64,000 bases of DNA from Deltaproteobacteria bacterium (GTDB lineage Bacteria > Myxococcota_C > UBA6777). Of the stretch, positions 1-64,000 are shown one piece after another; positions within the stretch are counted from its first letter, which is position 1; every line of letters starts with the position of its first letter. The stretch lies in the NCBI GenBank assembly GCA_002731275.1, contig PCBK01000030.1, positions 160,609-224,608 of the forward strand. The letters run 5' to 3'. Under the pieces are notes generated by a model that saw only the letters and a list, made by a program, of their open reading frames with translations, did not search any database and was not told where the DNA came from. The translations under genes and the position numbers were made by a program.

Positions 1-1855
1 CAAGCGCGTGTTTATCTTGTGGGAGCAGGTCACGGATGTTCTGGTTGTTGGGATCTGCGAGTGAGTTGCCATACAGCTGCCAATTGGAGGGGGAGAGGAA
101 CGCATACCCATAGGAGAGCCGTGCTTGAAAACGTTTGCTAGGTTTGAAGATCAATGAGCCACGACCGACAAGTGGTGAACTATATCGATAGCAAGGTGTC
201 AGTGGACGTTGGCAGTTGGGGACAACCTCAAGATTACCTCGAACGAGTTCCCAATCACTACGCAAACCAATGTTGGCGACAAAGATTTTGGAGAACGTCA
301 GCTCACTTTGGAAGAACGCACTAAAGAATGTGTGTTCGAATTGGTTGCCAGCCCCTCGCTGATTTTGTGGTTCAGCATAAAGCTCTGGTGATTCGCGGTT
401 TGAGGTGACGTAGTTTCCTTGAAGAAAAGACGCTCCAGTATCAAATCCGATGGAGAATTTGAAGTTCCCTTCAAGGAGACGAAAATCGAGCTTAGGTTGA
501 GCACGAAATGAGTTGGACACCACGTAATGGTAGGTCGGCGTCCAAGTATACTCTTTCCATGTGCAAGGGATATCATTGGCGCCAGTAGGATCTTTACACG
601 TCCTGCCGTAGAAAACCCGCGTCTGCGGTGAGAAGGTCACACGCAGAGACGAACTGGGGATCTCATGGCGCTGAAAGTACATGTTGAGATTGAAGTAGAT
701 CACTTGGGCCTTCTCACCCACACCAGAAGACCAGAGCTCGCTTTTGAGGTGGTGAAGAGAGAGTGAGAGGTTACGTACGGTCCACTGGTGCTCCGTTTGG
801 TGGAGGAAAGAAGGATAGCGCAGTCCCGGCCCAGTGCTCATGTTCCACAAAAAGAAACGCAAAAACCAGTTATCAAAGCGCAAACCTGTTTCGACAGCGA
901 AGGAGTTGTTTTGGTTTCGGTGGATGGGTTTGGCAAACAGACCACTCTTTGAGGCGTCATCGAGAAACTCGCCGAGAAGTTGTTGGCGATACTTATCAAG
1001 TGCGGCTTTGACTTGTGTGTTGGTGCAACCGTCGTCTTTGATCCCATAAGCACGTTTGTAGTCATCACAGTAATCATCGACACGCTTTTGAATAAAGGCT
1101 TGGACATCAGGGTCTGCGAGGGTCCAGCGCGAATCAAGCGAAGGGTCGCGCTCTTCGCTGAGATAAAGTCGACCGCGCAGGTACCATGAGAACAAACTCT
1201 TTGCGAGCTTTGGGTTGTTGCGTTTGTTGTAACTGTGACCGAGCATAAAATCGACCGCCCACATGTTGGTGCGGACATCCTTGGTGATGGAGATATCACC
1301 ATATCCATCACCAAGATCTTCGGCCTTCTTGGTGTCGATGAAGATAACACCAGAGAGCGCATTGGCCCCAAATCTCGTGGCTGCAGCGCCGTAAAACACG
1401 GTGATGTTCTTGATCGCAGCGACGGAGTATTGTGTGGAGAGCCAAACAGAACGTCGCCACAGATCTTGCTCAAGAACACCGTCGATGTACAGGAGAAACT
1501 TTTCGTTTCCCTGTGACTGTTCGCCATCCATGATCACAGAGATGGGGCTCTCTCCAAACGCTCCACGAGTTGTAAAGCCTGGCAAGTCGCGAAGGATCTC
1601 ATAAACCGTCCTGTAACCACGAACACGGATCTGTGAATTGGTCAGGACGATCACCATACCAGGGATCTCATTGGAAATGAGGGAGTAGTCGGAAGAGGTT
1701 TCCGAGGTACCTTCGATGGGATTGACTCGCTCGTCTGCAAAAGAGAGGGAGGGAAGGCAAACACACCACGTCACGATCCCACATAAGAAAATCAGGGGGA
1801 CAAGGCATGGTGACAGCAAACGGTTTATGGAGGTACAGCGATTATATGTCAGCAT
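1..1855 (-). CDS. TonB-dependent outer-membrane receptor (3' end outside window)
   Basis: The frame stays open from an ATG at 1855 to the left edge, about 618 codons, so the C-terminal part of the barrel lies outside. A signal peptide covers roughly residues 1-40, with a hydrophobic core followed by SLSFA and a mature start at DERVNP. Residues about 60-160 form a plug domain: EILRDLPGF, then VIMDG, FLLYIDGVLEQ and ENALSG-like GANALSGVIFID. Later aromatic-rich alternating strands include RFQARLSYGYAFLSPS, typical of TonB-receptor barrel strands. The family imports siderophores, cobalamin, metals or glycans across the outer membrane using TonB energy; the substrate cannot be told. The start is preceded by AAAGG about 11 nt upstream. 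The 229-codon minus-strand frame at 838-1527 is out of frame inside this gene. Confidence 0.85.
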   Translation of the reverse strand, partial: MLTYNRCTSINRLLSPCLVPLIFLCGIVTWCVCLPSLSFADERVNPIEGTSETSSDYSLISNEIPGMVIVLTNSQIRVRGYRTVYEILRDLPGFTTRGAFGESPISVIMDGEQSQGNEKFLLYIDGVLEQDLWRRSVWLSTQYSVAAIKNITVFYGAAATRFGANALSGVIFIDTKKAEDLGDGYGDISITKDVRTNMWAVDFMLGHSYNKRNNPKLAKSLFSWYLRGRLYLSEERDPSLDSRWTLADPDVQAFIQKRVDDYCDDYKRAYGIKDDGCTNTQVKAALDKYRQQLLGEFLDDASKSGLFAKPIHRNQNNSFAVETGLRFDNWFLRFFLWNMSTGPGLRYPSFLHQTEHQWTVRNLSLSLHHLKSELWSSGVGEKAQVIYFNLNMYFQRHEIPSSSLRVTFSPQTRVFYGRTCKDPTGANDIPCTWKEYTWTPTYHYVVSNSFRAQPKLDFRLLEGNFKFSIGFDTGASFLQGNYVTSNRESPELYAEPQNQRGAGNQFEHTFFSAFFQSELTFSKIFVANIGLRSDWELVRGNLEVVPNCQRPLTPCYRYSSPLVGRGSLIFKPSKRFQARLSYGYAFLSPSNWQLYGNSLADPNNQNIRDLLPQDKHAL

Positions 1856-1947
1856 CAATTTGACCGACCTTTCCGAGCAGGAAGTACGGTGGGTATAGGT
1901 GTGTTTGTGGATAACCAGTGGTGGTCATGTCGCTTGGGAATGCCGAA

Positions 1948-3090
1948 TTATGGGGTTTTTCCTTTGATTTTGTCAAGGAGTTGTTTGGCGAAGGTGTCTT
2001 TTGCGTGGAGGGGTTTCACTTGTTTCAAAAAGAGACGCGCTTCTTTGAGGTGATTGGTTTGTACAGAGAGCCAACCCATCACCCGTGCGTAAGGATAATT
2101 TTTGAAGCGTCTTTGCAAGGAATCAACGGCTCGGAAGCGTGCATTTTCAGACGTGGCAAACAGAACACGAGCTTCGAGAAAGTCTCTGTACACAGGCCCA
2201 GGTAAGGAAACGCTGAGTGGCAATTGCTCGCGAATGATGTGCATCCAGCGCGCGAGAAAAAATGTGCGCAACCAAAGCGTTTGCTTAGGGGTAAGTGCAG
2301 TTTGCCCTTTCTTGACACTGATGCGCCTGAATAGTTCGGGATACTTTCCAGCGATGTTGGTCATAATGATCGCAGTTCGCGCAAGGGGATGACCTTTTTG
2401 TGGGATGGAGAGGAGGTCTCCTTTGCGCTTGAGGTAGTTGTGCATGACTCGCTCAAATTGTCCGAGGAGTTTATACCCCAACATTCGGAACTTGAGAATC
2501 CTATGGATGCGATAGTAACGAAGTGATTGATTGCGTAAAGCCTTACCAAGCTTGGGCTTGATGATACCGTAGGCTTCGGCATGACGGCTGGCAAAGAGGG
2601 CATCAACGAAAGCTTTTTCAGCAGGTGTTATCTTGAACTTGCGCGCCTTTGTGAAGAGCGTTTCGTAAAAGCTCTCACGTTTTTTTAGCGCAAAGACAAA
2701 TGGTAGTGGGTATCGGTATTTGGTTGCATCGAACGCTTTCTTTTTACGTGGTTTTGGTTTTTTTTGTGTCGTTTTGGGTGGAGGGACATCACGCTTTCCG
2801 TCGATGGGGACCATCTTGATGATACGAACATCGGAGGGTTTGTCATTGGCCTTTCCGAAGGCCGTTTTGTGTACAAGAGTTTTCCGTGCGCTGGTGTTTT
2901 GCTGTTTGGTTTTTTTTGCGGTGGGGACATGCGCTGGCGCTTTTCGCGCGGTGACTTTGTGTGCTTGTGGTTTGTTTGTATGTTTACGTGCTGCTCGATT
3001 GTTGGGCAGGAAGACACCAACCACAAGAGCGAGTGGGAAAAGAAGCAGTACAAGAACCCAACGAGAATCGTTGTTTTGGGATGCAGCCAT
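1948..3090 (-). CDS. membrane-anchored protein of unknown function
   Basis: This 380-residue protein is not recognised. It starts with a short polar segment and one hydrophobic helix (about residues 11-28, WVLVLLLFPLALVVGVF), consistent with an uncleaved N-terminal anchor. Residues 30-125 are a low-complexity Lys/Thr/Pro/Ala linker. The rest is basic and mostly helical, ending with a TPR-like stretch (VMGWLSVQTNHLKEARLFLKQV), which suggests protein-protein contacts outside the inner membrane. It lies downstream of rplQ on the same strand but 177 nt away behind a possible terminator, so it is probably a separate unit. The ATG is placed directly before the anchor. The coding call is secure; no function is assigned. 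Confidence 0.75.
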   Translation of the reverse strand: MAASQNNDSRWVLVLLLFPLALVVGVFLPNNRAARKHTNKPQAHKVTARKAPAHVPTAKKTKQQNTSARKTLVHKTAFGKANDKPSDVRIIKMVPIDGKRDVPPPKTTQKKPKPRKKKAFDATKYRYPLPFVFALKKRESFYETLFTKARKFKITPAEKAFVDALFASRHAEAYGIIKPKLGKALRNQSLRYYRIHRILKFRMLGYKLLGQFERVMHNYLKRKGDLLSIPQKGHPLARTAIIMTNIAGKYPELFRRISVKKGQTALTPKQTLWLRTFFLARWMHIIREQLPLSVSLPGPVYRDFLEARVLFATSENARFRAVDSLQRRFKNYPYARVMGWLSVQTNHLKEARLFLKQVKPLHAKDTFAKQLLDKIKGKTP

Positions 3091-3153
3091 GATGAAACTC
3101 CGTCACATTCCTCCATAGGAGGACAGGGTGAAAGGGGAGAATATATAAAAAAA

Positions 3154-3183
3154 GCGGGTACAGCGCAACAATAGACGATTGTT
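3154..3183 (-). terminator. possible terminator after rplQ
   Basis: On the minus strand the stem AACAAT (3067 offset: 3167-3172) pairs with ATTGTT (3178-3183) around a 5-nt loop, followed about 15 nt later by a run of seven Ts (around 3147-3153). It is 85 nt beyond the rplQ stop. The stem is short and the U-run is not adjacent, so this is only a weak candidate for the end of the ribosomal operon. Confidence 0.35.
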
Positions 3184-3267
3184 TAGCGTATATGGAGGAT
3201 GATTATGGCGTAATGTGGATGATTGATCAAGAGAGGGGTGGAGTGAGGTGATATGTTGGAGGGTTGA

Positions 3268-3705
3268 TTACTCGGCTTCTTCGTAATCTTCATCATCGAG
3301 TCTTTCGACAAATTCGATGATAGAAATGGGTGCGTTATCGCCTTGTCTGTAACCGAGTTTGAGGATACGGGTGTATCCACCTTGGCGTTCGCTGAAGAGC
3401 TCAGCGTACTCAAAGACTTTGCGAGCGAGATCTTTGTCTTTGATGTCTTTGAGGATCTGACGGAAGACATGGAGTCTTTTTTGTGTGTACGCAGCGTCAT
3501 CGAGCTCGCGATTGAGTTCGGCGTCGCGGAGTCCACGTTTTCCGACAGTGATCAGACGCTCAGCGATCTTGCGCAATTCTTTTGCGCGTGTTTCAGTGGT
3601 GCGGATACGGCCATGCTCGATAAGAGAGGAGACCATATTGCGCATCATTGCTTTTCGGTGGGGGCCGTTTCGCCCGAGTCGTCTACCAGATTTACGGTGT
3701 CTCAT
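3268..3705 (-). CDS. rplQ: 50S ribosomal protein L17
   Basis: L17 sits near the exit-tunnel side of the 50S subunit. The 145-residue product opens with the family signature MRHRKSGRRLGRNGPHRKAM and continues with the conserved block around SLIEHGRIRTTETRAKELR. It is longer than the usual 120-130 residues because of an acidic C-terminal tail (FVERLDDEDYEEAE). The gene is the last member of the ribosomal cluster, 76 nt downstream of rpoA, the normal alpha-operon order. The call is firm. Confidence 0.97.
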   Translation of the reverse strand: MRHRKSGRRLGRNGPHRKAMMRNMVSSLIEHGRIRTTETRAKELRKIAERLITVGKRGLRDAELNRELDDAAYTQKRLHVFRQILKDIKDKDLARKVFEYAELFSERQGGYTRILKLGYRQGDNAPISIIEFVERLDDEDYEEAE

Positions 3706-3781
3706 GATTCTATTCCTTCAACACAAACAAAAGTGGTTGTCACGTAAGTAGATATACGCTTCAAGTATGCCTTTGTGAGGT

Positions 3782-4786
3782 TTACTTTCCGCGATCTTTT
3801 AAATCTTTTGGGGGCCAGCTATCGATCTTCATACCAAGCGCGAGTCCCATTTCTCCGAGAACATTTTGGATCTCTTTGAGGGATTTGCGTCCAAAGTTTT
3901 TGGTGTTGAGCATTTCCTGCTCAGTTCTTTGGACAAGCTCACCGATATATCGGATGTTGGCCATCGCAAGACAATTGGAAGCACGAACAGAGAGCTCAAG
4001 TTCGTCGACTGTTTTGAGGAGGTTTTCGTTGAGCTTTTGCTCTTCCTCATTGTACTCTTCTTGTTCTGGTTCATCGACCTCTTCGAAGTTGAGGAAGATG
4101 ATGAGTTGTTCGCGCAAGATTTTTGCGGCGAATGCGACAGCATCATCGGGACGGACAGAGCCGTCGGTAAAGACTTCGAGAGTGAGTTTGTCGTAGTCAG
4201 TGACCTGTCCAACCCGTGCGTTTGTGACGAGATAGTTCACTTTGCGAACGGGAGCGAAGAGCGCGTCGACAGGGATTGAGCCAGTGGGGAGTGCACCGAA
4301 GGCCTTACGATCAGCAGGTACATATCCACGTCCACTGTGAGCGGTCAATTCGACTTGGAGTCGGCCTTTTTCCATCAAAGTCGCGATGTGCTGGTCGGGA
4401 TTGAGCACGGTGACAGATGGAGGTGTTTGGATGTCACGGGCTTTGACTTCACCGGGGCCTTCGACATCAATATAAAGAGTGCGAGCTCCGGGTTTGTAAT
4501 CATCGAATTTGAGCACGACCTCTTTGAGGTTGAGGATGACATCGGTGACATCTTCGACAACATCGGTGAGCGTGGTAAATTCGTGCAGTGCACCTTCGAT
4601 CTTGGCAGCGGTGATACCGGCACCCTGGATCGATGAGAGCAGAACACGTCGCAGGGAGTTGCCGAGAGTGACACCGAAGCCTCGTTCGAGTGGCTCTGCG
4701 ACAAACTTTCCGTAGCTATCCGTGAGAGTTTCCTGATCGACCTGGAGACTTTTGGGGCTGATCAGTTCGCGCCAGAAACTGTACAT
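3782..4786 (-). CDS. rpoA: RNA polymerase alpha subunit
   Basis: The alpha subunit nucleates RNA polymerase assembly and contacts promoter UP elements and activators. The 334 residues comprise the dimerisation domain (about 15-230, with [17 protein letters not shown]), an acidic Glu-rich linker around 230-255, and the C-terminal domain (about 264-325), where [19 protein letters not shown] and [10 protein letters not shown] keep the DNA-contacting Arg, Asn and Lys. The ATG at 4786 has a good ribosome site, GGGAGTAGG, about 5 nt upstream. rpsD, which normally sits between rpsK and rpoA, is missing; the 148-nt gap instead carries a large hairpin. Confidence 0.98.
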
Positions 4787-4831
4787 ATGGACCTACTCCC
4801 TTTTCACAGTTGGGGTTTGGAAAGCACGGTA

Positions 4832-4885
4832 CATCTCGTGAAGAAAGCCGCCCAAGAGAGAAAAGGGGCGGCCATTCACGAGATG
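4832..4885 (-). promoter_or_regulatory. large two-part hairpin in the rpsK-rpoA gap
   Basis: An 11-nt arm CATCTCGTGAA (4832-4842) matches TTCACGAGATG (4875-4885), and inside it GCCGCCC (4847-4853) matches GGGCGGC (4866-4872), leaving a purine-rich loop of 12 nt. In the leftward transcript this folds about 45 nt ahead of the rpoA start. No U-run follows, so it is not a simple terminator. It could be a leader control site, an RNA-processing site or a stability element; which one is inference. Confidence 0.7.
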
Positions 4886-4934
4886 ACGTTAGCACACAGA
4901 GTCCGTGAGAGGACATCGTGCTATGGAAATAGAT

Positions 4935-5327
4935 TCACACGCGTCGTCGTTTGGGGGGACGACAACCGTTGTGGGGAATAGGAGTCACGTCACGGATCAA
5001 GGAGATCTTGAGACCGGAAGAGGCGAGGGAGCGAAGCGCAGCTTCACGTCCGGAGCCTGGTCCTTTGACGAGAACGGACACAGTTTTGAGGCCGTGTTCC
5101 ATGGCTTTTCTTGCCGCTTCCTCAGCAGCTTGTTGTGCTGCGTAGGGAGTGCTTTTACGGGATCCTTTGAATCCACGAGCACCGGCAGAAGACCATGACA
5201 AGACGTTCCCGTTGGGGTCTGTTATGGTGACCAATGTATTGTTAAAGGTGGACTGGATGTGGGCCACCCCTACAGGGATATTCTTTTTGACTTTCTTTTT
5301 GCTTTTACCACGCTTGGGTCTGGCCAT
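4935..5327 (-). CDS. rpsK: 30S ribosomal protein S11
   Basis: S11 lies on the 30S platform close to the E-site mRNA. The 130-residue protein has the basic N-terminus [16 protein letters not shown], then [18 protein letters not shown] and the C-terminal signature [18 protein letters not shown]. Length and motifs match the family. It follows rpsM by 33 nt in the alpha-operon order and precedes rpoA with rpsD missing between them. Confidence 0.97.
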
Positions 5328-5360
5328 TGGATTCTTTCCTCTATTGGCGATTGCGCGAAA

Positions 5361-5726
5361 TTATTTCTTACGCATTTGGTTACGACGTGGGCCTTTGCGG
5401 GTACGAGAGTTGGTCTTCGTACGTTGACCGCGACATGGCAAACCACGACGGTGACGGAGTCCACGATAACAACCAATGTCCATAAGACGTTTGATGTTCA
5501 TGGAGATCTCTCGACGCAAATCACCTTCTACCGTGTATTCGGCTTCGAGAATTTTACGAATGCGTTGGACTTCACCTTCACTCAATTCGTGAGTGCGAGT
5601 GCGGGGATCCACTTCAGCTTTGGCCAAGACGGCTTTTGAGACGGAAGGTCCAACACCATAGATATATGTCAACGCGATCTCTACGCGTTTATTGCGGGGT
5701 AAATCAACACCAGCGATACGAGCCAC
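5361..5726 (-). CDS. rpsM: 30S ribosomal protein S13
   Basis: S13 sits in the 30S head and forms intersubunit bridges with the 50S. The 121 residues begin [21 protein letters not shown], contain the helix-two-turns-helix region, and end with the basic [18 protein letters not shown] tail that approaches the P-site tRNA. It lies 11 nt downstream of rpmJ. Length is normal (about 118-126). Confidence 0.97.
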
Positions 5727-5737
5727 AATAAACCTCC

Positions 5738-5851
5738 CTAACCCTGACGTTGTTTATGTTTGGGGTTTTCGCAAATCACACGAACGACGCCACGTCGTCG
5801 GATCACTTTACATTTTTCGCACATTTTTTTGACTGATGCTCTGACTTTCAT
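5738..5851 (-). CDS. rpmJ: 50S ribosomal protein L36 (zinc-binding form)
   Basis: This 37-residue gene lies between map and rpsM. The product begins [15 protein letters not shown] and ends with [10 protein letters not shown]. Cys11, Cys14, Cys27 and His33 give the Zn-binding C-C-C-H form of L36. L36 stabilises 23S rRNA near the peptidyl-transferase region. Position directly before rpsM is the common bacterial arrangement; infA, often just upstream, is not present. Confidence 0.95.
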
Positions 5852-5912
5852 CGTCTCAGTCCCTTACTTGTGTAGTATGTCTATGTGAATATTCGGGCAG
5901 TGGAGAGATGTG

Positions 5913-6677
5913 TTATCCCTGCACTGTCAAGATCTGGGGGCCATCTTTGGTGATGGCGATCGTGTGCTCAAAGTGAGCTGACAGACTTCGATCTTTGGTC
6001 ACGACGGTCCAGTTATCGTCGAGCACTTCCACTTCGTGGGTGCCGACGTTGACCATGGGCTCAATCGCCAGGACCATGCCAGGTTTCAAGCGGATCCCTT
6101 TGCCAGGTTTTCCGTAATTGGGTACTTGGGGATCTTCGTGCAATCCACGACCAATACCATGTCCAACAAAATCCCGAACCACGGTAAACTTAAATGATTC
6201 GACATGTTGTTGGATCGCCGCTCCAATATCTTGGAGGCGGCGAGTAGCATACATCTGTTCGATGCCTTTGTCCAGTGCTTCTTTTGTCACCTTCAAAAGA
6301 TCGGCAGCAGTGTCGTCGATCTTGCCCACAGGAAAGGTGCGAGCAGAGTCTCCAAAGTATCCATTTTTCTGGACACCGAAGTCAACACTCACGATATCAC
6401 CTTCCTCCAGAATGCGTTTTTTGGAAGGGATACCATGCACAACTTCTTCGTTCACAGAGATACAAAGACAACATGGAAACACATGTCGTCCGACCCGGTA
6501 GTTTTTGAATGCCGCTTTGACTTTGGCCTTTGTGACCATCTTGTCAGCGATCTCTTCAAGATCCCAGGTCGAGATCCCTGGCTTGACCATCTCCCCAACG
6601 GTGTCGAGGACTTGTGCGACAAAGCGTCCGCTCTCTCGCATTTTTTCAATTTCGTCATTACGTTTGAGGATGATCAT
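5913..6677 (-). CDS. map: methionine aminopeptidase, type I
   Basis: The enzyme removes the initiator Met from nascent proteins in the cytoplasm. The 254 residues show the pita-bread fold motifs with all five metal ligands: Asp99 and Asp110 (VDFGVQKNGYFGDSAR), His173 (GHGIGRGLHEDP), Glu206 (AIEPMV) and Glu237 (EHTIAIT). No N-terminal zinc-finger extension is present, so it is the short bacterial type. It lies 33 nt downstream of secY; adk, usually between them, is absent, as is infA after it. Confidence 0.97.
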   Translation of the reverse strand: MIILKRNDEIEKMRESGRFVAQVLDTVGEMVKPGISTWDLEEIADKMVTKAKVKAAFKNYRVGRHVFPCCLCISVNEEVVHGIPSKKRILEEGDIVSVDFGVQKNGYFGDSARTFPVGKIDDTAADLLKVTKEALDKGIEQMYATRRLQDIGAAIQQHVESFKFTVVRDFVGHGIGRGLHEDPQVPNYGKPGKGIRLKPGMVLAIEPMVNVGTHEVEVLDDNWTVVTKDRSLSAHFEHTIAITKDGPQILTVQG

Positions 6678-6710
6678 GCTGTGCTCACTTTGCAGTACAA
6701 AAAATTCACG

Positions 6711-8024
6711 TCAAGCCACAGAGCTGCGACGCCCTTTGATTTTGGAGCCACTTGGACCGGTGAGGCCTTCGTAGTGTCTTGTAATCAAATGGGACTCAAT
6801 TTGTTGAACGAAGTCAAGTGCGACACCAACAACGATGAGCAAGGACGTCCCACCAAAGAAGAAGGGGACGTTGTATTGCGCGATCATGATGTTAGGAAGC
6901 ACACAGACAGCTGCGACGTAAAGTGAACCACCAAAGGTGATACGTGAGAGCACAAAATCGATGTATTCTGCGGTTTGTTTACCAGGACGAATCCCTGGAA
7001 TGTAACCACCGAATTTTCGAATATTATCTGCGACATCAACGGGGTTGAATGTGACCGCAGTGTAGAAATAACAGAAGAAAATGGTCAGAAAAACGTAGAC
7101 CACATTGTAGAGGATACCGTCAAAGCGCAGGTTGTCGGAGACAGGCTTCATAAACGGCAACCACTGGGACACAGTTGAAGGAAACATCAACACGGAGGAG
7201 GCGAAAATCGGGGGGATAACGCCGGCAGTGTTGACCTTCAAAGGCAGGTGAGAAGATTGCCCACCTGATATCTGGTCCCCTTGGACACGTTTTGCATATT
7301 GGACGGGAATACGGCGGTGTGCACGCTCAAAGAAGCAAATCACACCGATGACCAGGACCATAAAGGCGACGAGCAATAACAGCTCGACGGGCTTCTCCCC
7401 AAACAGCGTCCATGTAGAGACGACTGCATCGGGAAAACCAGCGATAATACCGGCATAGATCAACAGACTGATCCCGTTACCGATCCCTCGCTCTGTCATC
7501 TGTTCACCAAGCCACATCAAAAACACCGCCCCACCCGTGAGGGTTAGGACGGTGATCACAATGAATGACCAGCTCGGATAGACAACAAGTCCCGGAATAC
7601 TGGCGTTCTGACTGCGCAGCCAGATCCCGATCCCGATCCCTTGTACGACGCTCAGTAAAATCGTCCCGTAACGTGTGTACTGGTTGATTTTTTGTCGCCC
7701 AACTTCACCCTCTTTATTGAGACGTGCGAAAGTAGGCACGATCACAGTTAACAATTGGATGATAATCGACGCACTGATGTAAGGCATGACGCCAAGTGCA
7801 AAGATAGACATCCGTTCGAGAGCGCCACCAGAGAACATGTTAAAAAGTCCAAGGAGGCTTCCTTGTGAACGACCGATAAGACGTCCCATAACTTCCCGGT
7901 TTACGCCTGGAATGGTGATAAACACACCAAGACGATAGACGCCGAGCATCGCCGCTGTAAAAAGGAGACGATTTCTCAATTCGGGAATACGGGTGATATT
8001 GGTAAAATTACTGAGCACCTTCAA
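6711..8024 (-). CDS. secY: preprotein translocase subunit SecY
   Basis: SecY forms the inner-membrane channel of the Sec translocon for secreted and membrane proteins. The 437 residues contain about ten hydrophobic helices, the N-terminal [22 protein letters not shown], the plug region around [22 protein letters not shown], and the cytoplasmic loop with [20 protein letters not shown]. The start codon lies inside the end of rplO (17-nt overlap), implying translational coupling. The C-terminal end is basic ([15 protein letters not shown]). Confidence 0.98.
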
Positions 8025-8472
8025 TTACCTCAATAGTACCACCAGCCGCTTCGATTTTTGCACGCGCAGATTTGGAAAATTTGTGCGCTTTGATCGTAAG
8101 AGGAGTGGAGATTTCGCCATCGCCTAAGATTTTCACTCCGGCTTTGATGTTTTTTGGGATGAGGTTCTTTGCACGCAATACATCAACATCAATGACGGAG
8201 TTTGCTTCAAATCCTTCGAGGTCACGAACATTGACGACAACAAACTCTTTGCGGAAGGGGTTGTGAAATCCGCGTTTGGGGAGTCGTCGTTGCAATGGCA
8301 TCTGGCCCCCTTCAAAGCGGGGATGGACGCCACCACCAGAGCGAGAGCCCTGGCCTTTGTGACCGCGACCAGCAGTCTTGCCCCAGTTGGAGCCTGTACC
8401 TCGACCTACACGCTTACGTTTTTTCGTCGAGCCTGCAGGGGGTTTCAATTGAGAGAGAATATCTTCAGCCAT
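8008..8472 (-). CDS. rplO: 50S ribosomal protein L15
   Basis: L15 is a late-assembling 50S protein. The 154-residue product shows the Gly/Lys/Arg-rich N-terminal half ([32 protein letters not shown]) followed by the globular domain ending [11 protein letters not shown]. Its start overlaps the end of rpmD by 8 nt and its end overlaps secY by 17 nt, so rpmD-rplO-secY form a tightly coupled trio. Confidence 0.97.
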
Positions 8473-8656
8473 TGTCTACTTCCTCCCACACCACCAGGTG
8501 GCTCACGGCATTAACCATGCCACGGGTTTGGGGTGTAGCTTCACGGATCACGGTCTGTCCGATACGGCGAAGACCAAGGCCACGCAGTGTATCCTTTTGT
8601 CGTTGCATACGACCGATTCCACTCTTGACCTGTGTGATTTTGATCTTTTGGGACAT
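8465..8656 (-). CDS. rpmD: 50S ribosomal protein L30
   Basis: This 63-residue protein has the L30 pattern [24 protein letters not shown] followed by RIGQTVI and a final VRHLV-like segment ([13 protein letters not shown]). L30 binds 5S/23S rRNA regions of the 50S subunit. It is 25 nt downstream of rpsE and overlaps rplO by 8 nt, the standard spc-operon order. Confidence 0.96.
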
Positions 8657-8681
8657 TGGTGATGCTCCTTATTCAGTTACC

Positions 8682-9188
8682 CTATCGTTGAATGTCTTCA
8701 ACGGGCAATCCACGCAAACGGCTGATGTCTTCAGCAGAGCGCAGTTCCTTGAGGGCTTGAATGGTTGCTTTAACCACGTTATGGGGGTTTGTGGTTCCGA
8801 GACATTTGGTCAGGATGTTACGCACACCGACCGACTCGAGAACGGCACGGACAGCACCACCTGCGATAACACCGGTACCTGCGGAGGCAGGACGCAACAA
8901 TACGCGTGCAGCACCAAATTGTCCGATCACTTCATGTGGAATCGTCCCATCGATGATTGGGACCTGAACGAGATTGCGTTTGGCGCGCTCACTACCCTTG
9001 CGGATGGCTTCGGGCACTTCGTTTGCTTTACCAAGACCACTGCCGATTTGGCCATCTTGGTTTCCAACGACAACGAGAGCGTTAAAGGAGAAACGACGTC
9101 CACCTTTGACGACCTTCGCGGTGCGGTTGATCATCACCACGCGCTCGCGCATCTCATCTTGTGCGAGTTCTTCATTATTAGCAGCCAC
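8682..9188 (-). CDS. rpsE: 30S ribosomal protein S5
   Basis: S5 contributes to decoding fidelity and mRNA entry on the 30S. The 168 residues have the RNA-binding N-terminal domain ([27 protein letters not shown]) and the C-terminal domain with [20 protein letters not shown], both strongly conserved. It lies 12 nt downstream of rplR. Length is normal. Confidence 0.97.
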
Positions 9189-9200
9189 AGCTGTCTCCTC

Positions 9201-9569
9201 CTAGAGTTTCAAACCGCCTTCGCGGGCGCCTTCTGCAACTTCTTTGATGCGACCGTGGAAAATGAATCCGTTTCGATCAAAGACAACATTCTCGATACCG
9301 AGCTCTTTGCATCGGCTTGCGACCAGTTTTCCAACTGCGCGCGCCTTCTCGGCCTTCTTGAGACCTTTTACTTCGTCGCGAAGCTGGGGAGACAGATCGG
9401 ACGCTGCGACCAATGTATGGCCTTTGACGTCGTCGATGACCTGTGCGTAGATGTGTTTGGAGCTGCGAAACACGCTCATACGAGGCTTGTTTGCAGTACC
9501 AGCAATTTTTGCTCGTACACGACGTTTGCGACGCAAACGAGCTTTCAATCTTGGACTTGTCTTGCCCAT
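9201..9569 (-). CDS. rplR: 50S ribosomal protein L18
   Basis: L18 carries 5S rRNA to the central protuberance. The product, about 122 residues, has the family core [18 protein letters not shown], a middle [16 protein letters not shown] and the ending [26 protein letters not shown]. Two adjacent ATGs are possible (9572 and 9569). AAGGAG lies 3 nt before the first and 6 nt before the second, so the second is preferred. It sits between rplF and rpsE. Confidence 0.96.
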
Positions 9570-9595
9570 CATAGACTCCTTCGCTAGTGTACGAG

Positions 9596-10153
9596 TTACT
9601 TACCGCTCTTACCAACTTTGGTACGGACGACCTCATCAGCGTACCGAATCCCTTTGCCTTTGTAAGCATCGGGGGGACGTAGGTCGCGAATTTTTGCGGC
9701 GACAAGACCGACGAGCGCTTTATCAGTACCACTGATGATAATTGTCGTACGATCTTTTACTTCGCCTTTGATACCGTCGGGAAGTGCAAAGTAGATGGGG
9801 TGGGAGAAACCCAACTCGCCTTTTTTGAAGACGATACAATCAACACCATCGACCTTCTCTGTCCCAGCACGGTAACCAACACCGTGAATGGTGAGGGTCT
9901 TGCTGAATCCATTGACCACACCGTCGACCATGTTGGCGATCAGGGTGCGGTACAGACCGTGAAAAGCACGTGCTTTTCGCTCGTCTGAGTTGCGAGTCAC
10001 GACGACTTCGCTGCCTTCAACAGCAACGCTGACTTCGGGACGATAGTCTTGGAAAAGTTCCCCACGGGGTCCCTTTACCTGAACGACGCTGTCTTTGACA
10101 CTGACAGTGACGCCTCCAGGGATCGGAATTGGGAGTTTACCTATCCGGCTCAT
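9596..10153 (-). CDS. rplF: 50S ribosomal protein L6
   Basis: L6 binds near the sarcin-ricin loop and the factor-binding site. The 185-residue protein starts [17 protein letters not shown] and contains the repeated L6 fold, ending with the signature [17 protein letters not shown]. It is separated from rpsH by a 103-nt gap holding a stem-loop, an unusually wide gap for this operon. Confidence 0.97.
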
Positions 10154-10176
10154 AGAATTGCCTCATATTCGTCAAA

Positions 10177-10203
10177 GAGCTCCCAACATCATCGCAGGAG
10201 CTC
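10177..10203 (-). promoter_or_regulatory. stem-loop in the rpsH-rplF gap
   Basis: GAGCTCC (10177-10183) pairs with GGAGCTC (10197-10203) around a 13-nt loop, about 25 nt before the rplF start. There is no U-run on the minus-strand side that would make it a terminator. Role unknown; possibly RNA stability or processing. Confidence 0.5.
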
Positions 10204-10256
10204 AAAAGTGTAAATTCATGGAAACGCGAGGGCGTTTGGGGGAGTGAAAGCTTTGC

Positions 10257-10655
10257 TTACCAGATGTAGCAAAGGACCTCACCACCAAGGCGTTTTTCTC
10301 GGGCTTCTTTGTCGCTGAGGACACCTTTTGACGTTGACAAGATCGCTACTCCGAGGCCATTGCGGATACGAGGCATCTTACGGAACCCTGTGTAAACGCG
10401 ACAGCCAGGCTTGCTCACTCGCTTCAAACCACGAATGGAGCTTTCACCTCTGGAGTATCGAAGAACGATATGAAGAACATCTTGCACATCGCCAGCTTTT
10501 GTTTCGTAGCTGGAGATAAAACCTTCTTTATGAAGGATGTCTGCAATCTGCACTTTCATTTTGGATGAAGGCAAACTCAAAGCGTTGTGGTTTGCCATAA
10601 TTGCATTACGAATCCGAGTCAGCATGTCTGCGATCGGATCGGAGATCGCTGCCAT
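10257..10655 (-). CDS. rpsH: 30S ribosomal protein S8
   Basis: S8 is a primary 16S rRNA binder in the central domain and in enterobacteria also represses the spc operon. The 132 residues open DPIADMLTRIRNAIMANH and end with GVLSDKEAREKRLGGEVLCYIW, both family hallmarks. It follows rpsN after a 110-nt gap containing a GC hairpin. S8-type feedback here is only inference from the family. Confidence 0.97.
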   Translation of the reverse strand: MAAISDPIADMLTRIRNAIMANHNALSLPSSKMKVQIADILHKEGFISSYETKAGDVQDVLHIVLRYSRGESSIRGLKRVSKPGCRVYTGFRKMPRIRNGLGVAILSTSKGVLSDKEAREKRLGGEVLCYIW

Positions 10656-10742
10656 ATTCTCATTCTCCTACTGTATTCGTTCGCGGAACTCGACGTTGGT
10701 CTTTACGCCCCACAGCGAATCGTCGCGAATATTTTTTGTCCA

Positions 10743-10758
10743 CCCTCCCGACGGAGGG
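10743..10758 (-). promoter_or_regulatory. GC hairpin in the rpsN-rpsH gap
   Basis: CCCTCC (10743-10748) pairs with GGAGGG (10753-10758) around CGAC, just downstream of the rpsN stop in the leftward transcript. The next bases are A-rich rather than U-rich on the sense strand, so termination is unlikely. Possibly a 3'-end stability or processing element. Confidence 0.45.
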
Positions 10759-10765
10759 AGCGAAC

Positions 10766-10951
10766 CTACCAGCTGGATTTTGTGACACCAGGGATTTCGC
10801 CCATCAATGCACGCTCGCGAAAGCAAATACGGCACATTTGAAAGCGACGAATATATCCTCTGGGACGACCACAGATCTGGCAACGGTTGTATTGACGGAC
10901 CTTAAATTTGGGTTTTCTTTTACACTTGGCAATCAGTGATTTTTTAGCCAT
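10766..10951 (-). CDS. rpsN: 30S ribosomal protein S14, zinc-binding type
   Basis: This is the short, 61-residue S14 with two CxxC pairs (RCQICGRP and MCRICFRE) that bind zinc, as in many Gram-positives and some proteobacterial relatives, rather than the long zinc-free type. It ends with the conserved [12 protein letters not shown]14 is a late-binding protein of the 30S head. It lies 18 nt downstream of rplE. Confidence 0.97.
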
Positions 10952-10969
10952 AAGTGATTCCTTGCGTGA

Positions 10970-11512
10970 CTATCGACGGAAAGGCATACCGAGCTCGCGC
11001 AAAAGAGCTCGCCCTTCGTCATCAGTGGTAGCAGTCGTGACGAAAGTGATGTTCAACCCACGGATCTTATCGATTTTATCGTAGTCGATCTCAGGGAAGA
11101 TGATTTGCTCCTGGATTCCCATGGAGTAGTTGCCTTTGCCATCAAAGGCTTTGCGGGATACACCACGAAAGTCACGAACACGGGGGAGTGCAACTGAGAT
11201 CAAACGATCTAAGAACTCGTACATATTTGCACGGCGCAACGTCACACTACATCCAATGCGCATTCCTTCACGGAGTTTAAAACCGGCGATGGATTTTTTG
11301 GCGCGGCGGACAACTGGCTGTTGACCGGTGATGCATCTCAAATCATCCAATGCAAATTCTACACACTTGGGGTTACCAACTGCTTCGCCAAGACCGATGT
11401 TCACGACAATCTTTGTCAAGCGAGGCACCTGCATTGGGTTTCCATAGCCAAATTCCTTGAGAAGCGCGGGAGCCACTTCTTCGTCGTACTTCTTTTTCAA
11501 TCTCGTTGACAT
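10970..11512 (-). CDS. rplE: 50S ribosomal protein L5
   Basis: L5 binds 5S rRNA and contacts the P-site tRNA. The 180-residue protein begins [20 protein letters not shown], contains [17 protein letters not shown], and ends [16 protein letters not shown]. The ATG at 11512 is chosen because AAGGTGA sits 4 nt upstream; a start 11 codons earlier would add residues not typical of L5. A 130-nt gap with a compound hairpin separates it from rplX. Confidence 0.97.
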
Positions 11513-11544
11513 CGCGTCACCTTGTGTGTCCTTGGCACAGAGCA

Positions 11545-11587
11545 ACCCGCACGTGAGCCCAGATTACACAGGCTCATCGAAGCGGGT
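11545..11587 (-). promoter_or_regulatory. compound hairpin in the rplX-rplE gap
   Basis: ACCCGC (11545-11550) pairs with GCGGGT (11582-11587), and inside it TGAGCC (11554-11559) pairs with GGCTCA (11571-11576), separated by small internal loops with an 11-nt apical loop. In the leftward transcript this folds between rplX and rplE, about 33 nt before the rplE start. Two coaxial stems of this kind resemble leader control elements, but no ligand or protein is known. Confidence 0.6.
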
Positions 11588-11642
11588 CTTGCATGGCTCT
11601 TCCCAAGAGACGGGAAAAACAGTTTGATTGATTTCGTTCGGA

Positions 11643-11975
11643 TCAGTCGTCGAGAATGGTTCCGCTTTTCTTTGCGACGCGCACTTTTTTGCGCTGGTCA
11701 CCGGGAACTTCGACAAAATCAAATCCAACTCGAGTTGGGACCGAAAGTTTTGGGTCGATCAACATTACGTTGCTGAGATCGATGGGTGCTTCTTTGCGTA
11801 CGATCTCGCTCTCGCTCTGCCCTGCCACTCCACGGACGTGGCGGGAGATGATGTTTACGTTTTCAACCCAGACGCGGTTTTTGGAAGACTGGACACGAAT
11901 CACACGTCCTTCTTCTCCGAGGTCACGACCCGCCATGATGCGGACCATGTCACCTTTTCTGATCTTCGCTGCCAT
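11643..11975 (-). CDS. rplX: 50S ribosomal protein L24
   Basis: L24 starts 50S assembly and lines the tunnel exit. The 110 residues begin AAKIRKGDMVRIMAGRDLGEEGRV, the KOW motif, and continue with NIISRHVRG and the conserved PIDLSNVMLIDP. The start overlaps the rplN stop by one base (shared A), so translation is coupled. Confidence 0.96.
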   Translation of the reverse strand: MAAKIRKGDMVRIMAGRDLGEEGRVIRVQSSKNRVWVENVNIISRHVRGVAGQSESEIVRKEAPIDLSNVMLIDPKLSVPTRVGFDFVEVPGDQRKKVRVAKKSGTILDD

Positions 11976-12343
11976 TAGAGCACCTCCGGTGCCAGGGAGA
12001 CGATCTTCATAAAGCGCTTTGCACGAAGCTCACGTGCGACGGGCCCAAAGATACGTGTTCCGATAGGTTCACCTGAATTGTTTAACAAAACAGCGGAATT
12101 CTCATCAAATCGAATATAAGACCCGTCCACACGACCAATTTCTTTCTTGGTACGTACGACGACTGCCTTATGGACATCCCCCTTCTTCACTTTGGAGTTG
12201 GGGAGCGCTTCCTTCACGGAGACAACAATGATGTCACCGACAGAAGCGTACCGACGCTTGGAGCCGCCGAGTACTTTAATACACATTACTTTTTTGGCGC
12301 CGGAGTTGTCTGCAACTTCAAGCGCTGACTGCATCTGAATCAT
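11975..12343 (-). CDS. rplN: 50S ribosomal protein L14
   Basis: L14 forms part of the subunit interface near the factor-binding site. The 122 residues begin [20 protein letters not shown] and include [25 protein letters not shown], both L14 signatures. It is 44 nt downstream of rpsQ and overlaps rplX by one base. Confidence 0.97.
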
Positions 12344-12387
12344 GGCACACGCCTCCTGTGCCTGCTAAAGGCCAAGCATATCATTCG

Positions 12388-12648
12388 TTATACTGGCGCT
12401 TTTTCTATTGTCTTGCGAACGCGCCAACGTTTATCGCGGCTGAGTGGTCTTGTCTCTTCGATGAGAACACGATCGCCTACTCGGCAAAGGTTCTGCTCAT
12501 CATGAGCTTTGACTCGTTTACGTCGCACAACATACTTCTTGAACTGACGGTGGAGAACCATACGTTCGTAGACCACAACGACAGTCTTATCCATTTTGTC
12601 ACTGACAACGACCCCTACACGGGTCTTGCGATTGCCCTTCTTCTTCAT
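12388..12648 (-). CDS. rpsQ: 30S ribosomal protein S17
   Basis: S17 is an early 16S rRNA binder. The 86-residue protein has [18 protein letters not shown] and [13 protein letters not shown], followed by [20 protein letters not shown], the full family pattern. It follows a 123-nt gap after rpmC that carries a good promoter and hairpin, so rpsQ and genes after it may have their own transcript. Confidence 0.97.
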
Positions 12649-12690
12649 GGGATAAACCTTTTATTTCAAAAGAGAGAAGAAGATCGAACG

Positions 12691-12716
12691 TATCCCCCTA
12701 CGAAGCGAGGGGGATG
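12691..12716 (-). promoter_or_regulatory. C/G hairpin ahead of rpsQ
   Basis: ATCCCCCT (12692-12699) pairs with AGGGGGAT (12708-12715) around ACGAAGCG. It lies exactly where a transcript from the promoter at 12718-12747 would begin, so only read-through transcripts from upstream would carry the whole stem. No U-run follows. Confidence 0.5.
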
Positions 12717-12717
12717 A

Positions 12718-12747
12718 TTTATACTGCGATCCATCCACTCATGTCAA
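12718..12747 (-). promoter_or_regulatory. internal sigma70-type promoter for rpsQ onward
   Basis: On the minus strand TTGACA (12742-12747) is followed after 18 nt by TATAAA (12718-12723). Both hexamers are near consensus, and the predicted start around 12711 is about 63 nt upstream of rpsQ. It sits in the widest gap of the central part of the cluster. Transcription start is predicted, not shown. Confidence 0.65.
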
Positions 12748-12771
12748 GCATTTTTTCAACAACGAAGTGAT

Positions 12772-12987
12772 TTATTCGGCCGTTGCGAGCTGACGTTCTC
12801 TCAAAATGGTGTGAATCCGAGCAATGTTTTTCTTCACTTTGGGGATCTTCATGAAGTTTTCGAGTTGCCCGGTATGGTGTTGAAAGCGCAAATTAAACAA
12901 TTCTTGTTTGAGTTCACCGAGTTGTTGGGTGAGCTCATCATCAGATCGCTTGCGCAGATCTTCTGTTTTGAGGATGTGCTCGGACAT
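12772..12987 (-). CDS. rpmC: 50S ribosomal protein L29
   Basis: L29 borders the tunnel exit and the docking site for SRP and trigger factor. The 71-residue helical protein contains DELTQQLGELKQELFNLRFQ and KVKKNIARIHTILRERQL, typical of the family. Its start overlaps the rplP stop by one base. The gene ends a coupled block; a promoter and hairpin follow. Confidence 0.96.
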   Translation of the reverse strand: MSEHILKTEDLRKRSDDELTQQLGELKQELFNLRFQHHTGQLENFMKIPKVKKNIARIHTILRERQLATAE

Positions 12988-13400
12988 CAGAATTCCTCCC
13001 GTTTGATGATCTTAGTAGGGAATGGGAATTTTGCTGCCGCAAGAGACAATGCTTTGCGGGCCAACTCTTCGGGGACACCTTTGATCTCGTACAAGACGCG
13101 ACCTGGCTTGATGACAGCAACCCAATACTCAGGTGAACCTTTACCTTTACCCATACGAGTTTCGGCTGGTTTTTTGGTGATGGGTTTATCAGGGAAAATC
13201 CGAATCCAGATTTTCCCTTGACGTTTGAGACGACGGTTGATCGCGATACGACCGGCTTCGATCTGACGCGCGGTCATACGCCCAGCGCCGACTGCTTGCA
13301 ACCCAATCTCACCGAAGCTGATAGAGGAGCCGCGGTGAGCATTTCCTTTGATCCGGCCTTTGTGTTGCTTGCGGAATTTGGTGCGTTTTGGTGACAACAT
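12987..13400 (-). CDS. rplP: 50S ribosomal protein L16
   Basis: L16 helps organise the A-site of the peptidyl-transferase centre. The 137 residues begin [19 protein letters not shown] and include [11 protein letters not shown] and the conserved [20 protein letters not shown]. It lies between rpsC and rpmC; the one-base overlap with rpmC implies coupled translation. Confidence 0.97.
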
Positions 13401-13459
13401 GAGTCATCGCTCCTTCTGTTCTTTGCGTACCAGGAAGACCAGCACACAAGAACCGATCT

Positions 13460-14107
13460 TTATCGAATCGTGCGTTTTTTATCGGGGATGATTTCGCCGC
13501 GGAAGATCCACACTTTGACACCAATGGCGCCGTATGTAGTGTGAGCAGTTGCGAAACCGTATTGGATATCGGCGCGCAAGGTGTGAAGAGGCACACGACC
13601 TTCACGATACCATTCACGACGAGCCATCTCTGCCCCACCGAGACGACCGGAACAGCAGATCCGGATCCCTTTGGCGCCAAGCTTCATCGAGGTGGAGACA
13701 GCTTTCTTCATCGCACGGCGGAAAGCCACACGTCGAACCAACTGGTGCGCGACGTTTTCTGCGACGAGCTGAGCGTCAAGCTCTGGCTTGCGTACTTCTT
13801 CGATGTTGAGGTAGACTTCTGAGTCTGTCAGCTTGGACAGCTTCTTCTTCAGAGCGTCGATCCCAACACCTTTGCGTCCGATCACAATCCCGGGGCGTGC
13901 AGTGTGAATGTTGATCTTCACTTTGTTTGCAGCGCGCTCAATCTCCACACGGGAGATCCCGGCTTTTTGCGATTCTTTCTTGACAAATTCACGCAAGCGG
14001 ATGTCTTCATGCAGCCAACGAGCGTAATTCTTCTCTTCGTACCATTTGGATTCCCATGAGCGGATGACACCAAGCCGAAATCCAATAGGGTGTACTTTTT
14101 GACCCAT
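13460..14107 (-). CDS. rpsC: 30S ribosomal protein S3
   Basis: S3 lies at the mRNA entry channel. The 215 residues have the N-terminal [20 protein letters not shown], a KH domain with [17 protein letters not shown], and the C-terminal domain ending [15 protein letters not shown]. It starts 2 nt after rplV stops. Length is normal for the short bacterial form. Confidence 0.97.
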
Positions 14108-14109
14108 CT

Positions 14110-14538
14110 CTAATCCTCTTCTCTTTCTCTCAACACCAGGGTGATGTGACTTGTGCGTTTGTGAATCCGGGAGGCGCGTCCCATTGCACGAGGCATGAAA
14201 CGTTTCATCACGGGTCCACCATCAACCCAGGCTTCGGAGACGTAAAGTTGATCGACATTGAGCCCTTCAGCATCGGCATTGTGCATCGCAGACTTAAGCA
14301 AGTCACGTACGGGTCGTGCGGCGCCTCGGGGGGAGTATTCCAAAAGCTCAAAAGCCGTCGCGAGATCGCGCCCACGGATCTGGTCGATCACCAGGCGTGC
14401 TTTGCGTGGTGCAACACGCAAAAACCGTAGGCGAGCTCGAGCATAGGACAGCCCGTTGTTTTCACGACGCAAACGACGACGCGTCTGGCGTGGGCTGCGT
14501 TCTTTTTTCTTTCTGCGTGGTGTCTTTTCAGTAGCCAT
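14110..14538 (-). CDS. rplV: 50S ribosomal protein L22 with basic N-terminal extension
   Basis: L22 lines the exit tunnel with its beta-hairpin loop. The core from about residue 31 ([20 protein letters not shown]) to the end is standard, with [18 protein letters not shown] forming the tunnel hairpin. The first 30 residues are an Arg/Lys-rich addition ([20 protein letters not shown]) not found in typical 110-residue L22. The ATG at 14538 is preferred over a GTG one codon earlier; GGAG lies upstream of both. It follows rpsS by 29 nt. Confidence 0.95.
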
Positions 14539-14570
14539 CACATCTATCTCCTGCCTCGCTACGAAGCTCT

Positions 14571-14849
14571 TTATCGTTTCTTGCCCTTACGATCTCCCGC
14601 GTGACCACGGTACAGGCGTGTAGGAGCAAATTCACCGAGCTTGTGACCTACCATGTTTTCGGACACGTACACGGGGATGTGCGTTTTGCCATTGTGTACG
14701 GCAAAAGTCAAGCCTACAAATTCAGGTAAAATCGTTGAGCGGCGACTCCAGGTCTTGATAACCTTCTTGGAACCGGACTCAAGGGCTTGGTCTACTTTTT
14801 TCTGCAAGTGATGGTCCACAAAAGGACCTTTTCGTATGGAGCGTGGCAT
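14571..14849 (-). CDS. rpsS: 30S ribosomal protein S19
   Basis: S19 sits in the 30S head beside S13. The 92 residues begin [19 protein letters not shown] and include [21 protein letters not shown] and [12 protein letters not shown], the family signature. It lies 21 nt downstream of rplB in S10-operon order. Confidence 0.97.
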
Positions 14850-14870
14850 CCAAATCCTCCAGACGCTAGC

Positions 14871-15701
<831 letters not shown>

Positions 15702-15710
15702 GATGGACCC

Positions 15711-16013
15711 CTATTCCGCTGCAGCTTCTGTGTCAAAGAATTCGATGTCGCCTTCGCGCAAGGTGACGATGGCTTTTTTCCAGTTTGGACGTTTGCCAAA
15801 GCCGCGACCAAATCGCTTGACCTTGCCTCGTACGATCTGTGTACGGACGGACTCCACATCGACGTCAAAAATCTTCTCCACTGCTTGTCTGATCTCGATC
15901 TTGTTGGCCGACATCGAAACAGCAAATGAGTACTTGTTGTCCATCGCACGGATGGTCGCACTCTTTTCTGTAAAGAGAGGATGAAGAATGATATCGTAAG
16001 GTGACTTGCTCAT
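15711..16013 (-). CDS. rplW: 50S ribosomal protein L23
   Basis: L23 forms the trigger factor and SRP docking site at the tunnel exit. The 100 residues contain YDIILHPLFTEKSATI and KYSFAVSMSANKIEIRQAVE, then KRFGRGFGKRPNWKKAIVTL, matching the family. A 98-nt gap separates it from rplD, wider than usual; no clear element was seen there. Confidence 0.96.
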   Translation of the reverse strand: MSKSPYDIILHPLFTEKSATIRAMDNKYSFAVSMSANKIEIRQAVEKIFDVDVESVRTQIVRGKVKRFGRGFGKRPNWKKAIVTLREGDIEFFDTEAAAE

Positions 16014-16111
16014 GGTTCCTCCAGGCTGTGATATCCCTTGCGATCGGGCTGTCCACAGTCACTGTTCAATATGCAATCGAGTGCGCCCGTAGGCGTCACA
16101 TCGTATCTTGC

Positions 16112-16762
16112 TTACTCTTTGTCGCTTGCTTTTGTCTTACGAGGACGTGTCAGTCTCTCGGTCAACGCTTCCACCGCTTTACGCGTCAAGACGAGATTGT
16201 CGAAGCGCAACACGTCGTAAACGTTCAAGCCGATGGGAGGGAGCAATTGATAGTTTTCCAGGTTGCGGCAGGACAAACGCAAGTTGTCGTTATCGACATC
16301 CACAACCAATGCCTTTTCCAAACCGAGCGTATCAAACACACCCTTGAGGGTCTTTGTTTTGATCTCTGCCAACTCAAAGTCTTCGATGATCTTGAGCTGC
16401 TCATTTTGGAGTCGGTAAGTCAGCGCACCACACATCGCTGCGCGACGTACTTTCTTGGGCACTGTATAGCTGAAGTCTCTCGGGCGGGGTCCGTGTGCCA
16501 CACCACCACCAACATGGTGAGGAGCAACGGTTGTCCCTTGACGCGCACGGCCTGTTCCTTTTTGACGGAAAGGCTTGGCACCTGTCGCCTTCACTTCGGC
16601 GCGTGTCTTGGCTTTTGCTGTCCCTGAGCGGCGATTTGCAAGCTGGTTGCGTACCACTTCTTGGAACAGGTGGGGCTTGACTTCTACACCAAACACCTCA
16701 TCAGCCAATTCGATCTGAGAGACCTTTTCATTTTTCAGGTTAAATACATCCATGGTAGCCAT
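16112..16762 (-). CDS. rplD: 50S ribosomal protein L4
   Basis: L4 lines the exit tunnel and in enterobacteria also represses the S10 operon. The 216 residues include the loop PFRQKGTGRARQGTTVAPHH that reaches the tunnel, and the globular part ALVVDVDNDNLRLSCRNLENY. It is 11 nt downstream of rplC. Autoregulation is known only from distant relatives. Confidence 0.97.
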   Translation of the reverse strand: MATMDVFNLKNEKVSQIELADEVFGVEVKPHLFQEVVRNQLANRRSGTAKAKTRAEVKATGAKPFRQKGTGRARQGTTVAPHHVGGGVAHGPRPRDFSYTVPKKVRRAAMCGALTYRLQNEQLKIIEDFELAEIKTKTLKGVFDTLGLEKALVVDVDNDNLRLSCRNLENYQLLPPIGLNVYDVLRFDNLVLTRKAVEALTERLTRPRKTKASDKE

Positions 16763-16773
16763 GACTCGCTCCC

Positions 16774-17394
16774 CTAATTACGTCGAATTAAGATGAAGTT
16801 GTTTTTGGCTCCAGGTACTGCACCTCTGACCAACAACAGATGGTTCTCTCTATCCACTTCCATGACTTCCAGGTTGCGCACTGTCACGCGCTCATCACCC
16901 ATGTGTCCAGCCATCTTGTGGCCTCGAAAGACACGCGCTGGGTATGCACACTGACCAATCGAACCAGGTCCACGCTTGTTCATTCCACCGTGTGTCATAC
17001 GACCACCACCAAAACCGTGGCGTTTCATGACACCCTGGAAACCGCGACCTTTACTTTGACCAGTCACTGCAATTTTCTCGCCGGCCTGAAAGTCTGCCAA
17101 GTCGATGGATTGACCGACTTCATAGTTGTCGACGTTTTCTGTTCTAAATTCCGCAATCTTGCGAAATGCACCTTTGTCGGCTTTGCGGAAGTGACCCATC
17201 ATTGGCTTGTTAGTGCGCTGGGCTTCTTTTTCCTCAAAACCTAACTGGAGTGCATTGTAACCATCTTTGTCTTCTGTTTTTTTCTGCAAGATGGTACATG
17301 GACCCGCTTTGATTACGGTGACCGGCACACGATGCCCTTCTCTTGTGAAGATTTGCGTCATGCCGATTTTTTTTCCAATCAGTCCTTTTAACAT
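16774..17394 (-). CDS. rplC: 50S ribosomal protein L3
   Basis: L3 starts 50S assembly near the peptidyl-transferase centre. From the ATG at 17394 the 206-residue product begins [20 protein letters not shown] and contains [21 protein letters not shown], which includes the Gln that is N-methylated in some bacteria. A start 14 codons upstream is possible but adds an unusual leader; AGGGG before 17394 supports the choice. It lies 96 nt after rpsJ. Confidence 0.96.
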
Positions 17395-17490
17395 CGCCTG
17401 ACCCCTGTGTTTGCTGGGGAAGATTTCTAATCCCATCCAATCGAGATGAAATCTGCATTCGTCTTATGCGCTGAAGATAGCCAGAGCGTC

Positions 17491-17808
17491 TTATACTTGT
17501 TTGATTTCGACGTCAACACCGGCTGAAAGGTCGAGTTTCATCAACGCTTCCAATGTCTCCTGGGTGGGATCCAGGATCTCGACGAGTCGTTTATGTGTGC
17601 GGATCTCAAACTGCTCGCGACTCTTCTTGTCAACGTGCGGTGAACGGAGCACCGTAAATCGACTAATTTTCGTTGGCAGGGGGATCGGACCCGCCACTCG
17701 CGAACGTGTTTTTCTTGCGGTCTCAACGATCTCACGTGTCGACTGATCGAGCAACTTGTGATCGTAAGCCTTAAGACAGATCCGAATCTTCGTTGTGTAT
17801 ACCGCCAT
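17491..17808 (-). CDS. rpsJ: 30S ribosomal protein S10 (NusE)
   Basis: S10 is a 30S head protein and, as NusE, a transcription antitermination factor bridging NusG and the ribosome. The 105 residues contain [50 protein letters not shown] and a C-terminal beta strand. The ATG at 17808 has GAGGAA 6 nt upstream; a start 12 codons earlier is possible but atypical. fusA and tuf, usually between rpsG and rpsJ, are absent and a 274-nt gap replaces them. Confidence 0.96.
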
Positions 17809-18082
17809 TCTCGTTCCTCGTGATCTCCGCCTTCTTTCTTCCAAGAAGCCGGCTTCAACGTCCTAGCGAGACAAAACACAAGGCAACATTACCCTGCCCC
17901 GTGTCAAGTGCTGTGACCATTCGATGGATTGTTTCAATGTAAAGCGGACGCCCTACATCACTACTGCGTCGTACAGAGCAAAAACTACACTCACATACTT
18001 GCGAAACAACTGTGCCGATACGACACTCAATCCATTCTTCCAAACCGAAGGCAACACATGTCACCTTCTCACGACCATTCTA
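17809..18082 (-). other. rpsG-rpsJ gap where fusA and tuf normally lie
   Basis: This 274-nt stretch holds no credible gene. A TTGACA on the minus strand (17902-17907) has no convincing -10 hexamer at 16-19 nt. No strong terminator was seen. It may carry a weak promoter for the S10 part of the cluster. Confidence 0.4.
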
Positions 18083-18553
18083 TTACCAACGATAGTGTGC
18101 AAACGCTTTGTTTGCATCTGCCATGCGGTGCGTGTCTTCACGCTTCTTCACGGCTGCACCCTTACCAGAGTAAGCGTCCAGGATTTCTCCCGCCATCTTC
18201 TCTCGCATCGTGCGCTCACTTCGCTGTTTTGCATACGAAATCAACCACCGAAGAGCCAACGCCACTCGACGCTCAGCCCGAACCTCAACAGGAACCTGGT
18301 AAGTCGAACCACCCACTCGGCGGCTCTTGACCTCTACTTGAGGCTTCAGGTTCTCGATCGCCTTGCGAAAGACTTCCACGGGATCTTTGTTGATTTTCTT
18401 TTCGATGATATCAAATGCACCGTACAAAAGTCTCTCCGCGACGCCCTTTTTACCACGTTGCATCAAGTTGGAGATACATCGTGCGACAAGCGCATCTTTA
18501 AACTTCGGATCGACTTGCGTCTTTTTTCTACGAACAACTTTTCGCCTTGGCAT
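18083..18553 (-). CDS. rpsG: 30S ribosomal protein S7
   Basis: S7 nucleates the 30S head and contacts the E and P sites. From the ATG at 18553, with AAAGGAA about 7 nt upstream, the 156 residues begin [18 protein letters not shown] and include [25 protein letters not shown]. Length is exactly that of the standard protein. It lies 40 nt downstream of rpsL. Confidence 0.97.
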
Positions 18554-18593
18554 TCGTATTTCCTTTAATCTGAAAATCGTCCAACTGGTGTCG

Positions 18594-18968
18594 TTATGAC
18601 TTAGGTCGCTTGGCACCATACTTCGAACGTCCCTGGCGGCGATTCTGCACACCAACGGAGTCCAACGCACCACGGATAATGTGATAACGTACACCAGGCA
18701 AATCCTTGACACGACCACCGCGAATCAACACTACGGAGTGCTCTTGAAGGTTGTGACCTTCACCAGGAATATACGCTGTCACTTCCATCTGGTTGGTCAA
18801 ACGTACACGAGCAACCTTGCGCAAAGCCGAGTTCGGCTTCTTGGGCGTTGTCGTATACACACGTACACACACACCGCGTTTTTGAGGACAACTCTTCAAC
18901 GCTGGCGCCGTGGTTTTCTTACGGCGGCTCTTACGGCCATGTCGAATCAACTGGTTGATTGTGGGCAT
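18594..18968 (-). CDS. rpsL: 30S ribosomal protein S12
   Basis: S12 controls decoding accuracy and is the classical streptomycin-resistance target. From the ATG at 18968, with GAGAGG upstream, the 124 residues include [19 protein letters not shown] and [17 protein letters not shown], holding the two decoding-site lysine regions and the aspartate that is methylthiolated in many bacteria. It is the first gene of the leftward cluster, about 370 nt from a strong promoter. Confidence 0.97.
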
Positions 18969-19347
18969 CGATGCCTCTCCTCGTATGTTTGTACCTGAGA
19001 CCTCGTTCCGACCCCGAAACGATAAGCCTCCTACTCGCCCTGCACATCCTCGCGTCACACGACGCGCAAGGGATCACTGACAGAGCGATTCACGACAAAC
19101 GATCGTGGTAGATAACTCTGCTTCTTTACACATCACCGCACGTCCAGGGCCACGCCGATGATTATCCAACATCTAAGACACTATTCACCCTATGAGTGAT
19201 TCTCAGATGGATTTGTCTTTTTTGATTCTTCAGAAGAAACACCCAGATCTCACGATCCGTTGTTCTCTCTTCGTGGGATATTGTAGATAGGGTCACAGAT
19301 CTTGTCTGGAGGACCCCTGAATTGTCTGTTTGTGCAGACGAGCTGTG
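18969..19347 (-). promoter_or_regulatory. long 5' leader of the ribosomal operon
   Basis: A start near 19341 from the promoter at 19348-19376 gives a leader of about 373 nt without a credible gene. It holds small stems, for example CGCGTC (19051-19056) with GACGCG (19061-19066) around ACAC, and CACGA (19091-19095) with TCGTG (19103-19107). A leader this long before rpsL suggests post-transcriptional control; no known riboswitch or protein site was recognised. Confidence 0.5.
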
Positions 19348-19376
19348 TTTATATGGATTTTCCCCCAAACTGTCAA
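19348..19376 (-). promoter_or_regulatory. near-consensus sigma70 promoter of the ribosomal operon
   Basis: On the minus strand TTGACA (19371-19376) is followed after exactly 17 nt by TATAAA (19348-19353). Five of six -10 bases and all six -35 bases match consensus. It points at rpsL and is the best promoter seen in the window. An A/T-rich stretch lies just upstream of the -35. Confidence 0.75.
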
Positions 19377-19511
19377 GACTTTTTTTTTCACCATTTTCAA
19401 CAACGTATCAACTCCCCTCACCATCGGACACAAAAACATCCTCTTTTTTTGAACTTTCACACACACTCGCCCGTCTCCTAACCCTTCAGACACACAAAAC
19501 TTTCCCCATCC

Positions 19512-21044
19512 TCACTTCGATGAACGCTTGCTCATCTTCACAAACCGGAAGATCCCATCAGCGATCCCCTTCGCCACATCCCTACGATACTTGGATGTAC
19601 GCAACAGCTTCTCCTCAGCCTTGTTGGACACAAACGATGCCTCCACCAACACTCCTGGTACGCCCGCCGCAAACAACAAATAGAACAAACCACGACGCAC
19701 ACCCAAGTTCCTGATCTTGTATTGACGCTTGATCCGACTCATCATCCCTCGCTGTACACATACAGCGAGCAAACGAGAGAGGACCGTGTTGTTTTGCACA
19801 CGTAAACCATTGAGGATCATGTCCACATCCCGAAAACGACGAATATGCACTCCCTGGTTCTCACGTGCCAACAGTGGATTGGATGACAACAACTGTGACG
19901 CCCGAAAACGATCGTTCCAATGCAAAAAGAACGTCGACACACCATGCAGCTCGCGACTCGGATGAGAGTTGATGTGGATCGACACGAGCAGATCGGCTTT
20001 CTTTTTTTTGATCACCTTCGCCCGTCCCAAAATCGACAATGTCCGATCCTTTTTACGTGTCAAAAAAGCATCTACTCCACCCTTCTTCAAGAGTTTGATC
20101 ACGCGCTTGGAGATGTCCAAGGTCACATGCTTCTCACGTACACCATACGAACGACCAATTGCACCATCTTCACGACCACCATGCCCAGGGTCGATCGCGA
20201 TCCGACCCACCTTAAATTGAAACGGAAACTTTAAATTGCCACGATACCGCAAGACATATGGAAGCGTCCCCTTCCCTCCCTGCTGCTTGACAGCCCGACC
20301 TGGCCCCCCCTGCCCCGACACAACTTTAGGACGCGTCGTTGGCAACTTCATCAGAGAATTTGGACGCGTCGGCAAACGACCGTTGGAAAGATCAATCACG
20401 ATCCTGACAGGTTCAGACAAGATCGTCACACGTGCCCGATCAAAGCGCTTGAGATCAAGCACCACACGTGTCGTACGACGCGTGTTTCGTGCAACACGAA
20501 CGCGATGCACACGCTTGTCGCCAACCAACAGCGGAAATTTTCGCAGACGACGAACCGGCACACATGGAGTCATGTCAACATAGATACGTGCTGGCAGGTT
20601 CTTGCTCACGACAGCTCTGGCTTCTCCTTGCTCAATGTGCACGACGCCGCTCACCAACAAGACGATCCGCGTGTAGTTGCCTTGAGACTCATATCGAATA
20701 TCATTTAACCAACGCATCCGTCGTCTTCGTCTTGCGACACGCGCAGGACTCTGGTATCTCTTGCCTGCTTTGTGTGTTTGTGCTTTGTCGTTCGCAGATT
20801 TTTTCAACTTGGCTCGCTGAAGCGAGGACACCTCCTTGGCAGACATGCAACGCAGCGCAGACATCCGGCAAACCTGTGGGCCACGTAGATGACCACCTCT
20901 CTTTGTCGCGTGTTGTCTCGGAAAAGAAGCACGTATGTTCCTCTTTCTGACACTCACTTGACTCGTCGCCTCTGCAGACGAATTGCCAAAACCACACGAC
21001 ACACAAAAAGCGACAAACAAGAGTTTGATGCTCAATTTTTGCAT
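19512..21044 (-). CDS. N-acetylmuramoyl-L-alanine amidase (AmiC-like, AMIN + Amidase_3)
   Basis: This 510-residue periplasmic enzyme should cleave the amide bond between MurNAc and the peptide stem, as in daughter-cell separation. A signal peptide (about 1-26) is followed by a basic linker, an AMIN-like septal targeting region (about 115-222, with alternating strands such as YTRIVLLVSG and RVVLDLKRF), a second linker, and the zinc amidase domain from 280. Metal ligands visible are His288 (IDPGHGG), Glu304 (GVREKH) and His357 (SIHINS), with the catalytic Glu in VEASFVSN near the end. Final residues are the normal helix GIADGIFRFV. It is alone on the minus strand, divergent from thiI. Confidence 0.92.
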   Translation of the reverse strand: MQKLSIKLLFVAFCVSCGFGNSSAEATSQVSVRKRNIRASFPRQHATKRGGHLRGPQVCRMSALRCMSAKEVSSLQRAKLKKSANDKAQTHKAGKRYQSPARVARRRRRMRWLNDIRYESQGNYTRIVLLVSGVVHIEQGEARAVVSKNLPARIYVDMTPCVPVRRLRKFPLLVGDKRVHRVRVARNTRRTTRVVLDLKRFDRARVTILSEPVRIVIDLSNGRLPTRPNSLMKLPTTRPKVVSGQGGPGRAVKQQGGKGTLPYVLRYRGNLKFPFQFKVGRIAIDPGHGGREDGAIGRSYGVREKHVTLDISKRVIKLLKKGGVDAFLTRKKDRTLSILGRAKVIKKKKADLLVSIHINSHPSRELHGVSTFFLHWNDRFRASQLLSSNPLLARENQGVHIRRFRDVDMILNGLRVQNNTVLSRLLAVCVQRGMMSRIKRQYKIRNLGVRRGLFYLLFAAGVPGVLVEASFVSNKAEEKLLRTSKYRRDVAKGIADGIFRFVKMSKRSSK

Positions 21045-21311
21045 GATTCTTTATCTTCCAAACCCCAAATACATGGGCATATAGCATTGTACAAACCAAT
21101 CCACATACGTCTCGCGTATGTGCAAATATCAGCTCCTTCGTGTATAGACGCAAGCCTTATGACGTGCATTCAGAGGATGCCATGGATGCCAAACGCGAGA
21201 CGTATTGCGCCCCCGAACATCCTAAGGAGTCTGACGTAGTACACCTGTATACAAGAATTCCTCTTGAAGAGCAAAGAAGATCAACCAAAAGACGTCGAGG
21301 AACACCGAGAT

Positions 21312-22784
21312 ATGGAGACTCTCTTCTTTCTCCGCTACGGAGAAGTTGCCCTGAAATCAAAAGCCGTACGCAAACAAATGGTGCAAAAGCTGCGCGCCAA
21401 TATCAAAGACGCTTGCAAACGACGTGGCATCACCTTTGACCTGCGTCCCAAGCGCCTTCATCTGGTCGTGTCCACGCACTATCCCGATGAACTCGAACCG
21501 ATTCTCGCGCATACATTTGGTGTGTATTCCTATTCACGCCTGCACCTGCGCCCCCTCGTCGACATGGAGACCTTGCTCAACGACGCAGAAGAACACTTTG
21601 CCCCCTATATAAATGATAGTGTGACTTTTGCTGTCCGTGCAAAAAGAGATAAACGTTATCCCTTCTCCACGCAGGAGATTGAACGAACCCTTGGTGCGAG
21701 ACTTGTCCCCTATGGTGGTCGCGTCAACCTCAAACACCCGGATATCACATGTTCGCTCGATTTACGCGATGACCGACTCTACCTCTATGCGGAGAAAACA
21801 CGAGGTCCTGCAGGACTCCCTCTTGGCGTCGAACCCCCAGTCTTGACACTGATCTCAGGAGGATTTGATTCCCCAGTTGCGGCGTGGTCAATGATGAAAA
21901 GAGGCGTCCCGACTCACTTCATCTTCTTCGAGTTGGGAGGATTTGCGCAGCGAGGTGCCATCTATGCTCACCTTCACCAATTGTATCAACAATGGTGTTT
22001 TGGACACCGCCCCAAATTGATGATCATCCCAGGTCGACCAATCATCGAAACACTTCAGGAGCATGTCCCCCAACGCTACAGAAATGTCATGCTCAAACGG
22101 ACCTTCTACCAAGTCGGAAAGCTCCTCGCGAATGCCTATCACCACTCAGGTCTCGTGACAGGAGAATCGATCGCACAAGTCTCCTCACAAACGATTAGCA
22201 ATCTTTACTCCATCAGTTCAGGCATTGACATCCCGATCTTTCGCCCTCTGTTGACGTTTGAAAAAGATGAGATCATCAAACTCTCACGCAAAATCGGCAC
22301 ACATGATATCGCCGCCAACGTCCAAGAGTATTGCGCGATCACCCCAAAAAAACCTGCCACGCGCACAAAAGTCGAGACCGTCCAAGAGTTGGAAGAAGCG
22401 ATTGGTGGCATGGCATTTTACCAATCCCTTGTCGAGCAAAAAGAGACCATCAGTGTCGACTCACTCGATCCCAATATCCTCACCTATCTCAACGTGATCA
22501 CTGATACGATCCCCAAAGATGCAGTCCTCGTCGACATGAGAGAACCCCCCTCCCCTATCGGCACTCCGACGTTGCAATGCACGCTTGAGTCTCTTTTGTC
22601 CGATCCCCAACAGCTCTCACAGGACAAAACCTACTTGTTGTTTTGCGATGGGGGGATGCAAAGCGCAGAAGCAGCCTCCATCCTACGTGAATTTGAGATC
22701 AACGCGTTTGCCTTTGAAGGCGGCATCCATAGGCTCAGAAAACGCCTCCCCTCCCCTCAACAAGAACAAGAAACAACTTCATAG
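21312..22784 (+). CDS. thiI: tRNA 4-thiouridine synthase with rhodanese domain
   Basis: ThiI adenylates U8 of tRNA and transfers sulfur to make 4-thiouridine; the rhodanese domain also serves thiazole synthesis in enterobacteria. The 490 residues comprise an N-terminal ferredoxin-like/THUMP region (1-160), a PP-loop pyrophosphatase domain with LISGGFDSPVAAW, and a C-terminal rhodanese domain. The two cysteines of the E. coli mechanism are matched by Cys341 (QEYCAITPKKP) and Cys445 (LLFCDGGMQSAEA). An ATG at 21312 with GAGG upstream gives a length close to E. coli (482); a TTG 16 codons earlier lacks a ribosome site. The gene is divergent from the amidase. Confidence 0.95.
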   Translation: METLFFLRYGEVALKSKAVRKQMVQKLRANIKDACKRRGITFDLRPKRLHLVVSTHYPDELEPILAHTFGVYSYSRLHLRPLVDMETLLNDAEEHFAPYINDSVTFAVRAKRDKRYPFSTQEIERTLGARLVPYGGRVNLKHPDITCSLDLRDDRLYLYAEKTRGPAGLPLGVEPPVLTLISGGFDSPVAAWSMMKRGVPTHFIFFELGGFAQRGAIYAHLHQLYQQWCFGHRPKLMIIPGRPIIETLQEHVPQRYRNVMLKRTFYQVGKLLANAYHHSGLVTGESIAQVSSQTISNLYSISSGIDIPIFRPLLTFEKDEIIKLSRKIGTHDIAANVQEYCAITPKKPATRTKVETVQELEEAIGGMAFYQSLVEQKETISVDSLDPNILTYLNVITDTIPKDAVLVDMREPPSPIGTPTLQCTLESLLSDPQQLSQDKTYLLFCDGGMQSAEAASILREFEINAFAFEGGIHRLRKRLPSPQQEQETTS

Positions 22785-22841
22785 GGACCCCACACCCCCC
22801 AAAAAGGTCATACAACAAACACAAACTCCACTTCGGCGTTC

Positions 22842-22870
22842 TTGATTTGTATTCTCCACTGTGCTTTATT
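22842..22870 (+). promoter_or_regulatory. candidate promoter before the zinc-ribbon/TPR gene
   Basis: TTGATT (22842-22847) and TTTATT (22865-22870) are spaced 17 nt, with four of six consensus bases in each, ending about 41 nt before the next ATG. It is a moderate match only. Confidence 0.35.
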
Positions 22871-22911
22871 GTGAGCTTGATTCAACCGTATAGCTAACAG
22901 GGTTTTCGCGA

Positions 22912-25182
22912 ATGCTTATTCCTTGCCCCAAGTGTGGTCGGAGCTTTGAAGGTGTAGTACCTGCCGACCCCAATATGATGATCCGGTGCCGCTTGTGCGC
23001 GTCCATGTTCACACAAGAAGAGATGCGCAATCCCAGTCAGGCTGCACAGCAATCCGCCTCACCAGAAGACCCCCAAGAAGAGTGGGAGTTTGAGGCAGAC
23101 GACTTTGACCCGCCTTCCCCGGAAGATCTCCTCGGAGATATAGACGATGGTGAAGACGAACTACATGAGGACTTCCCCCCCGCTCACGTCGACGACGCTT
23201 TGGGCTTCACCGCAGATCAACTCCCACAAGAAGAGAGCATACCAGATCTGCCAGAGTCTCCTCCGAGTCCACTCTTCCATAAAATTGCAGATGGGATTCA
23301 CTTTGACAGCTCCGTGGACGACTCAGCCGCTGAGTTACCAGAATTACCGGAGCTACAAGAACTCGAAGAGGCCCCTGCAAAGCGACAAGCTCCGCAACAA
23401 AAGGAAGCACACCCTACACCCAAAATCCGCGAGCGGTTAGCTTCTTCAAGCTCGACACAACAGGACAGCGCAGGACCAGAGCTCGACGAGCTGTTGATGC
23501 GCCTTCAAGAAGACCGCCCCGCAAAAGTCGGAAGAAGGTACGTCCTACGACGCAAGGACAAGATCTTTGGTCCTTTCAACGAAGAAGAGATCCAGGGACT
23601 GATCGAGCGAAGAAAACTTTTGGGCGACGAAGAGACCGCACTCGAAGGACAAAACAATTGGAAACCGCTTGATGAGTGGGATGATTTTCGCCCTCTCTTG
23701 CAAGCGATGAAGAGCAAATCTTTTCGTGTTGGATGGGAAGGACGCAAACGCAAAAAACCCAAAAGTCCCCCGCCCGAGAAAGTCCAACCAACACCAGAAG
23801 TCGAAGAGACACCTCCACCACCGACGCCTTCATCTCCACCCTTCGCCTTGATCGGTGGTCTCATCCTTGCCATCCTCCTCGCCTTTGGAGGGTGGTACAT
23901 GATGTCTTCCAAGAAAAACACCAAGCGCCCACAAACCCAATGCCGTCCCAACCAGAAAGTGTTGATGAAGACACTCGTACTCAACGACTCTTTTGACGGA
24001 TACATGAAGTTACTAGGACGCATCAAGACGCTACACGCAAAAGGAAAACAGCGCCAATGTTGGGGAAGAATCCGCTATATCTACCAACTCCTAGACAGCC
24101 ATGGTGATGACGAAAAAATACGTGCGGCAGCCGCTCCTATCATTGCGGACTTTGAGAAAAAAAGTACCAACCCCTTGTTGATCAAAAAAGCACAACTCTC
24201 CAAAGCCATCTCCAAACGCGATCGCAAGGAGATCCGAAAACTGATCGGGCGCTTCAAAAAATGGTCGCTCAAAATGGACCACGAGTGGCTCTATCTCCAA
24301 GCTCGCGCATACGAACTGATCGGAGATGACGAACAAAGCCTAACGCTTTACAAGCAGTTGACCAAACAACAACCCAAACACATCCGTGCGCGCCTTGGCC
24401 TATACAGATACCGGCGTGACCACCACCAATTCAAACAAAGTAATCGGCTCCTTGCAGGGGTCCTCAAACAAAACCCGCTTCATCTCCCTGCGCTTCTTTA
24501 TGCCAAACAAGACGCCATCTACCTCAACTTTTGGAAGAAACAACGCAAAAGCATCGAAGAGCGAATGGACAAACTCTTCGAAGCAGGCAAGACCACAACC
24601 GCGCTGCTCGCCAAAAGAAGTTTCTTGGAGGCGCAACAACTCTGGCGCCAAAAACAAACAAACAAAGCACTCCTCCAAATCGACAAAGCGATTCGACTGA
24701 GCTCGCAAAACGAGGATTATCGCTGGAAACGCATTGAATACTACGTCGCAGATCGTCAGTACACACTCGTCGAACAGTTCCTCAAGCAAGAACAAAAAGA
24801 CGGAGATTATCCAGTCGCACGACTCTGGCTTTGGCACATCAAAATGCTCATCGAACAAAAAGAACTCACACGCGCTGAAAAACAGATCAACCAGATGAAA
24901 AAACAAGGCATCTTCTCTCCAGAACGTCGATACACATTCCATCACGTTCGTGGCGCTCTGTTTGAAGCCAAACAAAATCTCAAAAGAGCGTTACGAGAGT
25001 ACCAATTCGCCCAACAGACTTCCAAGAAGCACAAAGAGATCGCGATCGCGCTCGCACGAATCCACCACAAACAGCAAGATAACAAGACATGTCAGACGCT
25101 GCTCAACACTTTCCTCAAGCAAGCCTTACCAGGAAGCAAAGAGTACAAAGCAGCCAAGCGCCTCTTGCAAACGTGTAAGTGA
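22912..25182 (+). CDS. zinc-ribbon / GYF-like / transmembrane / TPR protein
   Basis: This 756-residue protein starts with an MJ0042-type zinc ribbon (Cys5, Cys8, Cys26, Cys29), followed by an acidic disordered stretch (about 40-200) and a GYF_2-like module (about 205-262; RYVLRRKDKIFGPFNEEEIQGLIERRKLL is split across the module). A proline-rich segment leads to one membrane helix (about 308-330, LIGGLILAILLAFGGWYMM). The remaining 420 residues form a series of TPR-like helices (for example ARAYELIGDDEQSLTLYKQL). The N-terminus is probably cytoplasmic and the TPR array periplasmic, inferred from the single helix. This layout is common in Myxococcota and often linked to motility or envelope signalling, but the function is unknown. 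Confidence 0.85.
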   Translation: MLIPCPKCGRSFEGVVPADPNMMIRCRLCASMFTQEEMRNPSQAAQQSASPEDPQEEWEFEADDFDPPSPEDLLGDIDDGEDELHEDFPPAHVDDALGFTADQLPQEESIPDLPESPPSPLFHKIADGIHFDSSVDDSAAELPELPELQELEEAPAKRQAPQQKEAHPTPKIRERLASSSSTQQDSAGPELDELLMRLQEDRPAKVGRRYVLRRKDKIFGPFNEEEIQGLIERRKLLGDEETALEGQNNWKPLDEWDDFRPLLQAMKSKSFRVGWEGRKRKKPKSPPPEKVQPTPEVEETPPPPTPSSPPFALIGGLILAILLAFGGWYMMSSKKNTKRPQTQCRPNQKVLMKTLVLNDSFDGYMKLLGRIKTLHAKGKQRQCWGRIRYIYQLLDSHGDDEKIRAAAAPIIADFEKKSTNPLLIKKAQLSKAISKRDRKEIRKLIGRFKKWSLKMDHEWLYLQARAYELIGDDEQSLTLYKQLTKQQPKHIRARLGLYRYRRDHHQFKQSNRLLAGVLKQNPLHLPALLYAKQDAIYLNFWKKQRKSIEERMDKLFEAGKTTTALLAKRSFLEAQQLWRQKQTNKALLQIDKAIRLSSQNEDYRWKRIEYYVADRQYTLVEQFLKQEQKDGDYPVARLWLWHIKMLIEQKELTRAEKQINQMKKQGIFSPERRYTFHHVRGALFEAKQNLKRALREYQFAQQTSKKHKEIAIALARIHHKQQDNKTCQTLLNTFLKQALPGSKEYKAAKRLLQTCK

Positions 25183-25263
25183 TCACCACACTCTCTTCAA
25201 TGGATGTCCTTCCTCCTGCGCACATCAGCAACACACGACACATCAACATATAAAGGTTTTTTG

Positions 25264-26364
25264 ATGACAACTTCCTCTAAACCCAGCAAAGCAGCCACAG
25301 CGCTCGCGTGGTGTGGGCTTCTTTGGCTCTCCGTCGTCGTCTTTTTTGCGATCGTTCTCCCCTTCTTGTGGTCCCCACTGCTCAAGACCCTGTTTTTGTA
25401 CAAGAGCAAAGGTTTTGTGCGTATGTTGGCCGCCGGTGCCATACTGAGTCCCTTCATGATCGTCGGTGGCTTCAGCTGGATGGCACATCGCGGGACAAAA
25501 GAGACTCTGCTCCAACTCCAAAAGACGCTAGGGCTTGAGTTACTGCTTGTCGGTAGTTTGTGGTTCATCGTGGATCTGTTTCGTTTGACACAGGCTGGCT
25601 GGACAGCGATGCAACCCGGTCCACAATTCATCTTTGGTTTCAAAGCCTTCATCTGGTGTCCAGGGATGCTTGGGGTGGGGTTTGCCTTATTTACACAAGA
25701 CAGCTGGCGAAACATCTTCGGGATCTCGCTGACAACCCTGGCCTACCAATCTTTTTTGGGGTTGGGACTGTACAGACTGTTTCTCTCTGTCGCGCGTCAA
25801 TTTGTGCCGATGCTCGCTCCAGCACCAAAGAGCGCGCTCATCCAACAAACGACGATGACACTGCTCATCACAGGCTGTGTGGCCTTCGTCCTCGGTTTGC
25901 TTTTGATGAAAGGAACCTTGCGATGGCGCGCGCAGTTATTATTTGCCTTCCCTGTATGGCTTCCTTTCTTTGTCGTGTTTTTCTTTTGGTCGCTGGTCGT
26001 CGACACGACCTTCTACTTTTTTGAAGACCTCTTGGGAATCCAATTGCACCCACCTCGTGTCGTCAAATTCCTCTCGGCACCTTTCTGTCTTGTCCTCTTC
26101 CCACTCTTGCTCACGATAGACTTCTCGATCGGATTGATGAGATTGCTTGGACACCATCTCCTCACGCAGCTCTTCCCCGTCGAAGAACAAAGCCCCGAGC
26201 TGCTCGAACGTGTCTATTCCAACCAAAACGTGTACGGGTTGGGCGCGCTCTTGCTCTTGACGCTTCCGATTTGGGCGCTTCCTGTTCTTTTCTATGGCTC
26301 TATCCGATTATTTGTTTACGAATCCATCCTCACCCACGTCGCCCGTAAAAAATCGACGAACTGA
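25264..26364 (+). CDS. polytopic inner-membrane protein of unknown function
   Basis: The 366-residue product has about seven to nine hydrophobic segments, starting with CGLLWLSVVVFFAIVLPFLW and ending with GALLLLTLPIWALPVLFYG, and no recognisable catalytic motif. It lies 81 nt after the TPR protein on the same strand, so the two probably share a transcript and may act together at the inner membrane. The ATG at 25264 is preferred because AAAGG precedes it by about 9 nt; an ATG at 25204 has no ribosome site. It converges with the kinase gene at 26431; no clear terminator was found in the 66-nt gap. Confidence 0.8.
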   Translation: MTTSSKPSKAATALAWCGLLWLSVVVFFAIVLPFLWSPLLKTLFLYKSKGFVRMLAAGAILSPFMIVGGFSWMAHRGTKETLLQLQKTLGLELLLVGSLWFIVDLFRLTQAGWTAMQPGPQFIFGFKAFIWCPGMLGVGFALFTQDSWRNIFGISLTTLAYQSFLGLGLYRLFLSVARQFVPMLAPAPKSALIQQTTMTLLITGCVAFVLGLLLMKGTLRWRAQLLFAFPVWLPFFVVFFFWSLVVDTTFYFFEDLLGIQLHPPRVVKFLSAPFCLVLFPLLLTIDFSIGLMRLLGHHLLTQLFPVEEQSPELLERVYSNQNVYGLGALLLLTLPIWALPVLFYGSIRLFVYESILTHVARKKSTN

Positions 26365-26430
26365 CCCCAGCATCCTCTCTTATTTGCCCCCCCAACACTC
26401 TCCTCTTTTCGTACTTTTGTCCTTGCGCTC

Positions 26431-29400
26431 TTAGGGCCCCATCAATAAGTTTTTCAGTCCGGAGATGTCGGTTTTTTTGCGCTTCTCAGGAGGGGTGCGT
26501 TTGGGAACCTTGCGTACGACAGGTTCTCGAACAACAGGTCTTCTCGGTGGAGTGCGTCTTCGAGAACGATATCCACGTAGGCTTTGTCTTATCAACCAAC
26601 GGGCTTTTGTCGCGGGCGCACCGGAGGGTGAGCGTTTCAAGAATTTGCGCAATTGCCCGCGGGATCTTCTACACAATCCTCGTCGACGTCGGGCCGGAGA
26701 GCGACATCGTCCCTTTCGGAAGTAGAGTTGGCCCAAGACCAGACGGACATCATCAGGAGCGTTTGGTTGGTTGAGCAGCTTGTGGTAGCACTCGATTGCA
26801 CTGCGCAGCTTCCGCTTGAGACGAAAGACCTTGCATTGTTGCTCCAATCCCGAAGCAGCAACTGCCACTCTCGTCCTCGGGGGTACTGTTCGTGCAGACT
26901 CTGGTGGTGTCAGGCGGTCAGGTTCTGGTGGTGAAGCTGCGTCTTGCACGGGAACTTTAAGGCGCCGGGGTGTAGGCTGTGTATCTGGAATGTTTCTGAC
27001 AGGCAAAGAGCCCACTTTTTTGTCAATTTCCCAGTTGGTTTTACGCAGCTCAGGGGGCGGTGGAATGCTCTTTGATTGAACCTGTGGAGTCCCTCTACTT
27101 TGCCAATAAGTCCAACCGACCGCAAAAATGACTGTGCAAAATAATCCAATGTAAAAAGACACCAAAAAAGGCGATCGTCGCTTTCTCTGTGGCCCACTCT
27201 CTTGCACATCCCCAGCTTGGGGAGTCATTGTAGACGCTCCCCTGTGGTCAGCTTGTCCACGCATGTGCTGTGGTTTCAGTTGCCCAGGGGTGGGTGTGTC
27301 TCTTTGCCCAAGAGGGAAAAGAGCTGTCTCTTTCTCCTCTTCTTCATCGATATCAGGAAGCAGCGCGCCTGCATCTTCGGCAGACTGTGCTGAAGACATT
27401 CGGGGCTCACGTCCTGTGACCTGTGCCTCCTCGTACATCGCGAGCATTTCGTTCGCCTGACGGATAAATGAAGACTCTCCATCACCATGTTCGTTCTCAA
27501 GCGCGGTGAGTGGATCTTCTTTCTCTTTTGCAAGCTCCGCAGGGATAGAGACGGGAGGCGGCTCATCGATGTCGCCGTCGAGCAACGTCATCGGCGCGAT
27601 CTCATCAGGTGGTGTTTGATCAGGCAACGCATTGCGTTTGGGGGACGCTGTCAGTTTTGTAGGGATGCTACGTTGATCGTCCTCATTGTCTTCCTCAACG
27701 ACTTCGAGCAAGTCATCCGCAGTGAGAGGTGCAATCTCATCTGAACCGTGTCGATCTGCAACCTCCTCAAGAAAATTGACCATATCATCTTCGGTGAGAT
27801 CGATTGTGCCCGGTCTTGGTTGTTCAAAGCCTGTAGAGTGTGCAGGACCAAGTGTCTGCTTTGAGGGCGCTCCGAGGACTTGTAACATACTCTCTTCAAA
27901 GGAAGGAGGTGTTTGCTGCTTGGCATGGGGACGTTGTGTCTCCGCCTCCCTCGGCAGTGTGTGCATGCTGATCGAAGTGTCTTGGTACTCCTCGGCATCG
28001 TGTTGTGTTGCAAGCTGTGGCTCAGCGAAGGTGTTGGGTTTAAAACCGCGTCCGTAAGCTTGTGTCGCAGGTTTATGAACAGACTTCCGACGGGGTGAGC
28101 GTGAGAGGGCTGTGTCTGCTTCGCCGACTTGTGAGGAAACAGTCTCAAACATCTCTTCGCCTGGAAGATCGAGTTCTTGAGAGTCGAGGAGTGTGTGCTC
28201 ACCAGGCCCCGCAAAAGCAGAGGAAGGTGCAGGTGTCTTTGGTCGCGCAAGCACGTCTTTATACTGGCTGATATCCCGCTTAATGGTGCGATCAGCGTCG
28301 ACCTGTTGTGTGATATCGAATCCAGCTTGTTGGGTTGACTCAGCGACGAGGATCGGGATCTGCTGTGTATCTCCATCCCCCATCGTCGCGGGCGGTACGC
28401 CATGAGGTGCGACGCCAAGACCGCCGAATGCTTGTGCAGGAGTGCGTGGCGAGGAGACCGAGAAGGTCTCAAACTTCCCTGACTCTTGAAACTCTCCAAA
28501 CGTAACAGCAGGTGGTTCGGCGAGAGGTTCTTCCTCTTGTGAGGTGGGTGTTTGGTGTGCTTGCTCATCAGTGGCACTTTGGTGTGTCCCTGCGGTCAAC
28601 TCGCTGGCACTTTGTTCAATTGAGAGAGCGTGGAAATCGATGGTTCCACTCTGCTCTTCATGTTGGACAAGTTGTTGAACGTCGAGCTCCGAAGGGTAAT
28701 ATTCATCGAGCGCTCGCCAAAAATCCTCGACAGAGGCGAAACGATCGGCTGGATTTTTTTCGAGCGCTCTCAACACGATCCGATCGACTTCGGGGGGGAT
28801 ATTGAGCTCAGGGCGGCGAAAAAGCATCGACTCAGGTAACTCGGAGACCTGCGCATGCATCGTCAACAGAGCGTCCTTACCGAGATACGCAAAAGGTGTA
28901 CTGCCCGTAAAGAGTTCGTAGAGAATCACCCCCATCGCGTAGATATCGCAGCGACTGTCGACTTCGACGTTCAGACATTGCTCAGGCGCCATGTAGTCAG
29001 GTGTACCAATGGCACCTTGTGTAAGATCTGTATGGATCGCGCGCTTGAGTGGTTTCGCGATCCCAAAATCGAGGACTTTGACAAAAAACGGATCTTCTCC
29101 CCTCCGGACGAGGAAGATATTTTCGGGCTTGAGATCGCGGTGGACGACACCTTCATTGTGTGCGGCGCGGATCGACTGACAGAGCTGACGGAAAATATGA
29201 AAGATCAGCTCTCGACTGAGCGCTTCCCCTGGACGCAGTAGTTTTTTGAGAGATTGACCGCGCAGATACTCCATCACGTAGTAGTAACCGAGCTTGGGCT
29301 CTTCACCAAAGTCGTCGTAAATCTGGACGACATGCTCATTTCGACGAGATAGTGCAGCGGTCAAACGCACCTCACGCATAAAACGCTCGGACATTCCAGG

Positions 29401-29640
29401 ACGAGATAAGACCTTCGGCTTCATCACCTTGATCACACGCTCAGGTTCACTCGCGAGATGAATGTGATGGGCGAGATAGATGTGCCCCATATTGCCTTCG
29501 TCGATCAATCTCTGAAAGCGATATTTTCCAGCCACCAACGTAAGCGGAAGTCGACACCTCGGACAGCTTCCCATTTCATGATGTCGGGGTTTAAGCGCGT
29601 TCTCACACTGTGGACATCGCTCCACCGGCTTCACATGCAC
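26431..29640 (-). CDS. zinc-ribbon Ser/Thr protein kinase with transmembrane helix and C-terminal TPR-like tail
   Basis: The 1069 residues start with a zinc ribbon (CPQC at 9-12 and CPRC at 26-29) fused directly to a Hanks-type kinase domain (about 40-320). Visible residues are Lys71 (VIKVMKP), the catalytic loop VVHRDLKPEN with Asp169, DFG at 191-193 and APEQ. The glycine loop is degenerate (IDEGNMGHIY, first Gly replaced by Asp). A disordered 500-residue acidic linker leads to one membrane helix (about 820-845), then Pro-rich sequence, a TPR-like pair (AIECYHKLLNQPN, VRLVLGQLYFRKG) and a very basic end. The GTG at 29640 is chosen: GAGAGG lies upstream and a promoter overlaps the alternative upstream TTG. 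Substrates are unknown. Confidence 0.88.
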   Translation of the reverse strand: MHVKPVERCPQCENALKPRHHEMGSCPRCRLPLTLVAGKYRFQRLIDEGNMGHIYLAHHIHLASEPERVIKVMKPKVLSRPGMSERFMREVRLTAALSRRNEHVVQIYDDFGEEPKLGYYYVMEYLRGQSLKKLLRPGEALSRELIFHIFRQLCQSIRAAHNEGVVHRDLKPENIFLVRRGEDPFFVKVLDFGIAKPLKRAIHTDLTQGAIGTPDYMAPEQCLNVEVDSRCDIYAMGVILYELFTGSTPFAYLGKDALLTMHAQVSELPESMLFRRPELNIPPEVDRIVLRALEKNPADRFASVEDFWRALDEYYPSELDVQQLVQHEEQSGTIDFHALSIEQSASELTAGTHQSATDEQAHQTPTSQEEEPLAEPPAVTFGEFQESGKFETFSVSSPRTPAQAFGGLGVAPHGVPPATMGDGDTQQIPILVAESTQQAGFDITQQVDADRTIKRDISQYKDVLARPKTPAPSSAFAGPGEHTLLDSQELDLPGEEMFETVSSQVGEADTALSRSPRRKSVHKPATQAYGRGFKPNTFAEPQLATQHDAEEYQDTSISMHTLPREAETQRPHAKQQTPPSFEESMLQVLGAPSKQTLGPAHSTGFEQPRPGTIDLTEDDMVNFLEEVADRHGSDEIAPLTADDLLEVVEEDNEDDQRSIPTKLTASPKRNALPDQTPPDEIAPMTLLDGDIDEPPPVSIPAELAKEKEDPLTALENEHGDGESSFIRQANEMLAMYEEAQVTGREPRMSSAQSAEDAGALLPDIDEEEEKETALFPLGQRDTPTPGQLKPQHMRGQADHRGASTMTPQAGDVQESGPQRKRRSPFLVSFYIGLFCTVIFAVGWTYWQSRGTPQVQSKSIPPPPELRKTNWEIDKKVGSLPVRNIPDTQPTPRRLKVPVQDAASPPEPDRLTPPESARTVPPRTRVAVAASGLEQQCKVFRLKRKLRSAIECYHKLLNQPNAPDDVRLVLGQLYFRKGRCRSPARRRRGLCRRSRGQLRKFLKRSPSGAPATKARWLIRQSLRGYRSRRRTPPRRPVVREPVVRKVPKRTPPEKRKKTDISGLKNLLMGP

Positions 29641-29695
29641 AACATTCGATCCTCTCGATAAAGAACTTCGCACTCTCGATGCACAAAACGAACTG

Positions 29696-29725
29696 ATTGT
29701 TTCAAAGCCACACACCCCTGTCAAG
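29696..29725 (-). promoter_or_regulatory. candidate promoter of the zinc-ribbon kinase
   Basis: TTGACA (29720-29725, minus strand) is a perfect -35 and AACAAT (29696-29701) lies about 18 nt downstream with four of six -10 bases. The predicted start about 50 nt ahead of the GTG at 29640 argues against a translation start further upstream. Confidence 0.5.
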
Positions 29726-29859
29726 CATCTTCTGCACAACGAACTTCTTGTGACTTTTCGTCGTTGGGATTATGCTTTCATTTCAAGCACCATTGCTTCA
29801 TACTCTTTTCACGTTCCAAACGATAAGTCTGCGATTCTATCGAGAAAGTAGAGGAGCCT

Positions 29860-30324
29860 ATGTCACGCCCAGCGATCCCCACATGGTTTTTTTCACTAGT
29901 CGTTGTACGTTTAGGGCATCGCTTCCTGATGGTCCGGGAAAATAAGCAGGGTTACTTGTGGTATCTTCCTGCAGGTCGCGTCGAGCCTGGAGAGAGTTTG
30001 ATCGAGGCCGCACGACGAGAAGCACTCGAAGAAGCAGGTATCCCCATCGTCATCGAAGGCATCGTACGCATCGAACACACCCCAGCCCAAGAAGGCTCAC
30101 GTGTGCGTGTGATTTTTGTCGCGCGTCCCATGGACGACTCGCTACCCAAAAAGTACGCAGATGAACACTCTCTGGAGGCCGCGTGGGTCACCCTCGAAGA
30201 TCTCGAGTACCTCCCCTTACGAGGTGAAGAGGTCAAACAACTCTTCTACTATATATCCAACGGCGCCCCCATCTACCCTCTTGAGCTGCTCGCATACGAA
30301 GGACAATCCCTGCCCTCACGCTAA
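29860..30324 (+). CDS. Nudix hydrolase
   Basis: The 154-residue protein carries a complete Nudix box from Gly39 to Gly60, GRVEPGESLIEAARREALEE, with the metal-binding Glu54, Glu57 and Glu58. Family members hydrolyse nucleoside diphosphates linked to another group, such as damaged nucleotides, ADP-ribose or dinucleoside polyphosphates; the substrate cannot be predicted. The ATG at 29860 has GAGGAG about 6 nt upstream. It is divergent from the kinase and converges on the SUV3-like helicase gene, whose stop is 30 nt away. Confidence 0.93.
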   Translation: MSRPAIPTWFFSLVVVRLGHRFLMVRENKQGYLWYLPAGRVEPGESLIEAARREALEEAGIPIVIEGIVRIEHTPAQEGSRVRVIFVARPMDDSLPKKYADEHSLEAAWVTLEDLEYLPLRGEEVKQLFYYISNGAPIYPLELLAYEGQSLPSR

Positions 30325-30354
30325 CACATCCAGAGAACACCTCTCGTGGAGAAC

Positions 30355-33015
30355 CTACCACGGCCTTTTTTGTCTGTGGCAAGACTCACACACTGCAAAC
30401 CGAAAATCGAACGGCAAACGCTCACTACACACCTTACACCGCCTGACAAGTCCACCTTCCAGCAGTGACCGGCTGATGTAATCGTTGAGGATCTCCTTGT
30501 ACGCCTCGGCCTTCTCGACCTGAAGAAAAGACTCACTGAAGCGATAGGAAAGCCAGCGATACAACGTCACGATCTTAACGTGTGTTTCGGCTTTTCGCAG
30601 TTCATTAGGGCTTCGAGCGTAGCCTTTGGTCATCCCTCGGATCAACCAAGACGGCAGCCGCGCCTCATGTCCCGACGTATACGCAAGCGCAAGATCGACA
30701 TGTGCGCGGACAACGGCGTAGGCTTTCAGATCGACAGGCGCACACACAAAGGCGTACTTTTCGGCCAACGTCGCATACTCCATCGGCTCTCTCAGCCGCT
30801 CCGCCAACTCGATCATCTCACCTGTCACCGCCGGCTTAAAGACGTCTTCAGAGAACCAGATCTCCTCCTGAAAGTATTCGAGGATAGAGACGAGATCGTC
30901 TGTATTGAGCAGCTCCGCGATCATCTCGATATGAAAGAGCAAGGGACGCACACTACACGGCCCAGTCAGCGCAGGCAGCTCCGACGACATCGCCTCTCGA
31001 ATGCGGTGCAAAGAGCGTTTTGTAAACGCTCCGACATAACCGCGTTTCTCGATCCCATACCGCCCAGCGCGCCCCGCGATTTGCTTAATATCAGTGTCTG
31101 CGAGCGGGAACGTTTTGCCTCCGTAACTCTTCGCCGTCTTCCAAAACAAAACTGTCCTGATGGGGAGATTGAGCCCCATACTGATCGCGTCTGTCGCCAC
31201 GAGGACATCCGACTGCTTTGCACGAAAACGACGCGCCTCCTCTCGCCGCACTTCTGGTGATAAACCACCATAGATCACTGAGACACGAAAGTCCGTCGAG
31301 CTTTCGATCTCCTGCTTCAGAGAGAGCACGTCTCGCCTGGAAAAACAGACGATCGCCGTCCCTGGTCGCAAATCATCAAGAGACGAGACCTCGTCGAGGA
31401 CTTCGAGTTCATTGAAGCGTGAAAATCGTCGAACCTGGAAAGACTCTCCCAGGTAATCTGCGATCTTTTGCACGATGGGGATCGCGTTGCTCGATCCTGT
31501 GAGTACGATCTTTTTCGCAGGAACACCGACCAATGCGTTCGTCCAGGCCCATCCTCGCTGCGATTCTCCGAGCATCTGGATCTCATCGATGACTGCTACG
31601 TCGACAGGTTCTTCGTAGTCGAGCATCTCGATCGTCGAAGAGACAAACGTCGCACCCTCTCTCATATCGCGCTCTTCACCTGTCAAAAAAGACGCCTCGA
31701 TCCCGCGCTCCAACAACGCCTCCTGACCTTCAAGCGCAAGCAAACGCAAGGGCGCGAGATACACACCACTCTGCCCTTTGGATAACTCATTCAACGAAGC
31801 GTGGGTCTTTCCGCTGTTGGTTGGACCACAGAAAAACAAGATCTCACGATCGAGCTCGCGCGCCTCTGGGAAGTAGTCGGCAAAATCACTCTGCTCTTCG
31901 TACACCTCTTCGAGCCGTTCACGTTGTTGCTCGGCCTCGATCCGCTCCTGTATATACGCCTCAGCATCTCTTACAAGCCGCAACAAGGCCTGCTTGCCCT
32001 TCTTGAATTTTTTCCCCTTCTTGGAACCTTGTAACAGGTCCGTCATTCTCTGCTCGTAGTATTCGATGATACCGTCGTCATCAAAGCCGGCTTCTGCAAG
32101 TTGTTGGTGAAGTTGGGCTTTTATCTCCCCCCAGAGATCTTGAAACTCCCCATAAAAATAATCTTTGAGCAAAGAGGAGCGCTTACGCTCTACGAGCTTC
32201 TCCTGACAATCCAAGCGGTATTTTTCGAGCTTTTTGCGGACATGTTTCTCCAGACGCTCTTGTGGGTCTTCTCCCTCTTTGAGTTGCCCATCACGGATGA
32301 GCGAGGAGACCTCTTGTACAGCAGCTCGAAGGTACTCATTGAGTTTATGTGTTTTGGCCAATTTGTAGAGCTCACCAAGCACATCTTGTGCAAAGCTCTC
32401 GATATCGATGAAGCCATACAGCTCTTCGCGTAGGCGACTGAGTTCTCTCTTTCGCTCTGCTTTGCGGTACAACCACTCCTTCTGACACCACGGGCAGTGA
32501 CACCCATCAAATGGAGGGATGCGGTTTTTAGCAAGGAGCGCACGAAACGCCTTGTGGGACTGTAGAACAGGCGTAAACTTGGGGATCGTCAACGCTGAGA
32601 GGTTGGATTCGCCGCAATAATTGGCAAACAGCAGGAACTCATCCTCAGTCAACGTGCCCCACTTTTTCTCAGCGAGCGTGAGGAGTTTTTTTTGCTTATC
32701 GAGGCGTCGTTGTTGTCGTTTTGTCTCTCGTGCACGCTGCTCTTTTGTTCGCTTCGCCCGTTTTTGCCGGACGTCCTCTGCGAGCTGTTCGAGCGTGGGG
32801 AAGTCCGAGGTCTTGATAAAGATCTCCCCTTGTTGCCCTTCAAAAGGCACTTCCCAGTCATCGCGAGAAGGAACATTACGTAGCAGTAAAAAGCCCTCCT
32901 CCTCAGCGCGCTCTGTATTTTCGAGCATCACGGACATCAGCCCACCGTAGATCGGTATGGGATGGATTTGTTGAAGATATTCGGGATGGATTTGATGAAA
33001 GAGTGGATGTGACAT
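30355..33015 (-). CDS. SUV3-like ATP-dependent RNA helicase
   Basis: This 886-residue SF2 helicase resembles the mitochondrial degradosome helicase SUV3. The core has Walker A (397-404, GPTNSGKT), the DEIQ box (477-480, VAVIDEIQMLGE), TGSSNA as motif III, VATDAISMGLN as motif V and QIAGRAGRYG as motif VI. The C-terminal part has the SUV3-type segment (VCAPVDLKAYAVVRAHVDL) and ends with a zinc-finger-like pair (CKVCSERLPF and CESCHRQ). Residues 1-390 are an extra helical, highly charged extension with a CHCPWC motif at 172-177. No exonuclease gene is adjacent. The ATG has GAGG close upstream. Confidence 0.88.
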   Translation of the reverse strand: MSHPLFHQIHPEYLQQIHPIPIYGGLMSVMLENTERAEEEGFLLLRNVPSRDDWEVPFEGQQGEIFIKTSDFPTLEQLAEDVRQKRAKRTKEQRARETKRQQRRLDKQKKLLTLAEKKWGTLTEDEFLLFANYCGESNLSALTIPKFTPVLQSHKAFRALLAKNRIPPFDGCHCPWCQKEWLYRKAERKRELSRLREELYGFIDIESFAQDVLGELYKLAKTHKLNEYLRAAVQEVSSLIRDGQLKEGEDPQERLEKHVRKKLEKYRLDCQEKLVERKRSSLLKDYFYGEFQDLWGEIKAQLHQQLAEAGFDDDGIIEYYEQRMTDLLQGSKKGKKFKKGKQALLRLVRDAEAYIQERIEAEQQRERLEEVYEEQSDFADYFPEARELDREILFFCGPTNSGKTHASLNELSKGQSGVYLAPLRLLALEGQEALLERGIEASFLTGEERDMREGATFVSSTIEMLDYEEPVDVAVIDEIQMLGESQRGWAWTNALVGVPAKKIVLTGSSNAIPIVQKIADYLGESFQVRRFSRFNELEVLDEVSSLDDLRPGTAIVCFSRRDVLSLKQEIESSTDFRVSVIYGGLSPEVRREEARRFRAKQSDVLVATDAISMGLNLPIRTVLFWKTAKSYGGKTFPLADTDIKQIAGRAGRYGIEKRGYVGAFTKRSLHRIREAMSSELPALTGPCSVRPLLFHIEMIAELLNTDDLVSILEYFQEEIWFSEDVFKPAVTGEMIELAERLREPMEYATLAEKYAFVCAPVDLKAYAVVRAHVDLALAYTSGHEARLPSWLIRGMTKGYARSPNELRKAETHVKIVTLYRWLSYRFSESFLQVEKAEAYKEILNDYISRSLLEGGLVRRCKVCSERLPFDFRFAVCESCHRQKRPW

Positions 33016-33064
33016 GGTCCTCGTGTTCCCCCTTGTCGCGATGTATAACGGCCAAAAAAATACG

Positions 33065-34117
33065 CTACTGAAAGGAGCCTAGTGCCCGTGAGGTGGAGAG
33101 CTGCAGGGTGAGGTCTAGACGAGTTGACGTTGGGGTAGTTGATGGAGCCTTTGGTTGCATGGCCAGCATCACAACACCCGCGACAACCCCTCCAACACCA
33201 ACGCCAAGGACGACCCATCCGATGAGGTTTTGTGTTTTGGCCAGCTCTGTGAGCTGACCGATCTGTTTTGTATTTTCGGGAGAAGGCTGCTCGTTGAGCA
33301 GCGCGTCCCGCTCCCCCTGTGTCCCGACAACCGACCAACCAACAACGCCAGCCCCTCCAAGGGTGACGACAGCTCCAACAGACATGACAATCAGTGGGAC
33401 AGGACTGCTCTTCGGTGGAGCGGGACGCCTTACAGGTGGCTCACGTCGTTCAGGCGTCTTCGCGACAGTGCGTTTCTTGGCGGGAGGCTGAAATGTAATC
33501 ACTTTAGGGACTGAGGCTTCCATATTGACGGCCTTTGCAGAAGCAGGTGTCCCTGGATAGGTGACGAGGACGGTGTAGGTGCCTGGACGTAGCTTTTGGT
33601 TGAGCGTCCCGACACCTTCGGATTTCCACTGGAACCCAATGACCTGGATCTTGGCTTTCAAGTGACCGGAGACCACGGTCAGGTTTGTATAGCCGATACT
33701 ATCGACAAGTCCTGTCTTCATGGTCTTCGCGATATTGCGCTGTGATGAGTTGACGTACAACTTCTTGTCGATATAAGAGTCGAGGAGTTTAACGCCTTTC
33801 TCACGAAGGTAATTGGCTTTTCCGATTTTTTTCTCTTGGTTGGCTGCACGTTTGAGCGCGACAACGGCGTTTCGCAACCACACGCCAGCCTTGATACGAT
33901 CTTCCTCGGAGGCCTTTGGATCGACGCTCAAAACAAGTCGCTGGAAACAGTCAGCAGAGCGCTCGTACTGCTTCTTTTGAAAATATCGTTTACATACACG
34001 GTCAGTTGCAGCGTCCGCATGCCGATAAGACCACCCATCCTCCACATTGCCTCCATAAGGCCCGACAAAAATGCCGACAAACAACAGACTGATCAAAAAC
34101 GTACGAAAGACAAACAT
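33065..34117 (-). CDS. secreted or membrane PEGA-like protein
   Basis: The 350-residue product has an N-terminal signal sequence (about 1-22), a helical region with TPR-like character (RVCKRYFQKKQYERSADCFQ), then a beta-rich PEGA-like segment (KLRPGTYTVLVTYPGTPASAK, split across strands), a Pro/Arg-rich linker and two hydrophobic helices (SVGAVVTLGGAGVVGW and LGVGVGGVVAGVVMLA). PEGA modules typically bind surface layers or partner sensors. The ATG at 34117 has AAGG 9 nt upstream, better than an ATG three codons earlier. It sits between the SUV3-like helicase and the second kinase, all on the minus strand. Confidence 0.8.
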   Translation of the reverse strand: MFVFRTFLISLLFVGIFVGPYGGNVEDGWSYRHADAATDRVCKRYFQKKQYERSADCFQRLVLSVDPKASEEDRIKAGVWLRNAVVALKRAANQEKKIGKANYLREKGVKLLDSYIDKKLYVNSSQRNIAKTMKTGLVDSIGYTNLTVVSGHLKAKIQVIGFQWKSEGVGTLNQKLRPGTYTVLVTYPGTPASAKAVNMEASVPKVITFQPPAKKRTVAKTPERREPPVRRPAPPKSSPVPLIVMSVGAVVTLGGAGVVGWSVVGTQGERDALLNEQPSPENTKQIGQLTELAKTQNLIGWVVLGVGVGGVVAGVVMLAMQPKAPSTTPTSTRLDLTLQLSTSRALGSFQ

Positions 34118-34205
34118 GCACACCATCCTTCATTATCGAGAGGTGGAACAAGAAGGCAAAGATTGAATGAGTGTATCCAATATATGGGCGAGAGACAAGG
34201 TCTTT

Positions 34206-36545
34206 TCAGGGCGCAAAAGAGGCACAGTAGGAAAGAGAAGAGACACCGAGTCCATCAGGATCATCCTCAGCAAGTTTCCACTTCACCTTGCGAGCAGTGG
34301 AAGGCCTCATAGAGTGGACACAAGGCTGAAATCCACCGAGACTGATATGTACCTTGAATGTCCCCTGGCTCTTGGGCACACGGAAACAAAAGAGAGAGCC
34401 TTTTCTCACAACTTTACACCCTGCACACCGACGGATTTTAACACGAGGGCGACCAGAAGATGGCTTGCTCAGACGTCCTTCAAGCCAGATGTGAGAGGCA
34501 GTGTCTTCACCGCAAGCCCCCTTTCTTCGTGCAACACGCCGTACCACAACTCGACGACGTCTCACACGCCTTCGTCTCACACGCCTTCGTCGCACACGAC
34601 GTCTCAACACCCGGCGTTTGACGCTCCTACGACGCTTGATGACTCTACGGCGTAGGGGGGTAGGCTTCTTCATCTTTACGTCAGGCACGACCACGGCCTT
34701 TTTCTCATCAGGCGCACCTGCATCGGTCGTCACTTCACGATGTGCCGGTACAGGTATAGGTTCAGTTGTCTTGCGCTTGGGAGGCACGTTGACGAGTGTT
34801 TTCGCCCCTGCATCATCCGAAGGTTTGGTGTGTTGGTTTGTAAAGACACCAAACCACCACGCTGCACCGCTGAGCGATACCAACAAAAAGAACAAGACGA
34901 TCCCAAACAGCACCTTTGTGCTCTTGTTTGATGGAGCTTCCACTTCGTGGGGCACGACGCTCCTACTGCCAGAGGGGGGCTCTTGGATGTCTTCCCTTGC
35001 ATCATCGGCCTCCATCTCGAATGGCAGCGGCGCCTCCTCTATTTGGGACCAATGAACGGGGACATTCTCACCGGGCAACCTACGCCCCGTCGCATCGAAG
35101 CGCATACTGTCGCTGCTATGATCAATTTGACTACTGATCACGGAGGACTCGCTCTCTTCACTCAGAAGATCGCCCGTTGCGAGAAGTTGGCTCTCATCTC
35201 GATCGAGCTCGGGTCTAGCTTGAAGCGCAATACGTGGGGAGTGTGACGCAGATTCTCGATCGAGTTGATCTTGATGTTGAAGGGCTTTCTTCAACAGCTC
35301 CCAATAGCTTTTTGCATCGGGAGGTCTCGCAGCTGGGTTCTTGGCAAACGCATGACGCAAGAAGTTGTCCAAGAGAGGAGACCATCTTTTGTGCGGTACG
35401 ACCTCAGAAGGCCTCCGAGGCATCGTGTGAATTTGGTGGTAGATGATGTTCATTGCGTTTTTACCACCGAAAGGAACGCGGCCTGTGAGCATGCGATAGA
35501 GAATGATCGTCAGAGAGTAAAGATCTGAGCGGCCGTCGAGCTCGTGCATTCCTTGGGCCTGCTCTGGAGACGCAAATTTGGCCGTCCCAAGGTATGTGCC
35601 ATCACGTGTAATGGACTCCATGTCGTGGGAGAGTGCGGCAATACCAAAGTCGATCAGCTTGACCTTCTCCGTGCCAAACTCATCTTCGAGCAAGAAGATG
35701 TTACCGGGTTTGAGGTCGCGGTGGATGACGCCTTTGCGGTGGACATAGCCGAGAATGTCACAGATCTGCTCCATGAAGGACATGATCCTGGGCATGGTAA
35801 AGACTTCTTTGGCTTTCAGGCGCTTTTGCAGGTTTTTGCCGTCGAGGTACTCCATGACGAGGTAAAAACCGTGTTCTGGCAACATCCCAAAGTCCGCGAG
35901 CTGCACAATCCCTTCATGCCGCAACTGGGCGAGCGCACGAGCTTCACGTTGGAAACGCTTGACGATTTCGGGTTGTGTGCCTTGGTTGAGGTGTAGGACT
36001 TTGATCGCAAAGAATTCTTCGAGATAAATTTGTCTGGCACGATAAACAGCCCCAAACCCCCCACGCCCGATGCGCTCCTCGATCATAAAGTTACCGACGA
36101 GTTGTCCAATGAGAGGATCGGGAGGGGTGTTCTCTTCGATCTGTGCAGAGATATCGACACCAGATTGGTTTGCGAGATCGTCACTTGCGAGTGAGATTGC
36201 CATCGACTCGCTGTTTGAGGAGATCATGGAGTCGTCTTGCAGTTGAATCTTCGAAGCGCTGGAGTGCATTTGGACGCTACTGGAGAGAGAGTCATCCTCA
36301 ACCTTGGGAGGGTGTTTTTGTTTGGGCAGTGGCGTTGTCTTTTTTGTTGGCGGTACAGGCCTTGCAATCATGGGGTTCAGATCTTGGGGTTCGATGCTGA
36401 GGGTGTGTGGGGTGGACCTGACAGGTTTCGAGGCTGAAAGGTCCTCTTGTGATGCAGAGCCAGGTGCGTGTTTGTCATGACCAGGCGAGGAGTTTTTTGT
36501 ATTGGACATGTGTGCCAGAGCGTCCTTTTCGATCGATCGATTCAT
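34206..36545 (-). CDS. transmembrane Ser/Thr protein kinase with Arg-rich extracytoplasmic region
   Basis: The 779 residues have a disordered N-terminal 145 residues rich in Ser and Pro, a kinase domain (about 152-425) with RIGRGGFGAVYRA, Lys182 (FAIKVLH), the catalytic loop VIHRDLKPGN with Asp277, DFG at 299-301 and ASPEQ, then a linker and one membrane helix (about 545-567, LFGIVLFFLLVSLSGAAWWF). Beyond it lies a run of Arg/Val repeats (about 640-685) encoded by tandem 15-nt repeats, and a small beta-rich, Cys-containing end (GTFKVHISLGGFQPC). The intact kinase motifs imply activity. It is 89 nt from the PEGA-like gene and may be co-transcribed with it. Confidence 0.9.
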   Translation of the reverse strand: MNRSIEKDALAHMSNTKNSSPGHDKHAPGSASQEDLSASKPVRSTPHTLSIEPQDLNPMIARPVPPTKKTTPLPKQKHPPKVEDDSLSSSVQMHSSASKIQLQDDSMISSNSESMAISLASDDLANQSGVDISAQIEENTPPDPLIGQLVGNFMIEERIGRGGFGAVYRARQIYLEEFFAIKVLHLNQGTQPEIVKRFQREARALAQLRHEGIVQLADFGMLPEHGFYLVMEYLDGKNLQKRLKAKEVFTMPRIMSFMEQICDILGYVHRKGVIHRDLKPGNIFLLEDEFGTEKVKLIDFGIAALSHDMESITRDGTYLGTAKFASPEQAQGMHELDGRSDLYSLTIILYRMLTGRVPFGGKNAMNIIYHQIHTMPRRPSEVVPHKRWSPLLDNFLRHAFAKNPAARPPDAKSYWELLKKALQHQDQLDRESASHSPRIALQARPELDRDESQLLATGDLLSEESESSVISSQIDHSSDSMRFDATGRRLPGENVPVHWSQIEEAPLPFEMEADDAREDIQEPPSGSRSVVPHEVEAPSNKSTKVLFGIVLFFLLVSLSGAAWWFGVFTNQHTKPSDDAGAKTLVNVPPKRKTTEPIPVPAHREVTTDAGAPDEKKAVVVPDVKMKKPTPLRRRVIKRRRSVKRRVLRRRVRRRRVRRRRVRRRRVVVRRVARRKGACGEDTASHIWLEGRLSKPSSGRPRVKIRRCAGCKVVRKGSLFCFRVPKSQGTFKVHISLGGFQPCVHSMRPSTARKVKWKLAEDDPDGLGVSSLSYCASFAP
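34556..34605 (-). repeat. 15-nt tandem repeats inside the kinase gene
   Basis: Three to four copies of a 15-nt unit close to CTTCGTCTCACACGC run in tandem and encode the RRRVR repeats of the kinase C-terminal part. Copy number could vary by slippage without breaking the frame. Confidence 0.7.
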
Positions 36546-36716
36546 CTTGAGATTGCGTCCTTATCGATCGCAACCTTCCACATATGATCATCATCTTGCA
36601 CAAAATGCAAAAAAAGGACAAGTGCCCACAGTGGAGCAATGAAATGTAAATGAGTGGAAGTGTTTGGGGATATTGTCGGCTTGAAGCCATGAAGAGAGAG
36701 GAGTCAGGGGAAGGAA

Positions 36717-37676
36717 TCAGTCCGTAGTGCCGCCATCAGCAGTTGTTTTTTCGGGGGTCGGCTCGGGCTGTACGGGACATTTCCCGTTGGTGCAGGTGCC
36801 GCCACCGGGGCAGTTATCAATCACACCATCACAGTCATCATCTTGACCGTTACATGTTTCAGTCGTTGGTGCGACTTCGCCCTTACAGAACTCTTTTCCG
36901 TCCGAATCACAAGAGGTGACTCCGGCCTTACAGCTTCCGTTACCGAGTGAGCCAGAGCTACCGGAGTAGCATGGGTTTTGCTCGATGTTGTCGACGCGGC
37001 CATCACAGTCATTGTCTTTTTGGTCGCAGACTTCTGGAGCGCCTGGGTAGATGGTTTTGTCTTTGTCGTTACAGTCACGATCTGCGGGGTATTTGTCGCC
37101 ATCGCTGTCTTCGAGCTTGACACATGTACCTTCACGACAGAAGAAGCCTGTTCCACAATCGGGATTACAGATTTTTTCGCAGATTCCTTCGTTACATCGT
37201 TCGCCGTCACCACAAGCGGGGACACAGATCTTTTGGCAAACACCTTCATCACAGACGTAGCCAAATTGTGGACAGGGGGGAATACACTCTTCTCGCAACA
37301 CACATTGCCCACGTGAGCAGATGAAACCATCTTTGCATGTCTCTTTACAGGGGAGCGAGATACATTTGCCGTTGTCGCAAATCTCTCCTTCCTGACATGC
37401 GATGGTGCACTCGATGGGTTGTTTGTTTCCTTCTTCGACACGAAGTTCACACTTGGGTTTGCCATCGACGACTTTGCAGATCTCGTCGGTGAGACAAGCA
37501 GGATCACAGAAGAGCTCAGTCTTCACACACCCTTGGCTTGCGGTGTACTCATATCCGGGTCCACAGGTGTAAGGTCTTTTCTGTTGATCCAGGTTATTCC
37601 CACAGTGGATTGTGGCGATAGCCATAAGAAACAAAGATATACTTGTAATTGCGATTCTCATTGATGATGAAACCAT
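36717..37676 (-). CDS. Cys-rich lipoprotein with MopE-like metal-binding repeats
   Basis: The 319-residue protein has an N-terminal export signal with a lipobox-like Cys25 (ATIHC). Residues 38-190 hold a series of EGF/follistatin-like CxxxC repeats (for example CDPACLTDEIC, CIPPCPQFGYVC, CNPDCGTGFFC). The C-terminal half has two MopE-type calcium/metal-binding motifs: DCNDKDKTIYPGAPEVC followed by DNDCDG, and TCNGQDDDCDG. Such motifs are widespread in surface lipoproteins of Myxococcota. The ATG at 37676 has AGGAAAAGGG upstream. It probably sits on the outer surface; ligand unknown. Confidence 0.85.
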   Translation of the reverse strand: MVSSSMRIAITSISLFLMAIATIHCGNNLDQQKRPYTCGPGYEYTASQGCVKTELFCDPACLTDEICKVVDGKPKCELRVEEGNKQPIECTIACQEGEICDNGKCISLPCKETCKDGFICSRGQCVLREECIPPCPQFGYVCDEGVCQKICVPACGDGERCNEGICEKICNPDCGTGFFCREGTCVKLEDSDGDKYPADRDCNDKDKTIYPGAPEVCDQKDNDCDGRVDNIEQNPCYSGSSGSLGNGSCKAGVTSCDSDGKEFCKGEVAPTTETCNGQDDDCDGVIDNCPGGGTCTNGKCPVQPEPTPEKTTADGGTTD

Positions 37677-37932
37677 CCCTTTTCCTATCCTCTCAAATCA
37701 TTCACTACATACATGTCATCGGGTCATAGGCTCCGGGTACGTCGAAAACAAACACAAACAGGAAGAACCCGGAATTGACAGAATGAAGGACTGACGCGTT
37801 TAGTAGAAGCGTTTTGCATATACAGAATTTTGTCCATTGGTGCAAGATCTTTCGCAAAGAACTATCCTTTTTCAAGGGCAAAAAATCGTGAAAAATCGAA
37901 TGTCGAGTTGTTTTTTCTGCGGACAAGAGGGT

Positions 37933-38619
37933 TTATTGTTCAAATTGAAAGCGGAACAACCACAACCCAACGACGAGAAAAAAAATGTCGAAGAAAGCCA
38001 AGCCACGGATCCAAAAGGACGTATGTGGAATGCCCGCCTGTCCGATCAGCTCATTGGTCGCTTGCGCGCCAGCGATCACGACAGGAAGTGCAACAGGCAA
38101 AAACAACAAGGGAAGCAACGCGTCGCGAAAACGTGCGTTGAGCAGCAACGTCGCCATCAACGTACCAATGATCGAGAAGCCCCACATGCCGAGCAGAAAG
38201 ATAGGTACAGCGGAGAGCACAAAGGAGGAGAGAGAGACCCCAAACATCACCGACGCGAGTGGAACAGCCCACATCGCGCACAAAAACAAGAACAACATCA
38301 ACGCGCCTTGCTTGGCCAAAAACAACGCCTCTTTGGGAACGGGCGCCATGCGCAAACCTTCGAGGCCTTCGTCCTCTCGCTCTGCGGCGTAGAGTTGGTT
38401 CATCCCAAGCGTCCCTGCAAACGCCAAAATGGACCACAACACCCCGGCCAAGATCTCACGCTGGATAGAAGGATCTACACGCAAAGAGAGACCAAAGATA
38501 CCGAGTGACACCACCACAAAAAAGAACATCATGGTCAAACGATCGCGACTGCGCCATTCGAGCAACAAGTCCTTACGCAACAACCACCATACCTGCCGAA
38601 AAAACATACGATTCTCCAT
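37933..38619 (-). CDS. ccmB: heme exporter protein B-like ABC permease
   Basis: The 228-residue integral membrane protein has six hydrophobic helices and a CcmB-like N-terminus (FRQVWWLLRKDLLLEWRSRDR), with the characteristic ILWSILAFAGTLGMNQLYA-type segment after the second helix. CcmB is the membrane part of the CcmABCD complex that acts in cytochrome c maturation. No ccmA, ccmC or ccmE is next to it. The ATG at 38619 fits the family length (about 220); GTG starts up to 28 codons earlier have somewhat better ribosome sites, so the exact start is uncertain. Confidence 0.8.
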   Translation of the reverse strand: MENRMFFRQVWWLLRKDLLLEWRSRDRLTMMFFFVVVSLGIFGLSLRVDPSIQREILAGVLWSILAFAGTLGMNQLYAAEREDEGLEGLRMAPVPKEALFLAKQGALMLFLFLCAMWAVPLASVMFGVSLSSFVLSAVPIFLLGMWGFSIIGTLMATLLLNARFRDALLPLLFLPVALPVVIAGAQATNELIGQAGIPHTSFWIRGLAFFDIFFLVVGLWLFRFQFEQ

Positions 38620-38703
38620 GTGACCACGCACACAGATGTGCACATGACCTTCCTTTAACTTACCATACACGCAACGGATTTCTATTTCAAACTCTGAACC
38701 CAC

Positions 38704-38990
38704 ATTGACCTGTTCATCATTTGATCAAGAGAGTCCGGCTATGTACGAGACATTTCAGCCCAAGTCAAGGCCCAATCCGTAGGGGTATGTCCCCCTTTTA
38801 CCCAAACAAATACGCACAATACTTGCAGTTCAGCCCGGCCCGTGGCAGACTGTCGTCTATCTTTAAGAGAAAAGAGGTCACCTCTGTATGTCGGAGCTGT
38901 CTTCGGCATGCGTAAAGAAGAGGTTTTTATCATATTTTTCCATCTCGCGCTCGCGGAGACATTCTTCCAACGGACGGGAAAGCAAAAACG
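38704..38990 (+). other. intergenic region between ccmB and the DUF4388 gene
   Basis: This 287-nt divergent gap holds a perfect dyad AGAGGT-C-ACCTCT (38873-38885) that could be an operator for either flanking gene, and a GGGG/CCCC mini-hairpin near 38783-38795. No good promoter hexamers were found by eye. Confidence 0.35.
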
Positions 38991-41900
38991 ATGCAACAAA
39001 ACGAACACATACTGATCATCGGCTCTTCAGAGGAAAGTCGTCAAACACACCGCCAAACCTTGCTCGGTGCACACTTTCACTCTTCTATCATCCAAGAAGA
39101 AAGCAGCCTCGAAGAGGTCCTCTCTTCGCACCCCACACCTGCTCTTGTTCTCGCAAGTATGCCCATTACTGCGGCCCAACGGGCGCTCATACAATCGCTC
39201 AAAGCAAGCGACTTTCGCCCACTGTTGCTCTTTTTGCTGCCAAAAGAAAACCGCTCACAAGCCACAGAAGCACTCGAACTCGGTGCCGACGAGATCCTTC
39301 GTGAACCTTACACATCACACGATCTTATCACCCGCATTCAGCTCCTGATGGAGCGACGCCGACGCGAAAGTATCGGCCGCCCAACGAGCGAAACATCAGG
39401 TGTCCTCGACGACATCTCCATCCGCGAGATTGTCGAGCTGTTCAAGCTCGGAGGTGGTAGCGCAGAAGTCATCATCAAATCCCCCTCTGTACGCGGGAAA
39501 CTTTACTTTCGGGGCGGTACGCTCTGTGGCGCGCTGCTCAACCAACACGAAGGCATCGAAGCACTTATCCGGCTCCTCCAAATCGAGCAAGGCACCTTCC
39601 ACATCTCTCCAGAGACCTCCAGCGAAGACCCCGCCTCACACAACATCAATGTGCCCGATCCACTCTCAAAAGCCGCACAAGCACTCGGCTACTGGGAAAC
39701 ACTCCTCCAACAGCTCCCCTCTCGCTCCCAACAAATACACGTGGACTTCGAGCGCGTAGAGGATGAATTTGGCGATCTCAACGATCTCTCCCACCAACTC
39801 CTCTGGCAACTCTCTGCGCACCGCTCCCTCGAAGGAATGCTCAACGATCTCGAAGGGGACAGTGTCGCAGCACTCGAAGAACTCGTCCGCCTTTACAACG
39901 CAGACTACTTCACCGTAGTCCCTCCTGGCTCTGCGACCTTCTCCGAGCCGAGAAGCCAGGCCGAGCTCATCGAAGCCGTCTCAAGTCAACATCTCCCCCA
40001 ACCTTCGAGTGAGTTCTCCAACTTTGACACACTCCTCGCAGCTGCCGCACAAGAAGCCGCCATGCACCTTGTCGCCGCCGCGAGCCCTGTTGACGGGAGC
40101 CAAACACTCGACCCCGAACAATCCCCCTCCTTCTTTGATCTCCCCGCACTTGAGCTGCAACCTCCCCTCCCCCCATCAAGACCATCGACCTCAAGCGCGC
40201 AACGACAGAGCACCTCACGAGAGAGCTTCTCGACAGTCTCCAAAGAATCGATCCCCGGACTCCTGCAACAACTCCGTCAGGACGCGTCTTCCCCCAACCA
40301 CCTTGCGCGCACATCGCCCTTCTCGCCATCTAGCGCGAATATCGACAGCGCAAGCAGCCGTGGTGACCTGACAACACGTCCTACCGATCGTTCTACACGT
40401 CCTGAGATGGAAACGCTCGCCCCTGACCATCGCACCGACATCGATACCCTCCTCCCACCTGACGAACCGTTCGATCGTGGTAGTGGCAGCATGATCGTCG
40501 CCATCGAGCCAGAATCATCGAGCACGCACACGTCAGAGGACCTTCCAGCACCTCCCTTCCCCGATGTGCTAGATGACGAAGAAGAGGAAGTTCCCGCCAA
40601 AAGCGAGCCCATCTCAAATGAGAGCCCAAGCTTCGTCATTGGAAATGACCCCGTCTTTTCGGCACACAACGCTCCTGCGACTGTGCCAGACGTCATCGCA
40701 GCCTCAGAGGACGATCTCAAAGACGTTTGGGAGCTCAGGACCACCAGCAAAGGTTCCAAATCTCAGCTCTCGCAAGAAGAAGTTGTCCTGCTCTTGCCAA
40801 AAGACGACCCCGTCAAGGCCGAAAAACACGAACTCGAAGCTGACGAAGAAGAGACCACAACGGTCTCTGTCGAAGAGACACCCGCCAAAAAAGCAGAGAA
40901 CTTCTCCCTCGAAACGACGGGACAAGATCTCATGGCACACATCCTCAAAACGGAATCCTCACAGGCGCTCAACAAGCTGCTCGAATCCGGCTTCGAGATC
41001 ACTCCCACTTCGGATGAAGAGAAAGGCGAAGAGGAACCTGTACTTGTCCTCAAAACAGAGACTGGTGAGGAGAAATCAAACGGCGCAGGCCACACCAAGA
41101 TTCAAACACACGCCGCAGAGTCACAATCTCCTACTGAGACCATCCCCTTTGGCATGACTCTTGACCATATCAAGGGTACACAATCATCGGCGAGCTTCTC
41201 ACTTGAGTTGGACAGTGAAGAAGACACTTCCAGCGCACCAGAGGCCAACAAAGTCGAGGCGATCTCACTCCACCTCGACGATGATGTCGATGATCTACTG
41301 CTCGATACACCTGCACCCACAACACCCGCTCCCCAAAAATCATCGAAGGTCCCACAACGCTCGGATTTAGGGTTGAGTGATGAGTTTTTCATCGAAGACC
41401 TCACCCCCAAACAACGAAACGATGCGTGGATCTGGATCCTCGCGGTTGTCGTACTCGTCGGTGCAGGGCTCGCCGGATGGTATCGACGAAAGATGCTCAA
41501 CGAAGCCAATCCCGGTACACGGAAAGTCACAACCAATCGACAAGTCCGTAGACGTCCTCCAACAGCACCGCGTCCCGCTGCGCGCCCAGAACCTCGCCCC
41601 GAGGCGCTCGCCGCAGCACAAGTGGATGCAGGCGACAACGACGCAGACGCAAGCTCCACGGATGAAGACACCGTCGGAGGCAACACCCCCGATACACAAG
41701 AGGTCACACCGCCTGTTGTGCGAAGACGCGTCACACCGCCTGTTGTTCGACGCCCACGGACGAGAAGACGTGTCGTCGCAAGACGTCGGCAGACACCACC
41801 GAGACGCCGCGCGAGCTCAAAAAGCAGTGTGATGCGTATGCTCCGCACGGCCCAACGCCTCAAGAGACGTGAGCGATTTAAGCAGGCAGAGCGAATCCTT

Positions 41901-42191
41901 CGTCGTGCATTGCGCAAACAACCAAGAATGGTCCCACTCCTCACCACCCTCGGAAATGTCCTCTACGAGCAGAACAAGAGCTCAAAGGCGCTTCGCTACC
42001 TCGAACGCGCGTACCGCATCAGCCCACGTCAAACAAGCGGTGGTCTGGTCACACTTGGAAGTATTTATTACGAAAAAAGCAAGCCCAACAAGGCGCGCAA
42101 CATCTACAAAGAGTACCTTCGACTCTTCCCCCGTGGAAAACACGTCCGAGATGTGCGCAGTATGCTCAAAAGCATCAACCTCAATCGATAA
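38991..42191 (+). CDS. receiver-like / DUF4388 / transmembrane / TPR protein
   Basis: The 1066 residues begin with a response-regulator-like domain (about 6-125; the phospho-acceptor region is atypical and reads VLASMPIT), followed by a PatA/DUF4388 domain (about 137-215: LDDISIREIVELFKLGGGSAEVII, GKLYFRGGTLCGALL). An acidic, Ser/Pro-rich region of nearly 600 residues leads to one membrane helix (about 807-829), an Arg/Pro-rich linker with a duplicated TPPVVRR unit, and C-terminal TPRs (RRERFKQAERILRRALRKQP, YLERAYRISP, ARNIYKEYLRLFPRG). DUF4388 proteins act in gliding motility and development in Myxococcus. The layout matches the other anchored sensors here. Confidence 0.85.
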   Translation: MQQNEHILIIGSSEESRQTHRQTLLGAHFHSSIIQEESSLEEVLSSHPTPALVLASMPITAAQRALIQSLKASDFRPLLLFLLPKENRSQATEALELGADEILREPYTSHDLITRIQLLMERRRRESIGRPTSETSGVLDDISIREIVELFKLGGGSAEVIIKSPSVRGKLYFRGGTLCGALLNQHEGIEALIRLLQIEQGTFHISPETSSEDPASHNINVPDPLSKAAQALGYWETLLQQLPSRSQQIHVDFERVEDEFGDLNDLSHQLLWQLSAHRSLEGMLNDLEGDSVAALEELVRLYNADYFTVVPPGSATFSEPRSQAELIEAVSSQHLPQPSSEFSNFDTLLAAAAQEAAMHLVAAASPVDGSQTLDPEQSPSFFDLPALELQPPLPPSRPSTSSAQRQSTSRESFSTVSKESIPGLLQQLRQDASSPNHLARTSPFSPSSANIDSASSRGDLTTRPTDRSTRPEMETLAPDHRTDIDTLLPPDEPFDRGSGSMIVAIEPESSSTHTSEDLPAPPFPDVLDDEEEEVPAKSEPISNESPSFVIGNDPVFSAHNAPATVPDVIAASEDDLKDVWELRTTSKGSKSQLSQEEVVLLLPKDDPVKAEKHELEADEEETTTVSVEETPAKKAENFSLETTGQDLMAHILKTESSQALNKLLESGFEITPTSDEEKGEEEPVLVLKTETGEEKSNGAGHTKIQTHAAESQSPTETIPFGMTLDHIKGTQSSASFSLELDSEEDTSSAPEANKVEAISLHLDDDVDDLLLDTPAPTTPAPQKSSKVPQRSDLGLSDEFFIEDLTPKQRNDAWIWILAVVVLVGAGLAGWYRRKMLNEANPGTRKVTTNRQVRRRPPTAPRPAARPEPRPEALAAAQVDAGDNDADASSTDEDTVGGNTPDTQEVTPPVVRRRVTPPVVRRPRTRRRVVARRRQTPPRRRASSKSSVMRMLRTAQRLKRRERFKQAERILRRALRKQPRMVPLLTTLGNVLYEQNKSSKALRYLERAYRISPRQTSGGLVTLGSIYYEKSKPNKARNIYKEYLRLFPRGKHVRDVRSMLKSINLNR

Positions 42192-42230
42192 CCCTCCCCC
42201 CTCTTTTCTCCTCCCCAAAACAACTCTCTG

Positions 42231-43154
42231 TTATGTTCCCACAGGGTGCCAAGCTGTCTTCCACTCAATGTAAGGCGTGAGTGCGTAGAGACTTTGCATG
42301 TCTTCGCTCTTCCAATCTTTGGCAGGTGGATCGTCGAAGATACTTACGCGCTTGACATTTTCGGCGGAGAGCTTCTGAATATCTGCGATCTGCTCTTCGG
42401 GACCACCGTAGCAAGCGATCGCGTTCAAATCCATATGACCGGCGATGTGGGAGATCAGCTCATCGCGCTTCCCTGTAAGGATATTGACGACACCACCGGG
42501 CAGGTCGCTCGTCGCGAGGACTTCAGCAAGCTCAATCGCGATGGTCGGTGCGTCATTCTCCACGATCAAGATACAGCTGTTACCACTGACAATGACAGGC
42601 GCAAAGGCCGAGACAAGTCCAAGCAAAGGCGAATGCATCGAACTAAAGACCGTCACGACACCTGTGGGCTCGGGGAAGGTAAAGTTGAAAAAGGACGACG
42701 CGACGGGGTTGACGCTGCCCAATACTTGAGCGTACTTGTCAGCCCAGCCAGCATACCAGAAGATACGATCGACAGTCGCGTCGATCTCTTCACTCGCGTC
42801 TTTCGCAGAGAATCCAGCGTGTTGTGTCAGACAACGCTCAAAGACTTCACGTCGTGATTCGAGCATCTCAGCCATGCGATACATGATCTGGCTGCGATTA
42901 AACGCGCTCCTTTTGGCCCAACCAGCTTGCGCTTTTCGCGCGACGACGAGCGCATTGCGAAAGTCTTTTCGAGTTGCCCACGCGTAATTTGCCACGAGTT
43001 TGCCCTCTTTGTCTTTGAGTTGCAGGTAACGACCACGCTCCGAGCGAGGAAACCCTCCCCCGATAAAGAGTTTGTACGTCTTGGCTACACTGATCCGTGC
43101 GGCGCTTGTAGGAGACACCTTCTTCTTGGAATTGGAATTGCTTTTTTTGGTCAT
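42231..43154 (-). CDS. truncated ALDH-superfamily protein lacking the catalytic domain
   Basis: The 307-residue protein aligns with roughly the first 270 residues of aldehyde dehydrogenases, covering the NAD-binding domain, then ends with a divergent tail. Residues needed for activity are lost: the PWNFPL motif is replaced by SMHSPL, KPAETTP by VENDAP, and the FTGS turn by ACYGG, and there is no catalytic Cys region. It follows a full-length ALDH with 11 nt between stop and start and GAGGAG ahead of the ATG at 43154, so they are co-translated. This matches the C-terminal pseudo-ALDH domain of ALDH16, here as a separate gene. A scaffold role is inferred. Confidence 0.85.
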   Translation of the reverse strand: MTKKSNSNSKKKVSPTSAARISVAKTYKLFIGGGFPRSERGRYLQLKDKEGKLVANYAWATRKDFRNALVVARKAQAGWAKRSAFNRSQIMYRMAEMLESRREVFERCLTQHAGFSAKDASEEIDATVDRIFWYAGWADKYAQVLGSVNPVASSFFNFTFPEPTGVVTVFSSMHSPLLGLVSAFAPVIVSGNSCILIVENDAPTIAIELAEVLATSDLPGGVVNILTGKRDELISHIAGHMDLNAIACYGGPEEQIADIQKLSAENVKRVSIFDDPPAKDWKSEDMQSLYALTPYIEWKTAWHPVGT

Positions 43155-43165
43155 GCTCTCTCTCC

Positions 43166-44719
43166 TCACCGTACACGCAAGTAGGGCAACAATCCGTGAA
43201 GACCACCTTCGCGGCCAAAGCCACTCTCTTTATAGCCCCCAAAGGGACTACCTGGATCGAACTTGTTAAATGTATTGCCCCAAATCACACCCGCGCGGAT
43301 GGAACCTGCCATTTGATAGACTTTGCTGCCTTTGTCGCTCCAAATCCCGGCAGACAAACCATACGGTGTGTTGTTGGCTTTCGTGATCGCCTCTTGTGGT
43401 GTACGGAAGGTCAACACTGCAAGGACAGGTCCAAAGATCTCTTCTTGTGCGATACGATGGGATTGTGCGACGTCTGAGAAGAACGTTGGACGACAAAAAT
43501 ACCCGCGCTCAGGTAACGAGACCGGCGCTTCAAACTTGGTGGCACCTTCTTTGACGCCGAAGTCAACGAGCTCGTTGATCTTATCGAGCTGCATCTTGGA
43601 GTTGATCGCCCCAACGTCCGTGTTCTTGTCGAGTGGATCGCCCACACGCAAGGTGGCCATCCGGTCGCGCAGTTTGTCGAGGACGATGTCCGCGACGCTC
43701 TCTTGTACGAGCAAACGAGAGCCTGCACAGCAGACGTGGCCCTGGTTAAAGAAGATGCCCTGGATGATACCTTCGACGGCCTGATCGAGCGGTGCGTCTT
43801 CGAAGATGATGTTGGCACCTTTCCCGCCAAGCTCAAGTGTGAGGCTTTTTCTGGTCCCAGCGAGCGCACGTTGGATAATTTTGCCAACCTCAGTCGAGCC
43901 TGTGAAGGCGACTTTGTCGACATCGGGGTGTGTCGTCAGCGCGGCACCTGTCGCGCCAGCACCGTTGACAATGTTGACGACACCAGGGGGAAGATCGGCT
44001 TCCTGGATGATCTCAGCCAACTTCATCGCGGTCAGAGGTGTCGTCTCGGCAGGCTTGAGAACGACTGTGTTTCCAGCAGCGAGTGCCGGCGCGATCTTCC
44101 AGGCGGCCATCAACAGAGGGAAGTTCCAGGGGATGACCTGTCCGGCGACCCCGAGGGAGGAGACCTTTGCACCAGGGAAGGCATAGTCGAGCTTGTCGGC
44201 CCAACCAGCGTAATACAGAAAGTGTGCTGCGGTCAGTGGGATATCGATATCCCTCGACTCTTTGATCGGCTTACCACCGTCCATCGTCTCAAGCAGCGCA
44301 AGCTCGCGGGCTTTCTCTTGAATCATCCGGCCGATGCGATAGATATACTTGCCACGCTCTTTGCCCGGCATCTTGGACCACACATTGTCATACGCCTTAC
44401 GAGCAGCGGTCACCGCTTTGTTCACGGTCTTCTCGTCTGCCGTCGCGACCTCAACGAGGACCTCTTCAGTGCTCGGGTTGATCGACGCAAAGTGGTCCTT
44501 ACCCTTGACAAATTCGCCATTGATGAAGTGACCATACTGCGACTCATACTGGCAGTGGTCGGGATTTTCGGGGGCAGGATCGTACGCCCACATATCACCA
44601 AACATCAGCGAGATCGCATCACTTTGTGTCTGTTTGTTGTCGGACACCTCTTGCTTGGTCTTTTTGTTCTTGCCCTTGGGCGCCTTGGATTGGCTTTTCT
44701 TTGGAGCCTTTTTATTCAT
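43166..44719 (-). CDS. aldehyde dehydrogenase (ALDH16-like catalytic half)
   Basis: The 517-residue enzyme has a Lys-rich N-terminal 30 residues and a complete ALDH fold: Asn199 (VIPWNFP), KPAETTPL, the FTGSTEVGK turn, catalytic Glu296 (LELGGKGANI), and nucleophile Cys330 (NQGHVCCAGSR). It ends GFGREGGLHGLLPYL, like ALDH16. It should oxidise an aldehyde with NAD(P)+. Placed 50 nt downstream of deoC and 11 nt upstream of the truncated ALDH, it most likely handles acetaldehyde or another aldehyde released from deoxyribose phosphate, which is inference from context. Confidence 0.92.
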   Translation of the reverse strand: MNKKAPKKSQSKAPKGKNKKTKQEVSDNKQTQSDAISLMFGDMWAYDPAPENPDHCQYESQYGHFINGEFVKGKDHFASINPSTEEVLVEVATADEKTVNKAVTAARKAYDNVWSKMPGKERGKYIYRIGRMIQEKARELALLETMDGGKPIKESRDIDIPLTAAHFLYYAGWADKLDYAFPGAKVSSLGVAGQVIPWNFPLLMAAWKIAPALAAGNTVVLKPAETTPLTAMKLAEIIQEADLPPGVVNIVNGAGATGAALTTHPDVDKVAFTGSTEVGKIIQRALAGTRKSLTLELGGKGANIIFEDAPLDQAVEGIIQGIFFNQGHVCCAGSRLLVQESVADIVLDKLRDRMATLRVGDPLDKNTDVGAINSKMQLDKINELVDFGVKEGATKFEAPVSLPERGYFCRPTFFSDVAQSHRIAQEEIFGPVLAVLTFRTPQEAITKANNTPYGLSAGIWSDKGSKVYQMAGSIRAGVIWGNTFNKFDPGSPFGGYKESGFGREGGLHGLLPYLRVR

Positions 44720-44769
44720 GGGTACCGTTCCTTTTCGGAAGGAGAGTGTCTATGTACAAAAAAAGCGAA

Positions 44770-45666
44770 TTAGTCGAGACTAAAGTAGTGACTGGATTGG
44801 TAACGTCCTGTGTCTTGTCGCTGCCACTGCATCAACACATCGTTGAGCAGGGAGGACGCACCAAAGCGGAACATTGAGGGGTCCAGCCAATCGTCTCCAA
44901 GGGTCTCTTTGACCATACAGAGGTATTGCCATGCGAGTTTGGCTGTACGAATGCCACCAGCAGGCTTCATCCCGATCTTGATGCCAGTCTTTTTATAATG
45001 ATCGCGGATCGCTTCGAGCATCACCAGCGTGACAGGTAACGTCGCGGCAGGTGAAACTTTTCCAGTAGACGTCTTAATAAAGTCGGCGCCAGCGTCCATC
45101 GCGATATGAGAGGCCTTTCGCACTTGGTCATATGTGTGCAGCTCACCGGTCTCAAGGATGACCTTCAAGTGGGCAGGACCACAGGCCTCTTTGAACGCCA
45201 CAATCTCGTTGTAGACAGTATTGTAATCACCAGAGAGGAAAGCCCCTCGATTGATCACCATGTCGATCTCATCAGCGCCTTGCGCGACAGTCTGACGGAC
45301 CTCTTCTGTACGGATGGGCAAAAAAGATTGACCGCTGGGGAATGCAGTCGCGACCGCTGCGACGTGAATCGATGTCCCTTTGAGCGCCTCTTTGGCGATG
45401 GAGACCATCGTCGGATAGACACACACCGCTGCGACCGATGGGATGTCAGGATTTTCGACGTGTGGTGTGCGGGCTTTTTGGCAAAGCATCCGCACCTTTC
45501 CTGGTGTGTCCATCCCTTCGAGGGTCGTCAGATCTGTCATCCGAATGATCAGGTCAAGCGCCGCTCGCTTCGAGGACTTTTTGATACTTCTCTTTTGAAA
45601 TGATGCCGCTCGTGCCTCAACTTGCACTTGATCCACGGTCGGTATAGAAGGCAACCGATATTCCAT
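44770..45666 (-). CDS. deoC: deoxyribose-phosphate aldolase
   Basis: DeoC splits 2-deoxyribose 5-phosphate into acetaldehyde and glyceraldehyde 3-phosphate. The 298 residues have the class I aldolase barrel with the Schiff-base Lys198 (ADFIKTSTGK), the second catalytic Lys234 (MKPAGGIRT) and DEIDMVINRGAFLSGDY. The product is longer than E. coli DeoC (259) because of about 40 extra N-terminal residues. The ATG at 45666 has GAAAGG upstream. It leads a three-gene minus-strand operon with two ALDH genes, which would remove the acetaldehyde formed. Confidence 0.95.
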   Translation of the reverse strand: MEYRLPSIPTVDQVQVEARAASFQKRSIKKSSKRAALDLIIRMTDLTTLEGMDTPGKVRMLCQKARTPHVENPDIPSVAAVCVYPTMVSIAKEALKGTSIHVAAVATAFPSGQSFLPIRTEEVRQTVAQGADEIDMVINRGAFLSGDYNTVYNEIVAFKEACGPAHLKVILETGELHTYDQVRKASHIAMDAGADFIKTSTGKVSPAATLPVTLVMLEAIRDHYKKTGIKIGMKPAGGIRTAKLAWQYLCMVKETLGDDWLDPSMFRFGASSLLNDVLMQWQRQDTGRYQSSHYFSLD

Positions 45667-45727
45667 CAGAATCAACCTTTCGCTCAATTGAAAAATAAAG
45701 GAGGCCATACGGCCGCAAAACGCACCG

Positions 45728-45756
45728 AGTATATCTATCCCCCTACAAAAACGCAA
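45728..45756 (-). promoter_or_regulatory. candidate deoC operon promoter
   Basis: TATACT (45728-45733) and TTGCGT (45751-45756) on the minus strand are spaced 17 nt. The -10 matches five of six consensus bases, the -35 three. The predicted start is about 55 nt upstream of deoC. Confidence 0.45.
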
Positions 45757-45771
45757 ACCAAAGCCCTTTTT

Positions 45772-46563
45772 CTATCCAACGGCCTCATCTGGATTCTTCA
45801 GGATCAATGTCACGTCCCCACAAGACGGCGCAAGCTCGATCTTTGGATGGCGAGGCGCCTCCATCGAATACACCGCTTCAAGCTCCCACCCAGACGCCAC
45901 CACAAGCGCACGCAAATCCTCCGATGGAAAGGTCAGTAACTCGTAGTATTCGTGAATCGTCTCAGGACACCCTTCAACGCCCTCAGTGCTCACGAGGACT
46001 TCGATCTGTTCGCGCTTATTGGTCTTATCTCGCCACCGACTCGCATACGCCACACTCGCATACCCACCTGTAGGGATCGCTGTCATCGAACACACGAATA
46101 ACGACTCCTTTTGTGTATCGAGCCCTTCACCATCGAGGACCATCAAGCCGACAATATAGAGTCCTCCAGGGCGTGTGTGTGTGCGAACACTCTGAAGATG
46201 TTGGAGAACCGCATCGTGATCAGGTAGATGGCCAATTGACGCGTCGAGGTTGAGTGTGACATCATAGTGTTCATCTCCCATACAAAGCGCACGCATGTCC
46301 CCCTGCACGAGCAGGTGAGGATACCCGTCTAACACCCTCTTCGCACGATCGACCATCCCTTGTGAGAGATCGTTGCCTGCCACAAAACACCCCTTCCTCG
46401 CGAAAGGCAATAACCACGTCCCTGGACCACATGCAGGATCCATCACTCGCTTCAGCGGGCCATCGAGGTGGTCAGCACACCAGCGCATGACCTCTCTTTT
46501 ATCCTCTTCATCCGGCGCAAGTAAAGCTTCGTAAACTGCCGGATAATTGTACAAGCTCTCCAT
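45772..46563 (-). CDS. SAM-dependent methyltransferase
   Basis: The 263-residue protein has the class I methyltransferase fold, with motif I VMDPACGPGTWLLPFA, motif II-like FVAGNDLSQGMVDRA, and the LVQGDMRAL and LNLDASIGHLPD segments. The substrate is unknown; the layout is like small-molecule methyltransferases. The ATG at 46563 has GGAG upstream. Its stop lies about 105 nt ahead of deoC on the same strand, with the deoC promoter candidate in between. Confidence 0.88.
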   Translation of the reverse strand: MESLYNYPAVYEALLAPDEEDKREVMRWCADHLDGPLKRVMDPACGPGTWLLPFARKGCFVAGNDLSQGMVDRAKRVLDGYPHLLVQGDMRALCMGDEHYDVTLNLDASIGHLPDHDAVLQHLQSVRTHTRPGGLYIVGLMVLDGEGLDTQKESLFVCSMTAIPTGGYASVAYASRWRDKTNKREQIEVLVSTEGVEGCPETIHEYYELLTFPSEDLRALVVASGWELEAVYSMEAPRHPKIELAPSCGDVTLILKNPDEAVG

Positions 46564-46785
46564 TTTCACTCCATCTCGCTCAATGAGCCTCACACCCACC
46601 ATATGTTTGGCTCGCACCTCACAGACGTTTCTCCACCTCTCTCTACAACGTCTGCGCCTATCAAACAACCTCTACCCCCTCCCTTAACACAATCACATCC
46701 CCGTCCAGACCGGACATTTCTCGCTCTCTTTTTTCATCACTCACGCGCCTATGCGCCTTTCTCACAACCCAAAAGGAACAAACAC

Positions 46786-47280
46786 ATGATCAACCAACAA
46801 AGTCTACAGCAGTGGCTCGCGCAGAGAAACAAGCAACCTGCCATTGTGTGCGACATCGACGAGACGCTCTGCACACAATTTGATCATCCGATTGTCCCGG
46901 CGATCAGGTTACTTCGACAACTCGCCCCCCCCATCATCCTTCTGTACCTGACGGCCCGACCGGAAGGAACAAAAGACGCAACGGTGTCTTTCCTCGAAGC
47001 CCAACACATGCCCTTTGTCCAACACCTCTACCTCTGTCCCCGCTGGCAATCCACGACACAACACAAGTGCGCGAAGATGAGATCTTTTGCCAAGGAGTAC
47101 AACGTGTTGCTGAGCATCGGAGACGCCGAAGAAGACCAACTCGCGTCAGAGGCCGCCAACATCCCATTTGCACGCATCTCGCTCGAAGATCCAGCTGGTA
47201 GTTGGCACCAGCTCACACCTCGACTTCAAGAAATTGCGAAAACATACTTGCCAAACACACCCCTAAGAGCTACAGAATGA
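46786..47280 (+). CDS. HAD-superfamily phosphatase-like protein
   Basis: The 164-residue protein has the HAD motif I CDIDETL with Asp23 and Asp25, motif II LYLTARPEGT, and motif III/IV around LLSIGDAEEDQLAS. This short form resembles HAD hydrolases acting on small phosphates or lipid A type phosphatases; the substrate is open. The ATG at 46786 has AAAAGG about 8 nt upstream. Its stop codon overlaps the start of a 34-residue membrane peptide (ATGA), and a GroES-like gene follows, so the three are likely one transcript. Confidence 0.85.
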   Translation: MINQQSLQQWLAQRNKQPAIVCDIDETLCTQFDHPIVPAIRLLRQLAPPIILLYLTARPEGTKDATVSFLEAQHMPFVQHLYLCPRWQSTTQHKCAKMRSFAKEYNVLLSIGDAEEDQLASEAANIPFARISLEDPAGSWHQLTPRLQEIAKTYLPNTPLRATE

Positions 47281-47381
47281 AGGGCCGCAACAGAACAAAG
47301 AGACATGAGCAGTGTGTTGTGTGGTTTCTCGTGTCTGGTGCGTTGTTGGCGTTCATGATGACATGGCTCGTAACATTGTAA
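47277..47381 (+). CDS. 34-residue predicted membrane peptide
   Basis: An ATGA overlap with the HAD stop starts a small frame of 34 residues: a basic N-terminus (MKGRNRTKRHEQ) and one hydrophobic helix (CVVWFLVSGALLAFMMTWLV). The Arg/Lys-rich start followed by a helix predicts N-in membrane insertion. Stop-start overlap is the usual sign of translational coupling, but no homology is known and the frame is very short. Confidence 0.5.
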   Translation: MKGRNRTKRHEQCVVWFLVSGALLAFMMTWLVTL

Positions 47382-47397
47382 GTGAGGTAAAAGGCTC

Positions 47398-47772
47398 TTG
47401 AGTACCAAAGAATTGATCGTGATCGGAGATCGTGTCCTGCTCAAAATCGACGATGAAGAGAAGCGCACAGAGGTTGGATTGTACCTTCCTCAAACGCTCC
47501 AAGAGAAAGAAGAAGTCGTCGGAGGGACGATCGTGAAGACAGGGAAAGGGACGCCAATGGTCGACCCACTGTCGATGACGGAGTCCCCTTGGAAGAACGA
47601 TCAGGTCAGCCTGCGCTACATCCCAATGGAAGCCAATGTCGGCGATTATGCGCTGTTCTTACAAAAGGCCGCGATCGAGATTGAGTACAACAACGAGAAG
47701 TACTACATCCTCCCCCAAAGCGCGATCCTCGTGCTGATCCGCGAGCAAAAAGAAGGCGAAGAGATCAACTAG
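47398..47772 (+). CDS. GroES-like co-chaperonin family protein
   Basis: The 124-residue protein has the GroES beta-barrel pattern: LIVIGDRVLLKI near the start, a mobile-loop-like segment with GLYLP, then GGTIVKTGKGTP and a C-terminal YYILPQSAILVLIRE. It is longer than standard GroES (about 95) because of an insert in the middle. It starts at TTG (47398) with AAAAGG 6 nt upstream; no groEL is nearby. It could be a specialised GroES paralogue. The 16-nt gap from the membrane peptide suggests one transcript. Confidence 0.8.
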   Translation: MSTKELIVIGDRVLLKIDDEEKRTEVGLYLPQTLQEKEEVVGGTIVKTGKGTPMVDPLSMTESPWKNDQVSLRYIPMEANVGDYALFLQKAAIEIEYNNEKYYILPQSAILVLIREQKEGEEIN

Positions 47773-47872
47773 CTTCTCCTACCACCAGTGGCAAAAGCCA
47801 CAGTGAACCTCCCCAACGGCTCTCAAATCCCCAATCATCAAACGATCCCCCCCCAAAACTGCCGGACTTAGG

Positions 47873-48748
47873 TCACTTGCGGAGAGGTCCTGGGATCAAA
47901 ACATTCGTCCGTTGTTTGTATGCAAGATACGCAGAGTCAGCTCCAAACTTCTCCTTGGCGCGCTTGTCGAGCAGCGGAATCCCGCTCACCTTGGTCAACA
48001 ACAAGATCACAAAGAGTGGCGAAAGACAAGCCAACCACTGCCACCCAACATACACCTCAAAGCCCATGACAAAGACCCCCAACCACAACACGATCTCGCC
48101 AAAGTAGTTGGGGTGCTGTGAGAATCTCCACAACCCAACATCGACCCACTTTCCTCGGTTTTCAGGCTTCGCGTTGAACGCTGATTTTTGTGCATCGGCC
48201 ACAATCTCTATCAAAAATCCAATGACCCACATCACGCCACCAAACCACACACTCCAGCCGATCTCACGATTTGCTTGTGTGCTTGTGATGACGATCAATG
48301 CAGCCAGTGATGTCAAAAAGACCCACAACCCCTGCAGCGTCCAGGCGATCAAAAAACGCGACGCAGAGCGTTTGATGTCTATAAATCGATCATCTCGACC
48401 AGATCGATGAATACGAATCGCCAAGAAACTCCCAAGCCGCAACGCCCACATCCACACAAACACCGCGACCAACCAACTCACAGCACCCAAAGGAGCACGA
48501 ACAGAGACCATCCACAACGCCATGACAAACGTTGAGATGTACGTCACGCTCCCCACCAGATCGTAAAATGTCTCCGTCTTCCATATGATCGCAGGGATCG
48601 ACATCAGCCAGTTCAACCCAAAAGACCATAGAGCGCACCAAACCAACACAGATACGCCCCCAAACGCAACAGATCCCCCTCCCGCAAACCAAGCCACACC
48701 CCCTCCGACCGATGTGACCAACAAAATGACGAACAACCGCTTTACCAT
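47873..48748 (-). CDS. DUF1295 / steroid 5-alpha-reductase-like membrane protein
   Basis: The 291-residue protein has about six or seven hydrophobic helices and the C-terminal signature LWRFSQHPNYFGEIVLWLGVFV, typical of DUF1295 membrane enzymes related to 3-oxo-5-alpha-steroid reductases and isoprenylcysteine methyltransferases. The polar motif QHPNYFGE and later FGADSAYLAYKQ are the cofactor-binding part. Enzyme activity is not demonstrated for most of the family. The ATG at 48748 with GGAGAG upstream is preferred over starts 43 codons earlier. It converges on the GroES-like gene. Confidence 0.88.
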   Translation of the reverse strand: MVKRLFVILLVTSVGGGVAWFAGGGSVAFGGVSVLVWCALWSFGLNWLMSIPAIIWKTETFYDLVGSVTYISTFVMALWMVSVRAPLGAVSWLVAVFVWMWALRLGSFLAIRIHRSGRDDRFIDIKRSASRFLIAWTLQGLWVFLTSLAALIVITSTQANREIGWSVWFGGVMWVIGFLIEIVADAQKSAFNAKPENRGKWVDVGLWRFSQHPNYFGEIVLWLGVFVMGFEVYVGWQWLACLSPLFVILLLTKVSGIPLLDKRAKEKFGADSAYLAYKQRTNVLIPGPLRK

Positions 48749-48991
48749 GCTCTCTCCTCTCCATCTAATGACATAAGGTGCCTCCAAAAGATGAACGCGA
48801 AGATTGCCAGACACAAGCCCCAAACAACCAAGAACCATCCCGGCAGGAAATCTATGAGAAGCAAATGACCCCAACAAACCCTCTCAGGGTACCTTCAAAA
48901 ACTTGAGAGAAGCCTCAAGTCATCAACTCTGCACTTGCTCAAAACACCTCCGAACCATCCCCCCTTGAGGACGAAGCTGCCCTCTTCACAC

Positions 48992-50035
48992 CTATGAATG
49001 ATCGACTTCCAGGATAAGTTTACCGACAGTTTGGGCTGATTCGATATCTTCGTGTGCCCGCGCGACCTCCTCAAATGGATAGATCTGAATGGGTGGAGGT
49101 TGCAGCTTCCCTTCACTCGCCCACCTCAGCAAATCGCCCATCGCGTCCTCAAGGATCTCCCGCTCACTGAACAAGTAGCTCAAGTTGAAGGCAAGGACAC
49201 TTCGGTTCTCCCCGGTCATGGCGAGAGGATCAAAGCGCTTTGTGCGCAGGTAATCCCACGCGAGCTTGAACCAATTGGGGCGTCCGCCCTTTTTGGGGAT
49301 CATCGTGTGGAATCCGTAAATCACGAGCTTGCCAGGTGATGCGAGGTGGTTGTAACTCTCACCGATCGTCGCGACCCCGTTCGCGTCGAAGATCACATGA
49401 TAGCCATCGGGAGAATGAGCTTCGGCTGTTGGCCAGAGCGGCTCTTTGGACTTGTCGATCACGTGATCAGCGCCGAGCTTTTGTGCGATCTCCACCTTAT
49501 GCGAACGGCCAACCACCCCCACACAAAACGCCTCGGCGATCTTCGCGAGCTGAAGTAGTGCCCCTCCGACCCCTCCTGCAGCTGAATGCACCAACATCCG
49601 AAGGTTCTTTCTAGGATGGGCCAGCGCAAACATCGCATAGTAAGCGGTCAAGAAAATCGTAGGAAATCCAGCCGCTTCAGCCAATGAAAAACCATCAGGG
49701 ACAGAAAAAACTTGGTGAGCTGGAACGACAACATGGCTACTATATCCATCAAAACGCGTCACAGCCATCACCTCATCTCCCACCTCCCACCCAGAGACGC
49801 AAGAACCGACCTGTTCGACAACTCCAGAGACCTCAAATCCAGGTGTAATCGGCCATCCCACATACTTCTTCGCGGACTCATACAACCCCATTCTCACCAT
49901 GCAGTCCGCATAGTTCACGCCAACAAAGCGGACAGAAATAAGTAGCTCATTCTCACCGGGAGATGAAGTCTTAGACTCTTCCAAGGTGAGTTTGTCATAG
50001 GAACCCGGACGATGAATCACAATTTTCTTCATCAC
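48992..50035 (-). CDS. zinc-independent alcohol dehydrogenase/quinone oxidoreductase (MDR family)
   Basis: The 347-residue protein has the MDR layout: a catalytic GroES-like part with RFVGVNYADCMVRMGLY and PGFEVSGVVEQVG, and a Rossmann part with MLVHSAAGGVGGALLQLAK and GADHVIDKS. It lacks the structural zinc Cys cluster, so it is of the quinone oxidoreductase/VAT1-like branch using NADPH. The substrate is unknown. It is monocistronic on the minus strand, with two adjacent ATGs at 50035/50032. Confidence 0.9.
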   Translation of the reverse strand: MMKKIVIHRPGSYDKLTLEESKTSSPGENELLISVRFVGVNYADCMVRMGLYESAKKYVGWPITPGFEVSGVVEQVGSCVSGWEVGDEVMAVTRFDGYSSHVVVPAHQVFSVPDGFSLAEAAGFPTIFLTAYYAMFALAHPRKNLRMLVHSAAGGVGGALLQLAKIAEAFCVGVVGRSHKVEIAQKLGADHVIDKSKEPLWPTAEAHSPDGYHVIFDANGVATIGESYNHLASPGKLVIYGFHTMIPKKGGRPNWFKLAWDYLRTKRFDPLAMTGENRSVLAFNLSYLFSEREILEDAMGDLLRWASEGKLQPPPIQIYPFEEVARAHEDIESAQTVGKLILEVDHS

Positions 50036-50381
50036 ATACTTCCTGCCAAAGGACTTGTAGGATGTACTCTACAACTCAAAAAACGTAAAAAGAACAAGCA
50101 CAAGCACTTGCATTACCTAAAGAAAATCATCATACTATCAAATGATTGAAGGGATCAAAAAACAGGTCGTTATATATTTTTTACGAGATCAATCCACAAG
50201 CTCCGACACACTATACATGTGAAAGCTTGCTTTTCCGGCACCCAAACCACAAAGGCGATCACCATGCAAGGACAAAAGCCATCACCGATACAGACCCCTT
50301 CAGACCCGCGTAAACGACGTTCACGCAAGCATCCACTCACCACGATGTGGAAGTGAACATCTTTGATAGGGGGAATTATCT
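50036..50381 (+). other. divergent intergenic region with a possible 30-residue peptide
   Basis: This 346-nt stretch separates the oxidoreductase from the histidine kinase. It is A/T-rich; TTGAAG followed after 18-19 nt by TTATAT/TATATA near 50146-50180 is a possible promoter for the kinase. A short frame at 50264-50356 is listed separately. Confidence 0.4.
50264..50356 (+). CDS. possible 30-residue basic peptide upstream of the kinase
   Basis: An ATG with AAAGG 8 nt upstream opens a 30-residue frame rich in Pro, Arg and Lys (MQGQKPSPIQT to KHPLTTMWK). It ends 25 nt before the histidine-kinase start. It could be a leader peptide; the good ribosome site is the only support. Confidence 0.25.
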   Translation: MQGQKPSPIQTPSDPRKRRSRKHPLTTMWK

Positions 50382-51959
50382 ATGAAGCCCAATACACAAA
50401 AGCGATTTTATGCCATCTTGCTTTGCACGATCGCCTCGGGTGTACTGCTGTCTTTCTTTGGCACGTCCTTGCTGATGCAACGACAAATGACGTGGTGGGA
50501 AAAAGAAGAAAAACGCCTGATCACTGACAGCTTCCAAAAAATGAATCGGCATCAGGCACACCAACTATCCCATCGTCTCGCGAAGATACTCAGCACACCG
50601 CTTCAACAACAAAAGCAAGCAGAACTACAAAAAATCATCACCTACTTCTCTCATTGGGATCAGATCCGATGGATTGGTGTATGGGGTACACAACACAAAC
50701 TCCTCGCAAAGACACGCACATCCATCCCCGCTCGTATTGGACCTCCCTTTCACAAACACGTACACATCGCCCGACACAAACAAGGCATTCACATCACCAC
50801 ACCAATCACCTCAAAGACATCTCGTGCCCTCCTTGGGACGCTCGGCGTGCGCTTTACGTCGACGTACAGCCAAAGCTTACTCGCCCACCACCATCGCGCA
50901 TGGCAACATAGCCACAACATCTTTCGTGGCTGGCTGTGGTTTCTCTTTGTCGGCGCTGCGTTGTTTCTCGTGTTGATGGGTGTGTTGTGGAGTCGATTTT
51001 GGAGTAAACAGATCACACAGCCTATCGAAAAACTCAAGGATGCCGCAGAAGAGATCCTGAAAACGTCAAAGCACGACGCGCTCACTGAACACGAAAATAC
51101 AGACGAGCTCGAAACACTCTCCGAGACATTGCGAGCTTTGATGAAAGACCTCCAAGAACACCAACAATATCTCGCAGAGGCCAAAGAAGAAGCTGAATTC
51201 GCAAACCAAGCCAAGAGCTCCTTTCTGGCCAGCATGAGCCACGAGATGCGGACCCCTCTCAACGCCATTATGGGTTACTCCGAGCTGCTCGTCGAATATC
51301 TCCAAGAAGGTATCCCTCCCAAAAACTTTGAACGCGACCTGCAACGCATTCACCAGGCTGGCGACACACTCCTCGCGTTGATCAACGGTCTCCTCGACAT
51401 CTCCAAGATCGAAGCTGGTCGCATGGAGGTGGAGATCGAGACCTTCTCGGCAGCACAATTGGGATACGAACTGCGTGACTTGCTCAGCCCCCTCTTTCAA
51501 CGAAAGCACAATCAGTTTGTCTTACAATGTAAAGACGGAACCTCTGACATTACAGGAGATCGTGGCAAAGTCCGTCAGATCTTGATCAACCTGATCTCCA
51601 ACGCCAACAAGTTCACAAGAGCGGGGACCATCCACCTCGGGATATGGGAGACCTACCACAACGGCTCGCCTCATGTTGTCTTCGAAGTGCAAGACACAGG
51701 TCTCGGCATCAGACCCGAACACCTCGAAAAAATCTTTGAGAGCTTTATGCAGGCAGACATCTCGATCAACCAACGCTTCGGCGGGACGGGATTGGGACTC
51801 ACCATCTCCAAAAAATTATGTGAATTACTCGATGGTGATATCACCGTCAGCAGCGAGTGGGAGAAGGGTTCGACATTTACTATCTACATCCCAACCTTAC
51901 CAGGACCACGTCAGCGAAAAGCCCCTACCTCGCTTACACTCCCCGCCTACTCAGCATAA
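50382..51959 (+). CDS. sensor histidine kinase
   Basis: The 525-residue protein has an N-terminal membrane helix (about 9-32), a periplasmic sensor of about 145 residues with no known domain, a second helix (184-203), a HAMP-like segment (about 205-260), a coiled coil, the H-box [11 protein letters not shown] with His287, and the ATPase domain with [24 protein letters not shown]. It should autophosphorylate on His287 and pass phosphate to a regulator that is not adjacent. It is the only histidine kinase in the window and is followed 40 nt later by a convergent helicase. Confidence 0.93.
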
Positions 51960-51998
51960 CACAACGCACACTTTCATCCGTCGACGCGGGAGAATGAC

Positions 51999-53927
51999 TT
52001 ACATCTCGAAGGGTGGCGCGTCATCATCCCATGCGCTCATCCAATCTCCAGCCTGCTCACAGTGCTCAAAGAACGCCTCGTAATATGGATGCCCCCCAAG
52101 TGTCGCGCTATCGCCAATCACGAGTAGAAAGCGCTTCGCTCGTGTCAACGCGACGTTCATCCGACGAACGTCCTGCAAAAACCCAAGCTCACCACCATCG
52201 TTGGAGCGAACGAGGTCGACCACAACGGCCTCTTTCTCACGCCCCTGAAAACCATCCACGCTGCCGATCTCCAGCCCAGCCTGTATCTCTTCCACAAGCA
52301 TCGTACGCAACAAGCGGACCTGTGCAGCATAAGGTGTAATGACGACAAGCTCTGAGGGCGCGACACCACGCCCCAATAAACGACGACACTCCGCCGCCAC
52401 TCGTTCAGCCTGGCCGGGATTAGAGGTGCTTGGATCGTCTTCTTTGCGCACCTCCTCCCACCCTTTCCCCGCCGTATCGATCAACAAACAGGCTCGATCA
52501 CGCAACGGATCGACTTGAACGCCTTCAAGCTCTTCGAGTCTGTGTGTTGCGTTATCCACAGCCGCCTGGAGTCGCCCTTCGTACATACTTTGGGAAGGGA
52601 ACGCCATGATATCTTTGTGCATTCTGTATTGGATCTCCAACATCTGCATTAACGAAGATGTCTTCGCAAGGCGCTCGAACAAAGTCTGTCCCAAGCCCTG
52701 ACGCTCGGCCTGTAGATCGATCACTGTCGGAGGTAGCTGACAAGGATCGCCTGCCATCACGATGCGCCGCCCTCTCGAAAACGGCACCAGCGCGATCGGA
52801 TCTGTCGCCTGTGTCGCTTCGTCCAGGACAACCAGGTCAAAGTGCATATCACCTAGTAACCGAGAATCCGCACCTGTCGCCGTCGAACAGACAACATCTG
52901 CCTGTTCAAGAATAGATTGCATCGTGCCTTCGCGTTGTTTTCTCGCGTCTCGAAATAGACGCCTCATCTCACCAACAAGCTCACGACGTTCACTGCGAGA
53001 CAGAGATTGGCGCGCTTGTTTTTGGTCGATCTTCCGTCGCAGTGCGTTGGCGTCGATGATCCACTTGCGTGTCATCTTATAAACCTCGGTCTCTTCGAGT
53101 AACGCATCGAGGGTCTGGGCTTCGATCGCCTCGGACACCCGCGCAGGGTGTCCAAGACGCACGACGCGAATCCCCGCCTGAACGAGTCGCTCAGCGAGGT
53201 TATCAACCGCCGTATTACTCGCAGCGGTGGCGAGCACACGCTCGCCACGCTGCACGGCCTGACGGATCACCTCGACCAACGTCCTCGTCTTTCCTGTCCC
53301 CGGTGGGCCGTGAATCAGCGCAACATCCAACGCGCACATGGCGTGAGAGACAGCAGCTCGTTGTGGCGCATTCAGGGCCACATCGATCGCAGAGGGTGTG
53401 CTCTCCTTTTGCCATTGTGCCGTCCTTTCACCGAACAGGACCTCACGTAAGCGACCAATATCAGAAGACGTCTCGGCCTTCATAAACCGCTGCAATGCGG
53501 CTTTTCCTCGCTCAAATGTCGTCTGTGGCTCGTCGAGATCGAGATGAAATGAGCCTGTCTCCAGACGCTCTGGAGGCCAACCATCTATCATAATGCCGAG
53601 CTTACCCAACTTCTTTCGAGAGACGGTCCCAATGACCGCCTCAGCGCTGTCAGGCGCATCCCACCAAAGTCGAACAGGTGCACCAACGCCGACACGCACC
53701 TCTTCAAGGGCATCCTCGCGCATGGGGAGCACCCATAACAACGTCCGATCGCCCGGCGCAGCATCAGTCTCAATGAGACTCAAATCGCGAATCGCCAAGC
53801 CACTCTCCACGCGCTCTTCGAGCGTCTTTTGCTGACGCTCTTCGACAAAGCGTTCATGTGTCGTCTTGCGCTCTTGCTCCCACAAAGACATCAACTTGGA
53901 CAGGTAAAGGGACGCCTCTTCTGACAT
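51999..53927 (-). CDS. UPF1/IGHMBP2-like SF1 helicase
   Basis: The 642-residue protein is an SF1B-like helicase. An N-terminal beta-barrel-like part (about 1-180) is followed by RecA-like domains with Walker A (207-214, GPPGTGKT), TAASNTAVDNL as motif Ia, LDEATQATD as motif II, GDPCQLPPTV as motif III, QYRMH as motif IV, GSVDGFQGREKEAV as motif V and ALTRAKRFLLVIG as motif VI. Such proteins unwind DNA or RNA 5' to 3'. The ATG at 53927 with GGAG upstream is preferred. It is isolated by a terminator from the gene upstream. Confidence 0.92.
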   Translation of the reverse strand: MSEEASLYLSKLMSLWEQERKTTHERFVEERQQKTLEERVESGLAIRDLSLIETDAAPGDRTLLWVLPMREDALEEVRVGVGAPVRLWWDAPDSAEAVIGTVSRKKLGKLGIMIDGWPPERLETGSFHLDLDEPQTTFERGKAALQRFMKAETSSDIGRLREVLFGERTAQWQKESTPSAIDVALNAPQRAAVSHAMCALDVALIHGPPGTGKTRTLVEVIRQAVQRGERVLATAASNTAVDNLAERLVQAGIRVVRLGHPARVSEAIEAQTLDALLEETEVYKMTRKWIIDANALRRKIDQKQARQSLSRSERRELVGEMRRLFRDARKQREGTMQSILEQADVVCSTATGADSRLLGDMHFDLVVLDEATQATDPIALVPFSRGRRIVMAGDPCQLPPTVIDLQAERQGLGQTLFERLAKTSSLMQMLEIQYRMHKDIMAFPSQSMYEGRLQAAVDNATHRLEELEGVQVDPLRDRACLLIDTAGKGWEEVRKEDDPSTSNPGQAERVAAECRRLLGRGVAPSELVVITPYAAQVRLLRTMLVEEIQAGLEIGSVDGFQGREKEAVVVDLVRSNDGGELGFLQDVRRMNVALTRAKRFLLVIGDSATLGGHPYYEAFFEHCEQAGDWMSAWDDDAPPFEM

Positions 53928-54045
53928 CAAATAACTCCATCTCTTCACTTTTAAAGACAACGTTACGATCGGACAAAGACAATGTGTATGTGTATCGTGT
54001 TGGAATCGCAAACACAAGCCCATACCAAACCCACACCAAAAAAAG

Positions 54046-54078
54046 AAAGAGGTCGCGTCGTGAAGACGCGACCTCTTT
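54046..54078 (-). terminator. strong terminator after the 54124-55473 gene
   Basis: AAAGAGGTCGCGTC (54046-54059) pairs perfectly with GACGCGACCTCTTT (54065-54078) around GTGAA, a 14-bp stem. On the minus strand it is followed by CTTTTTTT, so it terminates transcripts from the secreted-protein gene before the helicase promoter. Confidence 0.85.
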
Positions 54079-54123
54079 TGTTTTGGGGCTTTCATATTGG
54101 GAGCAAGAAGCCCTCAGGGTGAA

Positions 54124-55473
54124 TCAACGATGGGCAACAGAGACTCTTCTTGAACGGTAGACATGTTTGCAGAGTTGTTTTGGACCCACACACCGTACAG
54201 CAGAAGGAGACAAGGAGCGAACGAGTTTGTCGATCCACTTCTGGTTCTTTTTGGCGAGCGTCTTCTCGTAAAAGTGATTGTAGGTTGAGCGTAACTCTTC
54301 CGTGAGCAGCGCGACGGCAACATTGAGCGAGACACTCGAAGCAAAGTAAGCGATGGGATACGCGACCGCACCGACACCTTCTGTCATCGCCGCGAGTCCA
54401 ACAGCGACCTCTCCTCCAAGTTCCTCGGAGAATGGCTCAATCACAAATGTATCGAGCGCGAGCTGTAAAGACATCGAACTCAACTCAAAGATCCCATCCC
54501 TCGTCGCGTCCGCGATCGCATCTCGTAAACACGCCCTCTTCGCGCTTCCTCCGTAGAACCAGCAACGTGCAGTCACCTCAAGAGATTCAATCCCAACAAT
54601 CATCGCCATCGACGCCAACACGGTGATGGTGTATGAGCGCAATTCACTGCTCTCCGCGCGCTGCTTTTTGAGCATCTGTGTCGTCTCTTCGATACTCTTT
54701 TGTGACTTCAAAGCGATCCGAATCGCTTTGGGTGCCTTCTTCAAAAAGGTCTTGAGCACGATCTGTGATTGCTTGGACAGTCCTTTTTTGATCGGCCCTC
54801 TCATCCGTTTGTAAAACATCGGGACGAGTTTATGTGCGATCTTCTTGGCCTCACGACGTAATTTCGCGATGACACCGTCGAAGACATGACTCGCGACCTT
54901 CGCGACCTTCTTTGCCGTCTTCGCGATCACCTTCTCTGTGCGCTTTGCATCTCTCTTGAGTGTCCCGAAGTCCCGCTTGAGAGCTGCAATCTCACTGCGC
55001 CCAAACTTCTCGATGGCTCCCAAACCAGTGCGCCGACCGTCGATCAAAAAGACATCACGATTCCCCCGACGTTGTAAACAAACCCTCGCGTGACGTGTCT
55101 CTTTGTAAGGGAAGCAGACGTTCGCCCTCTTCACACAGCGCGTCCCCGAAGGGATTTTCACACACACTCCCCACTTACAATGTTTTCGGAAAGTCGGCGC
55201 TCTCATGATGCAATGTCGGTGGCAATGTTTGCCCACCCAAGGATACCCAATCCGCTTACAAACCCCCACTCTCATCCGATGCATCACGCGTCCCATTTTG
55301 TGATGCAAGGCCCTCAAGTGACTGTTCTTTGTCAAAGAGCGATGTGTATACGAAGCCCGCGACTTGTGCAAAAAAGCCTTCAGTTGCTTCTTGTTGTAGT
55401 ACGGCCTCGCCTCAACACGCCCAACCCAACAGAGACTGCACAACGCAGCAACGAACAGTAGCTTCTTCGACAT
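54124..55473 (-). CDS. secreted basic protein with hydrophobic C-terminal half, unknown
   Basis: The 449-residue protein is not recognised. A signal peptide (about 1-23, ending GRVEA) is followed by a very basic Cys-containing region (residues 80-150, with CKWGVCVKIPSG and CVKRANVCF pairs likely in disulfides), then a charged helical stretch with LKRDFGTLKRDAKRTEK and KIAHKLVPMF, and several hydrophobic helices in the last 180 residues (for example LAAMTEGVGAVAYPIAYFASS). The mix suggests a membrane-active or membrane-attached envelope protein. The ATG at 55473 has GGAG upstream. A strong terminator follows, so it is monocistronic. Confidence 0.75.
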   Translation of the reverse strand: MSKKLLFVAALCSLCWVGRVEARPYYNKKQLKAFLHKSRASYTHRSLTKNSHLRALHHKMGRVMHRMRVGVCKRIGYPWVGKHCHRHCIMRAPTFRKHCKWGVCVKIPSGTRCVKRANVCFPYKETRHARVCLQRRGNRDVFLIDGRRTGLGAIEKFGRSEIAALKRDFGTLKRDAKRTEKVIAKTAKKVAKVASHVFDGVIAKLRREAKKIAHKLVPMFYKRMRGPIKKGLSKQSQIVLKTFLKKAPKAIRIALKSQKSIEETTQMLKKQRAESSELRSYTITVLASMAMIVGIESLEVTARCWFYGGSAKRACLRDAIADATRDGIFELSSMSLQLALDTFVIEPFSEELGGEVAVGLAAMTEGVGAVAYPIAYFASSVSLNVAVALLTEELRSTYNHFYEKTLAKKNQKWIDKLVRSLSPSAVRCVGPKQLCKHVYRSRRVSVAHR

Positions 55474-55844
55474 CTCACATGCTCCTGGCTCAAATGGCTC
55501 ATCACTCGGCATGAGTGACTCTTTTCAACGGCTTGGTGCCTTCAAAAAGCAAAGACCATTCCAGCGCAGAAAAAACCCTTCAATCAATGGATACATGGGG
55601 AAAAATCAAAGAATCAGACATACGCAATATCAAGAACAAGAGAGGTCATTTGCACCCCGGTCTGCTCTCTCCAGAGAGCGAACCTCCTGCATGTATTCGG
55701 CTGAAATATATGTGGATTGTCTACAAAAGAGAGCGACATGATGGTGGGTACATATTTACTCAGAACATACGTTCGTGAAAGAGCGCAAGACATTTTTACA
55801 GAGTGTGGAGTGGAGTTCAGTGGTTTTGTTGGTGGTGTGTCGCC
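55474..55844 (-). other. intergenic region without a credible gene
   Basis: A plus-strand frame at 55515-55778 (87 codons, GTG start, no ribosome site) is open here, but nothing supports it. The stretch presumably contains the promoter of the secreted-protein gene; no good hexamer pair was found. Confidence 0.4.
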
Positions 55845-56507
55845 TTATCGTTTGTGCGCGAGCATGACACCATCACCGAGAGGAAGGAGGTGTTGGGTGA
55901 CGCGCTCGTCTTGATGGATCTTTTTGTTGAGGGCACGGAGCGCGAGTGTAGAAGGTTCTTCGTTGTCAGGATCGGCGACATCCCCACCCCACAGACAATT
56001 ATCGACAGCGATCAGCCCCCCCTTTCGGAGCAGCAACAAGGCGCGTTCGTAGTAGGCATCGTAATTGGTCTTGTCCGCATCGATAAACGCCATATCATAG
56101 GAGCCCGCGCAGCCATCTTCGAGCAAAGCATCGAGAGTCTCGACAGCAGGTGCGAGCTGCAGATCGATCTTCTCTGCGAGGCCAGCTTCTTTCCAGTAAC
56201 GTCTCGCGACGTTGGTCCACTCTTCGTTGACATCACAAGCCGTAATTTTTCCGTCTTCAGGCAATGAAGACGCCATCCACAAACTGCTGTACCCAGTGAA
56301 GGTCCCGACCTCAAGGATCTTCTTTGCACCTGTCAACGCGACCAACATCGCCAGAAACTGTCCTTGCTCCGGCGAGATCTGCATCCTGGCCATTGGCATG
56401 GTCTCGGTCTCTTCACGTAGCATTCTCATGATGTCGGGTTCTCTGTAGGCTACGTTGCGGTAGTAGTTGTACAGTGTGTCTGTCATTTGGATTGTGCGAG
56501 TGGACAT
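55845..56507 (-). CDS. SAM-dependent O-methyltransferase
   Basis: The 220-residue protein is of the caffeoyl-CoA/catechol O-methyltransferase type: ILEVGTFTGYSSLWMASSL as motif I, ITACDVNEEW as the acidic strand, MAFIDADKTNY with the metal-binding Asp, and GGLIAVDNCLWGG. Metal-dependent methylation of a catechol-like substrate is typical; the real substrate is unknown. The ATG at 56507 has GGAGAG upstream. It starts 11 nt after the barrel-like gene stops, so the two are probably co-transcribed. Confidence 0.92.
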   Translation of the reverse strand: MSTRTIQMTDTLYNYYRNVAYREPDIMRMLREETETMPMARMQISPEQGQFLAMLVALTGAKKILEVGTFTGYSSLWMASSLPEDGKITACDVNEEWTNVARRYWKEAGLAEKIDLQLAPAVETLDALLEDGCAGSYDMAFIDADKTNYDAYYERALLLLRKGGLIAVDNCLWGGDVADPDNEEPSTLALRALNKKIHQDERVTQHLLPLGDGVMLAHKR

Positions 56508-56517
56508 ATATGCTCTC

Positions 56518-57249
56518 CTACAAATTGGTCTCAAATGGGAATCGGAAGTGGAATAATAGGAATGCCTGTCCAAAATGCCATACCCACGATTCAAATGGAC
56601 CAAACTCTGCAAAAGGAGAAGCTCCAAGCCTTTGGGGGACGTAGACCTGCGAGGCCCAACCAAAGCTGATCAAAAAATGTTCGGAGATCGGCAGCTCAAA
56701 TTCGAGCTTTGCGTCGATCCCCGGTCGCAAGAAGTGCGTGATTTGTACAGCAGGTTGTGTGAAAAAAGTAGGCCCTCCTGGTGAGAGTTGGGTGGTCGAG
56801 ATTATATATGTGTAATTGAGCAAGATCCCAGCACTAAGAGAGACATTGAGCGGTCCGAGTGGGATCCCCAGACCAAGCGCAAACGGCCTGAAGATCACAC
56901 CATATATTTGCGTACCTTGGAATGTCGGTGAGATGATCAGTGAGTCCGGGATCAAACCGAGAACGAGTGGCCGTAACTTTACCTCTCGAAGTCTCCGCGT
57001 AAGGCGACGATAACGGGCAGGAATTTTTCCACGATAACGGCGAATCAACGCGCGATTGATCACAGCCGCGACGGAGATCTTCAATCCGACGTTAACGGGA
57101 TGATGCAGAAAGATAGGGTTGTTGATGAAGTACGTCGCAGGACCAACCCCCACATCAACAGGCACTTCCACACGCGCAGCCTTCGCGCTCCCTCCTCCAA
57201 AACAGACGAACAAACACATCCATACCCACCCAGCGATGAACTTTTGCAT
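56518..57249 (-). CDS. secreted, possibly outer-membrane beta-barrel protein
   Basis: The 243-residue product has a signal peptide (about 1-24, ending GSAKA), then alternating hydrophobic strands (VPVDVGVGPATYF, LNVSLSAGILLNYTY, KLEFELPISEHFLISFGW) and a C-terminal aromatic strand (AFLLFHFRFPFETNL), as in small outer-membrane barrels. A basic segment (RRYRGKIPARYRRLTRRLRE) lies near residues 68-90. The ATG at 57249 has AAGGAG 7 nt upstream. It is followed by the O-methyltransferase gene. Function unknown. Confidence 0.78.
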   Translation of the reverse strand: MQKFIAGWVWMCLFVCFGGGSAKAARVEVPVDVGVGPATYFINNPIFLHHPVNVGLKISVAAVINRALIRRYRGKIPARYRRLTRRLREVKLRPLVLGLIPDSLIISPTFQGTQIYGVIFRPFALGLGIPLGPLNVSLSAGILLNYTYIISTTQLSPGGPTFFTQPAVQITHFLRPGIDAKLEFELPISEHFLISFGWASQVYVPQRLGASPFAEFGPFESWVWHFGQAFLLFHFRFPFETNL

Positions 57250-57314
57250 AGGACACTCCTTTGTTGTGCGGACTTCTCGCATACTGTATCTCAAACACCG
57301 CAAAAGTCCAAGAT

Positions 57315-57743
57315 ATGACACGACACAGTGGCGGTAGTATGTCGCTGAGGGGTGCCTTTCTGTCTGAAGACACAACATTATTTGCGGGAAAGGATGTTTG
57401 GAGGATGACATACAGCCCTGATCAAAAATACATCACCATGGTCATCAACGCTTACAAACACGACAGCTCCATTGCCCTTTTTGATGCAAAAACAGGAAGG
57501 CACATTCGCTCGTTCGAGCAAGAGGGACTCTTTGACGTGGAGTTTCGCTCCGACAGCCAAGCGATGATCGGCATATCCTCCAAAAAATCGGTAATGTGGG
57601 ATGTAAATAACAAGAAGGTATTGCTCACACTGCACAACGTCGAAAGCGGCGAATCACCGTCGGCCATCCGCTTCTCTCCCTCTGGGGCTGAGCTCGCTGT
57701 CATCAACACCAACGGTATCCTTCGACTCTGGACCTGCCCGTAA
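57315..57743 (+). CDS. short WD40-repeat protein
   Basis: The product (about 142 residues from the ATG at 57315; an ATG at 57339 and a TTG at 57261 are also possible) contains two to three WD40-like repeats: WRMTYSPDQKYITMVINAY, SIALFDAKTGRHIRSFE, and AIRFSPSGAELAVINTNGILRLWTC. A full propeller needs seven repeats, so this is either a remnant or one part of an assembly. Start and significance are uncertain; no ribosome site is good. Confidence 0.5.
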   Translation: MTRHSGGSMSLRGAFLSEDTTLFAGKDVWRMTYSPDQKYITMVINAYKHDSSIALFDAKTGRHIRSFEQEGLFDVEFRSDSQAMIGISSKKSVMWDVNNKKVLLTLHNVESGESPSAIRFSPSGAELAVINTNGILRLWTCP

Positions 57744-58037
57744 CCTCTCCCACACCGTCATCCCAACAAAAACCACTCCGTCTTGCCTGTCATGTGAGGA
57801 CGATCACACTAGGAACAGAAGTGCTGTGCCCTTCTCACACCACATGGAGTAGAGTTTAACCAACCTCATTCCTCCACCTCCATCACATGCCCACAGCCAA
57901 AGATGATAACACACTGAAAAGAAAGAGGATACAGCAAGGAGAGGATCTGGCACATACATTGCTCAAGGGAAAAGGCAACAGCTCACGGTTCTCGTTCAAA
58001 CGAAATGACTTGGAGACATCCAAGAAAGGATAAAAAG
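57744..58037 (+). other. intergenic region upstream of the outer-membrane-like gene
   Basis: About 294 nt with no credible gene. It probably contains the promoter of the 58038 gene; no strong hexamer pair or stem was seen. Confidence 0.4.
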
Positions 58038-58625
58038 ATGACAAAGACAAGCACACTTCACAAGATCTTCCGGGGCATCCTGTTGGCTTTGGCTTGTTCG
58101 AGCATGTTTGCCCTCATCCCCTCACAAGCGGACGCTTACCGTGGCCGTCATCGTTACAATCGACACATGAACTTCAAACCTCGCTTCGCGCTTTCTGTCT
58201 CCGCAGGTTTGACCCTCTACGATAGCACCTACGAAGACGAGTTTGGTCTCTACGAAGACACTGCCTTTTCACACGGTATCATCGGCGTATCTGGTCACTA
58301 CTGGATCCACCCCAACGTCTCACTGGACCTTGGACTTGACTCGCACTTCATCACGGACTACGACGCACGCCAATCCTGGGGATATGTCAGCTTGAAACCA
58401 GGTGCACGTCTTCGATTCGGAATGTTTTACTTGAGAGGCGCACTTGACCTCGCGTTTGCCGACAGAAAAGACCCCGTCCTCTTCGGCTTCTTGATCGGCG
58501 CAGGGATTCGAATCCCCGTCACACGTAAGATACGCTTCTTCTCCGAGATGAATTACCAATACCTCGCAGGTAGCGGCTATATGATGCCAGTCCACTTCAA
58601 AGGCGGACTTGAGATGGTCTTCTAA
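58038..58625 (+). CDS. outer-membrane beta-barrel-like protein
   Basis: The 195-residue protein has a signal peptide (about 1-33, ending SQADA), then eight or so amphipathic strands (FALSVSAGLTLYDS, GHYWIHPNVSLDLGLDSHF, GYVSLKPGARLRFGMFYLRGAL, FGFLIGAGIRIPVTRKIRFFSEM) and a typical end with a C-terminal Phe (GGLEMVF), as recognised by the BAM complex. Size fits an eight-stranded barrel. The ATG at 58038 has AAAGGA 8 nt upstream. A strong terminator follows its stop. Confidence 0.85.
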   Translation: MTKTSTLHKIFRGILLALACSSMFALIPSQADAYRGRHRYNRHMNFKPRFALSVSAGLTLYDSTYEDEFGLYEDTAFSHGIIGVSGHYWIHPNVSLDLGLDSHFITDYDARQSWGYVSLKPGARLRFGMFYLRGALDLAFADRKDPVLFGFLIGAGIRIPVTRKIRFFSEMNYQYLAGSGYMMPVHFKGGLEMVF

Positions 58626-58662
58626 TGTAGGACCTCTCCAACACCCCATCTTTTTTCCACCA

Positions 58663-58689
58663 AAAGGCCCTTCGATGAAGGGCCTTTTG
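58663..58689 (+). terminator. terminator after the outer-membrane-like gene
   Basis: AAAAGGCCCTTC (58663-58674) pairs with GAAGGGCCTTTT (58678-58689) around GAT. The stem is 12 bp and the 3' arm ends in TTTTGT, a normal intrinsic terminator, separating this gene from the formate dehydrogenase operon. Confidence 0.85.
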
Positions 58690-58832
58690 TCGTATCTCCC
58701 CTTTAAGGTTCTCCCCCACAAGCCTACACCATCCCTCTCGACCGCTCCTCCCAACACAATTGTTGACCTTTTCGAGAGCATCACCGATACTTGAAAAAGA
58801 CAAGCTACACACAGGAACGAAAGGTCTTTTGC

Positions 58833-60437
58833 ATGAAGAGAGAAGAACAACAACGCTGCAGGGCCGCGATCCCGGAGAAGCTCCAGGAAGCAGGTGGCTT
58901 ACGAGATGGTGCTGCGCGCCGGGTTGCCGAAGAATTAGGTATCCCAGAAGCCCATGTTTACGGAGTCGGAAGCTTCTTCCACCTGCTCTCGGCACCTGAC
59001 GTGAAGCTACGTGTTTGTCAGGGACTCTCCTGCCGACTTGAGGGCGCAGAAGAGGTCCTTCAACAAGCCAAAGACGCTGGGCTCGCAGCCGAAGGTTGCT
59101 CTTGCCTCGCGATGTGTGACCACCCTGTCCCTGCCCTCGAAGATCGCAACGTCCTCGCGACACTTACGACACAATCTCTCGAAGGTCTCCAAGGCGACAG
59201 TCTCTACAAACACGCCGTCACACACCAACAATGGCAAACCAATATCGGCCCACAAGGACAAGACCCTTCCACACTCGTCAACCGTCTGCACATGCCCCAC
59301 AATTACGACGGAGCCTCCTATCAAAAAGCCGTTGAACTCGGCTCCAAAGAGGTCATCGACATCATCTCCGCCTCAGGTCTTCAAGGACGTGGTGGCGCAG
59401 GCTTCTCAGCCGGATTCAAGTGGAAATCAGTCGCCGCCCAAACAACCCCCACCAAGTACGTCGTACTCAACGCCGATGAAGGTGAGCCAGGGACATTCAA
59501 GGATCGCGAAGTCCTGATGAGGCGCCCTGATACAGTCGTCGAAGGACTCGCGATCGCGGCGACAATGGTCGGCGCAACAGACATTTACTGCTACTTACGA
59601 GGTGCCTTCACCAAGCCCTGGGACGCGTTACAACAAGCCATCGACACCTTTCAAGAGAGAGGTTTGTTTCCGTCGTTGAACTTCCACCTCCACGCAGGAC
59701 AAGGGGCTTACATCTGTGGTGAAGAGACCGCGCTCCTCGAAGCGCTCGAAGGCAAACGTGGTATGCCCCGCAACAAACCGCCCTACCCCACAGTCGAAGG
59801 GCTCTGGGGCAAACCCACGCTCGTCCACAACGTCGAGACCATCGCTTGTGTCCCCGCGATCCTGGAGCGTGGCGCGGAGTGGTTTCGCGACCTCGGACGC
59901 ACTGGCCCCGGCACTAAGTTATACTGCATCAGTGGACACGTCGAAAAACCCGGTGTATATGAGCTTCCCCTTGGGGTCCATCTCGATGAATTGGTCGAAG
60001 CAGCCGGTGGATATATTGGAACGTTAAAAGCCTTCTCACCAGGTGGCGCAAGTTCGGGCTTTTTGCCTGCCTCCGAACGCAAGAGACCGCTCGACTTCAA
60101 GTCCCTGACGGAGGTCGGTTCGATGTTGGGCTCGGCGGGCGTCGTCGTGCTCAATGAGACGGTCGATATGGTGTGGGCTGCCCAACAGCAGCTCATCTTT
60201 TTTGAAGACGAGAGCTGCGGTCAATGTGCGCCGTGTCGGATCGGGACGCGCTTCCTGCGCGAGACGATGGAACGCTTTGTCGCCGCAGACAATACAGATG
60301 CAGCCCGTGAGATCCTCTCCTTTGTCGACGAGGTCGCCTGGGAGATGAACGAAGGTTCGATTTGTGGTCTGGGGATGGTCGCTCCCCTACCTTTGACAAG
60401 CGCGATGCGCTGGTTTCCTGAGGAGTTTACAACATGA
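58833..60437 (+). CDS. NAD-dependent formate dehydrogenase beta subunit, NuoE-NuoF fusion
   Basis: The 534-residue protein accepts electrons from the alpha subunit and reduces NAD(P)+. Residues 1-105 are NuoE-like, with the [2Fe-2S] ligands Cys62, Cys67, Cys91 and Cys95 in the Cx4C and Cx3C pattern. The rest is NuoF-like: GRGGAGFSAGFKWKS for NADH/FMN binding, LNADEGEPGTFKDRE, GAYICGEETALLEALEGKRG, and the [4Fe-4S] site ESCGQCAPCRIG with a final Cys in GSICGLG. No separate gamma subunit gene follows, so the fusion replaces it. The ATG at 58833 is preferred over a TTG 14 codons earlier. Its stop overlaps the fdhA start (ATGA). Confidence 0.93.
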   Translation: MKREEQQRCRAAIPEKLQEAGGLRDGAARRVAEELGIPEAHVYGVGSFFHLLSAPDVKLRVCQGLSCRLEGAEEVLQQAKDAGLAAEGCSCLAMCDHPVPALEDRNVLATLTTQSLEGLQGDSLYKHAVTHQQWQTNIGPQGQDPSTLVNRLHMPHNYDGASYQKAVELGSKEVIDIISASGLQGRGGAGFSAGFKWKSVAAQTTPTKYVVLNADEGEPGTFKDREVLMRRPDTVVEGLAIAATMVGATDIYCYLRGAFTKPWDALQQAIDTFQERGLFPSLNFHLHAGQGAYICGEETALLEALEGKRGMPRNKPPYPTVEGLWGKPTLVHNVETIACVPAILERGAEWFRDLGRTGPGTKLYCISGHVEKPGVYELPLGVHLDELVEAAGGYIGTLKAFSPGGASSGFLPASERKRPLDFKSLTEVGSMLGSAGVVVLNETVDMVWAAQQQLIFFEDESCGQCAPCRIGTRFLRETMERFVAADNTDAAREILSFVDEVAWEMNEGSICGLGMVAPLPLTSAMRWFPEEFTT

Positions 60438-63208
60438 GCAAACCAAAGCACGTCACCCTCAACGGCCAGGAGGTCCCCTTCGAAGAAGGAGAGACCATCC
60501 TGACCCTCGCCAAACGCCACGGAGAGGAGATCCCAACGTTGTGTTACGAGCCGAGACTCTCCGTCGTCGGTTCATGCAGAACATGTCTCGTCGAGGTCAA
60601 AGGTCGCGGTCGCATGATGCCTTCTTGTTCAACACTCCTCGAAGAAGGCATGGACATCACAACGACCAATCCACGTATCGAACGCCACCAAAAAGCTCTC
60701 CTCGCGCTCTACATGACGGACCACCCCCAAGAACACGAATCTTGTGAGACAGGTGCCCCCTGTGAATTGCACCAAATGGCCGCAGATGTGAACGCACCAA
60801 GAGATTGGCCCCACATGGAACCGATCCGTCAAAGTCGCCCAGACGATCGAAACCGCTTTGTCGAATTCATCGCCGAAAAATGCATCCTCTGTTCACGTTG
60901 CACACGCTACTGCGACGAAGTCGAGGCTGTCAACGCGATCACGTTGACCGGTCGTGGTGCCAAAACGACGATCTCAACGACCGATCAAATATCTCTTCTT
61001 GATTCATCCTGTGAGCTGTGTGGAGGTTGTATCGATGTCTGTCCAACAGGCGCGATGACCGAAAAGAAGCCTCATGTTCAACAAGCTCCACCAGAGAGAG
61101 AACTCGAAAAGGTCCGCACCACCTGTAATTACTGTGGTGTCGGTTGCCAGATGGACCTCAACGTCTCCAATGGGACACAGCCCCGCCACGTCGCAAAAAT
61201 CACATCTCCTCCTCCAGGCACGACGACCAACGACGGCAATTTGTGTGTCAAAGGACGCTTTGCGTATGACTTTATCTCCCACCCCGATCGACTCAAAGTA
61301 CCTCTGGTTCGAGGAGAAGATGGACAGCTTCATGAGGCGACGTGGGAAGAAGCCCTGCAAAAAGCCGCTGATGGTCTGATGAAAGTTAAAGCCGAACATG
61401 GCGCTGATGCCCTCGGTTTTATCTCGTCTTCACGCTGTACGGGAGAAGAGAATTACCTCGTGCAGAAGCTCTCACGGGCGGTCTTTACGACCAACAACGT
61501 TCACCAATGCGCGGCGACTTGACACGCCCCGACTGTGGCCGGTCTGGTCACAACGTTTGGTGCAGGAGCGATGACAAACTCAATCGGAGAGATCCGCGAC
61601 GCTGATTTTCTCTTTGTCATCGGAAGTAATACCACTGAAGCCCACCCGATCATCGGGATGGAGATGAAACGAGCTGCCCTTCGTGGCGCCACACTCGTCG
61701 TGGCCGATCCACGTTCCATTTGGCTCACAACACTCGCAGATAGACATCTCAAGCTCAATCCGGGCACTGATGTCTGGCTGCTCAACGCGATGGCGCACGT
61801 CATCATTACAGAAGACCTCGTCGACCGAGACTTCATCGAGCAAAATACAGAAGGCTTTGAGGCTGTGCGTGACACGGTCCTCGAATACACACCTGAAAAA
61901 GCCGAAGAGATCACAGGTGTCCCCGCCGAAGCGATCCGCAAAACGGCCCGTGAGTACGCGACCACCCGCAAGGCAGGCATCTACTATACACTCGGTATCA
62001 CCGAACACTCTCACGGCACGGACAATGTCTACGCCCTCTCGAACCTCGTCTTGATGACCGGTCACCTCGGTGGGCCATCGATGGGTATGAACCCGCTACG
62101 TGGACAGAACAATGTACAGGGTGCCAACGACGCAGGCGCGTCACCGATCTTCTTCCCTGGTTACCAGAGAGTCACCGATCCAGGTGTCGTCGATAAGTAC
62201 GAACAATCCTGGGGTGTCCCCCTCTCTCGTGAACCTGGATACAATCTCAACGAGATGATGAAGCTCGCAGGTGACAAGCTCAAAGGTTTCTTTGTCATGG
62301 GCGAAGATATCGTGATGTCCGAGCCCAATGTCAGTCGTCTCGAAGAAGGACTCAACAAGGTCGACTTCTTGGTCTTGCAAGATATCTTCCTCAACGAGAC
62401 GGCCCGTTTTGCCGACGTCGTCTTCCCTGCGGCTTGCTTCGCCGAAAAAGATGGTGTCTTCACCAACTCGGAGCGGCGGGTGCAGCGTGTACGCAAAGCC
62501 GTAGATCCGCCAGGACAGGCCCGCGCTGATTGGGAAATCCTCGTCGACCTCGCGCGTCATTGTGGGGTTATGTGGGACTACACACATCCTTCGGAGATCT
62601 ACGCAGAGATGGTCAAAGATGCCTCGAAGTTCGCGGGCATCAGCTATGAACGCATGGACAAAGAAGGTGGTTTGCAGTGGCCTTGTGTCTCTCCAGACGA
62701 TCCAGGAACACAATTCCTCCACGAAGGCGGCGTCTTACGTGGAAAAGGTCTGTTCCAGGCCGTCCAGTATCGCCCCTCTGCAGAGCTTGCCGATGAACAT
62801 TATCCATTGATCATGTCGACAGGACGAACTCTTTATCACTACAACGCGGCGACACAAACCCGTCGCGTCGATGGGATCGTCGATAAGCAGCCAGAGTCGT
62901 ATCTGGAGCTTCATCCACGTGATGCCAAAAAACGTGGGATTCAGGACGGTGGCATGGTCGAAGTCCGCTCACGAAGAGGAAGCGTGACTTGTCGCGCTGT
63001 GTACTCAAAACAGGTGAAGAAAGGTTGTGTCTGGATGCCCTTCCACTTTGCCGAAGCCCGTGCAAACCTGCTCACAAACGACATCGGAGACAATGTCACA
63101 GGGACCGCTGAGTACAAAGTCTGTGCTGTTGAAGTCGTACCCCTCAAGCAGGCCCCCAAACATAGCTTCCCTGGCGCATTTTTTCTCAAACCATCAAACC
63201 ACACCTGA
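60434..63208 (+). CDS. fdhA: formate dehydrogenase alpha subunit, selenocysteine-containing (UGA read-through)
   Basis: The gene is one 924-residue frame interrupted by a single TGA at 61520-61522, read as Sec363 in the context QCAAT-Sec-HAPTVAGL, the active-site position that is Sec or Cys in FDHs. Domains: NuoG-like [2Fe-2S] (Cys37, Cys48, Cys51, Cys65), a NuoG N5-like site with His97, His101, Cys104 and Cys110, two [4Fe-4S] ferredoxin clusters (Cys150/153/156/160 and Cys193/196/199/203), the Fe4S4 of the molybdopterin family (Cys231/234/238/271), and the bis-MGD domains to the end. It should oxidise formate to CO2 in the cytoplasm, with no signal or anchor. Coupled to the NuoEF fusion upstream. 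Confidence 0.95.
61520..61560 (+). promoter_or_regulatory. SECIS element directing selenocysteine at UGA 61520-61522
   Basis: Eleven nt after the UGA, TGTGGCC (61534-61540) pairs with GGTCACA (61546-61552), with one G-U pair, around the loop GGTCT. Spacing, stem and the GGU-containing loop match bacterial SECIS hairpins recognised by SelB; the fdhF element of E. coli also has a GGUCU loop. Extra lower pairs (around 61528-61533 with 61555-61560) can extend the stem. Confidence 0.88.
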
Positions 63209-63224
63209 CAGATATTGCCCCAGG

Positions 63225-63312
63225 CTGCCTGTGGACAGGCACATGGCTGCCGATGGACGGGCACATGACTGCCGATGGACGGGCACATGACTGCCGATGG
63301 ACGGGCACATGA
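63225..63312. repeat. 22-nt tandem repeat array
   Basis: Three identical copies of CTGCCGATGGACGGGCACATGA (unit split here over positions 63247-63268, 63269-63290 and 63291-63312) follow one diverged copy at 63225-63246, with a partial copy to about 63328. No coding frame is supported through them. They start 17 nt after the fdhA stop. Confidence 0.9.
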
Positions 63313-63324
63313 CTGCCGGCGTAC

Positions 63325-63344
63325 GGGCGAGTGGCAACTCGCCC
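63325..63344. repeat. perfect 8-bp hairpin next to the repeat array
   Basis: GGGCGAGT (63325-63332) pairs with ACTCGCCC (63337-63344) around GGCA. It lies at the junction between the 22-nt and 41-nt repeats. No U-run follows, so it is not a clear terminator for fdhA. Confidence 0.6.
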
Positions 63345-63348
63345 CTTG

Positions 63349-63471
63349 CCCCTTGCTGCCGCACTTCGCTTGCCATTTCTAACGGGGAGCCCCTTGCTGC
63401 CGCGCTTCGCTTGCCATTTCTAACGGGGAACTCCTTGCTGCCGCGCTTCGCTTGCCCTTTCTACCGGGGAC
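63349..63471. repeat. 41-nt tandem repeat with TGCCGCGCTTCGCTTGCC core
   Basis: Three copies start at 63349, 63390 and 63431, each containing CTTGCTGCCGC, CTTCGCTTGCC and a TAACGGGG-like end. Two further copies of the core TGCCGCGCTTCGCTTGCC occur near 63540 and 63596. The stretch is G+C-richer than its surroundings. It looks like a dispersed, non-coding repeat family. Confidence 0.85.
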
Positions 63472-63620
63472 CGGAGGCGGTCCCCAAGCGCGGCCTATCG
63501 GCCTTGCTTCCCCCTCCTGTTGACGCCTTCGGCGTGAGCTGCCGCGCTTCGCTTGCCTCGCATGAACGGTTGAGTGGCCACTCTCGCTCAAGGCTGCCGC
63601 GCTTCGCTTGCCTCGCAACA

Positions 63621-63652
63621 TGCACAGGCATCGCAGACGCGATGCTTGTGCA
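63621..63652. repeat. 14-bp hairpin at the end of the repeat region
   Basis: TGCACAGGCATCGC (63621-63634) pairs with GCGATGCTTGTGCA (63639-63652), with one G-T pair, around AGAC. No U-run follows on either strand. It sits about 55 nt upstream of the lipoprotein start. Confidence 0.6.
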
Positions 63653-63707
63653 CCGTTGAAGGGGTGGGATCAAACAAAGACAAAGGAACAGAATAGGATA
63701 TCAAGCA

Positions 63708-64000
63708 ATGATGTTGTTCACCTCGTACCTTCGACACCGCTTCCCTTCCCTTCGGAAGCTCTATAGAGCCATCCCTTTGTTTCTTTTTTTGGGGTGTTGT
63801 CTTTGTTTGCAAACAGGTTGTGTGTCAGCGCGGATCAATATCGGACCGACGTTCGTCTCGCCTCAAAAAAACATCCGCACGACCAAAGAGAATCAGCAGC
63901 TCACCGAGGCACAGAAAGAGAGCACAGTCACGAGCACTGGACTCGATATGCTCGTCGGAGTGAGTGTCCCAGTGTTCCACTCCGACCAAGAATCCACCAC
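63708..64000 (+). CDS. putative lipoprotein, N-terminal part (runs off the window)
   Basis: An ATG at 63708 (a second at 63711) with AGGA about 10 nt upstream opens a frame that stays open to the right edge, 97 codons plus two bases. A basic start is followed by a hydrophobic stretch (AIPLFLFLGCCLCL) and a lipobox-like LQTGC with Cys38, then a polar mature part beginning VSARINIGP. The -3 residue is Gln rather than Leu, so the lipobox is imperfect; cleavage at a plain signal-peptidase site is possible. The function cannot be told from this fragment. Confidence 0.7.
   Translation, partial: MMLFTSYLRHRFPSLRKLYRAIPLFLFLGCCLCLQTGCVSARINIGPTFVSPQKNIRTTKENQQLTEAQKESTVTSTGLDMLVGVSVPVFHSDQEST

Follow-up and report, generated by a model that had tools for sequence, protein, structure and literature searches.

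FdhA is the most widely distributed bacterial selenoprotein (PMC13188914). It occurs in 67 of 75 bacteria that use selenocysteine (Sec), and Sec-to-Cys changes that leave remnant SECIS structures behind have been reported (PMC1794560). Three described enzymes bear most closely on the formate dehydrogenase (FDH) locus analyzed here. FDH-H of E. coli (FdhA/FdhF; 1aa6/1fdo) shares with it the Mo/W-bisPGD center, the U-H-x-P motif, the UGA, and an immediately downstream SECIS with a GGUCU loop. FDH-H is, however, a short catalytic subunit that matches only residues 225-905 of the FdhA described here, which adds a NuoG-like N-terminal Fe-S region (∼220 residues) and an FMN partner. MeFDH1 (FDH1 of Methylobacterium/Methylorubrum extorquens; 7vw6, 7e5z) has the same alpha-beta layout, with a NuoG-like N-terminus on the alpha subunit and a fused FdsG-FdsB-type beta subunit; the resemblance of its beta subunit to an FdsB-FdsG fusion, as well as the lack of the A5 cluster, has been described (PMC10869683). 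MeFDH1 has a W center and contains Cys where our FdhA has Sec, and although the A5 site is not intact in either protein, ours retains two of the three Cys residues and the His of the motif. In the NAD-linked FdsABG of Rhodobacter capsulatus (6tg9, 6tga), the alpha subunit is one of the two solved relatives closest to our FdhA, with a score of 771 bits across residues 3-902, but that enzyme differs in having an active-site Cys, separate FdsB and FdsG subunits, and an intact A5 motif (DHPLDCLTCAANGDC).

The window, a 64,000-nucleotide stretch of DNA, lies on contig C35 of a draft assembly (200 contigs, 10.75 Mb, 94.65% complete, 5.5% estimated contamination), and its relevant features are collected in Table 1. 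When TGA is translated as U, fdhA yields 924 residues followed by a TGA stop (63206-63208), and the sole internal stop is U363, in the context HQCAAT-U-HAPTVAGLV. The first-pass annotation had described fdhA as a selenoprotein gene split by an in-frame UGA, and on retranslation its coordinates, frame, residue number, and active-site context were all exact. The UGA is in frame as described, but nothing in the layout is unusual, this being the standard arrangement of a Sec-type fdhA. Without recoding, the open reading frame list breaks fdhA into 60434-61522 (362 aa) and 61535-63208 (557 aa), just as that annotation had anticipated in stating that an automated caller would report two genes or a pseudogene. 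Directly after fdhA, two short tandem arrays (a 22-bp unit repeated 4.3 times and a 41-bp unit repeated 3 times) occupy positions 63225-63612; the sequence TGCTGCCGCGCTTCGCTTGCC, allowing up to 2 mismatches, has five copies there and none elsewhere in the window, where none would be expected by chance.

Table 1. Features of the fdhBA locus (window positions), with the evidence for each assignment
Feature	Position	Strand	Evidence
fdhB, predicted diaphorase subunit: N-terminal NuoE/FdsG-like [2Fe-2S] part and NuoF/FdsB-like FMN and 4Fe-4S part	58833..60437	+	PF01257, PF01512, SLBB, PF10589
fdhA, predicted Sec-containing formate dehydrogenase alpha subunit, 924 aa with UGA read through	60434..63208	+	TIGR01591 and domain matches
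Putative bacterial SECIS element, Rfam RF01989 SECIS_3 match	61517..61575	+	36.8 bits, E 7e-6, under the gathering score of 63
UGA codon of predicted Sec363, next to catalytic-motif His364	61520..61522	+	in frame; aligned to FdsA Cys; conserved UGA
Apical SECIS hairpin, GUGGCC-GGUCU-GGUCAC	61535..61551	+	pairing, compensatory changes, nearly frozen codons

One way to read the two pieces is as separate products, an Fe-S protein of 362 residues and a molybdopterin protein of 557 residues, with the UGA serving as a regulated stop that permits read-through only in the presence of selenium. Sec recoding in E. coli does compete with termination, with 30-40% recoding in vivo (PMC4513850), so that a truncated by-product is to be expected. 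Partial termination is nevertheless normal for selenoprotein genes and hence calls for no separate mechanism. Moreover, neither half alone would contain a complete active site, and the GTG that comes first in the second half (61535) falls inside the hairpin and makes no obvious start. We consider two separate proteins to be highly improbable.

The single read-through protein, in turn, has the makings of a complete FDH. It matches the TIGR01591 Fdh-alpha model from end to end (profile positions 1-672 of 672) with 799 bits against a cutoff of 666, and it contains the Fer2_4, Fer4, Molybdop_Fe4S4, Molybdopterin, and Molydop_binding domains. Among solved structures, it is matched best by FdsA-type subunits (9wxb, 6tg9) and MeFDH1 (7e5z, 7vw6), and in 9wxb, 6tg9, 6tga, 7e5z, and 7vw6, residue 363 aligns with the Cys of a C-H-x-P or C-H-A motif. 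The alignment to Sec- and Cys-containing FDHs that had been proposed as a check thus places Sec363 on the active-site Cys of FdsA. The active site reads U363-H364-A-P, with the conserved Arg in NPLRGQNNVQG at 553 (pattern NPxRGQNNVQG), and NPLRGQNNVQGA is conserved together with Arg556 in the alignment to FdsA structures. The frame, the TIGR01591 match, and the Sec machinery described below all support the earlier claim that read-through gives an intact 924-residue FDH with Sec363. The segment that corresponds to the A5 [4Fe-4S] motif (window 60719-60763, FdhA residues 96-110) reads DHPQEHESCETGAPC, in which the first Cys of the FdsA His-Cys3 motif (DHPLDCLTCxxxGxC) is replaced by His. Judged from its ligand residues, the A5 site of this FdhA is degenerate; in most of the Planctomycetota and Verrucomicrobiota relatives, nearly all A5 ligands are gone.

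The gene immediately upstream encodes the likely partner. The fdhB start is uncertain, since the open reading frame list begins at a TTG (58791) while the ATG at 58833 is likelier; its TGA stop (60435-60437) lies in a 4-base overlap with fdhA (ATGA). The order fdhB (2383-4002) then fdhA recurs in relative L021. The NuoE/FdsG and NuoF/FdsB parts lie in one chain, and because such a subunit is encoded directly upstream of fdhA, we most likely have here an NAD+-linked alpha-beta FDH of the cytosol, similar to MeFDH1 with Sec in place of Cys. The presence of this diaphorase subunit is also the reason for which we infer NAD+ to be the acceptor.

The genome is equipped to insert Sec. A tRNA-Sec (71.5 bits; called by ARAGORN as tRNA-SeC, anticodon tca), SelB (380 bits, with the C-terminal winged-helix domains), SelA (550 bits), and SelD (365 bits) are all present, so that each of the four genes that the first-pass annotation had listed for a search was found, and the absence of tRNA-Sec or SelB that it named as a refutation was not seen. 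Only selB shares the window's contig, ∼67 kb before the window; selA, selC, and selD are on others. FdhD is an FDH accessory protein that acts in sulfur transfer, and it too is encoded in the assembly (156 bits). The selD gene (L018 1501-2427; contig C43) is itself a selenoprotein gene, with one in-frame TGA at the usual Sec site (TCAG-U-AAKLGPGDLE); UxxK is listed as the Sec motif of SelD (PMC13188914). Because this machinery is complete, the interruption of the fdhA frame can be taken as real biology rather than as a broken gene.

A scan of genome contigs returned 21 relatives, 19 of which cover the UGA site (L039 and L040 do not); L059-L061, which are NuoG-like or other family members lacking Cys or Sec at the site, were excluded from the counts. 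At 55-76% identity, 17 of the 18 site-covering relatives carry the UGA (L021-L032, L034-L037, and L041), the exception being L033 with Cys (TGC). L038, at 50% identity, also has Cys, and among farther homologues (38-50% identity) both residues occur, with UGA at L045, L049, L050, L052, and L057. The in-frame UGA is therefore conserved where homologues have Sec or Cys. The relatives come from separate assemblies, all metagenome-assembled genomes (MAGs), titled Planctomycetota, Verrucomicrobia, Akkermansiaceae, Kofleriaceae, Myxococcales, and Deltaproteobacteria. In the tree, L021 and L022 group with the window FdhA, all within a 19-member clade that has good support (18 Sec and one Cys, L033). 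Phyla are interleaved within this clade, which suggests horizontal transfer of fdhA among them, a pattern to which MAG binning errors could contribute. L033 keeps a SECIS-like hairpin (5081-5139) with a weak SECIS_3 match (30.5 bits) behind its TGC, and its genome still has tRNA-Sec and SelB; for these reasons, it is apparently one Sec-to-Cys change.

The arms of the hairpin behind the UGA lie at 61535-61540 and 61546-61551, and its GGUCU loop lies at 61541-61545. The first-pass annotation had noted this structure, and it is present as described, directly after the UGA, but the argument was weak as first stated because the folding energy by itself does not stand out from that of shuffles (z −0.3 to +0.5) and is ordinary for the composition. 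The case for a SECIS is carried by comparison instead. SECIS_3 matches occur at the same place in L022, L026, L027, and L037 (35-43 bits, also under the gathering score). Synonymous codons are nearly frozen across 16 UGA homologues, with A369 encoded by GCC in 16/16, G370 by GGT in 15/16, and L371 by CTG in 16/16; of the 185 columns tested (an invariant residue with at least 4 synonymous codons), these are the only ones with a codon entropy below 0.4 bits. Residues 368-372 have a codon entropy of 0.51 bits, whereas the gene averages 1.61, and five columns drawn at random never gave so low a value in 200,000 draws. The codons of V368 and V372 change together (GTG with GTC, GTC with GTG), a G-C to C-G swap that leaves the protein unaltered. 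Across 21 UGA homologues, 98.4% of stem cells are paired, and two of the pairs show compensatory changes. Covariation scores 0.326, compared with 0.155 when shuffled (0/500 as high, a count that is no probability, as the 21 sequences are related), and controls in which the stem was slid gave at most 0.108, a comparison biased in favor of the stem, which was derived from one of the 21. Pairing is mostly absent in Cys homologues. Taken together, the Rfam match, nearly frozen codons, covariation, and scarcity of pairing in Cys homologues support assignment of the hairpin as a SECIS.

These data also bear on whether the UGA is a nonsense mutation or sequencing error that turned a Cys codon (TGC/TGT) into TGA, making fdhA a pseudogene or an assembly artifact. 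Homologues with Cys at this site do exist (L033, L038, and others), one base away from TGA. Against this, the same UGA is found in the 17 named relatives from independent assemblies as well as in the five distant homologues, which in practice excludes a recent nonsense mutation and the sequencing error that had been named as a possible refutation; both halves of fdhA keep their full length and their conservation, synonymous change in the hairpin is constrained, and the Sec machinery of the genome is complete. Conservation of the UGA and hairpin together refutes a pseudogene or sequencing error for practical purposes, and such an origin is barely credible. A variant code in which UGA encodes another residue such as Trp genome-wide, with no need for a SECIS, could draw on the second in-frame TGA, in selD, but that codon is at the known SelD Sec site, a SECIS and tRNA-Sec account for both, and the UGA terminators of fdhA and fdhB refute such a change, leaving it a negligible chance.

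The window fdhA is almost certainly a functional Sec-type gene, with Sec delivered at the UGA via SelB and the hairpin and the product paired with FdhB. We infer that the residue inserted at position 363 is Sec. In this mechanism, SelB-GTP-Sec-tRNA-Sec would bind the hairpin just behind the UGA and deliver selenocysteine there instead of termination taking place. FdhA would then carry bis-MGD with Mo or W, to which Sec363 is a presumed ligand, together with a series of Fe-S clusters in its N-terminal part, and would pair with the FMN-containing FdhB. The complex would most likely oxidize formate to CO2 with NAD+, or it may catalyze the reverse reaction.

In two Planctomycetota relatives, L034 and L035, the UGA is retained without a GGUCU loop behind it. 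Their only strong hairpin, AAGCUCU-CGUGA-AGAGCUU, has a different loop and lies ∼5 bases farther downstream; a search of L034 for a SECIS_3 match found none, and tRNA-Sec and SelB are present in both genomes. A speculative and rather unlikely reading would be that A5 is being lost in the Sec-FDH clade, with the window's phylum keeping an intermediate His-His-Cys-Cys set that could bind a cluster through unusual ligands, and that the L034/L035 sub-branch decodes its UGA by means of a SECIS of different construction.

These results indicate that the correct annotation of fdhA is a single intact selenoprotein. They also contribute a set of Sec-FDH sequences, with good support, from Planctomycetota, Verrucomicrobiota, and Myxococcota-like bacteria. 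What is known of selenocysteine and of formate dehydrogenases is unchanged by the window fdhA, which is an ordinary addition to the best-known bacterial selenoprotein family. It comes from a little-sampled phylum, of which the search covered only five genomes, three of them with this enzyme, and the lineage is one that uses selenocysteine.
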